Below, one piece after another: positions 1-38,600 of a DNA stretch of 38,600 nucleotides (the stretch's first letter is position 1; every line of letters begins with the position of its first letter). The position numbers were made by a program, and so were the translations under genes. The stretch is taken from IMG/VR virus record IMGVR_UViG_3300009157_000009, positions 1 to 38,600 of that record; one strand, written 5' to 3'. The stretch comes from a virus. Under the pieces are notes generated by a model. That model saw only the letters and a program-made list of their open reading frames with translations. It ran no database searches and was not told where the DNA came from.

Positions 1-37
1 GCAGCAACTCATGCGCATCGCCATCCAGCCGGCGTGA
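1..37 (+). CDS. Major capsid protein, last codons (partial)
   Basis: Codons starting at base 2 read the final residues QQLMRIAIQPA and then TGA at 35-37, the same as the end of the capsid gene at 37276-38514. It is the duplicated 3' end of that gene across the circular join and not a separate gene. Confidence 0.95.
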   Translation, partial: QQLMRIAIQPA

Positions 38-123
38 AAGGAGTCATGCTGTGGCGAACTTTCTCAAGAAGATGCTCAGGGCCTACGGACCCGACCGGGT
101 ACAGGCCTCTTGCCAGTTCACGA
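1..123. repeat. Terminal direct repeat, left copy (circular-genome overlap)
   Basis: The first 123 bases are identical to positions 38478-38600. The repeat runs from the last codons of the capsid gene into the next gene and holds no packaging-site-like feature. The simplest reading is an assembly overlap from a circular or circularly permuted molecule. A true short terminal repeat is possible but less likely. Confidence 0.95.
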
Positions 124-407
124 CGGCGGGCACGGGCCAGCCGAGCACGTTCAATCTGAACGGCGTCGTGAGCGTCGTGCGCAGCGGCGTGGGCCTGTAC
201 ACGCTGACGTTGCTCGACGCCGCGAAGGAGTACCACGTGAGCGTGAGCCGGCAGTCCACGGCTGCGCTCGCAGACAACCAGGCCGTCATTGGCACCATCA
301 ACCTCCAGGCCAAGACCATCATCATCACCGTCGCGTCAGCCGGCGCCGCGGCGGACACCACCGGCATCACGCTGTACGTCACCATCGGCGTCCGGGTGGG
401 CAACTAA
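51..407 (+). CDS. Small beta-rich head-region protein (putative decoration or head-completion)
   Basis: This 118-residue protein is encoded directly after the major capsid gene. It starts with GTG at 51, behind AAAGGAG at 37-43, which decides this start over the out-of-frame ATG at 46. Residues 18-118 alternate short polar loops with strands such as VVSVVRSGVGLYTLTLL and KTIIITVASAG, as expected of a beta-sandwich. It has no signal peptide or membrane segment. Its place and fold suggest a virion surface or head-completion protein, but no family was recognised. Its stop overlaps the next start (TAATG). Confidence 0.75.
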   Translation: MANFLKKMLRAYGPDRVQASCQFTTAGTGQPSTFNLNGVVSVVRSGVGLYTLTLLDAAKEYHVSVSRQSTAALADNQAVIGTINLQAKTIIITVASAGAAADTTGITLYVTIGVRVGN

Positions 408-592
408 TGGACGACGAGAAGCCGAAAGGCCTCGGCCTGCTCATCGGCCTGAAGCCGAAGGGTAAGGATGAGCCTGACGAGGACGACGACGAGGAGGACA
501 CGAGCGCAGCGCAAGCAGTGCTCGACGCCATCAAGGCAGACGACCCGAAGGCCCTGAAGGCCGCTCTCAAGCTCTGCTACGCGGAGGAATGA
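407..592 (+). CDS. Small acidic head-region protein
   Basis: This protein has 61 residues. Residues 1-18 are lysine- and glycine-rich. A strongly acidic stretch follows (about residues 21-31, mostly D and E), then a predicted amphipathic helix ending in DDPKALKAALKLCYAEE. Small proteins with an acidic linker and a DAIKA-D-KAL helix are common just after phage capsid genes. Their role is unsettled, perhaps in assembly or head completion. The start overlaps the previous stop by one base, and the next gene begins immediately after its stop behind a GGAGG inside this gene's 3' end. Confidence 0.75.
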   Translation: MDDEKPKGLGLLIGLKPKGKDEPDEDDDEEDTSAAQAVLDAIKADDPKALKAALKLCYAEE

Positions 593-1276
593 ATGCCCAC
601 CGTGCTCGTGTCGGCCATCCAGGAGCGCGTGCGGGTCCTTTGCGACCTGCCCGTGTACACCGCAGACACGCCCATCACGAGCGCGATGATCTTAGACTTG
701 GTCAAGGTGGCCACGGAGCTGCTCGCGGGCCTCGTGGGCGCGGCGGCGTCGGCGGAGCTGTATTTCGCCTCGTCCGCCACGCTCACGACGGCGCCGGGCA
801 TCGACACGGTGGCCCTGCCGGCCGGGTTCACGAGCCTGCTCCGCCTGTCCTGGCAGAAGAGCGCGACCCAGGACCTGCCCCTGGAGGTGGCAAGCGTCGA
901 CAACTTCGACGCCTGGCCGGGCACGTGGAGCGGCGTCACCCCGCGCTATCGGCTCCTCGGGGAGACCATCCAGCTATTCCCCACGCCGGACGCTGCGCAC
1001 ACGCTCAACATCTTCTACGCCACGGGCCTGTCGCCCACGTCTGCTGCCGACCAGCTCGTCTTACGCGCGGGCTGGGACCTGTGGATCGGGCTGCAAACCG
1101 CCATGCTGGTGCGGGCGCGCCAGCAGAAGGACCCGAGCGACCTGGGCGCGCTGCTGTCGAAGGTCGAAGGCGACCTGCGCGCGCAGGTCAAGCGGGACCG
1201 CTGGGGCGTCAGGCGCGTCCGGGACGTGCGGCCCGGGGGCGACCGCGGCTACCCGCGCAACGGCCGGTGGTGGTGA
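593..1276 (+). CDS. Head-tail adaptor / connector protein
   Basis: This 227-residue protein starts with ATG at 593 behind GGAGG at 583-587. The N-terminal half is helical (ITSAMILDLVKVATELLAGLV). It is followed by a beta-rich part with the pattern YRLLGETIQLFPTPDAAHTL and a C-terminal helix-rich, Arg-rich end. That layout is typical of phage adaptor proteins that sit between the portal and the tail nozzle (the place of T7 gp11 or P22 gp4). Its position between the capsid gene and the long nozzle gene supports this. The call rests on pattern and context, since no catalytic motif is expected. Confidence 0.75.
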   Translation: MPTVLVSAIQERVRVLCDLPVYTADTPITSAMILDLVKVATELLAGLVGAAASAELYFASSATLTTAPGIDTVALPAGFTSLLRLSWQKSATQDLPLEVASVDNFDAWPGTWSGVTPRYRLLGETIQLFPTPDAAHTLNIFYATGLSPTSAADQLVLRAGWDLWIGLQTAMLVRARQQKDPSDLGALLSKVEGDLRAQVKRDRWGVRRVRDVRPGGDRGYPRNGRWW

Positions 1277-1633
1277 ATGGCTGGCCTCCCGCCGTTCCCG
1301 TGGGCGACTACGGTTCGCCAAGTCCAGGAGCTCCTGGCCTTCGCCCAGAAGACGGCGGAGTTCCTGCGCGAGATCTCGAAGATCCAGATCCTGGACGGGC
1401 AATTCATCGATGCGAAGTTCGTCGCGAGCGACCACGTGAACGATCTCCGGCACACGCTCGGCCGCCCGTACAACGGCGCTTTCGTCGTCGCCAGCTCGAA
1501 CCCCGGCGGCACGCCCATGATCTCGGTCCTGCCCCCACGCGACTCGGCGAACGCGGGCATCGACCCGGCCAAGTTCATCGCGATCGGCGCAGACGTCGCA
1601 TGGACCGGCACCGCCACCCTGTGGGTGTTCTGA
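1277..1633 (+). CDS. Small podovirus tail-region protein with HxLGR motif
   Basis: This 118-residue protein starts with the ATG immediately after the previous stop. Residues about 43-65 contain the pattern DHVNDLRHTLGRPYNGAFVV and the protein ends in TATLWVF. Short proteins with an H-x-LGR-x-x-x-G motif and a final LWVF-like strand recur in phage tail regions, often beside the nozzle or fibre genes. Their exact role is not settled. It is probably a virion component, because both neighbours are. It ends by overlapping the next start (TGATG). Confidence 0.7.
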   Translation: MAGLPPFPWATTVRQVQELLAFAQKTAEFLREISKIQILDGQFIDAKFVASDHVNDLRHTLGRPYNGAFVVASSNPGGTPMISVLPPRDSANAGIDPAKFIAIGADVAWTGTATLWVF

Positions 1634-4600
1634 TGCCGAGTAAGGTGCAAGAGTTCGCCCAGTCGTTCACGCTGGATCTCGGCGTCGATAACACGGCGCA
1701 CCGCTCGGCCGTGCAGCCCTTCGGCCCGGCCGGAGCACTTGTCTCGAGCACGAACACGCGGCTGTCAAAGACGCGCGGGGTGCCCCGCAAGAGTCCGCGT
1801 GCCGCCGTCATGACCGACCCGGGCTCGCCGCACACGGGCTCGACCGCCGCGGGCGGCGTCATCCCATGCGGGCACATGTCCTCGAGTCTGGTCGTGCGCA
1901 ATCGCCGCTACGGCAGTCAGCGCATCGCGGGCACGAGCCTGATGCCGCTCGCCGCGCCGCTGACGGCACAGGCCCCGGGCGGGCTTCGCCAGTACTGGCC
2001 GGCGGACGTCACCCGCGCAGGCGTGGTGCCGAACCCGGGGCAGTACACCGCGCCGGCCATGGTCTCGCACAACGGCTTTCTCTGGTTTGCGTCCATCCGC
2101 TACGACTCTGGCTCGATCGGCGTGTTCGTGACAGCGCTTGGCCCAAACGGCGAGCTCGCCGCGATGCCCCTGTGCGTGGACTACGTGAGCGGCTCCATTG
2201 CGCAGCCGCCCTGGGTCGGGCTCACGGCGCACGGCGCGAATGGCGTCCGGCTCTGGTACAGGGACGGCGCGACCACGACGATCGCGCTCAGCACCCTGAC
2301 GATCGTGAGCGGCCTCGTGGTCGCTTCGACGCCCGTCGCGGTCTACACGCCGATTGCGGCGGGCCTTGCCACGCACGACGTGACCGGGCACGACGACACG
2401 ACCGCGTACCTCGTGACGCTCGGCGCAGCGCTCGCCACAGACCTCGCGCTGACCAAGGTCAACGTGGCCACGAACACGGTCGTGAACACCACCGTGGTCG
2501 CGGCGGCGGCAGCCACCACGTCGAAGGTCGCCGTGAAGTCGGCCGTCCTGAGCGTCGGGACGCGGATCGCGGTGGCGCACGTGGTCGCGGCTGGCACATG
2601 CACATGCCGCGTGTTTCAGGATACGGGCGTGCCCAGCACGGTGTACAGCCAGACCCTGGCCGGGACGCTCGGCGGCGAGCCGCTGGTGGGGTTCTACCGC
2701 CGGGGCGTGACTGAGCATCTGGTCATGGGCGTGTCCGACAGCACTGGCACGGTGACCACGGCTGACTTCGCGGCCACGGCGGGCACGTTCCTCGAGTTCC
2801 GCGACATTGCCGCGGGGGTACTCTCTAGCAGCCTGACACTGCCCTGGACGCGCGCGATTTCGCGGCTCATGACGTACAGCCCATCAAGCACCGAGCTGTA
2901 TCCCCTGTTCTGCGTGCAGACCTGCTGGGACAGCGACAACGGCGACCGCCCGACCACCCACGCATGGCTGAGTGACCCGGACGTGCGCGTGCTGCGGCTC
3001 GAGCCGGGCGCGAGCGCGACCTGTGTTGGGCGTTTCGGCGTCGACACGGCCGCGATCTACCCGCCTGACCCGGGCGGCGGCACCCTGAACGTCCTCTACA
3101 ACAGTCAGGTCGCGTGCATTGCGGGCGACAAGTTCGCGTTCGTGTACTTCGAGCGTCAGGTCGACCAGGACCTACCCACGGGCAGCTCCACCGTGCGCTA
3201 CGTCGAGATGGACTTCGCCTCGCGGCAGCCCCGCTTTGCGCTCGGCGCAGACGGCGTGGCCATCATCGCGGGCGCCATCCCGATGGAATGGGACGGTATT
3301 ACGTTTGCCGAGATCTGCGCGCCCGTGCGGCCCAAGGTCGCCGTGGCGATCACCGGCGGCGCGGGGCCCGTCATCGCTGCGGGCACCTACCTCGTGTCGG
3401 CGGTGCAGCAGTGGGTGGACGCAGCCGGCGTGCTCCACCGCTCGATGCCCGCGGAGGCGGTCAGTGTGACGGCTGCCGGCGCCGCTTGGATCGTGTACGT
3501 GAGCATCCCCGCGGCGCTTGTTCGCGACGGCCAGACGCACGACAAGCTCGAGACGCTGGTCTATATCAGCCAGGTGGGCGGGACGATCCTTTACCGTCAG
3601 TACGCTAACCCCACCTCCAGTACGGCCTACGTCGACACGTTCGGCAATATCGCGCTTTCGGTGGGCGACGCGGTGCACCCGCCGATCTACAGCACTGGCG
3701 ACCCGGCCGAAGAACTCATGGCCCAGCAGCCGCCCGCCTTCGCAGACGTGGAGGTGGTGAGCGATCGTGCCTGGGCTATCGAGGCCGAACGGCCGGGCCG
3801 CCTGTGGCACTCGAAGCCCAAGGCCGCGGGCATCGCCTATGAATGGAGTAGCGACCTGACGGTGGACCTGCCTCCACGCGCGGGCCGCGCGCTCGCCGTC
3901 GTGGACCTGAGCGGCAGCGTGGCTGCGCTATGCACGGGCGGCGTGTGGGCGGTCACGGGCCCAGGGCCTGACAACGCCTTGCTGAGCGGCAGCTTCAACC
4001 CGCCCGAGCAGGTGAGCGACATCGCCTGCACGGACCGGGGCAGCGTCGTCCGCACGCCGGCCGGGGTGCTTTTCATCTCGAACGGGCGCTTTGCCATGAT
4101 CGGGTCGGGCGGCGAGCGCGTGTTTGAGCAGGTCGACGCGGCCGCGCTCGGCGCGGTGTGCCCGGCGCTCCTGCGCGAGACGCACGAGGTGGTCTGGTTC
4201 AGCTCCTCGGGCGCGCACATGGTCTACAACTACCAAGTAGACCGCTGGACCTCATGGGCCAGCGACACGGTGCCCGCGCTCGCGTGCGCCGCGCGTGACC
4301 CGGTGAGCGGCTACGTGAACGTCGTGCGCGCGTCGGACGGCGCCGTGTGGCAGCTGGACCCGCGCCTTGCCTCGCTCACGGCGCAGCTCGCCTTCGAGAC
4401 GGGCGACATGGTGTTCGGCGGGCCCGAGGACGATAACGTCGTGAACGAAGTAGTCCTGCGCGCCCAGTCTTACGGGTCGCACGGCGTCACGGTCACGCTC
4501 ACGAACGACTACGGCCAGGGCGAAGGCTCGCCCTTTACGCGCGTGTACTCGGCGGCCGAGGTCGCTGCGTGCACGGTGGCGGGCCAGTACACGCTGTCTG

Positions 4601-4755
4601 TCAGCCCGGGGAGCATGTGCCTACGCGCGCTCAAGGTGGCGGTCGCAGAGACGGGCGCGGTGGGGGACGGCATGGGGCCGCTTGCGGTCACGGTCCAGGG
4701 CGCGCGCAACGGCGGCACCCTGCGGAGCGCAGTGCGCGCAGCGGGGAGGAAGTAA
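1633..4755 (+). CDS. Tail nozzle / stabilisation protein (tail tubular B-like)
   Basis: This is a 1,040-residue, almost all-beta protein and the largest product of the genome. It has repeated propeller-like strands, and near the C-terminal third the pattern GVLFISNGRFAMI, then VVWFSSSGAHMVYNYQVDRW and DGAVWQLD. This 'xYNYQxxxWT' theme marks beta-propeller nozzle proteins that plug the podovirus tail and hold packaged DNA (T7 gp12, P22 gp10 type). The start at 1633 overlaps the previous stop and gives MPSKVQEFAQSF. An upstream in-frame extension would read through the adaptor genes and is not used. It is about 200-250 residues longer than T7 gp12, the extra being a long N-terminal part. Confidence 0.8.
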   Translation: MPSKVQEFAQSFTLDLGVDNTAHRSAVQPFGPAGALVSSTNTRLSKTRGVPRKSPRAAVMTDPGSPHTGSTAAGGVIPCGHMSSSLVVRNRRYGSQRIAGTSLMPLAAPLTAQAPGGLRQYWPADVTRAGVVPNPGQYTAPAMVSHNGFLWFASIRYDSGSIGVFVTALGPNGELAAMPLCVDYVSGSIAQPPWVGLTAHGANGVRLWYRDGATTTIALSTLTIVSGLVVASTPVAVYTPIAAGLATHDVTGHDDTTAYLVTLGAALATDLALTKVNVATNTVVNTTVVAAAAATTSKVAVKSAVLSVGTRIAVAHVVAAGTCTCRVFQDTGVPSTVYSQTLAGTLGGEPLVGFYRRGVTEHLVMGVSDSTGTVTTADFAATAGTFLEFRDIAAGVLSSSLTLPWTRAISRLMTYSPSSTELYPLFCVQTCWDSDNGDRPTTHAWLSDPDVRVLRLEPGASATCVGRFGVDTAAIYPPDPGGGTLNVLYNSQVACIAGDKFAFVYFERQVDQDLPTGSSTVRYVEMDFASRQPRFALGADGVAIIAGAIPMEWDGITFAEICAPVRPKVAVAITGGAGPVIAAGTYLVSAVQQWVDAAGVLHRSMPAEAVSVTAAGAAWIVYVSIPAALVRDGQTHDKLETLVYISQVGGTILYRQYANPTSSTAYVDTFGNIALSVGDAVHPPIYSTGDPAEELMAQQPPAFADVEVVSDRAWAIEAERPGRLWHSKPKAAGIAYEWSSDLTVDLPPRAGRALAVVDLSGSVAALCTGGVWAVTGPGPDNALLSGSFNPPEQVSDIACTDRGSVVRTPAGVLFISNGRFAMIGSGGERVFEQVDAAALGAVCPALLRETHEVVWFSSSGAHMVYNYQVDRWTSWASDTVPALACAARDPVSGYVNVVRASDGAVWQLDPRLASLTAQLAFETGDMVFGGPEDDNVVNEVVLRAQSYGSHGVTVTLTNDYGQGEGSPFTRVYSAAEVAACTVAGQYTLSVSPGSMCLRALKVAVAETGAVGDGMGPLAVTVQGARNGGTLRSAVRAAGRK

Positions 4756-5717
4756 TGGCCTTTGGAGACAAGTTCAAGAACTTCTACGGCAAGATCGACC
4801 CCTTCGGCGGCCGTATGTTCGGCTTCGACAAGAAGGACCGCGAGAAGTTCAAGCCCGAGCAGCAGTACGCCGGAGGTTCGAAGGAAGCGTCCGAGCGCAT
4901 GCAGCAGCGCTACGAGCAGGGCGCCCAGGCGGGCGGCGAGACCATGCGCGCGGGCCTTGACCGCACGAACGCCGCGGCTGACAAGGCCAGCGAGGCGTAC
5001 GGGCGCATCGAGGGCAACGCGAAGCTCGAGCAGACCAAGGCGCAAGACCGCGCCGGGGAGGAGCGCGGCGCAGCGCTTGGCAGCGCCGGGCAGATGACGG
5101 GCGTCGCCGACACGGAGATGGGGCAAGACCGCCAGCGCATGCTGCAAATGGCGGACAATGCCTCGAAGGACTACCAGCGCACCGCAGACAGACAGCTGGC
5201 CTTGTCCCAGGACTCCACGCAGCGCCAGGCGCTTGCGCAGGGCTCGCGCGGCGGCGCGGGCGGCCTGCGTGCTGCCATGGCCGGGTCCCTGAACGCCAAC
5301 CAGCAGGCGGCCAGCCAGGCGCAGATCACGAACGCGCAAGAGCAGAACCAGCTCATGCAAACGAAGGCGGACATGTACGGGAAGGCGCACGACATCTCGA
5401 GCAACCGTGCGAGCGTGTACGGGAACGCCGCGGGTCTGTTCTCCCAGCGCGAGGACGCCGCGCGCAATCAGGGGCTCGCGCAGCAGGGCATCCAGGGCAA
5501 CGCTGTGGGCGGACGGTTCGGTGCGCAGTCAACCGCGGGCGGGCAAGAGACCGGCGCGGGCGTCGCGACGCGCGGGCAGTACCTGGGCGCAGAGACGGGC
5601 AAGACGAACGCCGAGCTGAACGCGGCGCGCGAGTACGAGCAGCAGCGCCAGCAAGACGAGAAGGCCAACTACACGCAAGAATGGTTCCCCCTGAAGCGCT
5701 TCAACGCGCCTGCCTGA
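4755..5717 (+). CDS. Putative internal virion protein, Gln/Ala-rich
   Basis: This 320-residue protein starts with ATG at 4755, overlapping the nozzle stop, with GGGGAGGA at 4743-4750. It is hydrophilic, rich in Q, A, G and charged residues and mostly helical (for example residues 40-150), with a glycine-rich turn near GSRGGAGGLRAAMAGSL. It has no signal or membrane segment. In podoviruses the genes between nozzle and fibre encode proteins ejected with the DNA, and composition and position fit that class. No family was recognised. Confidence 0.65.
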   Translation: MAFGDKFKNFYGKIDPFGGRMFGFDKKDREKFKPEQQYAGGSKEASERMQQRYEQGAQAGGETMRAGLDRTNAAADKASEAYGRIEGNAKLEQTKAQDRAGEERGAALGSAGQMTGVADTEMGQDRQRMLQMADNASKDYQRTADRQLALSQDSTQRQALAQGSRGGAGGLRAAMAGSLNANQQAASQAQITNAQEQNQLMQTKADMYGKAHDISSNRASVYGNAAGLFSQREDAARNQGLAQQGIQGNAVGGRFGAQSTAGGQETGAGVATRGQYLGAETGKTNAELNAAREYEQQRQQDEKANYTQEWFPLKRFNAPA

Positions 5718-5726
5718 GGTAAGGCC

Positions 5727-6155
5727 ATGGCGAACTACGGCGCATTCATCAAAGACAACCCCCAGATGATGGGGCAGGTCATGGGCATGTTCGGCGGCGG
5801 CGGCGGGCAGCAGCAGGGCACGCCCCCGCCCCAGGACGCGCAGCCGGGCATCGAGGGCGTGCGCCAGCAGCGGGACACGGGCGACAAGGGCTACGAGGGC
5901 ATCAAGAACGTGGTCAGCACGATTGCGAGCTTCTGGACGGGCGGCGCTGCGGGGCTTGCGAAGAACGCGGCGAGCACCGCGGCGAGCGGCCGTAGCGGAC
6001 CTGACGCTGCGCAGGGTGGAGGCGGCGCGAGTTCCGGCGGGAGCGGGGGCGGCTACGGCAGCCTGGACGCCGGTCCCAGCTACAGCCAGACGGCGCAGAA
6101 CGCGAACGGCCAGGACTGGATGAAAAAGTGGTCGGGAGGGTTCTCAGGTGGCTGA
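5727..6155 (+). CDS. Glycine-rich internal virion-type protein with shared N-terminal tag
   Basis: This protein has 142 residues. Its first 19 residues, MANYGAFIKDNPQMMGQVM, closely match the start of the next gene (MADYSELFRQNPQLFAQVM). The rest is low complexity: a GGGGGQQQ run near residue 24, an Ala-rich helix near 60-90 and a G/S-rich tail. It overlaps the next gene by 8 bases. Its function is unknown. It is probably an ejection or internal virion protein sharing a docking tag with its neighbour. Confidence 0.65.
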   Translation: MANYGAFIKDNPQMMGQVMGMFGGGGGQQQGTPPPQDAQPGIEGVRQQRDTGDKGYEGIKNVVSTIASFWTGGAAGLAKNAASTAASGRSGPDAAQGGGGASSGGSGGGYGSLDAGPSYSQTAQNANGQDWMKKWSGGFSGG

Positions 6156-7800
6156 CTACTCCGAACTATTCCGCCAGAACCCTCAGCTGTTCGCGCAGGT
6201 GATGGCTTCGCTGTCTGGTGCGGTCGACTCGAGCACGGGCGCCGAGCAGCAGCAGCCGGTGGAGCCGCCTCCGCCCGTCGAGGCGCCGCCGCCGGTCCAG
6301 CAGGCGCCGCCCGTCGAGCCGATGCCCATGCAGGCGCCCGCCCCTGCGCCGCCGCCCGCGCAGGCCCAGCCCGTCCAGCCACCGCCCGCGCCCGAGCCAC
6401 CCCCGGTGGAGCCACCGCCGCCCGTCGAAGAGGTCGCGCCCGCCCCCACGGGCCCGGTCGACATGCGCGTCGCGGCGGACGCCGAGCGGCCCACAGGCTC
6501 GCTTGGCCAGCAGCAGGGGCAGCTCCTGGACGAGGACGTGGCCGCCGCGAACGAGGCGGGCGACAGCTTCGCGCGCGAGGGCGACGCCAAGGCGCTTGCC
6601 GCAAGCGAGGCCGCCAAGATCTACGGCACGCAGGCGGGCGTGGCGGACAGGTACGCCCGGGCCGCCGAGACGAACTACGCCAACCATCAGGACCGCGCCG
6701 CGCGCATGCGTCAGATGGAGGACGAGGACTTCGCGCGCCTGCAGCAGGAGCCGCCGAAGCCTGGCCACCTGAAGAACATCTTCAATGTGATCACGGGAAT
6801 CATCGGCGCAGCGGCGGGCGGCGAGCAGGGCGCGGCGATCGGCATGCTTCGCCAGCACGTAAACCGCCAGGCCGAGGAGGACGCGCAGGAGCGTGCCGCG
6901 GCTGAGAGGCGCATCGAGGTGTCGGGTAAGATCCAGGACCGCATCTTGCGCGACTCCTCGAACGAGTTCGATGCGGCGGCGAAGTTGGTGGCGGGTCAGT
7001 GGATCGTGGCGTCACGGCAGCTCGAGCAGGTGGCGAACGAGTCGAACGTGCCCGCCTTCCGCGAGCAGGCGCTCAGGCTATCCATCCAGGCCAAGGAGCA
7101 GGCGCGCGGCCTTCTGAAGCACAACGTGGAGACGCAGGTGCAGCAGGCTGCCGCCGCGCAGGCGGCCGAGGCCAAGGCGCGGGCGGGGGCCATGCGCACG
7201 CAATGGGACAAGCTCACGCAGCGCGACCTTGAGCTGCTAGCGTCGCAGGGCCTCTTGCCCATCGACGTCGCCAAGAAGCTTGCGGAGACGCAGAAGGCGC
7301 AGCGTGAGGCGCCGGGCGACGCGGCCAAGAGCCCACGCGCTGTCCCGGGTCGCGATGTGACGGACCCGGCGGCGTTCGCTTCCGCGCGTGACGTGGACAT
7401 CGCGAAGTTCCGCGAGACCGACGCCAAGATGCGGGCCCTTGGTAAGACATTGGACAAGCTCGACCAGAGCCTTGCAAAACACGGCACGGAGGCGTTTGGG
7501 GAGGAGGCGGCCAACATGGACGCGCTCGCCGCGTCTGCGCTCGGCACCATCAAGGACGTGAAGACGCTCGGCACGCTGGACAGCGGCCTGCTCACCTTCG
7601 GCGAGAAGCTCCTGGGCGACCCCACGAGCTGGTACAAGTCCGGCAGCTCCGTCCGCACGCGCATCAAGGCATCGCGCGAAGCGCTGCAGGAGGAGGTGGA
7701 GGCCATGGCCGAGGGCATCGGGCTCAGCCGTAAGGCCGAGACCACGGTGGACGACCAGGCCGCAGCGTTCGGCGCCGTGCCGCTGGCGGGCTCCCCCTGA
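6148..7800 (+). CDS. Internal virion protein with proline-rich linker
   Basis: This 550-residue protein starts with GTG at 6148, chosen because it restores the N-terminal tag shared with the preceding protein. Residues 1-25 hold the tag. Residues about 30-105 are a proline-rich linker (repeated PPPV and EPPP). The rest is long helical, charged sequence (residues 120-430) with a hydrophobic GIIGAAAG patch near residue 215. Long helical proteins of this kind in podovirus genomes are internal core or ejection proteins. No enzymatic motif is visible. It overlaps the next start by one base. Confidence 0.65.
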   Translation: MADYSELFRQNPQLFAQVMASLSGAVDSSTGAEQQQPVEPPPPVEAPPPVQQAPPVEPMPMQAPAPAPPPAQAQPVQPPPAPEPPPVEPPPPVEEVAPAPTGPVDMRVAADAERPTGSLGQQQGQLLDEDVAAANEAGDSFAREGDAKALAASEAAKIYGTQAGVADRYARAAETNYANHQDRAARMRQMEDEDFARLQQEPPKPGHLKNIFNVITGIIGAAAGGEQGAAIGMLRQHVNRQAEEDAQERAAAERRIEVSGKIQDRILRDSSNEFDAAAKLVAGQWIVASRQLEQVANESNVPAFREQALRLSIQAKEQARGLLKHNVETQVQQAAAAQAAEAKARAGAMRTQWDKLTQRDLELLASQGLLPIDVAKKLAETQKAQREAPGDAAKSPRAVPGRDVTDPAAFASARDVDIAKFRETDAKMRALGKTLDKLDQSLAKHGTEAFGEEAANMDALAASALGTIKDVKTLGTLDSGLLTFGEKLLGDPTSWYKSGSSVRTRIKASREALQEEVEAMAEGIGLSRKAETTVDDQAAAFGAVPLAGSP

Positions 7801-10619
7801 TGGCGACCCTTGCCATCATCGCGCCGGACGGGCGGACGTTCGACGTCCCGGAGGAGAACGTCCCGGCGGCGCTCGCCGCTGGCTGGAAGATGCCCGGTGC
7901 GCCCGCCCCGACACCGGCCGAGCCCGCGCCGCTTGCGCCCGCCGAAGTCGCGCCGCCCGCCCCTGTCGAGGCAGCCCCGCCGCCGGTGAACATGGTGCCG
8001 GTCAAGGCGCCAGACGGGCGCACGTTCAATATCCCCGAAACAAACCTTCAGGCCGCCATGGACGCGGGCTGGGAGCCTGAGGTCTCGCTCGGCCAGAAGA
8101 TTCGCACAGGCGCAGAAGGCCTCGCGCGCGGCGCATCCCTGGGCATCTCCGACGCCATCCAGTCGGTCGGCGCGGGCCTTGGCACAGCGCTCGGCGGCGC
8201 CCTGGCCGAGGACATTGGCGGCGTCCAGCCCATCACGACCACGCGTGGCGTCGGCGGCCCGGCCGAGCTCGAGCGGCCCCTGTACGACCCGGCCGCCGCC
8301 CGGGAGTCCCTGCAGGGCATCCGCACGCGCGAGACCGCGGCTCCCGGCATCGCAGGGGCCACAGGCGTCGCAGGCGCCATCCTGCCGGCGGTGCTGTCGG
8401 GCGGCACGAGCACGGCCGCGTCAGCTGCCCGGCTCACGCCTGCGGGCCTCACGAGCCTGCTGGGCGCCCGCGTACAGGCTCACCTGGCCCAGAAGGCGGG
8501 CACGGCGGCGCTCGGCCGTCTGGGCGCCCTGGCAGCCGGCGGCGCGGCCGAGGCGGGCGTGCAGAGTGCCACGGAGCGCGTGGTAGACGACTTGATCTCG
8601 GGCGACCACGAGATCAGCGCCGAGCGCATGCTGTCGGGCCTGGGCGGTGTGCTCGCAGACGCGGGCCTTGGCGCGCTCACGGGCGGCGTGATCGGCGGGG
8701 CCATCGAGGGCGGGCAGAAGGCCTACGGCGCCGTCCGGGGGCAGCTGGCGCGCCGGGCCGCAGGGAAGGCAGCCGAGGAGGCGGCCGAGGCTGCACCGTC
8801 GCTCACGTGGGACTTGTCGCTCGAGCCGGCGGCGGCGGCCGAGGCGGCGGGGCCCATGCTGGCGAAGGACCTGCCCTCGCTGGCAGACAACAGCAACTCG
8901 AGCATCGTGCAGGCCGCACGCGGGTCCGTGGACGGCTTCGAGGACGTGCAGCAGGGCGCCGTGCGCGGTATCCGCGACGACTACGATGACTTTCTGAAGC
9001 TGCGCGCGGACATCAACGGGCGCGCAAACATCGGAGCGAAGCGCGCGGACGCCATCAAGCTCACAGGCACGCCCGAGCAGGTGGCCGCGGCTCGCCAGGG
9101 CGCCAACGCGATGCTGGACGAGACCGAGATCGCCATTAAGACCATGACCGAGCTTGACGGCTTCAAGTCTGCGCTGGACGAGGGCGGCATGGCGGCCTTC
9201 AAGCGGGTCGAAGGCGCTGCAGACGAGGCGCGGAAGATCATCAACCAGAAACTGGACGAGGGCGAACTCGGCGAAGCGTTCATGGTGCTCGATGACTTCA
9301 AGCGCATCGTGGGGCGCGGGCAGAACACGCGGAACCGGTTCGCCAAGGACAAGCTCCGGGACATCTACGACCGCGTCGTGAAGCCAGCGGGCGAGGACGA
9401 GGCCGCGTGGGGCCAGCTGGCGGTGAACCAGAAGCGCGTCAACCCAGCGTGGGCCGAGTCCATCCGCCGGGACGGGGACGACGAGGTGCAGGCGTTCACG
9501 CGCAAGTCTGGCGAGCGCTCGCTGGACCCGTGGGAGGACCTCGAGCAGTCGAACAGCCACACGATCGGAACGTTTCTGAATGGTCTCGGCCAGGCAGAGA
9601 CCGAGGCCACGGAGATGGCGTTCCGCAAGCACCTGCGCGCCGCTGTCGTGGACGCCAAGACGCGTGCAGAGGTGTGGGGCACCCCCACGGACATCGCGCG
9701 CGCTGCGAAGATGACCGCAGCTGTGGAGCGCATCGAGAACCGCATGAACGCTGTGGCCTTCGCCGCCAAGGACAAGAAGGCCTGGGCGAAAGTCATGCGG
9801 TTCGCCCCCGGCACTGCGGGCGGCGTGCTGCAGGGCGCGGCCAAGCTCGGCCAGCTCACGCTCACCCCGATCCAGCGCATGGCCGACGCGGCCCTGAAGC
9901 AGCAGCAGTCCATCGAGAAGGCCGCGAAGAACGCGGGGCAGGTCCTGCTCGGCGCGGGCTCGCCCAAGGCGCTCCTCGCCACGATCAGCGTGGGCCGCGT
10001 GCAGGACGCGGTGGCCCAGGCGCAGGCGCTGCAGGACCCTGCCTCGCCCGAGTCTGGGCGCCTCCGGCAGGCCGTGAACGAGATCGGCCAGGACGACCCA
10101 GCCTTCGCGCAGGCCATGGACCAAAAACAGCGCCAGCAGTCGGCGTTCCTGGCCGAGAAGGCGGGCCCCGTAAGGGACGAGGGCGACCCGTTCGCCACCG
10201 GGCCAGCGCCCCGCGACAAGGTGGCCGCGCAGCAGCTCGGCCGCTACGTGGCCGCCGTGGACGACCCGGGCGAAGCGCTCCTGCGCGTGTCCCAGGGCAT
10301 GGGGTCGGCGGAGGACCTGGAGGTGCTGCAGACGCTCTACCCGCGCATCTACGACGTCTGGGTCAAGCGGGTCCAGGAGCAGCTCAAGAGCGCCAAAAAG
10401 CCGCCGACGACTGCGCAGCGCCAGCACCTGCACCGCGCCACCGGCGTGCCCCTGTCCCGCGAACAGCAGCCGGGCGCGCTCCCATTCCTGCAGCGGGTCG
10501 GGAACGCCCCCGCCGACACGGAACAGCCGCCCCCGCCGGCGTCGGGCAAGGGCATGGACATCGACCCGGAGAAGCACTTTGGGTCACGCAGTGACCAGAT
10601 CTTGGCAGGTGGCGAATGA
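7800..10619 (+). CDS. Large internal virion protein with two N-terminal DGRTF repeats
   Basis: This protein has 939 residues. Two copies of a 23-residue module (APDGRTF-x-x-P-E...AGW) lie at residues 8-30 and 70-92, split by a Pro/Ala-rich linker. A glycine- and alanine-rich region that could insert in a membrane follows (about 100-320, with GAGLGTALGGALA and repeated G-x-x-x-G). Long charged helices fill the rest. By position, length and make-up it resembles podovirus ejection proteins of the T7 gp16 or P22 gp20 kind. I saw no lytic transglycosylase signature. Its stop overlaps the large terminase start (ATGA). Confidence 0.65.
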   Translation: MATLAIIAPDGRTFDVPEENVPAALAAGWKMPGAPAPTPAEPAPLAPAEVAPPAPVEAAPPPVNMVPVKAPDGRTFNIPETNLQAAMDAGWEPEVSLGQKIRTGAEGLARGASLGISDAIQSVGAGLGTALGGALAEDIGGVQPITTTRGVGGPAELERPLYDPAAARESLQGIRTRETAAPGIAGATGVAGAILPAVLSGGTSTAASAARLTPAGLTSLLGARVQAHLAQKAGTAALGRLGALAAGGAAEAGVQSATERVVDDLISGDHEISAERMLSGLGGVLADAGLGALTGGVIGGAIEGGQKAYGAVRGQLARRAAGKAAEEAAEAAPSLTWDLSLEPAAAAEAAGPMLAKDLPSLADNSNSSIVQAARGSVDGFEDVQQGAVRGIRDDYDDFLKLRADINGRANIGAKRADAIKLTGTPEQVAAARQGANAMLDETEIAIKTMTELDGFKSALDEGGMAAFKRVEGAADEARKIINQKLDEGELGEAFMVLDDFKRIVGRGQNTRNRFAKDKLRDIYDRVVKPAGEDEAAWGQLAVNQKRVNPAWAESIRRDGDDEVQAFTRKSGERSLDPWEDLEQSNSHTIGTFLNGLGQAETEATEMAFRKHLRAAVVDAKTRAEVWGTPTDIARAAKMTAAVERIENRMNAVAFAAKDKKAWAKVMRFAPGTAGGVLQGAAKLGQLTLTPIQRMADAALKQQQSIEKAAKNAGQVLLGAGSPKALLATISVGRVQDAVAQAQALQDPASPESGRLRQAVNEIGQDDPAFAQAMDQKQRQQSAFLAEKAGPVRDEGDPFATGPAPRDKVAAQQLGRYVAAVDDPGEALLRVSQGMGSAEDLEVLQTLYPRIYDVWVKRVQEQLKSAKKPPTTAQRQHLHRATGVPLSREQQPGALPFLQRVGNAPADTEQPPPPASGKGMDIDPEKHFGSRSDQILAGGE

Positions 10620-12100
10620 GCGCGGCCCGCGAGATCACGCCCCAGCAGGCTGCCGCCGAGCTCGGCCGGCGCGCTCGAGCGCAGCTCATGCTCGTGCGGG
10701 ACACGCCCGAGTTTAAGCGCTGGGTGGCCGAGGACATCGATGCGGGCCTCCACCCGCACCAGCTCGAAGCAGCGAAGAGCCCGGCGCGCTTCAAGGCGTA
10801 CTGCTGCTCGCGCCGTGCGGGCAAGACGAGCGTGGTGGCACGGGAGATCGTGAAAGCGCTCGAGAAGGCGCGGCGTAAGCAGTGGGTGCTATTCATCGCG
10901 CCCACGCTCGACATTGGCAAGGACTTGATCTGGGCGGAGCTTCAGGAACTGCACGACCACTACCAGCTCGGCTGGAAGCTGCGCGAGGACCGCGGCTACC
11001 TCGAGACGCCCGCCGGGGCGAAGTTCCGCATCGTGGGCCTCGACAAGCTCAAGCAGGTCGCGAAGCTGCGCGGCTACGACGTCGTGCTCTTCGTGACCGA
11101 CGAGACGCAGACCTACGAGCACCTGCTGCAGCCGCTCCTGGACGCGGTCTCGCCCGCGCTCACCGGGCGGCGCGGCACGTGGATCTCGGCGGGCACGCCC
11201 GGCCCTGCCCTACGCGGCTTTTGGTACGACCTGTGCCACGGCGGCGAAGGCTTCACGGCGTTTCACTGGACGATCTTAGACAACACGAAAAACCCTCGCC
11301 CCGGCGCGGAGGTCTTGCGCGAAGAGCGCGAGCGGCGGGGCTGGAACGAGGACCACCCGACCTACCGCCGCGAGTGGATGGGCGAGTGGGTGGAGGACGC
11401 GAACTACCTCGTGTGCGAGTACGCGACCGAGCGGAACGCGATCGCGGCCTTGCCGGACGACTACGGCCCGCACTGGAAGCACGTGATCGGCATCGACTAC
11501 GGCTACGTGGACCCCTGCGCGTGGGTGGTGCTCGCGCTCGACCCTTACTCGCGGCGCACGGTCGTGGTGCACGGCGAGGAGCACGCGCGCCTGACGAACG
11601 ACCAGGCCGCCGACATCACGAAGGCGCTCGTGGTGCAGTACAAAACCACGCTAGTCGTGTGTGACCCGGCCGGCGGGGGCAAGCCGTTCTTTGAACTGTT
11701 CAATGCGCGGTTTGGCAAGCAGCTCGGGTGCACCATCCGCCACGCCGACAAGGTGGACCTGCTCGGGTCGATCAGCCTGCTGAATACGGAGCTGCGCTGC
11801 GTCGTGCGCGAAGGTGCAGGCGGCGGGCGCATGACAGTCGTGGCCAGCGCCGCGCCGAACCTCGTGCACCAGCTCGGCATCCTGCGCTGGAAGGACGACC
11901 GGCACGAGGCGGTGCTCGAAGGCGTCTTGTACCCTGACCACAGCGTGGACGCGCTCAGGTACGCGCTGATCGAGATCGCGCCCTGGGCGGTGAAGCAGAA
12001 ACCCGGCGAGCAGACGCCAGAACAGCGTGCGCGCGTAGAGCGTGCGGCGCGTATTCGCAAACAAGCGGCCCGCCAGTGGTGGGACCGGGACCGGAGGTAG
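10616..12100 (+). CDS. terL: Terminase large subunit
   Basis: This 494-residue protein is the packaging motor ATPase and headful or cutting nuclease. The Walker A-type loop is SRRAGKTS (residues 65-72). Walker B is VVLFVTDE (D162, E163). The RNase H-like nuclease domain starts at IGIDYGY (D294), continues with VVCDPAGG (D350), and its C-terminal part has HSVDALRYAL, where the third acidic residue is expected. Length and motif order fit the family. It lies after the tail genes and far from its small subunit (32475-32936). Its start overlaps the previous stop by 4 bases. Confidence 0.93.
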   Translation: MSAAREITPQQAAAELGRRARAQLMLVRDTPEFKRWVAEDIDAGLHPHQLEAAKSPARFKAYCCSRRAGKTSVVAREIVKALEKARRKQWVLFIAPTLDIGKDLIWAELQELHDHYQLGWKLREDRGYLETPAGAKFRIVGLDKLKQVAKLRGYDVVLFVTDETQTYEHLLQPLLDAVSPALTGRRGTWISAGTPGPALRGFWYDLCHGGEGFTAFHWTILDNTKNPRPGAEVLREERERRGWNEDHPTYRREWMGEWVEDANYLVCEYATERNAIAALPDDYGPHWKHVIGIDYGYVDPCAWVVLALDPYSRRTVVVHGEEHARLTNDQAADITKALVVQYKTTLVVCDPAGGGKPFFELFNARFGKQLGCTIRHADKVDLLGSISLLNTELRCVVREGAGGGRMTVVASAAPNLVHQLGILRWKDDRHEAVLEGVLYPDHSVDALRYALIEIAPWAVKQKPGEQTPEQRARVERAARIRKQAARQWWDRDRR

Positions 12101-12102
12101 CT

Positions 12103-12537
12103 ATGGGGACGCACTCAGAAAAGGCCGCGATGATCTCGGGGCCCATCATCACAGCAAACGCGCTCGGCGTGCTCACCGCAGACCCTACGAACATCACCGG
12201 CACCGTTCGCTACGCGGTCACGACCGCATCGCAGGGCGTGCTGCTGCCCGCCGCGGCCGGGGACCCGCAAAAGAAGAGCGCGCTCGGCACGCGCTTTCTG
12301 TGGGTGCTCGCCTCGGGCTGCAACGTCCAGCTCTCGCACGGAGCGGGGGCGGCTCCCACGCTCGTCTACAACCAGCTCTCATCGTTCGGCACGGGCCATG
12401 TGGCCGCCGGGCCCACGTTCGCGAACGGCCAGGCGCGCGAGTACGTGGTGCCCCCGAACGCCACGCACATCGCGTTCATCGGCGACGCGGCGGGGTTCAT
12501 CGAGTTCTATGTGTCTGACGGGCTGGGGCGGCCGTGA
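12103..12537 (+). CDS. Hypothetical beta-rich virion protein
   Basis: This 144-residue protein starts with ATG at 12103 behind GGAGGT at 12093-12098. The sequence alternates short strands (GTVRYAVTTASQGVLLPAAA, RFLWVLASGCNVQLSHG, HIAFIGDAAGFIEFYVSD) like a compact beta-sandwich. There is no signal peptide. It lies between the large terminase and a lectin-like protein, so it is probably part of the tail or fibre apparatus, but no family was recognised. It overlaps the next gene by 4 bases. Confidence 0.65.
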   Translation: MGTHSEKAAMISGPIITANALGVLTADPTNITGTVRYAVTTASQGVLLPAAAGDPQKKSALGTRFLWVLASGCNVQLSHGAGAAPTLVYNQLSSFGTGHVAAGPTFANGQAREYVVPPNATHIAFIGDAAGFIEFYVSDGLGRP

Positions 12538-13361
12538 GCAGGCGACCACGAGGCGCAGGCAACGCGCGTGGAGGGCGTGGTGGAGGGCGTGGGGGTGGCG
12601 GTATCGCGCCGCCTGTGCTGGAAGCGCCGCTGCTGATCCCCGGCCTGATGGCGTGGTTTGACTCGCGCAGCACTGACTATTTCGCGCTCGGCGGGGGCGG
12701 CGAGGTGAGCGCGTGGCTGTCGCGTGCCGGCACGCTCGGCGCCATCGCGTGGCAGCAGGGCGTGGGTTCGAACCAACCGATCCGCGTAGCGGCAGAGCCG
12801 CTGTTCAACAACATGCCGGCGGTCCTGTTCGATGGCGTGAATGACTGGCTCGACGCGAGCAGCCCGGCCGCGGGCACGCGCCTGCACAACGGCCTGGGCG
12901 GCAGCACCTTTCGCCTCGCGCGTATCGACGGCACGGGCGGGGCGACGCAGCGCCTGATCAACAGCGCAGCGGTCGCGAGCCAGATCGGCGTGCTTCATCA
13001 GGCCTCGACGACGTTGATCACGTACCAGCTCGTCAACGGGAGCGGCACGAGCGTCAACGCATGGAACATCAGCACGCTCGCCCACTATGCCCGCGACGTT
13101 TCGCGCTGGCAGATGTGGGGGTACGTGACCGGCATGATGCACTCGCGGGTCAGCGGCAGCAGCTTGACCAACGCCGACACGGGTGGGCCGCCGAGCGCCA
13201 GCAACTCGACGTTTACCCTGCGGCTGGGAGCTTCGACCGCTGGGACGTTCCCGCTGAAGGGCTTAGTGCCGCAGGAGATTCACTACGACCATATCCTCAC
13301 CGCGGGCGAGACCACGCAGCTCGCGAACTGGGCCGCGTCCATCTACGGAGTCGCAGCATGA
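12534..13361 (+). CDS. Lectin-like (ConA/LamG-type) fibre or receptor-binding candidate
   Basis: This 275-residue protein starts with GTG at 12534, overlapping the previous stop. Residues 1-25 are an Arg/Gly-rich tail. Residues about 33-270 have the classic order of a concanavalin-like jelly roll: PGLMAWFDS, then VSAWLSRAG, QPIRVA, MPAVLFDGVNDWLDA, and a final LVPQEIHYDHILTAGETTQLANW. Such domains bind or cleave glycans and often serve phage adsorption. It sits at the end of the virion gene cluster, where the host-recognition protein is expected. Binding specificity cannot be read from the sequence. Confidence 0.7.
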   Translation: MSRRPRGAGNARGGRGGGRGGGGIAPPVLEAPLLIPGLMAWFDSRSTDYFALGGGGEVSAWLSRAGTLGAIAWQQGVGSNQPIRVAAEPLFNNMPAVLFDGVNDWLDASSPAAGTRLHNGLGGSTFRLARIDGTGGATQRLINSAAVASQIGVLHQASTTLITYQLVNGSGTSVNAWNISTLAHYARDVSRWQMWGYVTGMMHSRVSGSSLTNADTGGPPSASNSTFTLRLGASTAGTFPLKGLVPQEIHYDHILTAGETTQLANWAASIYGVAA

Positions 13362-14047
13362 AACAGCTGACGGGGCCGACCCCCGAGATCACAGGCCAAC
13401 GCGACGCCTTCGACGTACTCGAGGGCCTGCCCAGGAAGTCTGATCACATCGGCGCAGCGCTGGCACCGTTCGTCCCCGACACGTACCACGAGGGCGCGCT
13501 CGGCTGGATCGGGCACGCCTTCGCGGTGAACGAGCTGGCGGACCCGGAGACGGGCGAGCCGACGGGCGAGGCGGTGATCTACGTGCCCGTCGAGCTCGCC
13601 GCCGAGCACCCCGACGGCACCGTGGTCGAGCTGCCTGACGGGCGCTTCGTGACGATCGATCTCTCGGGCGCAATCGATGTCGAGACACAAGGAGGCATTC
13701 CCATGCAGGAGTTCACAGATTCTGACGGCGACGCCGTCTGGGTGCGCTCGGTGCGCGTTGCGCTCGTGCGCGAGGTCCTGGGCGGCACGCAGGTCTACTT
13801 CCCGGGTGGCGAGGACCCGGTGCTGGTGAGTGAGTCGTTCGCGGACGTGGTGAGCGTGCTGCAGCCCCAGCTCATGATCGGCCTGCTCGTGCTCGCGGCC
13901 GAGGAGGGCGCGATTGCCATCAACCCGCGCTACGTGCTGTCAGTGAGCGCGTCCGCGGCAGGGGGCGCCCGGGTCGCCATGTCGGGCGATCGCACGTTCG
14001 ACGTGACGCAGACGCTGGGCGACGTGGTGAGCGCGCTGCAGCTGTAG
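13358..14047 (+). CDS. Protein with two tandem FlbD-like modules, possible internal start
   Basis: This 229-residue protein starts with ATG at 13358, overlapping the previous stop (ATGA). Residues 1-115 are an unrecognised, acidic, beta-rich part. Two diverged copies of a roughly 46-residue module follow: residues 124-169 (DGDAVWVRSVRV...ESFADVVSVLQP) and 183-229 (EGAIAINPRYVLSV...TLGDVVSALQL). The pattern of V/I-N/R-P then a hydrophobic strand and a final DVVxxL helix resembles small FlbD-like phage proteins. A strong AAGGAGG at 13689-13695 precedes in-frame Met116, so a separate 114-residue product is likely. Its role is unknown; it is the last gene of the virion block. Confidence 0.65.
   Translation: MKQLTGPTPEITGQRDAFDVLEGLPRKSDHIGAALAPFVPDTYHEGALGWIGHAFAVNELADPETGEPTGEAVIYVPVELAAEHPDGTVVELPDGRFVTIDLSGAIDVETQGGIPMQEFTDSDGDAVWVRSVRVALVREVLGGTQVYFPGGEDPVLVSESFADVVSVLQPQLMIGLLVLAAEEGAIAINPRYVLSVSASAAGGARVAMSGDRTFDVTQTLGDVVSALQL
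13689..13705 (+). promoter_or_regulatory. Internal ribosome binding site and second start within the FlbD-like gene
   Basis: AAGGAGG lies 7 bases before an in-frame ATG at 13703-13705. It matches the consensus better than the site of the full-length start. The product would be just the two tandem modules (114 residues). Confidence 0.55.
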
Positions 14048-14066
14048 CCACCTGGCGGGGAGATTA

Positions 14067-14085
14067 ATGTAGACGCTGTCTACAT
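14067..14085 (+). promoter_or_regulatory. Perfect 17-bp dyad TGTAGAC-GCT-GTCTACA (island operator, left end)
   Basis: The palindrome at 14068-14084 has 7-base arms and a 3-base centre. A context of 20 bases, AATGTAGACGCTGTCTACAT, recurs in reverse complement at 17594-17613. It lies upstream of the lipoprotein gene and 20 bases after the last virion gene. It is a likely binding site for a dimeric regulator and belongs to the dyad family spread over 14.07-17.65 kb. Confidence 0.7.
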
Positions 14086-14145
14086 GGCGACAGCTGGCGG
14101 CTCGCCACCGCCCGGGGTGATACGATCGCCCGGGAGGAGGCGATC

Positions 14146-14496
14146 ATGCGCGCGTGGGGGCTGTGGGCTGTGCTGGCGCTGGCAGGAGTAGGCTGCGCGC
14201 CGAAGATCACGTCAGGCGGCATCGAGGTCTACGAGAGCGTCTGGGAGCGGACCGACCGCGACCTGCGCTACCGGGCGGCCATGGAGCTGCGGTGCGACCA
14301 CGACATCGTGCGGCTGACGCTCGTGCAGCGGCAGGGCAAGTTCCCCGTCCTCGTGCACGCGGAGGGCTGCGGCGCCCAGGCGCTCTACAGCCGGCAGTTG
14401 AGGCGCCACCACGGCCAGTACACGGACAAGAACTCGGACTGGCTGGTGGAGTCGAAGAGCGCCGCCGAGCAGCCTGCGCTGAGCCAGTACCCGTAG
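14146..14496 (+). CDS. Lipoprotein, Myxococcota-like GCG-motif type
   Basis: This 116-residue protein has a lipoprotein signal peptide: a hydrophobic run GLWAVLALAGVG and Cys17 as the likely lipidated residue. The mature part has the pattern MELRCDHDIVRLTLV ... HAEGCGAQALY. An ELxC...GCGxxAxY arrangement is frequent in myxobacterial lipoproteins (established pattern; the match here is by eye). RBS GGAGGA at 14132-14137. It has its own upstream dyad, so it may be expressed apart from the virion genes and may change the lysogen's surface (for example superinfection exclusion). That role is inference. Confidence 0.75.
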   Translation: MRAWGLWAVLALAGVGCAPKITSGGIEVYESVWERTDRDLRYRAAMELRCDHDIVRLTLVQRQGKFPVLVHAEGCGAQALYSRQLRRHHGQYTDKNSDWLVESKSAAEQPALSQYP

Positions 14497-14535
14497 CAGT
14501 CAGTTCACCAGCCAGCGCGCGGCAGCTGCAGCGGC

Positions 14536-14757
14536 CTAGTTCGCCCGCCCGTCGAAGCGCAGCGCGGGCTGGCCGTTGAGCGTGTCGCCGCGCACGTCCT
14601 CGAACTCCATGGCGATGCGCCCGACCAGCACGGGCACGGTGCGGCGGCAGCTCGGGCACCATCCGGCCGACACGCCGCTCACGAGCGTCCTGTCGAGTGG
14701 CAGGTCGGGCCATGGGTCGGCCATGGGGGCGTCGCAGTACGCGCAGCGAGCAGACAT
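14536..14757 (-). CDS. Small zinc-ribbon protein
   Basis: This 73-residue protein has two CxxC pairs, C5-AY-C8 and C34-PS-C37, which should hold one zinc ion in a ribbon or knuckle. The C-terminal half is a short beta-rich tail. It is the last leftward gene and faces the lipoprotein gene across a 39-base gap with no clear terminator. Its upstream gap carries one member of the dyad family (14796-14812). Its function is unknown; nucleic acid or protein binding is plausible. Confidence 0.65.
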   Translation of the reverse strand: MSARCAYCDAPMADPWPDLPLDRTLVSGVSAGWCPSCRRTVPVLVGRIAMEFEDVRGDTLNGQPALRFDGRAN

Positions 14758-14795
14758 GCGCGTGATTCTAGCGCGGCCTCCGCCGGGCAGCCGAA

Positions 14796-14812
14796 TGTTA
14801 CCACCGCAAACA
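14796..14812. promoter_or_regulatory. Dyad TGTTACC-ACC-GCAAACA upstream of zinc-ribbon gene
   Basis: This is a 17-bp imperfect dyad flanked by CGGGCAGC on the left, matching the family found at 15281-15297, 16051-16067 and 17630-17646. It lies 39 bases upstream of the leftward start at 14757. Confidence 0.55.
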
Positions 14813-14819
14813 TGTGCGC

Positions 14820-15005
14820 TCAGTCCGACAGGCAGCGCGCGCGCACGTACTCGGCCACGCTGTCGCAGCCTGCCGCCTTGGCACGCTGCTGCAGGGCCGC
14901 GTGCTCGGCGGCGGTGAGCTTGATCCGCAGGCTGTGGTCCGCCACGGTGCCGTCTGCGGTGCGCGCGCGGCGACCTGGGGGCTGACCGGTGGGCTTGCGC
15001 GCCAT
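14820..15005 (-). CDS. Ribbon-helix-helix-like DNA-binding protein
   Basis: This protein has 61 residues. A basic N-terminal arm (residues 1-24) is followed by a strand (HSLRIKL) and two helices (TAAEHAALQQRAKAAG, then CDSVAEYVRARCLSD). That is the order and length of the ribbon-helix-helix fold (CopG or MobC-type). ATG at 15005 overlaps the upstream stop, so it is coupled to the gene at 15005-15247. A small regulator of the surrounding dyads is possible, though these proteins usually bind shorter sites. Confidence 0.6.
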   Translation of the reverse strand: MARKPTGQPPGRRARTADGTVADHSLRIKLTAAEHAALQQRAKAAGCDSVAEYVRARCLSD

Positions 15006-15247
15006 CAGTCGGCCCGGTCGACGATGGCGCAGACCGCGCTCACGTACTCGGCCCACTCGACCTCGCTCGTTGCGTCTTCGCAGCCGTCCACGCAATGCGC
15101 CAGGAGCTGCTGCCGCGTGCTCAGCCCGCTCCGGAGCGCCTCCACGTCGTTGGCTACCTCGCGCGAGCCCATGCCTGCCATCTCGAGCCTGCGCGCCACG
15201 TCCGCACTCAGCGCTACTCCGCCGATCACCACGTCACCGTTCGCCAT
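15005..15247 (-). CDS. Hypothetical small protein upstream of RHH gene
   Basis: This protein has 80 residues. The ATG at 15247 has an excellent AGGAGGAG ribosome site, so the longer in-frame reading is not used. It is helical and acidic with Cys residues in HCVDGCEDA; no family was recognised. It forms a two-gene operon with the RHH-like gene (stop and start overlap). The pair of dyads at 15281-15344 lies directly upstream, suggesting tight control. A two-gene toxin-antitoxin-like layout is possible but unproven. Confidence 0.6.
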   Translation of the reverse strand: MANGDVVIGGVALSADVARRLEMAGMGSREVANDVEALRSGLSTRQQLLAHCVDGCEDATSEVEWAEYVSAVCAIVDRAD

Positions 15248-15280
15248 GATTTCTCTCCTCCTGCCCGCCGGGCAGCTTAA

Positions 15281-15344
15281 TGTTGACACCGCAAACACCT
15301 ACCTGTGCGCGCTTCCGGGCCGCCGAATGTTACACCCACTCACA
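15281..15344. promoter_or_regulatory. Paired dyads upstream of the RHH operon
   Basis: Two sites occur: TGTTGAC-ACC-GCAAACA at 15281-15297 and the weaker TGTTACACCCACTCACA at 15328-15344. Their left ends are 47 bases apart. The same pair, in reverse orientation and with the same 47-base offset, occurs at 16004-16067. The first is followed by CACCTACCTGT, as in the other copy. Confidence 0.6.
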
Positions 15345-15385
15345 TCGACCTGTGTGCGAGCCGCGCCGCCCGTGGGCGACCGCCC

Positions 15386-15553
15386 TCAGCGGGCCTTGTA
15401 GGCGTCGCGCATCGCCAGGGCGACCGTGAGGCGGTCCGCGTTCGAGAGCCCCGCCTTGGCCACCTGTGCGTCCAGGGCGGCCATCGCCTTCATGCGGGCC
15501 ATCGGGGTCGTGAGGGTCGAAATCTTGCGGGCGGCGGTGAGGAGCTTCGTCAT
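15386..15553 (-). CDS. Tiny helical protein
   Basis: This protein has 55 residues: MTKLLTAARKIST, then a predicted helix rich in Ala and Met (MARMKAMAALDAQVAKAG) and a second (NADRLTVALAMRDAYKAR). It is basic and has no membrane segment. It is transcribed alone from the promoter at 15601-15629. No family was recognised. Another tiny Ala-rich protein to the right has an almost identical promoter, suggesting the two are controlled together. Confidence 0.55.
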   Translation of the reverse strand: MTKLLTAARKISTLTTPMARMKAMAALDAQVAKAGLSNADRLTVALAMRDAYKAR

Positions 15554-15600
15554 GGTCGGTCTTCTTTCTTCCGGGGTCGTCTCGTCCGCCCCACAAGATA

Positions 15601-15643
15601 AGAATAGCGCGGTGCCAGTTGAGTGTCCACGCAAATCGACACT
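15601..15643 (-). promoter_or_regulatory. Leftward promoter with dyad over the -35
   Basis: On the minus strand there is a -35 TGGACA (15629-15624), a 17-base spacer and a -10 TATTCT (15606-15601). A 6-base inverted repeat, AGTGTC...GACACT (15622-15643), covers the -35 box. The segment from GCGTGGACACTCAACT to CTTGTG is repeated in the next promoter to the right. Confidence 0.6.
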
Positions 15644-15683
15644 GGGCAGTGCGAATCTCAGAAGCCCTCGAGGGCCAGGCCCA

Positions 15684-15869
15684 TCAGGCGTACACCGCGA
15701 AGCCGGCGGCGGTGAGGGCGGACTCGAGGACCATCTTGGCGCGGCGGATGGGCAGCTCGTCCGTCTTGGCGGCGCGCAGGCTGGGGCGGTAGCCCTTGGC
15801 GCAGGCGGCGGCGAGCTCGGCGTAGGTGGCGAAGGCGGTGGCGAGGGCGGCGGCGGTGTTCTTGTTCAT
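15684..15869 (-). CDS. Tiny Ala-rich helical protein behind a C9/G9 tract
   Basis: This 61-residue protein starts with ATG at 15869. It is Ala-rich (MNKNTAAALATAFATYAELAAACAKG) with a second, more basic helix ending in GFAVYA. It has no signal peptide and no clear Shine-Dalgarno. Its leader holds a run of nine G on the plus strand (15890-15898). It is transcribed alone from the promoter at 15923-15951. Its function is unknown. Confidence 0.55.
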   Translation of the reverse strand: MNKNTAAALATAFATYAELAAACAKGYRPSLRAAKTDELPIRRAKMVLESALTAAGFAVYA

Positions 15870-15922
15870 GGTCTCGGCTTCTCTTTCTCGGGGGGGGGCG
15901 GCGTCTCGCCCTCACAAGAAAC

Positions 15923-15951
15923 AGTATGACCCGGGGAGAGTTGAGTGTCCA
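15923..15951 (-). promoter_or_regulatory. Leftward promoter, twin of the one at 15601-15629
   Basis: On the minus strand there is a -35 TGGACA (15951-15946), 17 bases, and a -10 CATACT (15928-15923). The -35 region GCGTGGACACTCAACT is identical to that of the neighbouring promoter, and the early transcribed region (CTTGTG..GGGCG) is also shared. Confidence 0.55.
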
Positions 15952-16003
15952 CGCATCATGCACCGTCTCATGTCGATTTTGCGGGCGGTGTGCGCCGAGT
16001 AGG

Positions 16004-16067
16004 TGTTTCTGCGTGTAACATCCGTCGGGCGGCGGCGTCGGACAGGTAGGTGTTTACGACGGTAACA
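16004..16067. promoter_or_regulatory. Paired dyads, inverted copy of the 15281-15344 pair
   Basis: TGTTTCTGCGTGTAACA lies at 16004-16020 and TGTTTAC-GAC-GGTAACA at 16051-16067. Read on the minus strand, the order, the 47-base offset and the AAACACCTACCTGT flank repeat those of 15281-15344. Confidence 0.6.
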
Positions 16068-16086
16068 TTAAGGTCCCGCGAATCTG

Positions 16087-16605
16087 TCAGCCGGGGTTGG
16101 CAAACTCTCCGTGCAAGCGCGCGGCAGCTGCGCAGTAGGCCCGGTGGGCGTCCTCGGCGTCTCTGTACAGACCCAGCTGGCGCTTGCGGCCATGCGCGAC
16201 GATGCGGGCTTCCCATTTCCCGCAGTGGGCAACCCACACGACGCCCTTGTAGCCCGACGAGTTGCGCTTGCCGCGGCGCTTGTTTTGCGCGTTCTGGGCG
16301 TTCGTCGCCAGCCTCAGGTTGGCGCGCCTGTTGTCGAGCGGCTCGCCGTTGCGGTGGTCGACCTCCAGCTCGGCTGGCGCAGACAGGAGCGCTCGGTGTA
16401 GGCGCACCGTCCTCTGCGTGTCGCCGCCGTAGTCCGTGCGCACGGCGTACCAGTCGTTGTGGGGACCGCGGTACGCACACCAGCTCCACTGGCCAACCCA
16501 CGCCGCGTCAGCGCTGTCGACAAGCGACGTCTTCCCGCGCGTCAGGATGACGGTGTGCGTGCCGTCGCCGTTGTCGGCAAGAGGCCTTGCTGGCTTGCTG
16601 CGCAT
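16087..16605 (-). CDS. HNH endonuclease with AP2-like DNA-binding tail (homing-type)
   Basis: This protein has 172 residues. The HNH core spans about residues 65-103, with RLH at H70, VDHRNGE with H84, and N92/N96 in DNRRANLRLAT. Residues 116-165 (SSGYKGVVWV...KWEARI...LGLYRDAEDAHRAY) form an AP2-like DNA-binding domain. This HNH plus AP2 pairing is typical of free-standing phage homing endonucleases. It stands as a single gene between two dyad-bearing gaps. It probably nicks or cuts a phage or competitor site, helping its own spread. Confidence 0.85.
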   Translation of the reverse strand: MRSKPARPLADNGDGTHTVILTRGKTSLVDSADAAWVGQWSWCAYRGPHNDWYAVRTDYGGDTQRTVRLHRALLSAPAELEVDHRNGEPLDNRRANLRLATNAQNAQNKRRGKRNSSGYKGVVWVAHCGKWEARIVAHGRKRQLGLYRDAEDAHRAYCAAAARLHGEFANPG

Positions 16606-16636
16606 GCTCCACTCCGGATGTGTTTACGGCGGCGGC

Positions 16637-16948
16637 TCAGCGCAACGCAGCCTCGATGCGCGCCAGCGTGTCGATGGCAGGCCCGTCGCCGTGGGTGAGC
16701 GCCTCCCGCACGCGCTCGAGCGTCGCCAGGGCGGCGTCGCGGTCGCGCTTCTGCGTGAGCAGCACGTCGCGCTGGTCAGACACGAGCTGCTCGGCGCGGT
16801 TCCGCTCGTCCACGAGGCGTGCGATGGACCGCTCGTCAGCGACGTGGCCCGCCTCCAGCTCGGCCACGCGGGCGCGCAGGGTGGCGAGCTCGGCCCGCAG
16901 CTCTGCGTTCTCGCGCTCAGCGTTCTGCCAGATGTGGCTCATGCTCAT
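16637..16948 (-). CDS. Coiled-coil protein coupled to the exported protein
   Basis: This 103-residue protein starts with ATG at 16948 (or 16942), overlapping the upstream stop as ATGA. Residues 8-70 are a strong heptad coiled coil (NAERENAELRAELATLRARVAELEAG). No signal peptide or membrane segment is present. It is coupled to the exported Cys-rich protein. A spanin role is not supported, because it lacks a membrane anchor. A long upstream reading overlaps its neighbour and is not used. Confidence 0.6.
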   Translation of the reverse strand: MSMSHIWQNAERENAELRAELATLRARVAELEAGHVADERSIARLVDERNRAEQLVSDQRDVLLTQKRDRDAALATLERVREALTHGDGPAIDTLARIEAALR

Positions 16949-17580
16949 GGCGGCGCGGGGTTGTCCGCGCACTGGTTGTTCTGCGTCAACGCGAACACGT
17001 CGAGGAACGGCGCGATCGTGAACGGCACACACGCCGCCCGGGTCGCCGCGGTCGCGAAAAAGGTGGCATCGCATGCGTCCTGGAACGCCTCGCCGCACGC
17101 GTCCGTGGCGAGCCGCTCGAACAGGTCGGCCAGGCCCAGCCCGCCGAGGGCGATGGAGAGGTCGCAGTACAGCTGCGCCGAGATCTCGCCGATGAACTCG
17201 CCGTCAGCGATGCACGCGTCGTTGACGCAGGTGTCCTGCAGGTCGGTCACCTCGGCAACCAGGCCGGCGACCTGGCCGAGCACGTGACAGCGGACAGCGT
17301 CCGACACATCGGGCGGCACCACGATGCCATCGGCGATCGACACCACGGTCACCTGCAGCTCCGTGATGGCGTCGGGGTCGGCGCAGATATCGGCCGTGTC
17401 GAGCGTGGCGATGGCCTGCTCGGCCAGGCTGCGGCCCTTGCGCACGCCGAGCAGGAAGAACCTGACCTCGCGCACGGAGTCGCAGACAGCGGGGGCGGTC
17501 TGGGCGGCGGCGGGGGTTGGCGCGAGCGCGAAGCACGCGCACAGGGTGGTGATGATGAGCAGCGGGATGAACGGTCGCAT
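16945..17580 (-). CDS. Secreted or periplasmic Cys-rich protein
   Basis: This 211-residue protein has a clear Sec signal peptide (MRPFIPLLIITTLCACFALAPTPAAAQ, cut after about residue 26). The mature part is acidic and contains about 11 cysteines (for example CDSV, DICAD, RCHV, DTCVNDAC, LYCD, DACGEAFQDAC), so disulfide bonds are likely. No enzyme motif was recognised. RBS AGGAGG lies just upstream. Two dyads (17595-17646) sit in its promoter region. A surface or periplasmic lysogenic-conversion factor is a guess; the neighbouring lipoprotein gene fits such a theme. Confidence 0.65.
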   Translation of the reverse strand: MRPFIPLLIITTLCACFALAPTPAAAQTAPAVCDSVREVRFFLLGVRKGRSLAEQAIATLDTADICADPDAITELQVTVVSIADGIVVPPDVSDAVRCHVLGQVAGLVAEVTDLQDTCVNDACIADGEFIGEISAQLYCDLSIALGGLGLADLFERLATDACGEAFQDACDATFFATAATRAACVPFTIAPFLDVFALTQNNQCADNPAPP

Positions 17581-17594
17581 GGGGGAACCTCCTG

Positions 17595-17646
17595 ATGTAG
17601 ACAGCGTCTACATTCGCTTGGCCGAGAGAAGTTTACAGTGCCAACA
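17595..17646. promoter_or_regulatory. Operator pair upstream of the exported-protein operon (island right end)
   Basis: A perfect dyad TGTAGAC-AGC-GTCTACA lies at 17596-17612 (inverse copy of 14068-14084). A second, weaker dyad AGTTTAC-AGT-GCCAACA at 17630-17646 is followed by ATTAAGCTGCCCG, the common flank. Together they fill most of the 93-base gap before the exported-protein gene. Confidence 0.65.
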
Positions 17647-17673
17647 TTAAGCTGCCCGAAGTTTGGCGCGCAG

Positions 17674-18258
17674 TCATTCGGCAGCCTCCGCGTTTCTCGG
17701 CGCGTGCTCTTCGGCCAGGGCGAGCAGCTCGGACCCACGCATGCCAAGCCCGGCGGCGACCTGCACGAGCGTCGCCAGGTTGGGCGCGCCATCGCGGCGA
17801 AGCATCGTCAGGATGGCCTGGCGGGACACCCCGCTGCGCCGCGCTGTGTGGCTCAGGGTCGTGACCAGTTCGCGCAGCGCCAAGGCCAGCCCCATGGCGA
17901 CGTCGGCCGAGAGCGCTTGGCGCTGGCGCGTGATGGCGCGGACCTGCGCTGGCGACAGGTCACGGGCAGCGCGCGGGCCCCACGCAAGGTTGGCGCGCGT
18001 GACGTTCGCGACGTCGCCGTCGAGGTGGATGGGCGCCCAGCCCGAGCACGGCCGTGGCCCCGCCCAGGCGCGCAGCACGAGGGTGGCGACAGGGCGCACG
18101 TGTCTGCGCTTGCCGTCGCAGACGCTGATCCACGGGGCGCCCGTCTTGCCAGGCTGCCCGGTGCGGACGCGCATCGAGTGTGCGTGGCGCACGCGCCCCA
18201 GGTCGCTCACCTCGTAGCGCGTGAACTCCGGGATGCGTCGCCAGCGCTCAGCGGCCAT
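17674..18258 (-). CDS. NUMOD4-degenerate HNH-HTH fusion, candidate regulator
   Basis: This 194-residue protein starts with ATG at 18258, overlapping the upstream gene. Residues 5-27 are a NUMOD4 motif (WRRIPEFTRYEVSDLGRVR). Residues 50-94 align with an HNH_3 core (LRAWAGPRP, PIHLDGDVANVTRANLAW): the middle His78 is present, but by my alignment the first catalytic His is Ala58. Residues about 125-185 are an XRE-type helix-turn-helix (TARRSGVSRQAILTMLRRDG...LATLVQVAAGLG). It resembles a homing endonuclease turned into a DNA-binding protein, and it lies next to the dyads at 17595-17646. A still-active nuclease cannot be ruled out. Confidence 0.7.
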   Translation of the reverse strand: MAAERWRRIPEFTRYEVSDLGRVRHAHSMRVRTGQPGKTGAPWISVCDGKRRHVRPVATLVLRAWAGPRPCSGWAPIHLDGDVANVTRANLAWGPRAARDLSPAQVRAITRQRQALSADVAMGLALALRELVTTLSHTARRSGVSRQAILTMLRRDGAPNLATLVQVAAGLGMRGSELLALAEEHAPRNAEAAE

Positions 18259-18637
18259 GACGCCCCTCCTCCTCGTCGTCGAAGGGCAGGCCGGCCGCCA
18301 CGCGAGCCTTGGTGCGGAAGTCCCGCCAGCGGCCGCGCTCCTCGGGCGTGGGCGGCTCGAGCTCGCCCATGGCCCGGAGCTCGCGGGTCGCGAGGCTCGG
18401 CCGGTGGATGGCCGCGCTGTCCGTGAGCGCGTCGGCGTAGGCGCAGGGGTCCGCGAGTTCGTGCAGCTCGCCCAGGGCCAGGCCCCAGCGCCACACGACG
18501 CAGGAGTCATGGCGCCGGCTGTCCGCGACCTCGAGGGCGCCCCGGAAGCGCGACCTGGGCAGGTAGGCGGCGCACGCGTCGAGGCTCGCCCGCACGTCGT
18601 CCCAGTGCCACTGGCCGGCGTAAGCGAGCGGTCTCAT
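18248..18637 (-). CDS. Hypothetical protein
   Basis: This 129-residue protein starts with ATG at 18637, behind AGGAG six bases upstream and overlapping the stop of the previous gene (ATGA). It is helical, with WHWDDVRASLDACAAYLPRSRF at the start and an acidic end (DDEEEG). It has no signal peptide. It lies in the short leftward run after the integrase. No family was recognised. Confidence 0.55.
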   Translation of the reverse strand: MRPLAYAGQWHWDDVRASLDACAAYLPRSRFRGALEVADSRRHDSCVVWRWGLALGELHELADPCAYADALTDSAAIHRPSLATRELRAMGELEPPTPEERGRWRDFRTKARVAAGLPFDDEEEGRHGR

Positions 18638-18876
18638 CGGCACTCCTGGAGAGACCAGAAGAAGAAGGTCCCAGACCGCGCGCCATCGTCGACTTGCCAA
18701 ACGGTCACGTAGTCGTCACCGGAGGGGCCGCACAAGGCTGCCGTCGCGTAGACGCGCACGCGGCGGTCGTCTCGCAGGCCGATATACTCCCAGTTGCCAA
18801 AGCCACCGCCGCGCTCGGCCGTCCATGCCCAGTCGGGGTGCTCCTTGCGAAGCCTGGCGATGCCCATCCTCACCAC
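18634..18876 (-). CDS. Hypothetical small protein
   Basis: This 80-residue protein starts with GTG at 18876, with GGGAGG five bases upstream; GTG at 18873 or ATG at 18867 are alternatives. The sequence is compact and beta-rich (GNWEYIGLRDDRRVRVYATAALCGPSGDDYVTVWQVDD). It overlaps the genes on both sides. Its function is unknown. Confidence 0.55.
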   Translation of the reverse strand: MVRMGIARLRKEHPDWAWTAERGGGFGNWEYIGLRDDRRVRVYATAALCGPSGDDYVTVWQVDDGARSGTFFFWSLQECR

Positions 18877-19139
18877 CGGCGCCTCCCGTCGTTGTCGGGT
18901 CGGACGTAGGCGAGGCCTCGCGGCACCAGGCGCAGGCGGCGCTCGGCGCGTGCGACGTCGAGGGCTGTGGGGCGCTCGAGGGCGTCAGGGTGATGCGCGT
19001 CAGCCTTGGTTCCGAGCAGCGCCGAAACCTGCTGCGATTCCGCATGGTTTGGCGCTCTTACCCGCGGCTTCGTAATGCGCAGGTCAGGAATTCGAGTTTC
19101 CTTCCGGGCTCCCAATGATTCCGATAACTTATCAGTCAC
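18870..19139 (-). CDS. Doubtful small gene reading through attP
   Basis: This reading frame has 89 codons from ATG 19139. Residues about 9-28 (GARKETRIPDLRITKPRVRA) are the antisense translation of the tRNA-like attP core, a well-known false-protein signature. The C-terminal part (about residues 45-89) ends in a stop overlapping the next start, as real genes here do. A shorter real gene, or a gene whose N-terminus changes on integration, is possible. Confidence 0.25.
   Translation of the reverse strand: MTDKLSESLGARKETRIPDLRITKPRVRAPNHAESQQVSALLGTKADAHHPDALERPTALDVARAERRLRLVPRGLAYVRPDNDGRRRW
19066..19114 (+). other. attP: Putative attP core: 3' half of a tRNA-Thr(CGT)-like sequence
   Basis: On the plus strand an anticodon-loop-like TTCGTAA (anticodon CGT at 19071-19073) is followed by a perfect T-arm: stem AGGAA (19086-19090), loop TTCGAGT, stem TTCCT (19098-19102). 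Next come an acceptor 3' strand TCCGGGC (19103-19109) and TCCCA. No matching 5' half is nearby, so this is a tRNA fragment. It lies 43 bases past the integrase stop, the usual place for attP. Exact core ends need the host tRNA gene. Confidence 0.7.
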
Positions 19140-19157
19140 GGCTTGCCTCCCACCGCA

Positions 19158-20543
19158 TCACCCCTCATCACCTTTTGCACCACTCTTCGCCATCGCCTTG
19201 AGCGCCGCCTTGGATTCCTTGGCGGCGCGTCGAGCGAGTATGCCGAGCGCGAGCATGTACCGCTCTGTGGCGTCCGAGTCCTGGTGCCCGAGCTGGCTCT
19301 GGACCTCCTCGCGCGACCACTCCCGCCCGCCCGTGAAGAGGGGCGTGCCGAGCAAGAGGTGGCAGGCGCAGGTGTGCCGGAGGGCGTAAAGCGGGACGTC
19401 TCGCTTGATGCCGAGCTTCGACCGCCAGCCGGGCGTGACCGTGAGCTCGCCCTTGCTCTGGCGCTTCTCCCCGTAGAGACGGCGCAGGTGCTTGGCCTGG
19501 TGGCCGTTGACGCTCGCCTTCTTTGGCCGCGTGGAGTCGGCGCTGAGTGAGCCGTCCTCGGTGTTGTCGACCCACCAGGTCCGGGTCCGGCGCTCCTTCT
19601 TGTCCTGCCAGCCGCCGTCGTAGTCGCGCGCGTAGATCCGCTCGGTGCCGTCCCGGTTCTTGCCGGCGGGGAAGATGAGCCCCTTCGTCGGCCGGCCGCT
19701 GGCAAGCCACCACTCCTTCAGGACGGCGAGCAGCTGGGGCAGCGGGTGCACCGTGTAGTCGTGGTTCTCAAGGCTCGAGGTCTTTGTGCTCGTGAACCGG
19801 ATCGTCTCGGCAAGCCAGTCCACGCACTCCCACCGCACGTGCCACACGTCCCTCGGTCGAGCGCCCGCCACCATCAACATCACGAACATGGCTTTGCGGA
19901 GCAGGGGCAGACGTCCGGACGGTGCCTCGAGAATCTTGCGCGTCTCGTCTTCGCGCAGGTAGTCCAGGATGTTGCGGTTCGTCTTGAGCTTCACCTCGGT
20001 GCACTCGCTGATCTTCACGTGCTTGGCCGGGTTGTGCGTCACGTACTCGCGCTCTGGCATCGCGCCCCAGCGGTACACGCGACGCACAAGCGACAGCGCG
20101 CTTGCGAGCGTCGGGCGCGTAGGGATCTCGCCCGCGCTCGCTCCGCTCTTGATGGGCGTCTTTGCCATCTGCGCGATCCACACGCGGACGTGGCGCTCGT
20201 TTACCTGGGTGGCGGGAAAGTTTGCGAACTCGGCCGTCTCGACGACACGATACCGCCAGCGGTCGATGTCCTTGTCCCCCGTGAGACACATGTACCCCAT
20301 CTGCGCGACGGTGAGAATGCCGGGGTCCATGCGAACCTGGGCGCCCGTCTCCTTCGCCTTCTCGGCGCGCGCCTCGTAGTAGGCGTGGCGCAGGGCCACC
20401 GCTTCCTCGAACGTGTCGCGGGTGCCAAGCGATTGTTGCTGGCCGTCAATCTTGACGAGCGCCTGGTAGCGCGTCGTGCCATTGGCGAGCTTCGTCTCGC
20501 GAATGCCGCGAGGTTTCTTGGGGGCTTTGGGCTTGCGCGGCAT
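19158..20543 (-). CDS. int: Tyrosine recombinase (integrase)
   Basis: This 461-residue protein has an N-terminal arm- and core-binding part (residues 1-190). The catalytic domain holds box I Arg229 (VAGARPRDVW), Lys254 (TSTKT), box II YALRHT with Arg389 and His390, His420 (SQLGHQ) and the nucleophile Tyr429 (TERYM). The first His of the HxxR motif is Tyr386, a known variant. It catalyses site-specific integration and excision, probably at tRNA-Thr using the attP next to its 3' end. A small gene ends one base before its start region (TAA at 20545), so the two are likely coupled. No excisionase was recognised. Confidence 0.93.
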   Translation of the reverse strand: MPRKPKAPKKPRGIRETKLANGTTRYQALVKIDGQQQSLGTRDTFEEAVALRHAYYEARAEKAKETGAQVRMDPGILTVAQMGYMCLTGDKDIDRWRYRVVETAEFANFPATQVNERHVRVWIAQMAKTPIKSGASAGEIPTRPTLASALSLVRRVYRWGAMPEREYVTHNPAKHVKISECTEVKLKTNRNILDYLREDETRKILEAPSGRLPLLRKAMFVMLMVAGARPRDVWHVRWECVDWLAETIRFTSTKTSSLENHDYTVHPLPQLLAVLKEWWLASGRPTKGLIFPAGKNRDGTERIYARDYDGGWQDKKERRTRTWWVDNTEDGSLSADSTRPKKASVNGHQAKHLRRLYGEKRQSKGELTVTPGWRSKLGIKRDVPLYALRHTCACHLLLGTPLFTGGREWSREEVQSQLGHQDSDATERYMLALGILARRAAKESKAALKAMAKSGAKGDEG

Positions 20544-20544
20544 C

Positions 20545-20784
20545 TTAGAGTTTCAACTTCCCTCGCATGCGTTCGATGGTCGCACGCGCCTCATCCGTGG
20601 TCGGCCCGACCTTGCGCGCGGCGCGGCGGGCGGTGTCCTCGGCCTGCGCCAGGCGGCGCTCCTCGTACTGCGTGATCAGGGCGAGCTGGCGGGTCACGCT
20701 CTCTAGCGCGTCCACGATGCGCCGGAAGTCGTCCGCGGGCACTGCCACCGTCTCATCGGCGACTTTCTTCGCAGGCTCACCCAT
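20545..20784 (-). CDS. Small coiled-coil protein upstream of int
   Basis: This 79-residue protein is almost entirely helical and charged: DDFRRIVDALESVTRQLALITQYEERRLAQAEDTARRAARK. RBS GGAGGG. It ends directly before the integrase start. It has no winged-helix signature typical of excisionases, so although the place is suggestive, its role is unknown. Confidence 0.6.
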   Translation of the reverse strand: MGEPAKKVADETVAVPADDFRRIVDALESVTRQLALITQYEERRLAQAEDTARRAARKVGPTTDEARATIERMRGKLKL

Positions 20785-21088
20785 CTCGCCCTCCAGTCAC
20801 CTGTGGCTTGTCGAGCCGCCCGACCGCATCGGCGAGCGTCCCCCGGCTCGTAATCTTGCAGCGGCTCACGCCCCAGAGCGTCACGCCGCTTGCCTTGCGC
20901 AGGGCCACCATATGCACCTCGCGCTCCCGCAGCGCCCGCTCAGCAGCCTCGAGTACGCCCGCAGGCGAGAGCCGCGCAGCCAGCGCCTCGAGCACCTCAC
21001 GCGGGCCTGCCAGACCGCACGCGGGACAGGCCTGGTCGCCGTACTCGTCGTCGGCGTGCATGGGCTCCGCGCAGTGCGGGCAGGTCAT
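20777..21088 (-). CDS. Zinc-ribbon protein with helical tail
   Basis: This protein has 103 residues. The N-terminus has CPHC (3-6) and CPAC (about 21-24), giving a four-Cys zinc ribbon. The rest is helical (REVLEALAARLSPAGVLEAAERALRERE) and then beta (HMVALRKASGVTLW). The start at 21088 overlaps the previous stop (ATGA). It belongs to the coupled early run. Its function is unknown. Confidence 0.6.
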   Translation of the reverse strand: MTCPHCAEPMHADDEYGDQACPACGLAGPREVLEALAARLSPAGVLEAAERALREREVHMVALRKASGVTLWGVSRCKITSRGTLADAVGRLDKPQVTGGRDG

Positions 21089-21360
21089 AGCTCGTCCTCC
21101 CGGAGCTGCCTGCGCGGGCCGTGGCGCAGTGCCGTTGCGTAGAACGACGGCGACCAGTCGATCCGCACTTGGAACTGCGTCACCGCGCCATGCGGGTCGC
21201 GTACGGTCACCACGACCTCGCCAGGCCACGAGCCGCCGCTGTCCGCGAACCGGCGGTCGCAGTAGTCCGATGCGGCCTCCTCGGCCCAGCAGGCGGTGAC
21301 GCTCTCGCCGTCCTCGTCGTTCTCCCAGTCCGGGATCCAGCAGTGGTAGCGCTCGTCCAT
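21085..21360 (-). CDS. Hypothetical acidic protein
   Basis: This protein has 91 residues from ATG 21360; a GTG one codon upstream is possible. The N-terminus is acidic (PDWENDEDGES), followed by a helix (VTACWAEEAASDYCDRRF) and strands (GEVVVTVRDPHGAVTQFQVRIDW). It resembles small early-region phage proteins in general form only. It is coupled at both ends. Its function is unknown. Confidence 0.55.
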   Translation of the reverse strand: MDERYHCWIPDWENDEDGESVTACWAEEAASDYCDRRFADSGGSWPGEVVVTVRDPHGAVTQFQVRIDWSPSFYATALRHGPRRQLREDEL

Positions 21361-21767
21361 CACTCGCCTCCCGCCTCGCTGCCCTCAGCAGTGCCGGCAC
21401 AGCCCCAGTCCGCCTCGTCCCAGGGCGACACGCCGCGGCGGATGGCGTCCCACTCGGCGTCGTTCGGCGGCCTGAACGTGCCGACCAGCTCACTGTCGTC
21501 CGCACCGCTCTCACGGTCGCGCCAGCAACGCACCGTCCCCTCCCAGATGCTCACGCCGGGCGGCGCGTCATCGAGGCCGAGGTCGACCAGGTGGCTGCCC
21601 AGTTGGTCCATGTCGCAAGCAACGGCTGGGCCGCCCGTGAAGAGCACGCAGCCGCCGCCGCACTCGCGGTTTGCGACCACGGCGAAGCTAGGCTTGTCCC
21701 ACGCGCTGAGCGGGTAGCCGCCCCAGCCGATCGTGGTCTTGCCCTTGCCGGGGTAGCGCTCGCCCAT
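21360..21767 (-). CDS. Hypothetical protein
   Basis: This 135-residue protein starts with ATG at 21767, sharing its A with the upstream stop (TGATG). It begins MGERYPGKGKTTIGWGGYP, has a Cys-containing ANRECGGGCVLF loop and an acidic, Trp-containing C-terminus (SPWDEADWGCAG). It is likely cytosolic. No family was recognised. Confidence 0.5.
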   Translation of the reverse strand: MGERYPGKGKTTIGWGGYPLSAWDKPSFAVVANRECGGGCVLFTGGPAVACDMDQLGSHLVDLGLDDAPPGVSIWEGTVRCWRDRESGADDSELVGTFRPPNDAEWDAIRRGVSPWDEADWGCAGTAEGSEAGGE

Positions 21768-22093
21768 CACTCGCCTCCCGTCTTGCTGCCCTTCGCACCC
21801 GCAGCCCGCGCGACCACGAACCACGCCAGCAGGTCCAGCACGTCGCTGGCCGTAGCGCCCTCCGCGTACCGTGCCTCGCACCGCGCCAGCAGCTGCTGCA
21901 CGTCCGCGAGCGGCACGCAGCCCGCGTGCTCGACCGGGCCCAGCGCCACAGCACGCAGCGACGCGATCTCGTCGCGGGCATGCTCGAGCGCCCGCTCGGC
22001 GTTCAGGGCGCGCGTCTCCAGTTCGAGCGCGGCCAGGGCAGCGCGGCGGCGCTCCTCGGCGTAGGTAGCGTCGAAGTCGTGGCCGTTCGTCAT
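21767..22093 (-). CDS. Hypothetical helical protein
   Basis: This 108-residue protein is from ATG 22093. Residues 10-60 form one long helix rich in A, E and R (YAEERRRAALAALELETRALNAERALEHARDEIASL), probably a coiled coil. A second helical part ends in AAGAKGSKTGGE. It overlaps the stop of the upstream gene (ATGA). Its function is unknown. Confidence 0.55.
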   Translation of the reverse strand: MTNGHDFDATYAEERRRAALAALELETRALNAERALEHARDEIASLRAVALGPVEHAGCVPLADVQQLLARCEARYAEGATASDVLDLLAWFVVARAAGAKGSKTGGE

Positions 22094-22341
22094 GTGTTCT
22101 CCACTGCTGTGAGCACACGGTGAAAGCCTGCGTGGTCCTCGGTTTGGTCCATCAGGCACACCAGATACGCAGCGAGGAGCAGAGCGTCCTCACGCGAGAG
22201 CCGCGGCGGCAAGGGGAACAGCAACACCAACTTATCGCCTGTGGCCGCAACGCCGAAACGGTTCAGCGTGCAGACATGCGCGGATGCGCCGCCTTCGCTC
22301 CACTCGTCGCCGCAGTGGCGGCACTTGTGCTCATCTGTCAT
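22090..22341 (-). CDS. Small protein with N-terminal zinc finger
   Basis: This 83-residue protein has CRHC (7-10) and a later H-x-C pair in GGASAHVC (about 22-24), able to bind zinc with mixed Cys/His ligands. The rest is helical (REDALLLAAYLVCLMDQTED). It is coupled on both sides. Its function is unknown. Confidence 0.55.
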   Translation of the reverse strand: MTDEHKCRHCGDEWSEGGASAHVCTLNRFGVAATGDKLVLLFPLPPRLSREDALLLAAYLVCLMDQTEDHAGFHRVLTAVENT

Positions 22342-22613
22342 CGCAGCCGCCCTTCCAGCGCCTCGTTCAGCACCTCGTCCACCGCGCTCTCGACCTCCTC
22401 CGGCAGGTCGGCCAGCGCGCGCTCGGTGCCCGCCTCGTCCTCGCCCAGCGCCCAGGCGATGACGTCGTGAGCCCACCCGCGGTAATACGTGCGCCTGCTC
22501 GCCGCGCGCACGTGGTAGCGGACGCCGTCGTAGCGCACGGCCACGAGCGCAGTGCGCGGGTCGCCCGGGTCGTCGCGCTCGTCGAAGTCGACGCTGATGC
22601 ATTCCGTGCTCAT
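22338..22613 (-). CDS. Hypothetical protein
   Basis: This 91-residue protein is from ATG 22613. The beta-rich N-terminus (CISVDFDERDD...RTALVAVRYDGVRYHVRAASR) is followed by two acidic helices (DVIAWALGEDEAG and LPEEVESAVDEVLNEALEG). It lies directly downstream of the exonuclease and is coupled to it, so a helper role in recombination is possible but unsupported. Confidence 0.55.
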   Translation of the reverse strand: MSTECISVDFDERDDPGDPRTALVAVRYDGVRYHVRAASRRTYYRGWAHDVIAWALGEDEAGTERALADLPEEVESAVDEVLNEALEGRLR

Positions 22614-23461
22614 GCTGCCTCCGAGTCGTCCAGCCAGCTCGGCACGTCAGCCATCACGACCTCGTTCGGCACGAGCGGCCACTCGCCCGTCTCGTAGTGC
22701 TGCGCCAGCGCGTCCAGCTGCTGCACGCACCAGCGCTCGCCCGCGTCGATCAGCGCCTGCGGAATCTCCACCACACGCCAGCGGTGCGGGAAGGCCTTCT
22801 CAGCGCCGAGCAAGAGGTAACGGAAGGCCGACACGTCCACGCCCTCGTATTCGAGCGCCAGGCGCACCATGGCGGCCTGGCGGTTGTAGCCGTACTTGAT
22901 GATGGAGCGCCCGCTGCACAGCTGGCCGAGCTTCGCTGTCGTTTTTAGATCGAGCGCGTACGGCCGCCACTCGCTCGCCGCGCTGCCCTCGAGACTCAGC
23001 CAGTCCGGGCGCGACTGGATGCCCGGGATGTTCCAGCGCCCGCGCACGGCGTCCTCGTGGTAGACGGTCGCCTGCGGCGTGGCGTCGCTCATCAGCGCCT
23101 GCGCAATCGGGCAGCAGTCGAGCGTGCCGATGAGCGCCTCGATGGCGCGCGCGTCCTCACCGTCGACGATGATGCGCCCCATCGCTTCCTGGTCTGCGCG
23201 CCAGGCTTTGCCTTCCTTGGTCACGAACGACATGCCGATAGGCTTCGCCACGTACTTGGACGCGTACTCGTGGGGCCGCTGCAGCGCGTCCTCCATGGCG
23301 CGACCGGCCAGATAGGCGCGTGTGTCGTCCGCAGACCAGAGCTTCTGCTCGTGGGCGATGTAGTAGCCACGTGCGCCGCACTCCGCGAGCGTGCGCAGCT
23401 TGTGGTGGCTGGCGCGCTTGCTTGCGAGGTAAGACTCAATGGGTAGGTCGAGCGAAATCAT
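22610..23461 (-). CDS. PD-(D/E)XK exonuclease, RecE/DUF3799-like
   Basis: This 283-residue protein starts with ATG at 23461, overlapping the ERF gene's stop. The start KRASHHKLRTLAECGARGYY and the GRAMEDAL motif (53-60) are as in RecE or Cas4-like nucleases. The catalytic pattern is RPDW (151-154) followed by DLKTT (D171, K173). A QAAMVRLALE helix follows. This fold resects DNA ends to leave 3' single strands for an annealing protein, and the ERF gene next to it provides that partner. The pair would serve phage recombination, as lambda Exo and Beta do. Confidence 0.8.
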   Translation of the reverse strand: MISLDLPIESYLASKRASHHKLRTLAECGARGYYIAHEQKLWSADDTRAYLAGRAMEDALQRPHEYASKYVAKPIGMSFVTKEGKAWRADQEAMGRIIVDGEDARAIEALIGTLDCCPIAQALMSDATPQATVYHEDAVRGRWNIPGIQSRPDWLSLEGSAASEWRPYALDLKTTAKLGQLCSGRSIIKYGYNRQAAMVRLALEYEGVDVSAFRYLLLGAEKAFPHRWRVVEIPQALIDAGERWCVQQLDALAQHYETGEWPLVPNEVVMADVPSWLDDSEAA

Positions 23462-24213
23462 GCGGCCCTCCCGGCGATCACTTGGCGGGGGTTCAGGTTG
23501 GCGGCCTTGCAGCGCTCGCCGAACGCGTCCCACACCATCTTTTTCTGCTGGTCTGTCGCGCTGCACTGGCTCAGTTCTGCCCTGGCAAACTCATAGAAGC
23601 TGGCGAGCGTCTCGCGGTCGGCCGAGGCCCGGCTCAGGTCGTTCACGAGCCCCTGCACGACCCGCCCCGCCTCATTCGTGTTCTGCGCGCGCTGCTGCCC
23701 GCCGGCGTTGCCAGTCGTGCGCGGCTGCGCCTTCGCAGGCCCGCCGCCGTTCTGTCGGCGGTCGTTCTCGTCGTGCGAGTCGTCCTCGGGGTTCTCCTCG
23801 CTCGTGCCAGCAAGGCGCATCAGGCGCATCAGCAGCGTGCGGTCCGCCGCCGTGGACGCCACGAAGCTCGCCTTGTCGTTCGGCATCGTGGTGACCTGCA
23901 CGACCGCGGTCATGGTCTCGTCGCTGTGGGCGTGCGCCACGGTGATGGTCTGCTCCCAGAGCCAGGCCACGCGCTCGCCCTTGGCGGTCTTCCATAGGAG
24001 CTCCTGCACGAAGCGCAGGCTCGCGGGGATAAGGATGATGCCGCACGCGACCATCACGGTGCGCACGTGCTCGACCACGTCCTCGTGGCCGACGAACCGG
24101 TAGCGCTGCTCCTGGTTCGCGCCAGCCTTGAACACGAGCCCCTTGCAGCGCGACTGCGCATCAGCGAGCGCGCGGCGCAGGTTCGGGGCGTCTAGTACGA
24201 CGGTAGTGCTCAC
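23458..24213 (-). CDS. erf: ERF-family single-strand annealing protein
   Basis: This 251-residue protein starts with GTG at 24213, overlapping the upstream stop (GTGA). The N-terminal domain shows the ERF pattern: YRFVGHEDVVEHVRTVMVACGI (residues 38-59), then a strand-rich part and MPNDKASFVASTAADRTLLMRLMRLAG (residues 109-135). A Gly/Gln/Asn-rich linker (about 140-180) leads to a helical C-terminal part, as in P22 Erf-like proteins. It anneals complementary single strands and should act with the exonuclease encoded just downstream. Confidence 0.85.
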   Translation of the reverse strand: MSTTVVLDAPNLRRALADAQSRCKGLVFKAGANQEQRYRFVGHEDVVEHVRTVMVACGIILIPASLRFVQELLWKTAKGERVAWLWEQTITVAHAHSDETMTAVVQVTTMPNDKASFVASTAADRTLLMRLMRLAGTSEENPEDDSHDENDRRQNGGGPAKAQPRTTGNAGGQQRAQNTNEAGRVVQGLVNDLSRASADRETLASFYEFARAELSQCSATDQQKKMVWDAFGERCKAANLNPRQVIAGRAA

Positions 24214-24485
24214 GCTGCCTTCTCCTCGGCCACGGGCGCCTCCTTCGCGGGCAGCGTGGGCGCCACCTCGGCCAGCAGCGCCAGGTAGGGCGCGAGCTGC
24301 TCAAGCAGCGCCTGCACGTCCTCACGACGAAGGCTGCGGCAGCTGAACCGCACGCGGTTGAGCAGCCCGTCGGACACGCTGCCCAGCTCGATAGCGGCCT
24401 GTAGCGCCGCGTCCTGGGCTGCGCGTGTGTTGTGCTCCTCGACCGCCTCACGCATCTCGTCCTTGATTTGCTCTGCCGTCCTCAT
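24210..24485 (-). CDS. Hypothetical helical protein upstream of erf
   Basis: This 91-residue protein is from ATG 24485 and overlaps the ERF start by 4 bases. It is all-helical: QIKDEMREAVEEHNTRAAQDAALQAA then REDVQALLEQLAPYLALLAEVAP. It is probably co-expressed with the recombination pair. No family was recognised. Confidence 0.6.
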   Translation of the reverse strand: MRTAEQIKDEMREAVEEHNTRAAQDAALQAAIELGSVSDGLLNRVRFSCRSLRREDVQALLEQLAPYLALLAEVAPTLPAKEAPVAEEKAA

Positions 24486-24497
24486 CGCCCTTGCCTC

Positions 24498-24713
24498 CTA
24501 CTTCCAGCCTTCGACGACGTGCACCGGCCCGTCGTAACACTCGACTCGCTCGGCTCCCGCGTGCTCCGCGTCCACGCACGCCGGACACACGCGGTCGCCC
24601 TCGACGCTCTCGAGCACCTCTGCGCGCGTCACGACGCCGCACCAGGCGCACGCGTAGTGCTGGAGCAGCTTCGCGGTCATGTCGCGCGTCTGCTTGCGTG
24701 CTGGGCGGGTCAT
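24498..24713 (-). CDS. Small zinc-ribbon protein
   Basis: This 71-residue protein has C22-AW-C25 and C43-PA-C46 in YACAWCGVVTRAEVLES...DRVCPACVDAEH, a four-Cys ribbon. The start ATG 24713 overlaps the upstream stop. It is separated from the next gene by only 12 bases. It is one of several mini zinc proteins in this genome; its function is unknown. Confidence 0.6.
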   Translation of the reverse strand: MTRPARKQTRDMTAKLLQHYACAWCGVVTRAEVLESVEGDRVCPACVDAEHAGAERVECYDGPVHVVEGWK

Positions 24714-24997
24714 GCCGCCCTCCGCGTCTCGAGCACGTACGCGCGCCCGTCCAGCACCGCAGCCGCCAGCGCGTGCTCAGGCTCGCCGCGCAGCGCGTCT
24801 GCAGCCTCCTGGCCGAGCGCGTCGCCCACCGGCCAGGCGCCCAGCACCTCGATGCGCGCGTCGCCGTGGCGGTCTTCCCAGGCCTGCACGTCGACGTAAG
24901 CGCTCTCGTCGCCGCGCTCGAGCAGCAGGCGGTAGGTATAGTCGTCGCCATCGGGGCCGGCGGCTGAAACAACGTGCCAGTGGGGTACGGCGGACAT
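24710..24997 (-). CDS. First leftward early gene, hypothetical
   Basis: This 95-residue protein is from ATG 24997. It is beta-rich (HWHVVSAAGPDGDDYTYRLLLERGD...AYVDVQAWEDR) with a helical middle and DGRAYVLETRRAA at the end. There is no Shine-Dalgarno; a palindrome and a TATATT box end immediately before the ATG, so the transcript may be leaderless. It heads the leftward run of coupled early genes. No family was recognised. Confidence 0.55.
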   Translation of the reverse strand: MSAVPHWHVVSAAGPDGDDYTYRLLLERGDESAYVDVQAWEDRHGDARIEVLGAWPVGDALGQEAADALRGEPEHALAAAVLDGRAYVLETRRAA

Positions 24998-25028
24998 GAG
25001 TTGAATATATGCAACTCGTATAGTCAAA
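24998..25028 (-). promoter_or_regulatory. Early leftward promoter and operator touching the start codon
   Basis: The palindrome GAGTTG-N8-CAACTC (24998-25017) ends at the base before ATG 24997. On the minus strand TATATT (25010-25005) is a good -10. A TTGCGT about 18 bases farther up could be the -35. Transcription would then start at or next to the A of the ATG. A repressor bound here would block both. Confidence 0.6.
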
Positions 25029-25063
25029 CGCAAGCGGCCGGTGAAATTCGGAGCGCAAAAAAG

Positions 25064-25076
25064 TTGCCTGAGGCAA
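25064..25076. promoter_or_regulatory. Palindrome TTGCC-TGA-GGCAA before the lipoprotein gene
   Basis: This 13-bp perfect dyad lies between the divergent genes starting at 24997 and 25099, 22 bases before the plus-strand ATG. It is a likely operator for the lipoprotein gene. An RNA hairpin is the alternative. Confidence 0.5.
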
Positions 25077-25098
25077 GATTGCCCAGGGGTTCTAGACC

Positions 25099-25551
25099 AT
25101 GAAACACACGACTTTCGCGGTGTTGCTTGCGGTTTCAATCGGCTGTGGCGACGACAACGACGAGCCGGGCATCGTGGGCGACTGGGTCTCGCCTAGCGAC
25201 GGCCCTTACGATTGCGCCTACGGGATGACTTTTGAGTCTGACGGTACGTACGTGGAGGGGACGGTGTGCACGCTCGAAGGCGGAGACCTTGGCGTGGAGG
25301 CCTACTCAGGCACGTACACCACCAGCGGCGACGAGCTCACGCTCACGCAGACGCACGGCACGTGTCCCGAAGCGGAGGCGGGCGCCGAGCGCCTCGCCTA
25401 CGAGCTGGACGGCGACAAGCTCCGGGTGGGGAGCGCAGCGGGCACCGTGGTGCTCGAGCGCGCAGAAGGGGGCGACGTCACCGGACAGGCCACCTACGGG
25501 TGCTACGCGCAGGATGGTTCGTTTACGCCGCGGCCTATCGCCGAGCTTTGA
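25099..25551 (+). CDS. Lipoprotein (beta-barrel-like), isolated moron-type gene
   Basis: This 150-residue protein has a lipoprotein signal (MKHTTFAVLLAVSIGCGDD, Cys16). The mature part is beta-rich with IVGDWVSP, GMTFESDGTYVEGTVC, YSGTYTTSGDELTLT and DKLRVGSAAGTVVLER, the pattern of small lipocalin-like or heat-induced-type secreted lipoproteins common in Myxococcota. It is read opposite to all its neighbours and has its own palindromic upstream site. That fits a moron gene expressed from the prophage. A function in surface exclusion is only a guess. Its 3' end overlaps the gene on the other strand by 49 bases. Confidence 0.7.
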   Translation: MKHTTFAVLLAVSIGCGDDNDEPGIVGDWVSPSDGPYDCAYGMTFESDGTYVEGTVCTLEGGDLGVEAYSGTYTTSGDELTLTQTHGTCPEAEAGAERLAYELDGDKLRVGSAAGTVVLERAEGGDVTGQATYGCYAQDGSFTPRPIAEL

Positions 25552-25829
25552 CGTGGCAGGGCCTTGCATGGGCCGGCGTTGACCCACGGCCTGGGTACGT
25601 AGGTGTAGCCGCGGCGCTCCACCAGGTCGACCACCTCGGCCTCGTCAAACACACCGTGCATGGCGAGCTTGTATCTGCAGGCGACCGTCACCATCGTGTC
25701 AGCGCAGGCTTCCGCGCCAAACTCCAGGACAATCCCGACCTGACGCACGCAACGGGCGTCGGCGACGGGCATTAAGATTAGTTTGGCGTTGTGCACGATG
25801 CGCACCGCCATGGCCCCCCGGTCATCCAT
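25503..25829 (-). CDS. Hypothetical protein next to the repressor
   Basis: This 108-residue protein is from ATG 25829. The sequence looks coding: high GC in third positions and a plausible fold (KLILMPVADARCVRQVGIVLEF, VFDEAEVVDLVERRGYTYVPRPW). Upstream TTGCAA, 17 bases and GTAGTT could be a promoter. It overlaps the lipoprotein gene's last 49 bases. It lies downstream of the CI-like gene and may be expressed in lysogeny. No family was recognised. Confidence 0.5.
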   Translation of the reverse strand: MDDRGAMAVRIVHNAKLILMPVADARCVRQVGIVLEFGAEACADTMVTVACRYKLAMHGVFDEAEVVDLVERRGYTYVPRPWVNAGPCKALPRQSSAIGRGVNEPSCA

Positions 25830-25914
25830 GGGGGCAAACTACCCCAGCGAGAAACAGGATTGCAACAGCCGATACAGCGCCGTGTCGGGTGAAGTCACCA
25901 TCCGGGCAGTGTGG

Positions 25915-26418
25915 TCACCGCTTCGCAGTCCCTGCCTTACGGCGTTTTTTGCTCGGCGGCGGCTCGGGCAGCGGCGGCATGGCGTCCAGCTCGGCGTTGA
26001 GCTGGAGCGCGTCCATGACCTGCTGGTCCGACCAATACCCCATCATCACCAGCGCGAGCATGCGGTACAGCTGGCGCGTCGGGACCTTCCCGCCTGCGAA
26101 CGTCATGCGCTCCAGGGTGCGGATGATGTGATCTTCGGCCGTCCCCGCGACAGGGTCGCGAAGAAACTGCTCAAACTCCTGACGGGCGGCGCGCTCGCGA
26201 TTTGCGGTGTCGTTCTGCTCGTCAAAGTAATCAGGGTCGACGCCCAGGATCTGGGCCACGCGCGCTTGACGTTCGGGGGTGAACGCCGTCTTCCGGCTCA
26301 CGAAGAGCGCGTAGTAACCCTGGTAGCCATGCTTATATCCGAGGGCGCTCCCAAGCTCGGACGCTGTCATGCCCTTTTCCGCCAGCTTGGCGTCGACCTT
26401 TTCCTGAAGCGTTGCCAT
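25915..26418 (-). CDS. CI-like repressor, XRE-type helix-turn-helix
   Basis: This 167-residue protein has an N-terminal HTH (residues 3-65: LQEKVDAKLAEKGMTASELGSALGY ... TPERQARVAQILGVDPDYF), a middle helical region (about 75-145) and a basic tail (PPSKKRRKAGTAKR). There is no S24 protease domain, so induction would not be by RecA-style self-cleavage. It is divergent from the cro-like gene. The start at 26418 is chosen over the ATG at 26457; there is no Shine-Dalgarno, and a palindrome abuts the ATG, allowing self-repression. It is the best candidate for the lysogeny repressor. Confidence 0.8.
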   Translation of the reverse strand: MATLQEKVDAKLAEKGMTASELGSALGYKHGYQGYYALFVSRKTAFTPERQARVAQILGVDPDYFDEQNDTANRERAARQEFEQFLRDPVAGTAEDHIIRTLERMTFAGGKVPTRQLYRMLALVMMGYWSDQQVMDALQLNAELDAMPPLPEPPPSKKRRKAGTAKR

Positions 26419-26436
26419 GTCTTGCGACCGCAAGAC
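26419..26436. promoter_or_regulatory. Operator GTCTTGC-GACC-GCAAGAC at the CI-like start
   Basis: This perfect inverted repeat with 7-base arms begins at the base next to ATG 26418. A shorter related dyad, CTTG-T-CAAG, lies at 26518-26526, near the cro-side promoter. Both are likely binding sites of CI-like or Cro-like protein. A bound protein would stop expression of the CI-like gene at or before translation start. Confidence 0.6.
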
Positions 26437-26512
26437 TGACGCAGGCATAAATAGCATTGCAATATAGCGAATACCCTACCGTACCGCCTGTGGCAATCGG
26501 TTTCCGGCACCT

Positions 26513-26542
26513 TTAGACTTGTCAAGCGAGCCGGATTACTAT
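26513..26542 (+). promoter_or_regulatory. Rightward early promoter (PR-like) for the cro-like gene
   Basis: TTAGAC (26513-26518), 18 bases and TACTAT (26537-26542) make a plausible sigma-70-type promoter. The CTTGTCAAG dyad falls between the boxes. The ATG at 26556 would be 6-8 bases from the transcript start, with no Shine-Dalgarno. Confidence 0.5.
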
Positions 26543-26555
26543 ACCCGTCACCTAT

Positions 26556-26801
26556 ATGCGTTCACCGCGGCGTACACGGACGGCGTTTGGGGTGTGGGTT
26601 CGGGAGCAGCCGCGGGGGGCCCTTACCCGCGCCCACTACGCCACGGGTCTGGCCTACAGCACGGTCTTCGCAGCCCAGTTCAAGCTGATGCGCCGCGACG
26701 TTGCGTACGAGCTTTCGCGCTTCACGCGAGGCGCCGTGCGTGTCGCCGACATTGCGACGCCGCGCCGCGGTGAGGCCCTGGCCCAGAAAGCGGCCTCGTG
26801 A
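26556..26801 (+). CDS. Cro-like HTH repressor
   Basis: This 81-residue protein is divergent from the CI-like gene. Residues 11-67 (FGVWVREQ...HYATGLAYSTVFAAQFKLMRRDVAYELSRFTRGAVRVADIA) match the Cro/YdaS style of HTH, whose final A-x-x-I/L-x-x-x-T-x-G-x-V-x-x-x-x-I part is distinctive. It should compete with the CI-like protein for operators in 26,419-26,555 and favour lytic growth. There is no Shine-Dalgarno, so initiation may be leaderless or nearly so. The stop overlaps a possible GTG, but the following 438 bases look non-coding. Confidence 0.7.
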   Translation: MRSPRRTRTAFGVWVREQPRGALTRAHYATGLAYSTVFAAQFKLMRRDVAYELSRFTRGAVRVADIATPRRGEALAQKAAS

Positions 26802-26864
26802 AGTCCCCCCGCGCAAGCTCACCCGGGCGGCCGTGCTCCCCCGCCTCCCGCCTGGGTGGGCCTG

Positions 26865-26898
26865 CGCTCTCTCTACGGCCTGGCAATTCCGCCAGGCC
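26865..26898 (+). promoter_or_regulatory. nut-like element 1: boxA-like CGCTCTCTCTA plus stem-loop
   Basis: CGCTCTCTCTA (26865-26875) resembles boxA (CGCTCTTTA). It is followed at once by an 8-bp stem GGCCTGGC (26877-26884), loop AATTCC and GCCAGGCC (26891-26898), as a boxB would be. It lies 64 bases after the cro-like gene. Confidence 0.4.
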
Positions 26899-26963
26899 TG
26901 CCCCTGCGCGTGAGGTCAGCCGGGAAGTACGGCCGGCCGGGCTCGTGACAGCGCGCAGGGGTG

Positions 26964-26990
26964 TTCTCTACGGCCGGCATGCTGTCGGCC
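26964..26990 (+). promoter_or_regulatory. nut-like element 2: TTCTCTA plus stem-loop
   Basis: TCTCTACGGCC is repeated from element 1, again followed by an inverted repeat GGCCG...CGGCC (26972-26976 and 26986-26990). The copies are about 95 bases apart. Confidence 0.35.
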
Positions 26991-27089
26991 TGCTCCAGCG
27001 CTCGCGGACGGACACACGCAACACCGTTTGTGCAGCGAGCGCTGGGGCTACTTTCGCGGTGCGGCGGACATGGTGTCAGTCGCACACGA

Positions 27090-27127
27090 ACCCCCTGGCC
27101 CGCGTTTGTAGCGCGCGGGTCGGGGGT
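27090..27127 (+). terminator. Strong hairpin without U-tract (terminator or attenuator candidate)
   Basis: ACCCCC (27090-27095) pairs with GGGGGT (27122-27127), and CCCGCG (27099-27104) with CGCGGG (27114-27119), leaving a loop of about 9 bases. No T-run follows, so it is not a classical terminator. It lies 113 bases before the first replication-region gene. Confidence 0.35.
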
Positions 27128-27239
27128 GCTTGCATGAGCTGAAGTTCGGCGACCGAGGGCGTGGTGCGCAGGGACGTCCTGCGACGAGTCCTCTGAACTC
27201 CGTGAATCACCTCGGGCGCTGTTTTACAGGAGAAACCGC

Positions 27240-27431
27240 GTGATCGTCGTCGCCTACCGCCTGCGCCTGATCGTGCTCGACGGCATCGACGCGCCCGACG
27301 ATGCCCGCCACCAGGGCGGCGACCCCCTGGCCCGGTTCGAGCGAAGGAAGGCCGCCTTGGCCCGCACAGCGCTGTCGGCGGCGGACTACGAGCGCGAGCT
27401 CGGGCGCATCGCGGACGAGGAGGGGGTTTAG
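27240..27431 (+). CDS. Hypothetical protein preceding replication genes
   Basis: This 63-residue protein starts with GTG at 27240 behind ACAGGAG (7-base gap). The sequence is MIVVAYRLRLIVLDGIDAP followed by a charged helix (DPLARFERRKAALARTALSAADYERELGRIADE). Its function is unknown. It leads the rightward replication operon, 2 bases before the next start. Confidence 0.6.
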   Translation: MIVVAYRLRLIVLDGIDAPDDARHQGGDPLARFERRKAALARTALSAADYERELGRIADEEGV

Positions 27432-27433
27432 CG

Positions 27434-28237
27434 ATGTGGGTGCGCACGGACGACAAGGCGCCGCACCACCCGAAGCTCATCCGGGCGGGCGCGGAAGCCG
27501 CCTGGTTCTGGCACTCGGGCCTCTGCTACTCGAACGCGCACCAGCTCGACGGGCGCATCGACAAGGATGTCCTGACCGCGCTCTACACCCCGCTCGCGGC
27601 GAAAGTGGGCAAGCTCGCGGCGAAGCTCGTGAAGGTCGGCCTGTGGCACGACAGGGGCGATCACTACGAGATTCACGACTACAAGGACCATCAGGAAGCC
27701 GCGCTCAAGGAGGTCGTGGAGGCTCGGAAGGAGTACGAGCGCGACCGAAAGCGCGAGCAGCGGCGGGGACAGAAACGGGAAGATGTCCCGGACAATGTCC
27801 CGGACAAGTCCGGGAATGTCCCCGACCCTGTCCCGCCGGCCCCGCGCGCGTCTCCCGTCCCGTCCCGTCCCGATCCGGCCCAAGGGGAGAAGAGCGCCCA
27901 GGGCGAGCCGGCGCTGGGAGCGAGCACGGCGCTGCACCCCTCGAGGCTTCTCCCCGTGCTGCTCGAAGAGCTTGGGAGCGAGGCGTTCGAGCGGGATCTC
28001 AAGCCCGCGCCAAGTGCGCCCCCAGGCCAGCTGCAAGCCGCGGCAGCCCGGGTGCACGAGCTCGTGCAGGCCGGCACGTTCCCCTCGCCCAGGGCGGCCG
28101 CCAGGGCGCTCGTACGGGCCGGGCTCGACCTGGTGCGCGACCACAAGCGGCCCTTCGGCCTGGCCCTCCTGGACGCCACCGTGGCCGGGCCCGCTGCGCC
28201 GATCCGCGATCACATCCAGCCCTGGGATTCCGTATGA
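27434..28237 (+). CDS. Replication initiator / replisome organiser-like protein
   Basis: This 267-residue protein has an N-terminal winged-helix-like domain (residues 1-90: MWVRTDDKAPHHPKLIRAG...AAKLVKVGLWHDRGDHYEIHDYKDHQ), the pattern of phage replisome organisers (lambda O or DnaD-type N-domains). A charged helix (92-115) and a low-complexity VPD repeat stretch (118-134) follow. The C-terminal half is helical with HELVQAGTFPSPRAAARALVRAGLDLVR. It lies directly before the DnaB-type helicase, and its stop overlaps that start. It should bind the origin and load the helicase. The VPD repeats are encoded by iteron-like DNA. Confidence 0.7.
   Translation: MWVRTDDKAPHHPKLIRAGAEAAWFWHSGLCYSNAHQLDGRIDKDVLTALYTPLAAKVGKLAAKLVKVGLWHDRGDHYEIHDYKDHQEAALKEVVEARKEYERDRKREQRRGQKREDVPDNVPDKSGNVPDPVPPAPRASPVPSRPDPAQGEKSAQGEPALGASTALHPSRLLPVLLEELGSEAFERDLKPAPSAPPGQLQAAAARVHELVQAGTFPSPRAAARALVRAGLDLVRDHKRPFGLALLDATVAGPAAPIRDHIQPWDSV
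27783..27835 (+). repeat. Iteron-like repeats ATGTCCCGGACA, candidate replication origin
   Basis: Two exact tandem 12-mers, ATGTCCCGGACA (27783-27794 and 27795-27806), are followed by an inverted half (AGTCCGGGA, 27807-27815), a near copy ATGTCCCCGACC (27816-27827) and CTGTCCCGCC. They lie inside the initiator gene, as the lambda origin lies inside gene O. A Pro-rich linker coding bias is the other explanation. Confidence 0.45.
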
Positions 28238-29553
28238 CCCCGACCCGCCAGCAGAACCCCCTGTGCGACGAGCTGCTCGAGCGCCGCGTGCTGGGCGCGT
28301 GCATCCTGCGGCCCTCGCTGCTGCTCGAGCTCCCGCTGGCCGAGCAGGACTTCGGGAGCGCGAAGCACAGGCAGATCTGGAACGCGCTTTTGTACCTGCA
28401 CGCCGAGGGCGACGGCGTGGACACGGTGCGGCTGTACGAGCGCCTCTCGACCGCGGGCAAGGTCGAGTCCGTGGGCGGCCTGGACTACCTCGTGGGGCTC
28501 ACGGATGTGTTCCCCGAGGCCGCTCCGCCCACGAAGCGCCTGCGCGAGCTGACCCGTCTGCGCACGCTGCGCGACGCGGCAAACCAGGTGCTGCGCGCGG
28601 TCGACACGGGCGACTACGACGCGTCGCTCGCGGCTGCGGCGGACTTGCAGCTGTGGTCCACCGAGGCGCAGGACGCGAACCTGATGAACGCGTACGACTG
28701 CGTGGCGCGGACCCACGACAGCCTGACGAACGAGAGTAAGCGCGTGATCCGCGTGCGCACGGGCCTACCTCGCATGCGCAACGCGATCGGTGACCTCGCA
28801 CTCGGCAGCTTGACGATGCTTGGCGCCGACACGAACGTGGGCAAGAGCTCCATCGCGCTTGAACTCCTGCTCGGCACGGCCACGGACCACTACGGCGCGC
28901 CTGCGGGCTACATCTCGCGGGAGGACCCTGAGGCTCTCGTGGGCGCTCGCTTGCTCGCGATGATGAGCGGGGTGAGCGCGAAGCGCATCGAGCGCAACAC
29001 GCTCAACGTGCAGGGCGAGGACATGACGCTGCTCGCGGCAGCAGTGGCGTCGTACCGCGCCCTGGGCGATCGACTGCTGCTCGACCTGCGTGCAGGCGGC
29101 ACCGAGCTTGACGTGTGCGCCGCGATGACCCGCATGGCGCAGCGTGGCGTGCGTCTCGTGGTCGTAGACTACGCCCAGGCCATCGAACTCAGCGGGCGGG
29201 CGCAGGACCGGCGCAACGAAGTCTCGAAGGTCGCCTCGCGCATCAAGGCTCACGGCGTGCGCGTGGGTCAGGCCGTGGTGCTCTTGTCGCAGCTGTCGAT
29301 TCCGCAGGGCGCGAAGCCTACGGACGAGCCGCAGATGCACTGGCTCAAGGAGTCGCGCGACCTCGCAAACATGGCCGACCACATCATGCTCGCGTGGCGC
29401 GAGAAGCAGACCGACATGGCGGAACTGCGCATCAAGTACGCCAAGGGCAAGTCGGGCGGACTCAACCAAATCTGGCGCATGCAGCGCAACGAACTGACCG
29501 GGCGGCTCGTGGAGCTGCTCGACCGTGCGGGGGACACCGATGATCGAGCTTGA
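28234..29553 (+). CDS. Replicative DNA helicase, DnaB-type
   Basis: This protein has 439 residues. The N-terminal DnaB domain is residues 8-115 (ERRVLGACILRPSLLLEL...QIWNALLYLHAEG). The RecA-like ATPase has Walker A GADTNVGKSS (197-206) and Walker B VVVDY (309-313), with later motifs (VVLLSQLS, and SRDLANMADHIMLAWR). It unwinds DNA at the phage fork, powered by ATP. It overlaps the initiator gene (ATGA). No phage DNA polymerase is encoded, so the host replisome must be used. Confidence 0.9.
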   Translation: MTPTRQQNPLCDELLERRVLGACILRPSLLLELPLAEQDFGSAKHRQIWNALLYLHAEGDGVDTVRLYERLSTAGKVESVGGLDYLVGLTDVFPEAAPPTKRLRELTRLRTLRDAANQVLRAVDTGDYDASLAAAADLQLWSTEAQDANLMNAYDCVARTHDSLTNESKRVIRVRTGLPRMRNAIGDLALGSLTMLGADTNVGKSSIALELLLGTATDHYGAPAGYISREDPEALVGARLLAMMSGVSAKRIERNTLNVQGEDMTLLAAAVASYRALGDRLLLDLRAGGTELDVCAAMTRMAQRGVRLVVVDYAQAIELSGRAQDRRNEVSKVASRIKAHGVRVGQAVVLLSQLSIPQGAKPTDEPQMHWLKESRDLANMADHIMLAWREKQTDMAELRIKYAKGKSGGLNQIWRMQRNELTGRLVELLDRAGDTDDRA

Positions 29554-29698
29554 CCAAGTACTCTCCTGGGTGACGTGGGCATTCTTCTCGGGCCTCGCGC
29601 TCGGCGTGGGCATCGGCGTGTCGCTCACGTTCGCAATGTGCTGGCGCGAGCTGCCGCTGCGCAGCCACCGCGGCCGCGCGCTGCGGGGTGCGCCATGA
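29540..29698 (+). CDS. Small single-span membrane protein
   Basis: This 52-residue protein starts with ATG 29540 inside the end of the helicase gene; its stop overlaps the next ATG (ATGA). Residues 10-34 (VTWAFFSGLALGVGIGVSLTFAMCW) form one transmembrane helix and the C-terminal tail is Arg-rich. A GGGGGA ribosome site is just upstream. It is too short for a standard length cutoff but fits the local coupling exactly. Its function is unknown; a holin is one of several options. Confidence 0.65.
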   Translation: MIELDQVLSWVTWAFFSGLALGVGIGVSLTFAMCWRELPLRSHRGRALRGAP

Positions 29699-29919
29699 TT
29701 TCGCAGGCAATGGCAGACGCGCTCGACGAGGTGGAGACGAAGCTTCGGGCCGCGAGCGTGTCCGAAATCCACCTCTGGGCGGAGCCTTGGTACGACGGCC
29801 CCACCGGCAAAGAGGTTCGTGTGACGGCCAGGGTCCGCGGGCCGGGCATGATCGGCGAGTACCGCATGATGTCGCTCCTGGAAGTGCTCGAGGCGATCGA
29901 TGCGGGGGGCGAGCCATGA
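29695..29919 (+). CDS. Hypothetical small protein
   Basis: This 74-residue protein from ATG 29695 starts with a helix (MISQAMADALDEVETKLRAAS) and then has strands (EIHLWAEPWYDG...EVRVTARVRGPGMIGEYRMM) and a C-terminal helix. A longer frame starting at 29575 is not used, because the membrane-protein gene occupies it. Its function is unknown. It is coupled at both ends. Confidence 0.6.
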   Translation: MISQAMADALDEVETKLRAASVSEIHLWAEPWYDGPTGKEVRVTARVRGPGMIGEYRMMSLLEVLEAIDAGGEP

Positions 29920-30122
29920 GCGTGCGCAAGGACTTCGCCGCCACGTTCACGCCCGAGGAGGTGCGGCTGCTGTACGACCTGCTCGGCCACGTGGAGGCCG
30001 CGCACGCGTACGGGCTGGACCTGGACCAGCGCGTGATCGACGCAATTGCCGCCAGGCCCGAGCTCGCAAGCGTTGCGGCGAAATTTGCGGCGCTGCGCGA
30101 CAGGGCGCGGGGTGATGCATGA
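29916..30122 (+). CDS. Small paralogous helical protein 1
   Basis: This 68-residue protein shares TFTPEEVRLLYDLL near its start and KFAALRDRARGDA at its end with the next gene (TFTLDEVLLAL, KFARLRDRARGA). The middle is longer here. It is all-helical. The pair probably arose by tandem duplication. Its function is unknown. Confidence 0.6.
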   Translation: MSVRKDFAATFTPEEVRLLYDLLGHVEAAHAYGLDLDQRVIDAIAARPELASVAAKFAALRDRARGDA

Positions 30123-30298
30123 CCGGCGCGCGCAGCAGACCGCTCGTCACCACGTTCACGCTGGACGAGGTGCTGCTGGCGTTGCGCGCGTGCGACGTGG
30201 CGCTGTGGGGGCCGCGGCTGACGCAGGAGGAGCGGCTGGTGCTGGAGCGGCTCGAGAGAAAGTTCGCGCGACTGCGCGATAGGGCGAGGGGGGCATAG
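30119..30298 (+). CDS. Small paralogous helical protein 2
   Basis: This 59-residue protein from ATG 30119 overlaps the previous stop (ATGA). It is the shorter sister of the gene just before it, with the same TFT-x-x-EV-x-L start and KFARLRDRARGA end. It is too short for usual length cutoffs, but the homology and overlap support it. Confidence 0.6.
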   Translation: MTGARSRPLVTTFTLDEVLLALRACDVALWGPRLTQEERLVLERLERKFARLRDRARGA

Positions 30299-30300
30299 GC

Positions 30301-30507
30301 ATGAGCAGAAAGAGCACCGAAAAGAAGCTCGCGAGGGCAGTGCAGGACGAAGTCGTGCTGCGGCGTGGTGGCATGCCGCCGTCGTACGGACACTGCCTGC
30401 AACTGGTGCGTGAGCACCTTGCGCTTCGCCCGAAGGAAGACGACGAGCTGCCGCCGGCAGAGTGGCAGGCAGACCTCGTGGCCGCGTGCGCGGGGATGAC
30501 GTCATGA
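30301..30507 (+). CDS. Hypothetical small protein
   Basis: This 68-residue protein from ATG 30301 follows GAGGGGGG (30285-30292). It is basic at the start (MSRKSTEKKLARAVQDEVVLRRGG) and then helical (YGHCLQLVREHLAL, EWQADLVAACAG). No family was recognised. It overlaps the next start. Confidence 0.55.
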   Translation: MSRKSTEKKLARAVQDEVVLRRGGMPPSYGHCLQLVREHLALRPKEDDELPPAEWQADLVAACAGMTS

Positions 30508-30653
30508 TCTTACTATCTGCGACCGCGGCTGCATGCAAAACGTGCTGGGACTGCTGGCCGATCACGCTGGGCGCGTTCGTGCTCGGCTCGTGGTTTGGCA
30601 TCATCATCCTTGGCCTACTCATCGGCGCCAAAGACCGCACGAGGCGCCCGTGA
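30504..30653 (+). CDS. Small single-span membrane protein with CxxCxxC head
   Basis: This 49-residue protein has N-terminal CKTCWDC (residues 11-17), then a transmembrane run PITLGAFVLGSWFGIIILGLLIG (19-41), then a positively charged tail KDRTRRP. The topology is probably N-out or a hairpin anchor; its function is unknown. It overlaps neighbours on both sides (ATGA, GTGA). Confidence 0.6.
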   Translation: MILLSATAAACKTCWDCWPITLGAFVLGSWFGIIILGLLIGAKDRTRRP

Positions 30654-30940
30654 TCGAGGCGCTCTCATGCCCCGAGTGTCACGCGGAGGGCTACCGCGCC
30701 CTCGGTGCGCATGCGCTGGGCGTGCGGGTGTCGTGCGCGCTGTGCGGCTGCGTGTACCTCTTGCCAAGCGTGCGGCGGCTCCGGGAGCGTGCGGACCGCT
30801 GGGCGGTGGACGAGCCGAGCTACCACCCGCCGCGTGTTGCGGGCGCGCATGAGCCGGTGCCCGTGGTGCAGCGCTCGTTCTGGGCGAGGCTGCGTGCATG
30901 GTGGCTGGAGCTGCTGGCGGAATGGCGAGGTGGGGCGTGA
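30650..30940 (+). CDS. Zinc-ribbon protein
   Basis: This 96-residue protein starts with GTG at 30650, overlapping the previous stop. It has two Cys pairs, CPEC (7-10) and CALCGC (29-34), in a ribbon arrangement. A helical middle (RRLRERADRW) and a Trp-rich amphipathic C-terminus (RSFWARLRAWWLELLAEWRG) follow, which could touch membrane. No family was recognised. Confidence 0.6.
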   Translation: MIEALSCPECHAEGYRALGAHALGVRVSCALCGCVYLLPSVRRLRERADRWAVDEPSYHPPRVAGAHEPVPVVQRSFWARLRAWWLELLAEWRGGA

Positions 30941-31119
30941 CCCCCGAAGACATGGCGCAGCGGGCGCGCAAGGAGCGCATCGGCGACGTGGCTAAGATGC
31001 TGGCCGTCTATACGTTCCTCGCGGGCGTGATCGGGCTGGCGCTGCTGGCCAGCTACTACGAGGCCAAGCGAGACCTGTGGCTGTGGCGGCAGTGGTGGTC
31101 AGCCGAGGAGGGGCCATGA
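30937..31119 (+). CDS. Small single-span membrane protein
   Basis: This 60-residue protein starts with GTG at 30937, seven bases after a GAGG site and overlapping the previous stop; ATG 30922 and 30952 are alternatives. A charged N-terminus (RARKERIGDVAK) precedes one transmembrane helix (MLAVYTFLAGVIGLALLASYY) and a Trp-rich tail (DLWLWRQWW). It is a possible holin or membrane anchor; no family was recognised. Confidence 0.6.
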   Translation: MTPEDMAQRARKERIGDVAKMLAVYTFLAGVIGLALLASYYEAKRDLWLWRQWWSAEEGP

Positions 31120-32057
31120 CCCCCGCCCTCGAGAGCGTGCGGATGAGCGCGAAGCCCTGGAGCAAGACTGACCTGGGCTACCTGCGCGCGAACTACGCCG
31201 CGTACGGGGCGCCTTGGTGCGCCATGGTCCTGGGCCGGTCCGAGGGCTCGGTCCGCAACGCGGCATCGGTGCACAAGATTCCGTGTGGCCGCGACACCGT
31301 GGCGGTCCGAGCGCAGAGCACGGTGCACAGCAAACGCCTGACGGGGCGCAAGCGGCCCGACCAGTCGCTAGTGATGAAGGGGCTGTGGGCAGACGGGAAG
31401 CTCAAGGCGCCGGACGCAGCGACGCGCGTGCGCATGTCAGAGGCCATGAAGGCCCATCATAAGGTGCACGGGCACCCGCGTGGTGCTCTCGGCATGGTGC
31501 ATTCAGCGGCAACCCGCGAGCGGCTGAGCGAGGTGAGCGCTGCTCGCTGGGCCGGGATGACCGACGACGAGCGCCGCGCGCAAACGCTGAAGCAAATGCG
31601 TGCCCGTGCCGAGAAGGGGGCGCTGGCTGTGGAGCGTACGGGCGTCTCGTGGAAGGGTGGCTGGCGCGTGGTCGGCGGCGTGCGCAAGTACTACCGCAGC
31701 CGGTGGGAAGCCAACTACGCGCGCTACCTCGAGTGGCTCAGGGTTCACGGCAAGGTCGCGGCCTGGGCGCACGAGCCTGAGACCTTCTGGTTCGAGGGCA
31801 TCAAGCGCGGCAGCGTGACCTACCTGCCTGACTTCCGCGTGACGCTCCCGAACGGTTCGGTTGAGTACCACGAGGTCAAGGGTTGGATGGATGCCCGGAG
31901 CCGCACGAAGATTCGCCGCATGGCGAAGTACCACCCGGCGGTGCGGCTGCTCGTCATCGACAGCAAGGCCTATCGCTCGCTCGAGCGCTCCGTGGCGGCG
32001 TTGGTGCCGGAGTGGGAGATGGGCGTCCGCGCGCCCGCACGAAGGAGGCGCCCATGA
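31116..32057 (+). CDS. Endonuclease: HTH + NUMOD3-like + PD-(D/E)XK
   Basis: This protein has 313 residues. Residues 14-55 are an SANT-like HTH (PWSKTDLGYLRANYAAYG...LGRSEGSVRNAASVH). Residues 100-145 contain NUMOD3-like repeats (GMVHSAATRERLSEVSAARW). The C-terminal nuclease has E199 (RSRWEANY), PDF with D239, and E253-x-K255 (EYHEVKGWMD), a complete PD-(D/E)XK core like that of phage junction resolvases and TnsA-type enzymes. It may resolve replication junctions or act as a homing nuclease. The mix of NUMOD3 with this core is unusual. Confidence 0.75.
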   Translation: MTPALESVRMSAKPWSKTDLGYLRANYAAYGAPWCAMVLGRSEGSVRNAASVHKIPCGRDTVAVRAQSTVHSKRLTGRKRPDQSLVMKGLWADGKLKAPDAATRVRMSEAMKAHHKVHGHPRGALGMVHSAATRERLSEVSAARWAGMTDDERRAQTLKQMRARAEKGALAVERTGVSWKGGWRVVGGVRKYYRSRWEANYARYLEWLRVHGKVAAWAHEPETFWFEGIKRGSVTYLPDFRVTLPNGSVEYHEVKGWMDARSRTKIRRMAKYHPAVRLLVIDSKAYRSLERSVAALVPEWEMGVRAPARRRRP

Positions 32058-32176
32058 ACCACACCGTAACGGTCGTGTTCGAGCGCGGCGAGTTGATCTG
32101 GGCGGTGGTCGCGTACTGCGGCCTCCAGTTTGTGATTGAGCTGGCGCTGCAGCTGCTCAAGCGCAGGGGGCAGTAA
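32054..32176 (+). CDS. Tiny single-span membrane protein
   Basis: This 40-residue protein from ATG 32054 has AAGGAGG upstream and overlaps the previous stop. MNHTVTVVFERGE precedes the transmembrane run LIWAVVAYCGLQFVIELALQLL and a basic tail KRRGQ. The next start shares its last base (TAATG). Its function is unknown. Confidence 0.55.
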   Translation: MNHTVTVVFERGELIWAVVAYCGLQFVIELALQLLKRRGQ

Positions 32177-32376
32177 TGCCGCAGCTGCTGACCATCCTGT
32201 GCGACCGCTGCGACGCCCGCGCGCCCGAGCGGCGGCTGCCACGTGGTGCGCTCGACCAGTCCGACCTGCCCGAGGGCTGGGTGCGGCTGAATGGGCTCGA
32301 CCTGTGCGAAGGCTGCTGGGCGTCGTACTGCGAATGGGAAGGCGCGCACATCAGGCAGCGCAAGGAGACGCGATGA
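32176..32376 (+). CDS. Small zinc-ribbon protein
   Basis: This 66-residue protein has CDRC (9-12) and CEGCWASYC (about 44-52), a four-Cys ribbon with an extra Cys. It is basic at the end (RQRKETR). Its function is unknown. It is coupled on both sides. Confidence 0.6.
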   Translation: MPQLLTILCDRCDARAPERRLPRGALDQSDLPEGWVRLNGLDLCEGCWASYCEWEGAHIRQRKETR

Positions 32377-32471
32377 TCAACGACCCGGTGCAGGCGGTGG
32401 AGTGGACGGTGCGCTTTCTGTGCGCGCTAGGCTGTCTGCTCGTGCTCGCGTGGCTGTGGGAGCGGTGGTGA
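32373..32471 (+). CDS. Tiny single-span membrane protein
   Basis: This 32-residue protein from ATG 32373 has AAGGAG before it. After MINDPVQAVEWTVR, one transmembrane helix (FLCALGCLLVLAWLW) ends in ERW. The start overlaps the upstream stop and the small-terminase gene begins 3 bases later. Its function is unknown. Confidence 0.5.
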   Translation: MINDPVQAVEWTVRFLCALGCLLVLAWLWERW

Positions 32472-32474
32472 CGC

Positions 32475-32936
32475 ATGCCAGCCCCGCAGCACCTCAGCGA
32501 GCAGCAGCGCAAGTTCGCCTACGGCGTGGCGACGCACGGCAACCACACCCAGGCGGCCGAGGAGGCAGGCTATCGGCACCCGCACGCAGTAGGGACACGG
32601 TTGATGAGGCTTCGCCGCGTGGCCGACGAGGTGGTGCGCGTGCGCAAGCAGATCGCCAAGAAGACCGACAAGGCCGCCGTGGCCGACGCCATGGAACTGC
32701 AGACGTTCCTGACTGCGGTCATTCGCGGGCAGGTCAAGGACTACGACCTGACCTTGTCAGGCGACGTCGAGGAGCTGCCCCCGAAGCTTGCCGAACGGCG
32801 GAAGGCGGCCATGGACTTGGCGAAGCTGCTCGGCCTGCTCAAGGACCGCATCGAGCACTCGGGCGGCGTGAGCCTGGTCGAGATGTCCTTCGAGCAGCTG
32901 GTCCAGCTCGCGAAGATCGGAGGCCCCGATGATTGA
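32475..32936 (+). CDS. terS: Terminase small subunit
   Basis: This 153-residue protein has an N-terminal HTH that recognises the packaging site: LSEQQRKFAYGVATHGNHTQAAEEAGYRHPHAVGTRLMRL, a typical terminase_2 small-subunit pattern. Helices that form the ring (residues about 50-120) and a C-terminal part ending in VQLAKIGGPDD follow. It binds pac or cos DNA and hands it to the large subunit. The large subunit gene lies about 16 kb away past the capsid and tail genes. Confidence 0.85.
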   Translation: MPAPQHLSEQQRKFAYGVATHGNHTQAAEEAGYRHPHAVGTRLMRLRRVADEVVRVRKQIAKKTDKAAVADAMELQTFLTAVIRGQVKDYDLTLSGDVEELPPKLAERRKAAMDLAKLLGLLKDRIEHSGGVSLVEMSFEQLVQLAKIGGPDD

Positions 32937-33369
32937 CCATGCGGTGGAGGCCGAGCTGGCGCTTGTCGAGGACGCGTGGGTGAACAGCCAGCGCGACTAC
33001 TACGCGGGCACGCCCCCGGGGGCTTACTACCCCTGGATCCGTAAGCTCGTGCGGCGCAAGCTCGCCCGCACGCTCGTGCTGGTGGACCGTGAGGACGGGC
33101 TCGTGCTGGCCTACGTGGTGGCAGAGAGCGTGGGCAGCGCGGTGCGCATTCACCACCTCTACACGCGCTCGCACTACCGGCGCGAGGGCCGGGCGTTTCG
33201 TCTGCTCGCTCGAGCGTGTGAGCTGCTCGGCGGCGAGCGATTGGAGTACACGTGTCGTACTGCTCGCGCGGCGAAGGTCGAGCGCAGGGCATGGACCGTG
33301 AAGAAATGGTGCGACGCGCTCGGCGCGCGGTTCGTGCACGAAGGAGAGGCAGCCCGTGAAAGTGCTTGA
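32929..33369 (+). CDS. GNAT-like acetyltransferase-fold protein
   Basis: This 146-residue protein starts with ATG 32929, 8 bases before the end of terS. Residues 48-100 (TLVLVDREDGLVLAYVVAESVGSAVRIHHLYTRSHYRREGRAFRLLARACELLG) follow the GNAT order of strand, beta-bulge, RxxG-like loop and helix. Proteins of this fold occur beside small terminase genes in many phages. The acceptor is unknown. Confidence 0.6.
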   Translation: MIDHAVEAELALVEDAWVNSQRDYYAGTPPGAYYPWIRKLVRRKLARTLVLVDREDGLVLAYVVAESVGSAVRIHHLYTRSHYRREGRAFRLLARACELLGGERLEYTCRTARAAKVERRAWTVKKWCDALGARFVHEGEAARESA

Positions 33370-33676
33370 AGTCGTAACGACCACCCGTATCCGTGACCCC
33401 CACCGCCCCCCGATGACGTCCATGACGCAGCGGGACGAGTACAAGACCTCAGACGGCTACGAGCTCGAGCTGCACCCGAGCGGCCTGGCCGTCATCATCC
33501 GCGGCCGGGACCACACGCGCCTGGCCCCCATCGCGAGCGCCATCGTGGTGGAGGAGGACGAGCGCGCGGAGCTGTCGGGCCACGGCGGCGGCGTACTGAA
33601 TGGCGCCGACCTGGCCGCGCTCAAGGCCTCCATCCTGCCCGCCCGCCCGGTGGCAAGGAAGCGGGGCGTGCGGTGA
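33356..33676 (+). CDS. Hypothetical protein
   Basis: This 106-residue protein starts with GTG at 33356 behind AAGGAG. Strands dominate the middle (GYELELHPSGLAVIIRGRD...IASAIVVEED). No family was recognised. It lies between the packaging and portal genes and overlaps its neighbours on both sides. Confidence 0.55.
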   Translation: MKVLEVVTTTRIRDPHRPPMTSMTQRDEYKTSDGYELELHPSGLAVIIRGRDHTRLAPIASAIVVEEDERAELSGHGGGVLNGADLAALKASILPARPVARKRGVR

Positions 33677-34080
33677 GACGCGTGCGCGCCGTGCACCGCT
33701 CGAGCGTCGAGGTGGTGCGCCACGACCTGAAGCCTTTGATCGTGGGCCTGTGCCGCAACATCGTGGAGCACGGCGAGGAGAACACGCAGCGCCTGGACGC
33801 CCAGGACCGGCTCTGGAAGTACGACCAGGTGGAGTGCGTCTGGTATCGGGCCGAGTGCGTCCAGGCGGACCCGCCGCGCTGGCGTGGCGAGACCGTCTCG
33901 GGCCTGCCCGAGCGCGTACCGCCCATCAAGGTGTTCGCCAGCGCGGAGGAGTCGCTCGAGCTCGAGCTGCGCTATCGGTTTGCCCACGAGGTGATGGCCG
34001 CTCGGCTCGTGCGAGACTGGGACGACGCGCGGGCCCGGGCGGGTAAGGCCAAGTTTCTATGCGCGGAGGTGGTGCGATGA
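33673..34080 (+). CDS. Hypothetical protein
   Basis: This 135-residue protein starts with GTG at 33673, overlapping the previous stop. It is helical (LKPLIVGLCRNIVEHGEENTQRL; SAEESLELELRYRFAHEVMAARLVRDW). No family was recognised. Its place just before the portal suggests a packaging or assembly role, but nothing in the sequence proves it. Confidence 0.55.
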   Translation: MRRVRAVHRSSVEVVRHDLKPLIVGLCRNIVEHGEENTQRLDAQDRLWKYDQVECVWYRAECVQADPPRWRGETVSGLPERVPPIKVFASAEESLELELRYRFAHEVMAARLVRDWDDARARAGKAKFLCAEVVR

Positions 34081-34313
34081 ACAAGGACGAGTTCGTGGAC
34101 CTGTGCAAGGAGCTGCTCGAGCACGGCGCAGTGGACGTCACGGCGGGCATCTTCCGCGCGACCTTTCGCCAGCAGCCTGCGCAGGCGCATGCCCTGCGCC
34201 GCGAGCGTGAGGCGCCCGAGGCAGGCAGTAAGCCCCCAAAGCCCGTGACGCCGGACGACGCGCGCCACGGCTACTACGACCGCGTCATGGGCAGCGGCCG
34301 AGACGAACGGTAA
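34077..34313 (+). CDS. Hypothetical small protein before portal
   Basis: This 78-residue protein starts with ATG 34077 behind GGAGGT and overlaps the previous stop (ATGA). It has a short HTH-like helix pair (DEFVDLCKELLEHGAVDVTAGIF), then a charged, disordered tail (EREAPEAGSKPPKPVTPDDARHG). No family was recognised. Confidence 0.55.
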   Translation: MNKDEFVDLCKELLEHGAVDVTAGIFRATFRQQPAQAHALRREREAPEAGSKPPKPVTPDDARHGYYDRVMGSGRDER

Positions 34314-34322
34314 GGAGGACAC

Positions 34323-36209
34323 ATGGACTACGGCGACACGCAGCGGCGAGCAGAGTTCTGGTGGGACGCCCCGAAGGGCGCGGTGGGCATGGCGGTCATC
34401 CGCATGGCCGACAGCATCGTGAACCAGCAGCGCGCCCAGCGGGAGGACACGCGCTTCTACATGGACTTGTGCAGCAACTCCAACACCGCGGGCAATGACA
34501 CCTACGCGCTGCTCTCGAACGGGAAGCGCTGGGGGTGGGACCGTAAGATGAGGCAAAACATCTGCGCGGCGGGCGTCGACACGGCGTCCTCGCTCATCGC
34601 GCAGAACCGTACCGCGCCCATGTACCTGACGAGCCTGGGCGACTTCACGCTGTCGCGGAAGGCCGAGCAGCGCTCGCGAGTCTTGCACAGTCAGTTCTAC
34701 GACCTCGGTATCTACCGCAACATGCCCGAGGCGTGGCGCGACGGCGGGGAGACGGGCACGGGCCACCTCTGCGGCTGCGTGCGCAACGGGCGGCCGTACG
34801 TCGAGCGCTGCCTGCCGAACGAAGTGCTGGTCGATGACATGGACGGCCGCTATCGCTCGCCGCGCTCCATGTACCGAGTGCACTTCGTGGCGCGGGAGCA
34901 GCTCCGAAAGCTGTACAAGGACGCGGAGGGCATCAAGGAAAGCGGCGGGCCGTCTGCCCACGACTACATCGACTTCAACTTGCGCACGGACGCGTGCGTG
35001 GACCGCGTGCGCGTCCTTGAGGCCTGGCACCTGCCCAGCGTCTCGGGTGGCGACGACGGGCGGCACGTCATCTGCACAGACAAGGTGGTGCTCCGAGACG
35101 AACTCTGGACGCGTGACCGCTTCCCGTTCGTCCGCCTCACCTATGCGGAGCGGCGCATCGGCTACTACGGGCAGGGGCTGTGCGAGCGGCTTGCGGGCGC
35201 CCAGATCCAGCTCAACGAAGTGAACGACACCATTCGTGACTGCCAGCGACTCCTAAGCAACGCGATGATCTGGACCGACGAGAATGACACCCTCGCGTGG
35301 GAGGAGCTCACGAACATGCCCGGGCAGCATCTGCAGTCCCGCGTGCCACCGCAGCTCTTGCGCTGGGAGGCGACACCGGGCGACCTGTTCCGGGAGCGTC
35401 AGGTCATCAAAGAAGACGCCTTCGACCAGGAGGGCCTGTCCGCCTCCATGATCTCCGGCGACGGCGGCAGCGCCGGCCTCTCGAGCGGCCGTGCCATCCG
35501 CGCGGAGGACGACGTGCGCTCGCGGCGTCACATCGACCCCACGCGCCGGCTCGAGTACGCGTACCTCGACGTCACGCAGCTGATCAGCGACCTCAACGAC
35601 GAGTGTGCCGAGCTTGACCCGGACTACGTGGTCACGGGGCGCGCGCGGTTCGGGCGTCAGACCTTCCTGCGCACCAGCAAGTGGAAAGAGCTCGAGCTGC
35701 CGGACGGGGACGTCAGGGTGAATATGTTCCCCATGGCAGCCCTCCCGACCACGGTGCAGGGCAAGTTCGCCGCGGTGGACGAGTGGATCCAGGGGGGCTT
35801 TGTGAGCCGGCCCCAGGCGCTCGACCTGATGGAGTTCCCCGATATCGACGCGTGGCAGCAGCTCGAGAATGCCAACATCGACCTCGTACGCTGGCAAATC
35901 GAACGGCTGCTGGACTTGGCCGAGGGCGAGCCGGGCGAGTTGCCGATCGAAAACCAGGACATCCCCATGGCCGTGAAGTTCATCAACCAAGCCTTTCTGG
36001 TCGCCTACCGCATGCAGGCGCCCGCCCACGTGCAGCTCGCGTTCCAGACGTACTTGGCCTACGCGAAGCAGCTCACGGACAAGCTCGCCGCGGAGGAGGC
36101 CGCCCAGGCGGCGCCCCCGCCCGAGTCCATGGGCCCCGCCGCCCTGGACCAGAACGCCGCCGCCGCGGCCCAGCTCGCCGCTCCGCCGGCAGGAGGGATG
36201 GCAGCATGA
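34323..36209 (+). CDS. Portal (head-tail connector) protein
   Basis: This 628-residue protein starts with ATG 34323 behind AAGGAGGA. It has typical podovirus portal features: long N-terminal helices, a central Arg- and Asn-rich clip and stem region (AGAQIQLNEVNDTIRDCQRLL), and RRHIDPTRRLEYAYLDVTQLISDLN, with a C-terminal helical, Ala-rich crown. It forms the dodecameric ring for DNA entry and exit. It lies directly before scaffold and capsid genes, the expected order. The scaffold start overlaps its stop. Confidence 0.8.
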   Translation: MDYGDTQRRAEFWWDAPKGAVGMAVIRMADSIVNQQRAQREDTRFYMDLCSNSNTAGNDTYALLSNGKRWGWDRKMRQNICAAGVDTASSLIAQNRTAPMYLTSLGDFTLSRKAEQRSRVLHSQFYDLGIYRNMPEAWRDGGETGTGHLCGCVRNGRPYVERCLPNEVLVDDMDGRYRSPRSMYRVHFVAREQLRKLYKDAEGIKESGGPSAHDYIDFNLRTDACVDRVRVLEAWHLPSVSGGDDGRHVICTDKVVLRDELWTRDRFPFVRLTYAERRIGYYGQGLCERLAGAQIQLNEVNDTIRDCQRLLSNAMIWTDENDTLAWEELTNMPGQHLQSRVPPQLLRWEATPGDLFRERQVIKEDAFDQEGLSASMISGDGGSAGLSSGRAIRAEDDVRSRRHIDPTRRLEYAYLDVTQLISDLNDECAELDPDYVVTGRARFGRQTFLRTSKWKELELPDGDVRVNMFPMAALPTTVQGKFAAVDEWIQGGFVSRPQALDLMEFPDIDAWQQLENANIDLVRWQIERLLDLAEGEPGELPIENQDIPMAVKFINQAFLVAYRMQAPAHVQLAFQTYLAYAKQLTDKLAAEEAAQAAPPPESMGPAALDQNAAAAAQLAAPPAGGMAA

Positions 36210-37234
36210 GCGACGTAACAGCCCCCACGGCGCCCGCAGGCGCCCCGCCCACGCCCGCAGACGGCGCAGCCGCCCCAGCGCCTGCCCCGGAACCCGGAGC
36301 GCCCCAGAACGCCATCGAGGCCATCCTTGCCAAGCGCCAGGCCAAGGAGGCCGCCGCCGCGAAGGAGGAGCCGGCCGACAAGCCCGGCGACCCGCCCAAG
36401 GATGGGGACAACCCCGCGCCGCCCGAGGACAAGGGCCTGTCGCTCAAGCACGCCCAGCTCAAATCCGACCACCGCAAGGTGCTGGCCGAACGCGAGGCGC
36501 TCAAGGCGGAGATGGCTGCCGCCGCGAAGGAGCGGGACGAACTCAAGGCCATGTGGGCGCCCGGCAAAAACCACCTCGCCGCGCTCGAGAAGGCCGTGGG
36601 CAAGCCCTTCAAGCAGATCATGGAGGACGCCGCGCGGGGCGCCTACGACCAGCGCAACGCCCTCCCGCCCGAGCAGCAGGCGAAGCTCGATGCCTTCGAC
36701 CGCTGGAAGCAGGAGCAGGAGACCGAGAAGGCGCAGAAGCAGGCCGCGGCCGCTCGAGCCGAGGACGAGGGCGTGGCGGCCGAGTTCATGAAAGCGAACA
36801 CGGACAAATACCCGCTGTTCGCGCTGAGCGGATTCGCGGCCGAGGACCTGGTGGAGCGGGCCTACGCCGAGTTGAAAGAGGGCAGGCAGCCCAACTTCGA
36901 CGCCCTGGCCAAGCAGGCCGAGGACTACGCCGTGGCGAACCTGGACAAGTTCTTCGGCCGGGCGGAGCTGCTGAGCGTGCTTGTCAAGCGTCCCAATGTG
37001 CGACAGTCTTTGCTCCAGGCCCTTGGCCTCAGCGAGAACAATGCGGCGCGCCCCGCAAGCAGTACGCAGGGCGGAAGCGGTGCCGGGACTGGTCCCCGGA
37101 CGCTCACCCACACATCGACGCAAGAGTCCCCAGTACCGCCCGAATCCCCCCCGAATGACGAGGAGGAGGACTGGATGGCTGGGGCCAAGGCGCGGCTCGC
37201 TCAGTACAAGCAACACGGCCGGATAGGCCGGTAA
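36206..37234 (+). CDS. Scaffold protein
   Basis: This 342-residue protein is from ATG 36206. The N-terminal 60 residues are Pro/Ala-rich and disordered. Residues 80-200 are a long coiled coil (LKSDHRKVLAEREALKAEMAAAAKERDELKAM; EQETEKAQKQAAAARAEDEG). The C-terminal end is basic (ARLAQYKQHGRIGR), as scaffolds need for capsid binding. Position between portal and capsid supports the call. It is presumably absent from mature heads. Confidence 0.75.
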   Translation: MSDVTAPTAPAGAPPTPADGAAAPAPAPEPGAPQNAIEAILAKRQAKEAAAAKEEPADKPGDPPKDGDNPAPPEDKGLSLKHAQLKSDHRKVLAEREALKAEMAAAAKERDELKAMWAPGKNHLAALEKAVGKPFKQIMEDAARGAYDQRNALPPEQQAKLDAFDRWKQEQETEKAQKQAAAARAEDEGVAAEFMKANTDKYPLFALSGFAAEDLVERAYAELKEGRQPNFDALAKQAEDYAVANLDKFFGRAELLSVLVKRPNVRQSLLQALGLSENNAARPASSTQGGSGAGTGPRTLTHTSTQESPVPPESPPNDEEEDWMAGAKARLAQYKQHGRIGR

Positions 37235-37251
37235 CCCTCCATGTGTCCTGT

Positions 37252-37273
37252 GCGAGCCGCTGAGGTGGCTCGC
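37252..37273 (+). promoter_or_regulatory. Hairpin presenting the capsid gene's Shine-Dalgarno in its loop
   Basis: GCGAGCC (37252-37258) pairs perfectly with GGCTCGC (37267-37273). The 8-base loop GCTGAGGT contains GAGGT, which is the only ribosome site before ATG 37276. The stem ends 2 bases before the start codon. It could display or hide the site and so set capsid yield. Confidence 0.45.
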
Positions 37274-37275
37274 CC

Positions 37276-38514
37276 ATGGCAACGACCCAGACGACTGATG
37301 TCAGCTACATCAGCAAAGTCATCTACAAGGACGGCATTCAGCAGAAGCAGATCGTGCGCGATAAGGCCCTGCTGACTGCGACCAAGCACAACACGAAGTT
37401 CACCTCGGCCGAGGGCATCAAGGTCCCGATCCTGTACGGCACGGGGCAGGGCGCGTCTGCAACCGTGGCGAACGCCGCGAGTAACGCGTCGCCTGACGCG
37501 GGCGAGGCCTTCACGGTCACGCAGGCGACCTACTACACCAATTTCGACATCCACGGCAAGGTCGTGCGCAACGCCCTGAAGGGCAATGACGACTCGTACT
37601 TCCTCCAGCAGCTCAAGCTGGCGATGGACAACGCCCAGGAGACGATGGGCTCGGAGCTCAACCGTCAGGCCTTCGGCACGTCCGCGGGCTGGCGTGCGCG
37701 CGTCGGTGGGGCGGCTCCCACCGGCAGCACCATCGTGCTCGCGAACCCGCAGGACGCGGTGTTCTTCGAGAAGAACATGATCGTGGTGTTCGCGGCGACG
37801 CCCACTGGCGCCATCAAGGCGGGCACGCCGGGCTCCGCCAAGATCCTGAAGGTTGACACCGCTACGGGCATTCTGACCGTGGACGGCGTCATCACCGTGC
37901 TCATCACCTCGCCCGCTGCCGGTGACTACATCTACCGTCAGGGCGACGCGCAGAACAACGCCGCGAGCGGTCTCCTGGCGTCAGGCCTCGCGGACTGGAA
38001 CCCGGAGACGGTGACCGCGACGCCGTTCTTTGGCGTGGACCGCACCTCGTTCCCGAGCCGGCTCGCGGGCGTGCGCTACCCGGGCCAGAACGACCCCCTC
38101 GAGACCGTATTCATCAAGGCCATGGCGGCAGGTCGCGCGGAGGTCGGCAGCGGCTTCAAGAAGGGCGACTTGTTCCTCAACCCCATCAACTTCGCCGCCA
38201 TCCAGTCCTCGAAGGAGGGCGGGCGGTGGATCACGGAGCCGAGCTCGTACGGCATCGGCATCGACAAGTTCCAGATCGGGGCGTTCAAGTTCGTCGAAGA
38301 CGCCATGTGTCCGGTCAACGTCGCGCACATGGTGGCGGACGGCGCGTTCGAGCGTGCGAGCTGCGGCGACGCGCCTTACTGGAATAACTTCGACGGGGCG
38401 GACATGTGGCTCGACCGCGCCACGGACCAATACAAAGGCCAGCTCGTCCACGACGGTAACTTCATCGCCGTGCACCCGCAGCAACTCATGCGCATCGCCA
38501 TCCAGCCGGCGTGA
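37276..38514 (+). CDS. Major capsid protein
   Basis: This 412-residue protein has features of the HK97-type capsid fold in podoviruses: an N-terminal arm (residues 1-45), the strand-rich E-loop-like part (GIKVPILYGTGQGASATVANA), a helical spine (YFLQQLKLAMDNAQETMGSELNRQAF), an inserted beta domain (about 140-230) and a P-domain with FLNPINFAAIQSSKEGGRWI. It ends in QQLMRIAIQPA. It is preceded by the scaffold gene. The start is 37276; the only nearby alternative is inside the hairpin. Its 3' end is repeated at 1-37 by circularity. Confidence 0.85.
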   Translation: MATTQTTDVSYISKVIYKDGIQQKQIVRDKALLTATKHNTKFTSAEGIKVPILYGTGQGASATVANAASNASPDAGEAFTVTQATYYTNFDIHGKVVRNALKGNDDSYFLQQLKLAMDNAQETMGSELNRQAFGTSAGWRARVGGAAPTGSTIVLANPQDAVFFEKNMIVVFAATPTGAIKAGTPGSAKILKVDTATGILTVDGVITVLITSPAAGDYIYRQGDAQNNAASGLLASGLADWNPETVTATPFFGVDRTSFPSRLAGVRYPGQNDPLETVFIKAMAAGRAEVGSGFKKGDLFLNPINFAAIQSSKEGGRWITEPSSYGIGIDKFQIGAFKFVEDAMCPVNVAHMVADGAFERASCGDAPYWNNFDGADMWLDRATDQYKGQLVHDGNFIAVHPQQLMRIAIQPA

Positions 38515-38600
38515 AAGGAGTCATGCTGTGGCGAACTTTCTCAAGAAGATGCTCAGGGCCTACGGACCCGACCGGGTACAGGCCTCTTGCCAGTTCACGA
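38478..38600. repeat. Terminal direct repeat, right copy
   Basis: These 123 bases are identical to 1-123. The left-end gene (51-407) therefore starts again here at GTG 38528. Confidence 0.95.
38528..38600 (+). CDS. Small beta-rich head-region protein, first 24 codons (partial)
   Basis: This is a duplicate of the start of the gene at 51-407 produced by the circular overlap. The reading begins MANFLKKMLRAYGPDR and runs off the window end. Confidence 0.9.
   Translation, partial: MANFLKKMLRAYGPDRVQASCQFT

Follow-up and report, generated by a model that had tools for sequence, protein, structure and literature searches.

Genes and Promoters of the Accessory Island

The analyzed window, 38,600 nucleotides of the IMG/VR record IMGVR_UViG_3300009157_000009, represents a complete phage (the record bears terminal repeats). 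A family of short intergenic dyads is confined to its accessory island of approximately 3.6 kb, where the following genes are located:

14146–14496, plus strand, lipoprotein gene (116 aa, by translation) with homologues in all dyad-bearing relatives
14536–14757, minus strand, Zn-ribbon gene (73 aa, by translation); its homologue in phage G004 lies behind a dyad
14820–15005, minus strand, NikA/MobC-like ribbon-helix-helix (RHH) protein (PF21983, 4e-8, above the cut-off), found in phages G000–G003 only
15005–15247, minus strand, 80-aa gene (by translation) ahead of the RHH gene in a common operon; the family search of its product gave no family
15386–15553, minus strand, tiny gene with its own dyad-free promoter (15629–15601)
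15684–15869, minus strand, tiny Ala-rich gene, likewise with a dyad-free promoter of its own (15951–15923)
16087–16605, minus strand, HNH endonuclease (PF13392, 2.6e-10; phrog_99, 3.6e-37)
16945–17580, minus strand, exported protein gene (211 aa, by translation), the first gene behind the 17594/17628 dyad pair

Homologues of the exported protein were found in G001, G002, G003, G005, and G006. PADLOC analysis revealed nothing of weight.

A scan for consensus sigma-70 promoters matched only the two dyad-free promoters, which are strong and conserved in four phages; no consensus promoter overlapping any dyad was detected. The dyad ends, WACAT, resemble only poor -10 elements. A bidirectional promoter, with CGGRCA on either side at approximately 18 bp from WACAT, was rejected because conservation of the flanks was too weak (0.2–0.3 bits). 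The initial annotation had assigned a likely operator to each small transcription unit; this does not hold for the tiny genes at 15386 and 15684, with their dyad-free promoters, nor for the RHH gene and the gene at 16637, which are internal to longer operons.

The Dyad Family in the Window and in Related Phages

The 21-bp consensus of the dyad is RATGTWNNCRSYGNNWACATY. The window contains six strong copies, all intergenic (17-bp starts at 14068, 14796, 15281, 16051, 17596, and 17630), and 31 strong copies were found over six related phages. The sites of the window are as follows, the strong copies being scored with a matrix built from the relatives only:

14066–14086, dyad AATGTAGACGCTGTCTACATG, 60 bp upstream of the lipoprotein gene start, 30.9 bits
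14794–14814, dyad AATGTTACCACCGCAAACATG, on the upstream side of the Zn-ribbon gene and the downstream side of the RHH gene, 26.0 bits
15279–15299, dyad AATGTTGACACCGCAAACACC, 31 bp before the operon of the 80-aa and RHH genes, 26.5 bits
15326–15346, weak partner exactly 47 bp from the 15279 dyad, 7.2 bits
16002–16022, weak partner exactly 47 bp from the 16049 dyad, 9.6 bits
16049–16069, dyad GGTGTTTACGACGGTAACATT, flanked by the HNH gene end and the promoter of the 15684 tiny gene, 22.7 bits
16619–16633, isolated half-site TGTTTACGGCGG in the HNH leader (from sequence), also present in G001
17594–17614, dyad GATGTAGACAGCGTCTACATT, immediately preceding the Shine-Dalgarno sequence of the exported protein gene, aligned in G002 and G003, 32.2 bits
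17628–17648, partner dyad GAAGTTTACAGTGCCAACATT, 34 bp from the 17594 dyad, 29.1 bits

All of the dyads listed in the initial annotation, as well as its half-site at 16621, are present at their positions, the copies at 16004 and 15328 being weak when taken alone. Window duplicates were removed from the relatives-only matrix before the scan, in which the six top-scoring 21-mers of the window were, in order, those at 17594, 14066, 17628, 15279, 14794, and 16049 (22.7–32.2 bits). The seventh-best position scored 13.2 bits, in agreement with the statement that no copies occur elsewhere in the 38.5 kb. All six sites lie outside genes, the non-coding share of the window being about 7%, and they score above every one of 200 order-1 shuffles of the window (mean maximum 9.1, never above 18.8). 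With leave-one-genome-out matrices, all sites were recovered in the six phages at 17.8–33.1 versus a background of at most 13.2. In addition, the window holds five exact occurrences of TGTWNNCNNNGNNWACA and none of its reversed form, used as a control; the counts by phage were 5, 4, 5, 7, 1, and 1, with 0 for the reversed control. The dyad family, its confinement to the island, its character as a dyad rather than a hairpin, its conservation among relatives, and its independence of immunity type are confirmed. The dyad carriers are a group of related, uncultured temperate phages.

The half-site forms TGTAGAC and TGTTNAC, initially distinguished, both exist but are only apparent classes, since hybrids such as TGTAGGCGCTGTCAACA in relatives unite them in a single family. 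Some copies are followed by a CTGCCCGGCGGGCAG hairpin; the shared flank CGGGCAGC proved to be one of its arms and lies outside the site. Conservation beyond ±10 is poor throughout. Neighbors at ±47 bp from strong copies, like those of the two weak window copies, were seen again in relatives, the background probability of a score of at least 6 being 1.2e-4 per position. Site pairs at spacings of 32–34 and 46–51 bp are found in the accessory-gene gaps of G000–G003.

Dyads occur again before orthologous genes in different phages. Sites orthologous to that before the lipoprotein gene are located at G001 3251 and G002 25541, and counterparts of the 14794 dyad are kept at G001 2793 and G002 25991, both without the Zn-ribbon gene. 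In G003, dyads precede a ParE/antitoxin operon, and homology to the window stops at the outer edge of the 17628 dyad. This arrangement is not universal: the G003 sites 9317/9363 lie between two convergent genes, and no gene follows G001 2793 in the direction of the site. The orientation of the dyads relative to genes is variable, both directions being found.

Searches for the host and further relatives covered several databases. A terminase search, with single and aligned sequences, gave no match in 84,980 genomes, and lipoprotein and tiny-protein searches gave no new relatives. No similar module was found in plasmids and cultured phages, where one 38-bp match was due to chance. An IMG/VR scan for paired dyads returned two new records, L032 and L033. 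The former was rejected as a chance match in AT-rich coding DNA. The latter is an unrelated phage with a pair of its own type, TGTTGCCAATGGNWACA, before an HNH gene. A distant RHH hit, L030, contains no sites of the present dyad type.

Proposed Function and Candidate Regulators

As the initial annotation proposed, a single family of predicted dimer-type operators is confined to the accessory island before several separate transcription units, in the relatives as well. The dyads are probably operators that set accessory-gene expression apart from the immunity switch; that a protein binds them, that it represses, and which protein it is are inferences. The ATGTWNNC half-sites, arranged around a 3-bp center, would be read by a DNA-binding homodimer or by a pair of RHH dimers, often at two neighboring copies 32–34 or 46–47 bp apart. 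The predicted binding sites would lie at or beside the start regions of accessory transcription units near the prophage attachment site; tRNA attB fragments are located near 19075–19113 in the window and 6738–6778 in G003. Lysogeny-associated genes would be the targets, namely those of the lipoprotein, the exported protein, the Zn-ribbon protein, and the RHH operon, with a ParDE-type toxin–antitoxin operon likewise among them in one relative. The effect would most likely be repression, since both copies before the exported protein gene lie within a short conserved stretch that must hold its promoter and leader.

An immunity (CI) operator was considered and rejected. No dyad copy is found near 26418–26556, the repressor control region. 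In relatives whose immunity genes are unrelated, different dyads occupy the immunity-type positions (TCATGCCATTGGCATGA type in G003–G005, CATATCCCACGGATATG in G002) and the TGT dyad is retained unchanged, so that the latter is not the immunity operator. The presumed regulator of the dyads is not the phage's own immunity repressor. Among the binders suggested initially, two are not supported, as they are not conserved together with the sites: the CI-like protein has only a 30% homologue in one relative, the relatives having other immunity-type operators, and NUMOD4-HTH has no counterpart in any relative. The RHH protein is retained as the best candidate encoded by the phage.

The RHH protein (14820–15005) could quite possibly be the regulator, in which case two RHH dimers would bind each dyad and its own operon would be autoregulated from the 15281 or orthologous site. 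Its gene is confined to phages with 5–10 sites (G000–G003, four of four), always in a dyad-preceded unit. GTNNAC pseudo-symmetry exists within each half-site. The perfect copies contain TAGA-N5-TCTA, and their 21 bp equal the Arc "TAGA box" operator in length (PMC12645479). RHH dimers likewise recognize the Arc and MobC operators, which are 21-bp or imperfect palindromes, and a MobC RHH protein has been proven to repress its own expression from an imperfect palindrome located between -35 and -10 (PMC4175270). However, the TAGA box is lost in most copies, being present only in the perfect ones, and the dyad has no sequence identity to the RA3 MobC operator. Moreover, the complete phages G004 and G005 have no recognizable RHH gene yet carry two and one strong sites, respectively, whereas G006 lacks dyads but contains an ORF with weak RHH similarity. 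Given these two site-bearing phages, both RHH and a host factor are in play.

A host-encoded global regulator may alternatively bind the dyads, so that accessory genes would follow the physiology of the host irrespective of which immunity type the prophage has. This is a plausible but doubtful reading. It is consistent with the conservation of sites over phages with unrelated immunity genes and with the strength of the sites in phages that have one or two copies and no RHH gene. However, searches of genomes, plasmids, and cultured phages yielded neither a prophage nor a similar module. Another phage protein is an unlikely binder.

Recombination seams are an improbable main function of the dyads, which would then be short repeats for gene-cassette exchange, of the T4 promoter-stem-loop type or as targets of a site-specific recombinase. 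Cassettes are indeed gained and lost right at dyads: G001 has an additional dyad-plus-gene unit at the point matching 15279, with the extra gene between two dyads, the Zn-ribbon gene is missing at G001 2793, another gene replaces HNH in G002, and conserved dyad-plus-leader modules are flanked by different genes on both sides. However, 26 of the 66 island block ends lie at most 15 bp from a dyad versus 26.4 expected for random intergenic positions, so breakpoints show no preference for dyads over other gaps, and no recombinase except the integrase was noticed.

That the dyads are RNA hairpins (terminators or leader structures) is hardly credible and largely refuted by missing covariation: 7–8 bp stems are possible in the two perfect copies and the folding of one leader exceeds that of its shuffles (z -3.1), but compensatory changes between the halves are absent, the majority of copies have mismatches at ±3 to 5 and no T-run, and for three of the four places examined the transcripts show no folding advantage over shuffles. 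Complementarity of the halves (160) is no greater than for randomly paired half-sites (165.9 ± 5.2). Independent variation of the half-sites, together with the shuffle-like folding, is the pattern expected of a protein-binding DNA dyad.

Comparison with Known Systems

A close analogue of the predicted operators, for which the initial annotation had no precedent, is published. The closest known elements are the extended start-associated sequences (ESAS) of cluster K mycobacteriophages (Pope 2011, PMC3203893), regarded as putative promoters (PMC11373665); the dyads are of the same kind and differ in sequence and geometry. Both are paired 17-bp intergenic dyad repeats upstream of some small non-structural genes, each 17-bp repeat of phages Pixie and TM4 being itself a dyad, and the ESAS half-site TGTTGA also occurs in the present dyads. 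The Pixie repeats have the form TGTTGA-N4-TCAACA, are 27–28 bp apart, and contain a SigA-like promoter, whereas the present dyads have N5 and spacings of 32–34 or 46–47 bp, with no clear promoter. ESAS are followed by the 13-bp SAS GGGATAGGAGCCC, which has no match in the window at up to two mismatches, and the present matrix gave no match of at least 12 bits on the Pixie right arm.

T4-type promoter-stem-loop cassettes (Arbiol 2010, cited in PMC3950731) are likewise repeated intergenic regulatory modules between swapped genes; here, no promoter–terminator composite was seen and breakpoints are not enriched at dyads. The dispersed operators of BPs gp33 (PMC4557955) also occupy several intergenic loci, a full site combining a pair of related palindromic sub-sites, one degenerate, across a spacer of variable length. 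Their 12-bp CGACATATGTCG palindromes are, however, 5–8 bp apart and bound by the immunity repressor, whereas the present sites and immunity vary independently.

The P1 C1 operators (22 dispersed 17-bp sites, PMC8546580) and L5-type stoperators resemble the dyads in that the site of a single regulator recurs many times in a phage genome. The likening to stoperators in the initial annotation is not supported: those sites lack symmetry and are recognized by the immunity repressor, whereas the dyads are symmetric, face both ways relative to genes, occupy approximately 3.6 kb, and are independent of immunity. The 13-bp asymmetric L5-type stoperator GGTGGMTGTCAAG has two matches at two mismatches in the window versus 1.5 expected, i.e., no excess.

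Implications for Prophage Regulation

Accessory (moron) genes of temperate phages are usually viewed as having private promoters or depending on the immunity switch. Tentatively, the dyads point to an immunity-independent accessory-gene regulon, in which phages of different immunity share an operator code for lysogenic-conversion genes. If so, one regulator, either the phage RHH or a host protein, could govern accessory genes in all prophages that share a cell, and newly acquired genes would be brought under its control by arrival beside a dyad, which would explain how incoming cassettes are regulated. An operator code outliving changes of immunity type would constitute a separate layer of prophage control, and would offer a handle on ESAS-like elements, functionally unexplained after 15 years.

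Identification of the TGT dyad family

All sites of the TGT dyad (half-site TGTTNAC or TGTAGAC, 3-base centre) listed in the initial annotation for the accessory-gene island were found at their places in the window sequence. Iterating a matrix across the window and the related phages yielded the symmetric 21-bp consensus RATGTWNNCRSYGNNWACATY, with poor conservation past +/-10 from the dyad centre. The window was scored with a matrix built from the relatives alone, the window being left out of training. The top six matches (17594, 14066, 17628, 15279, 14794, and 16049) ranged from 32.2 to 22.7 bits and the next reached 13.2 bits, whereas shuffled sequence gave a mean maximum of 9.1 bits, with 0/200 shuffles exceeding 18.8. 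Holding out each other phage in turn gave an equivalent separation of its dyads from background. Weak copies at 15326 and 16002, insufficient on their own score, each have a strong copy at a distance of exactly 47 bp, a spacing also seen for weak partners in the related phage G001. The TGT dyads are a real, well-defined family of operator-like sites.

IMG/VR was searched with terminase, exported-protein, ribbon-helix-helix (RHH), lipoprotein, and tiny-protein queries and with two dyad patterns, and all queries converged on one small phage group. Island relatives were absent from the bacterial genomes, plasmids, and cultured phages searched.

Table. Strong dyads in the phage group (21-bp matrix)
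G000 (window), 38,600 bases: 6
G001, 6.8 kb: 5
G002, 36.5 kb: 7
G003 (record L017), 39.4 kb: 10
G004, 36.7 kb: 2
G005, 37.1 kb: 1
G006, 48.8 kb: 0
G007 and G008, both only short fragments: none

Location of the dyads relative to genes and promoters

Window dyads precede the following genes:
14146-14496 (+), lipoprotein
14536-14757 (-), Zn-ribbon
14820-15005 (-), RHH, with the 80-aa gene p15005 preceding it in the same operon
16945-17580 (-), exported protein, behind the pair 17594/17628

Dyads also precede p16637-like genes in G003-G005 and, in G003, the ParE/Unstab_antitox toxin-antitoxin operon (9275-9870, dyad pair upstream), where the ParE reading frame extends across dyads 9363 and 9317, as though the ParE 3' end had been swapped. 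Some copies sit where convergent genes end.

At the exported-protein gene, the dyad pair and leader are kept in three phages, while all sequence further upstream diverges; the promoter and its control must therefore fall within this stretch, which favours repression, although a consensus promoter is not visible there.

It had been proposed that every small transcription unit has an operator, but the two tiny genes use their own strong, dyad-free promoters (TGGACA-N17-TATTCT or CATACT; 2 observed vs 0.1 expected). These near-identical sigma-70 promoters (15601-15629 and 15923-15951; GTGGACACTCAACT...TATTCT/CATACT...CTTGTGGG) serve Ala/Lys-rich proteins of 55 and 61 aa, kept in four phages; the second promoter copy drives a different gene in G002.

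Genes are gained and lost at dyads: G001 holds an extra unit between two dyads, the Zn-ribbon gene is missing from G001 and G002, and the HNH gene (16087-16605, -) is exchanged for another in G002. An isolated half-dyad in the HNH leader (16619-16633) suggests that this gene entered a gap already bearing a dyad. A special recombination role of the dyads was not supported, since block ends were no closer to them than random intergenic positions (26/66 near dyads vs 26.4 expected).

Nature of the site and candidate binder

RNA function would predict co-varying halves; complementarity across 26 distinct sites was no higher than for randomly paired half-sites (160 vs 165.9 +/- 5.2), so the dyad is not an RNA hairpin. 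Half-sites are freely combined from a single pool (GTAGAC, GTTGAC, GTTTAC, GTTACC, GTTTGC, and others), as expected if a dimer recognises the DNA.

The TGT dyad was also rejected as an immunity operator: it is unchanged in all the dyad-bearing phages despite their other immunity-type dyads and differing CI-like proteins, which are unrelated or about 30% identical. The other dyads are:
G003 38784 and 37396, G004 26557, second 17-bp dyad TCATGCCATTGGCATGA, in G003 also within the CI/cro region
G005 17645, its variant TCATGACAGCGTCATGA
G002 34934 and intergenic stretch near 36045, CATATCCCACGGATATG and CATATCCGTCGGGTATG

The two G002 sequences are probably its immunity operators. In the lipoprotein promoter of G003-G005, the second 17-bp dyad occupies the spacer between -35 and -10; the lipoprotein gene, preceded by TGT dyads in G000-G002, has been rewired to this TCATG dyad in G003-G005.

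Among the proteins proposed as regulators, NUMOD4-HTH (17674-18258) was dismissed, its gene being private to the window among the phages compared. The RHH gene (NikA-like, 4e-8) occurs in 4/4 phages with 5-10 dyad copies, each time in a dyad-preceded unit, but is missing from G004 and G005, both complete, despite their strong dyads. Either the G004 and G005 dyads are remnants acquired recently, or the binder is a host factor or another phage protein. Imperfect palindromes are the sites of repression by MobC-type RHH proteins (PMC4175270), and the Arc operator is a 21-bp TAGA box (PMC12645479), so RHH stays, by analogy, a fair candidate for binding the TGT dyads.

Comparison with known systems

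Among published systems, the closest to the TGT dyads is ESAS of cluster K mycobacteriophages, with paired 17-bp repeats before accessory genes, no assigned function, and the half-site TGTTGA in Pixie and TM4 (PMC3203893); it was later interpreted as a promoter plus inverted repeat, perhaps under some regulator (PMC11373665). In the Pixie sequence, ESAS dyads are TGTTGA-N4-TCAACA, 27-28 bp apart. Since the TGT-dyad matrix detected none of them and SAS is absent from the window, the TGT dyads seem to work like ESAS, yet are not its members. The multi-operator systems of P1, L5, and BPs differ in being operated by the immunity repressor. In an unrelated phage (L033, 225-281), a pair TGTTGCCAATGGAAACA / TGTAGCCATTGGCAACA between HTH and HNH genes resembles the TGT-dyad pairs in arrangement, with a sequence of its own.

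Phage lifestyle and possible host

The window is a single IMG/VR virus record. Its first 120 bases are repeated at its end, so the genome is complete or nearly so. Terminase, portal, and capsid genes, together with the following features, indicate a temperate phage:
19158-20543, tyrosine integrase
25915-26418, CI-like gene
26556-26801, small cro-like ORF opposing it

The dyad island is flanked by late genes on one side and by a tRNA-like 3' end near the integrase (about 19075-19113) on the other; lysogenic-conversion genes usually sit in such a position. Sequences resembling a tRNA 3' end adjoin the integrase both here (19075-19113) and in G003 (6738-6778). They are probably attP cores and could reveal the identity of the host.
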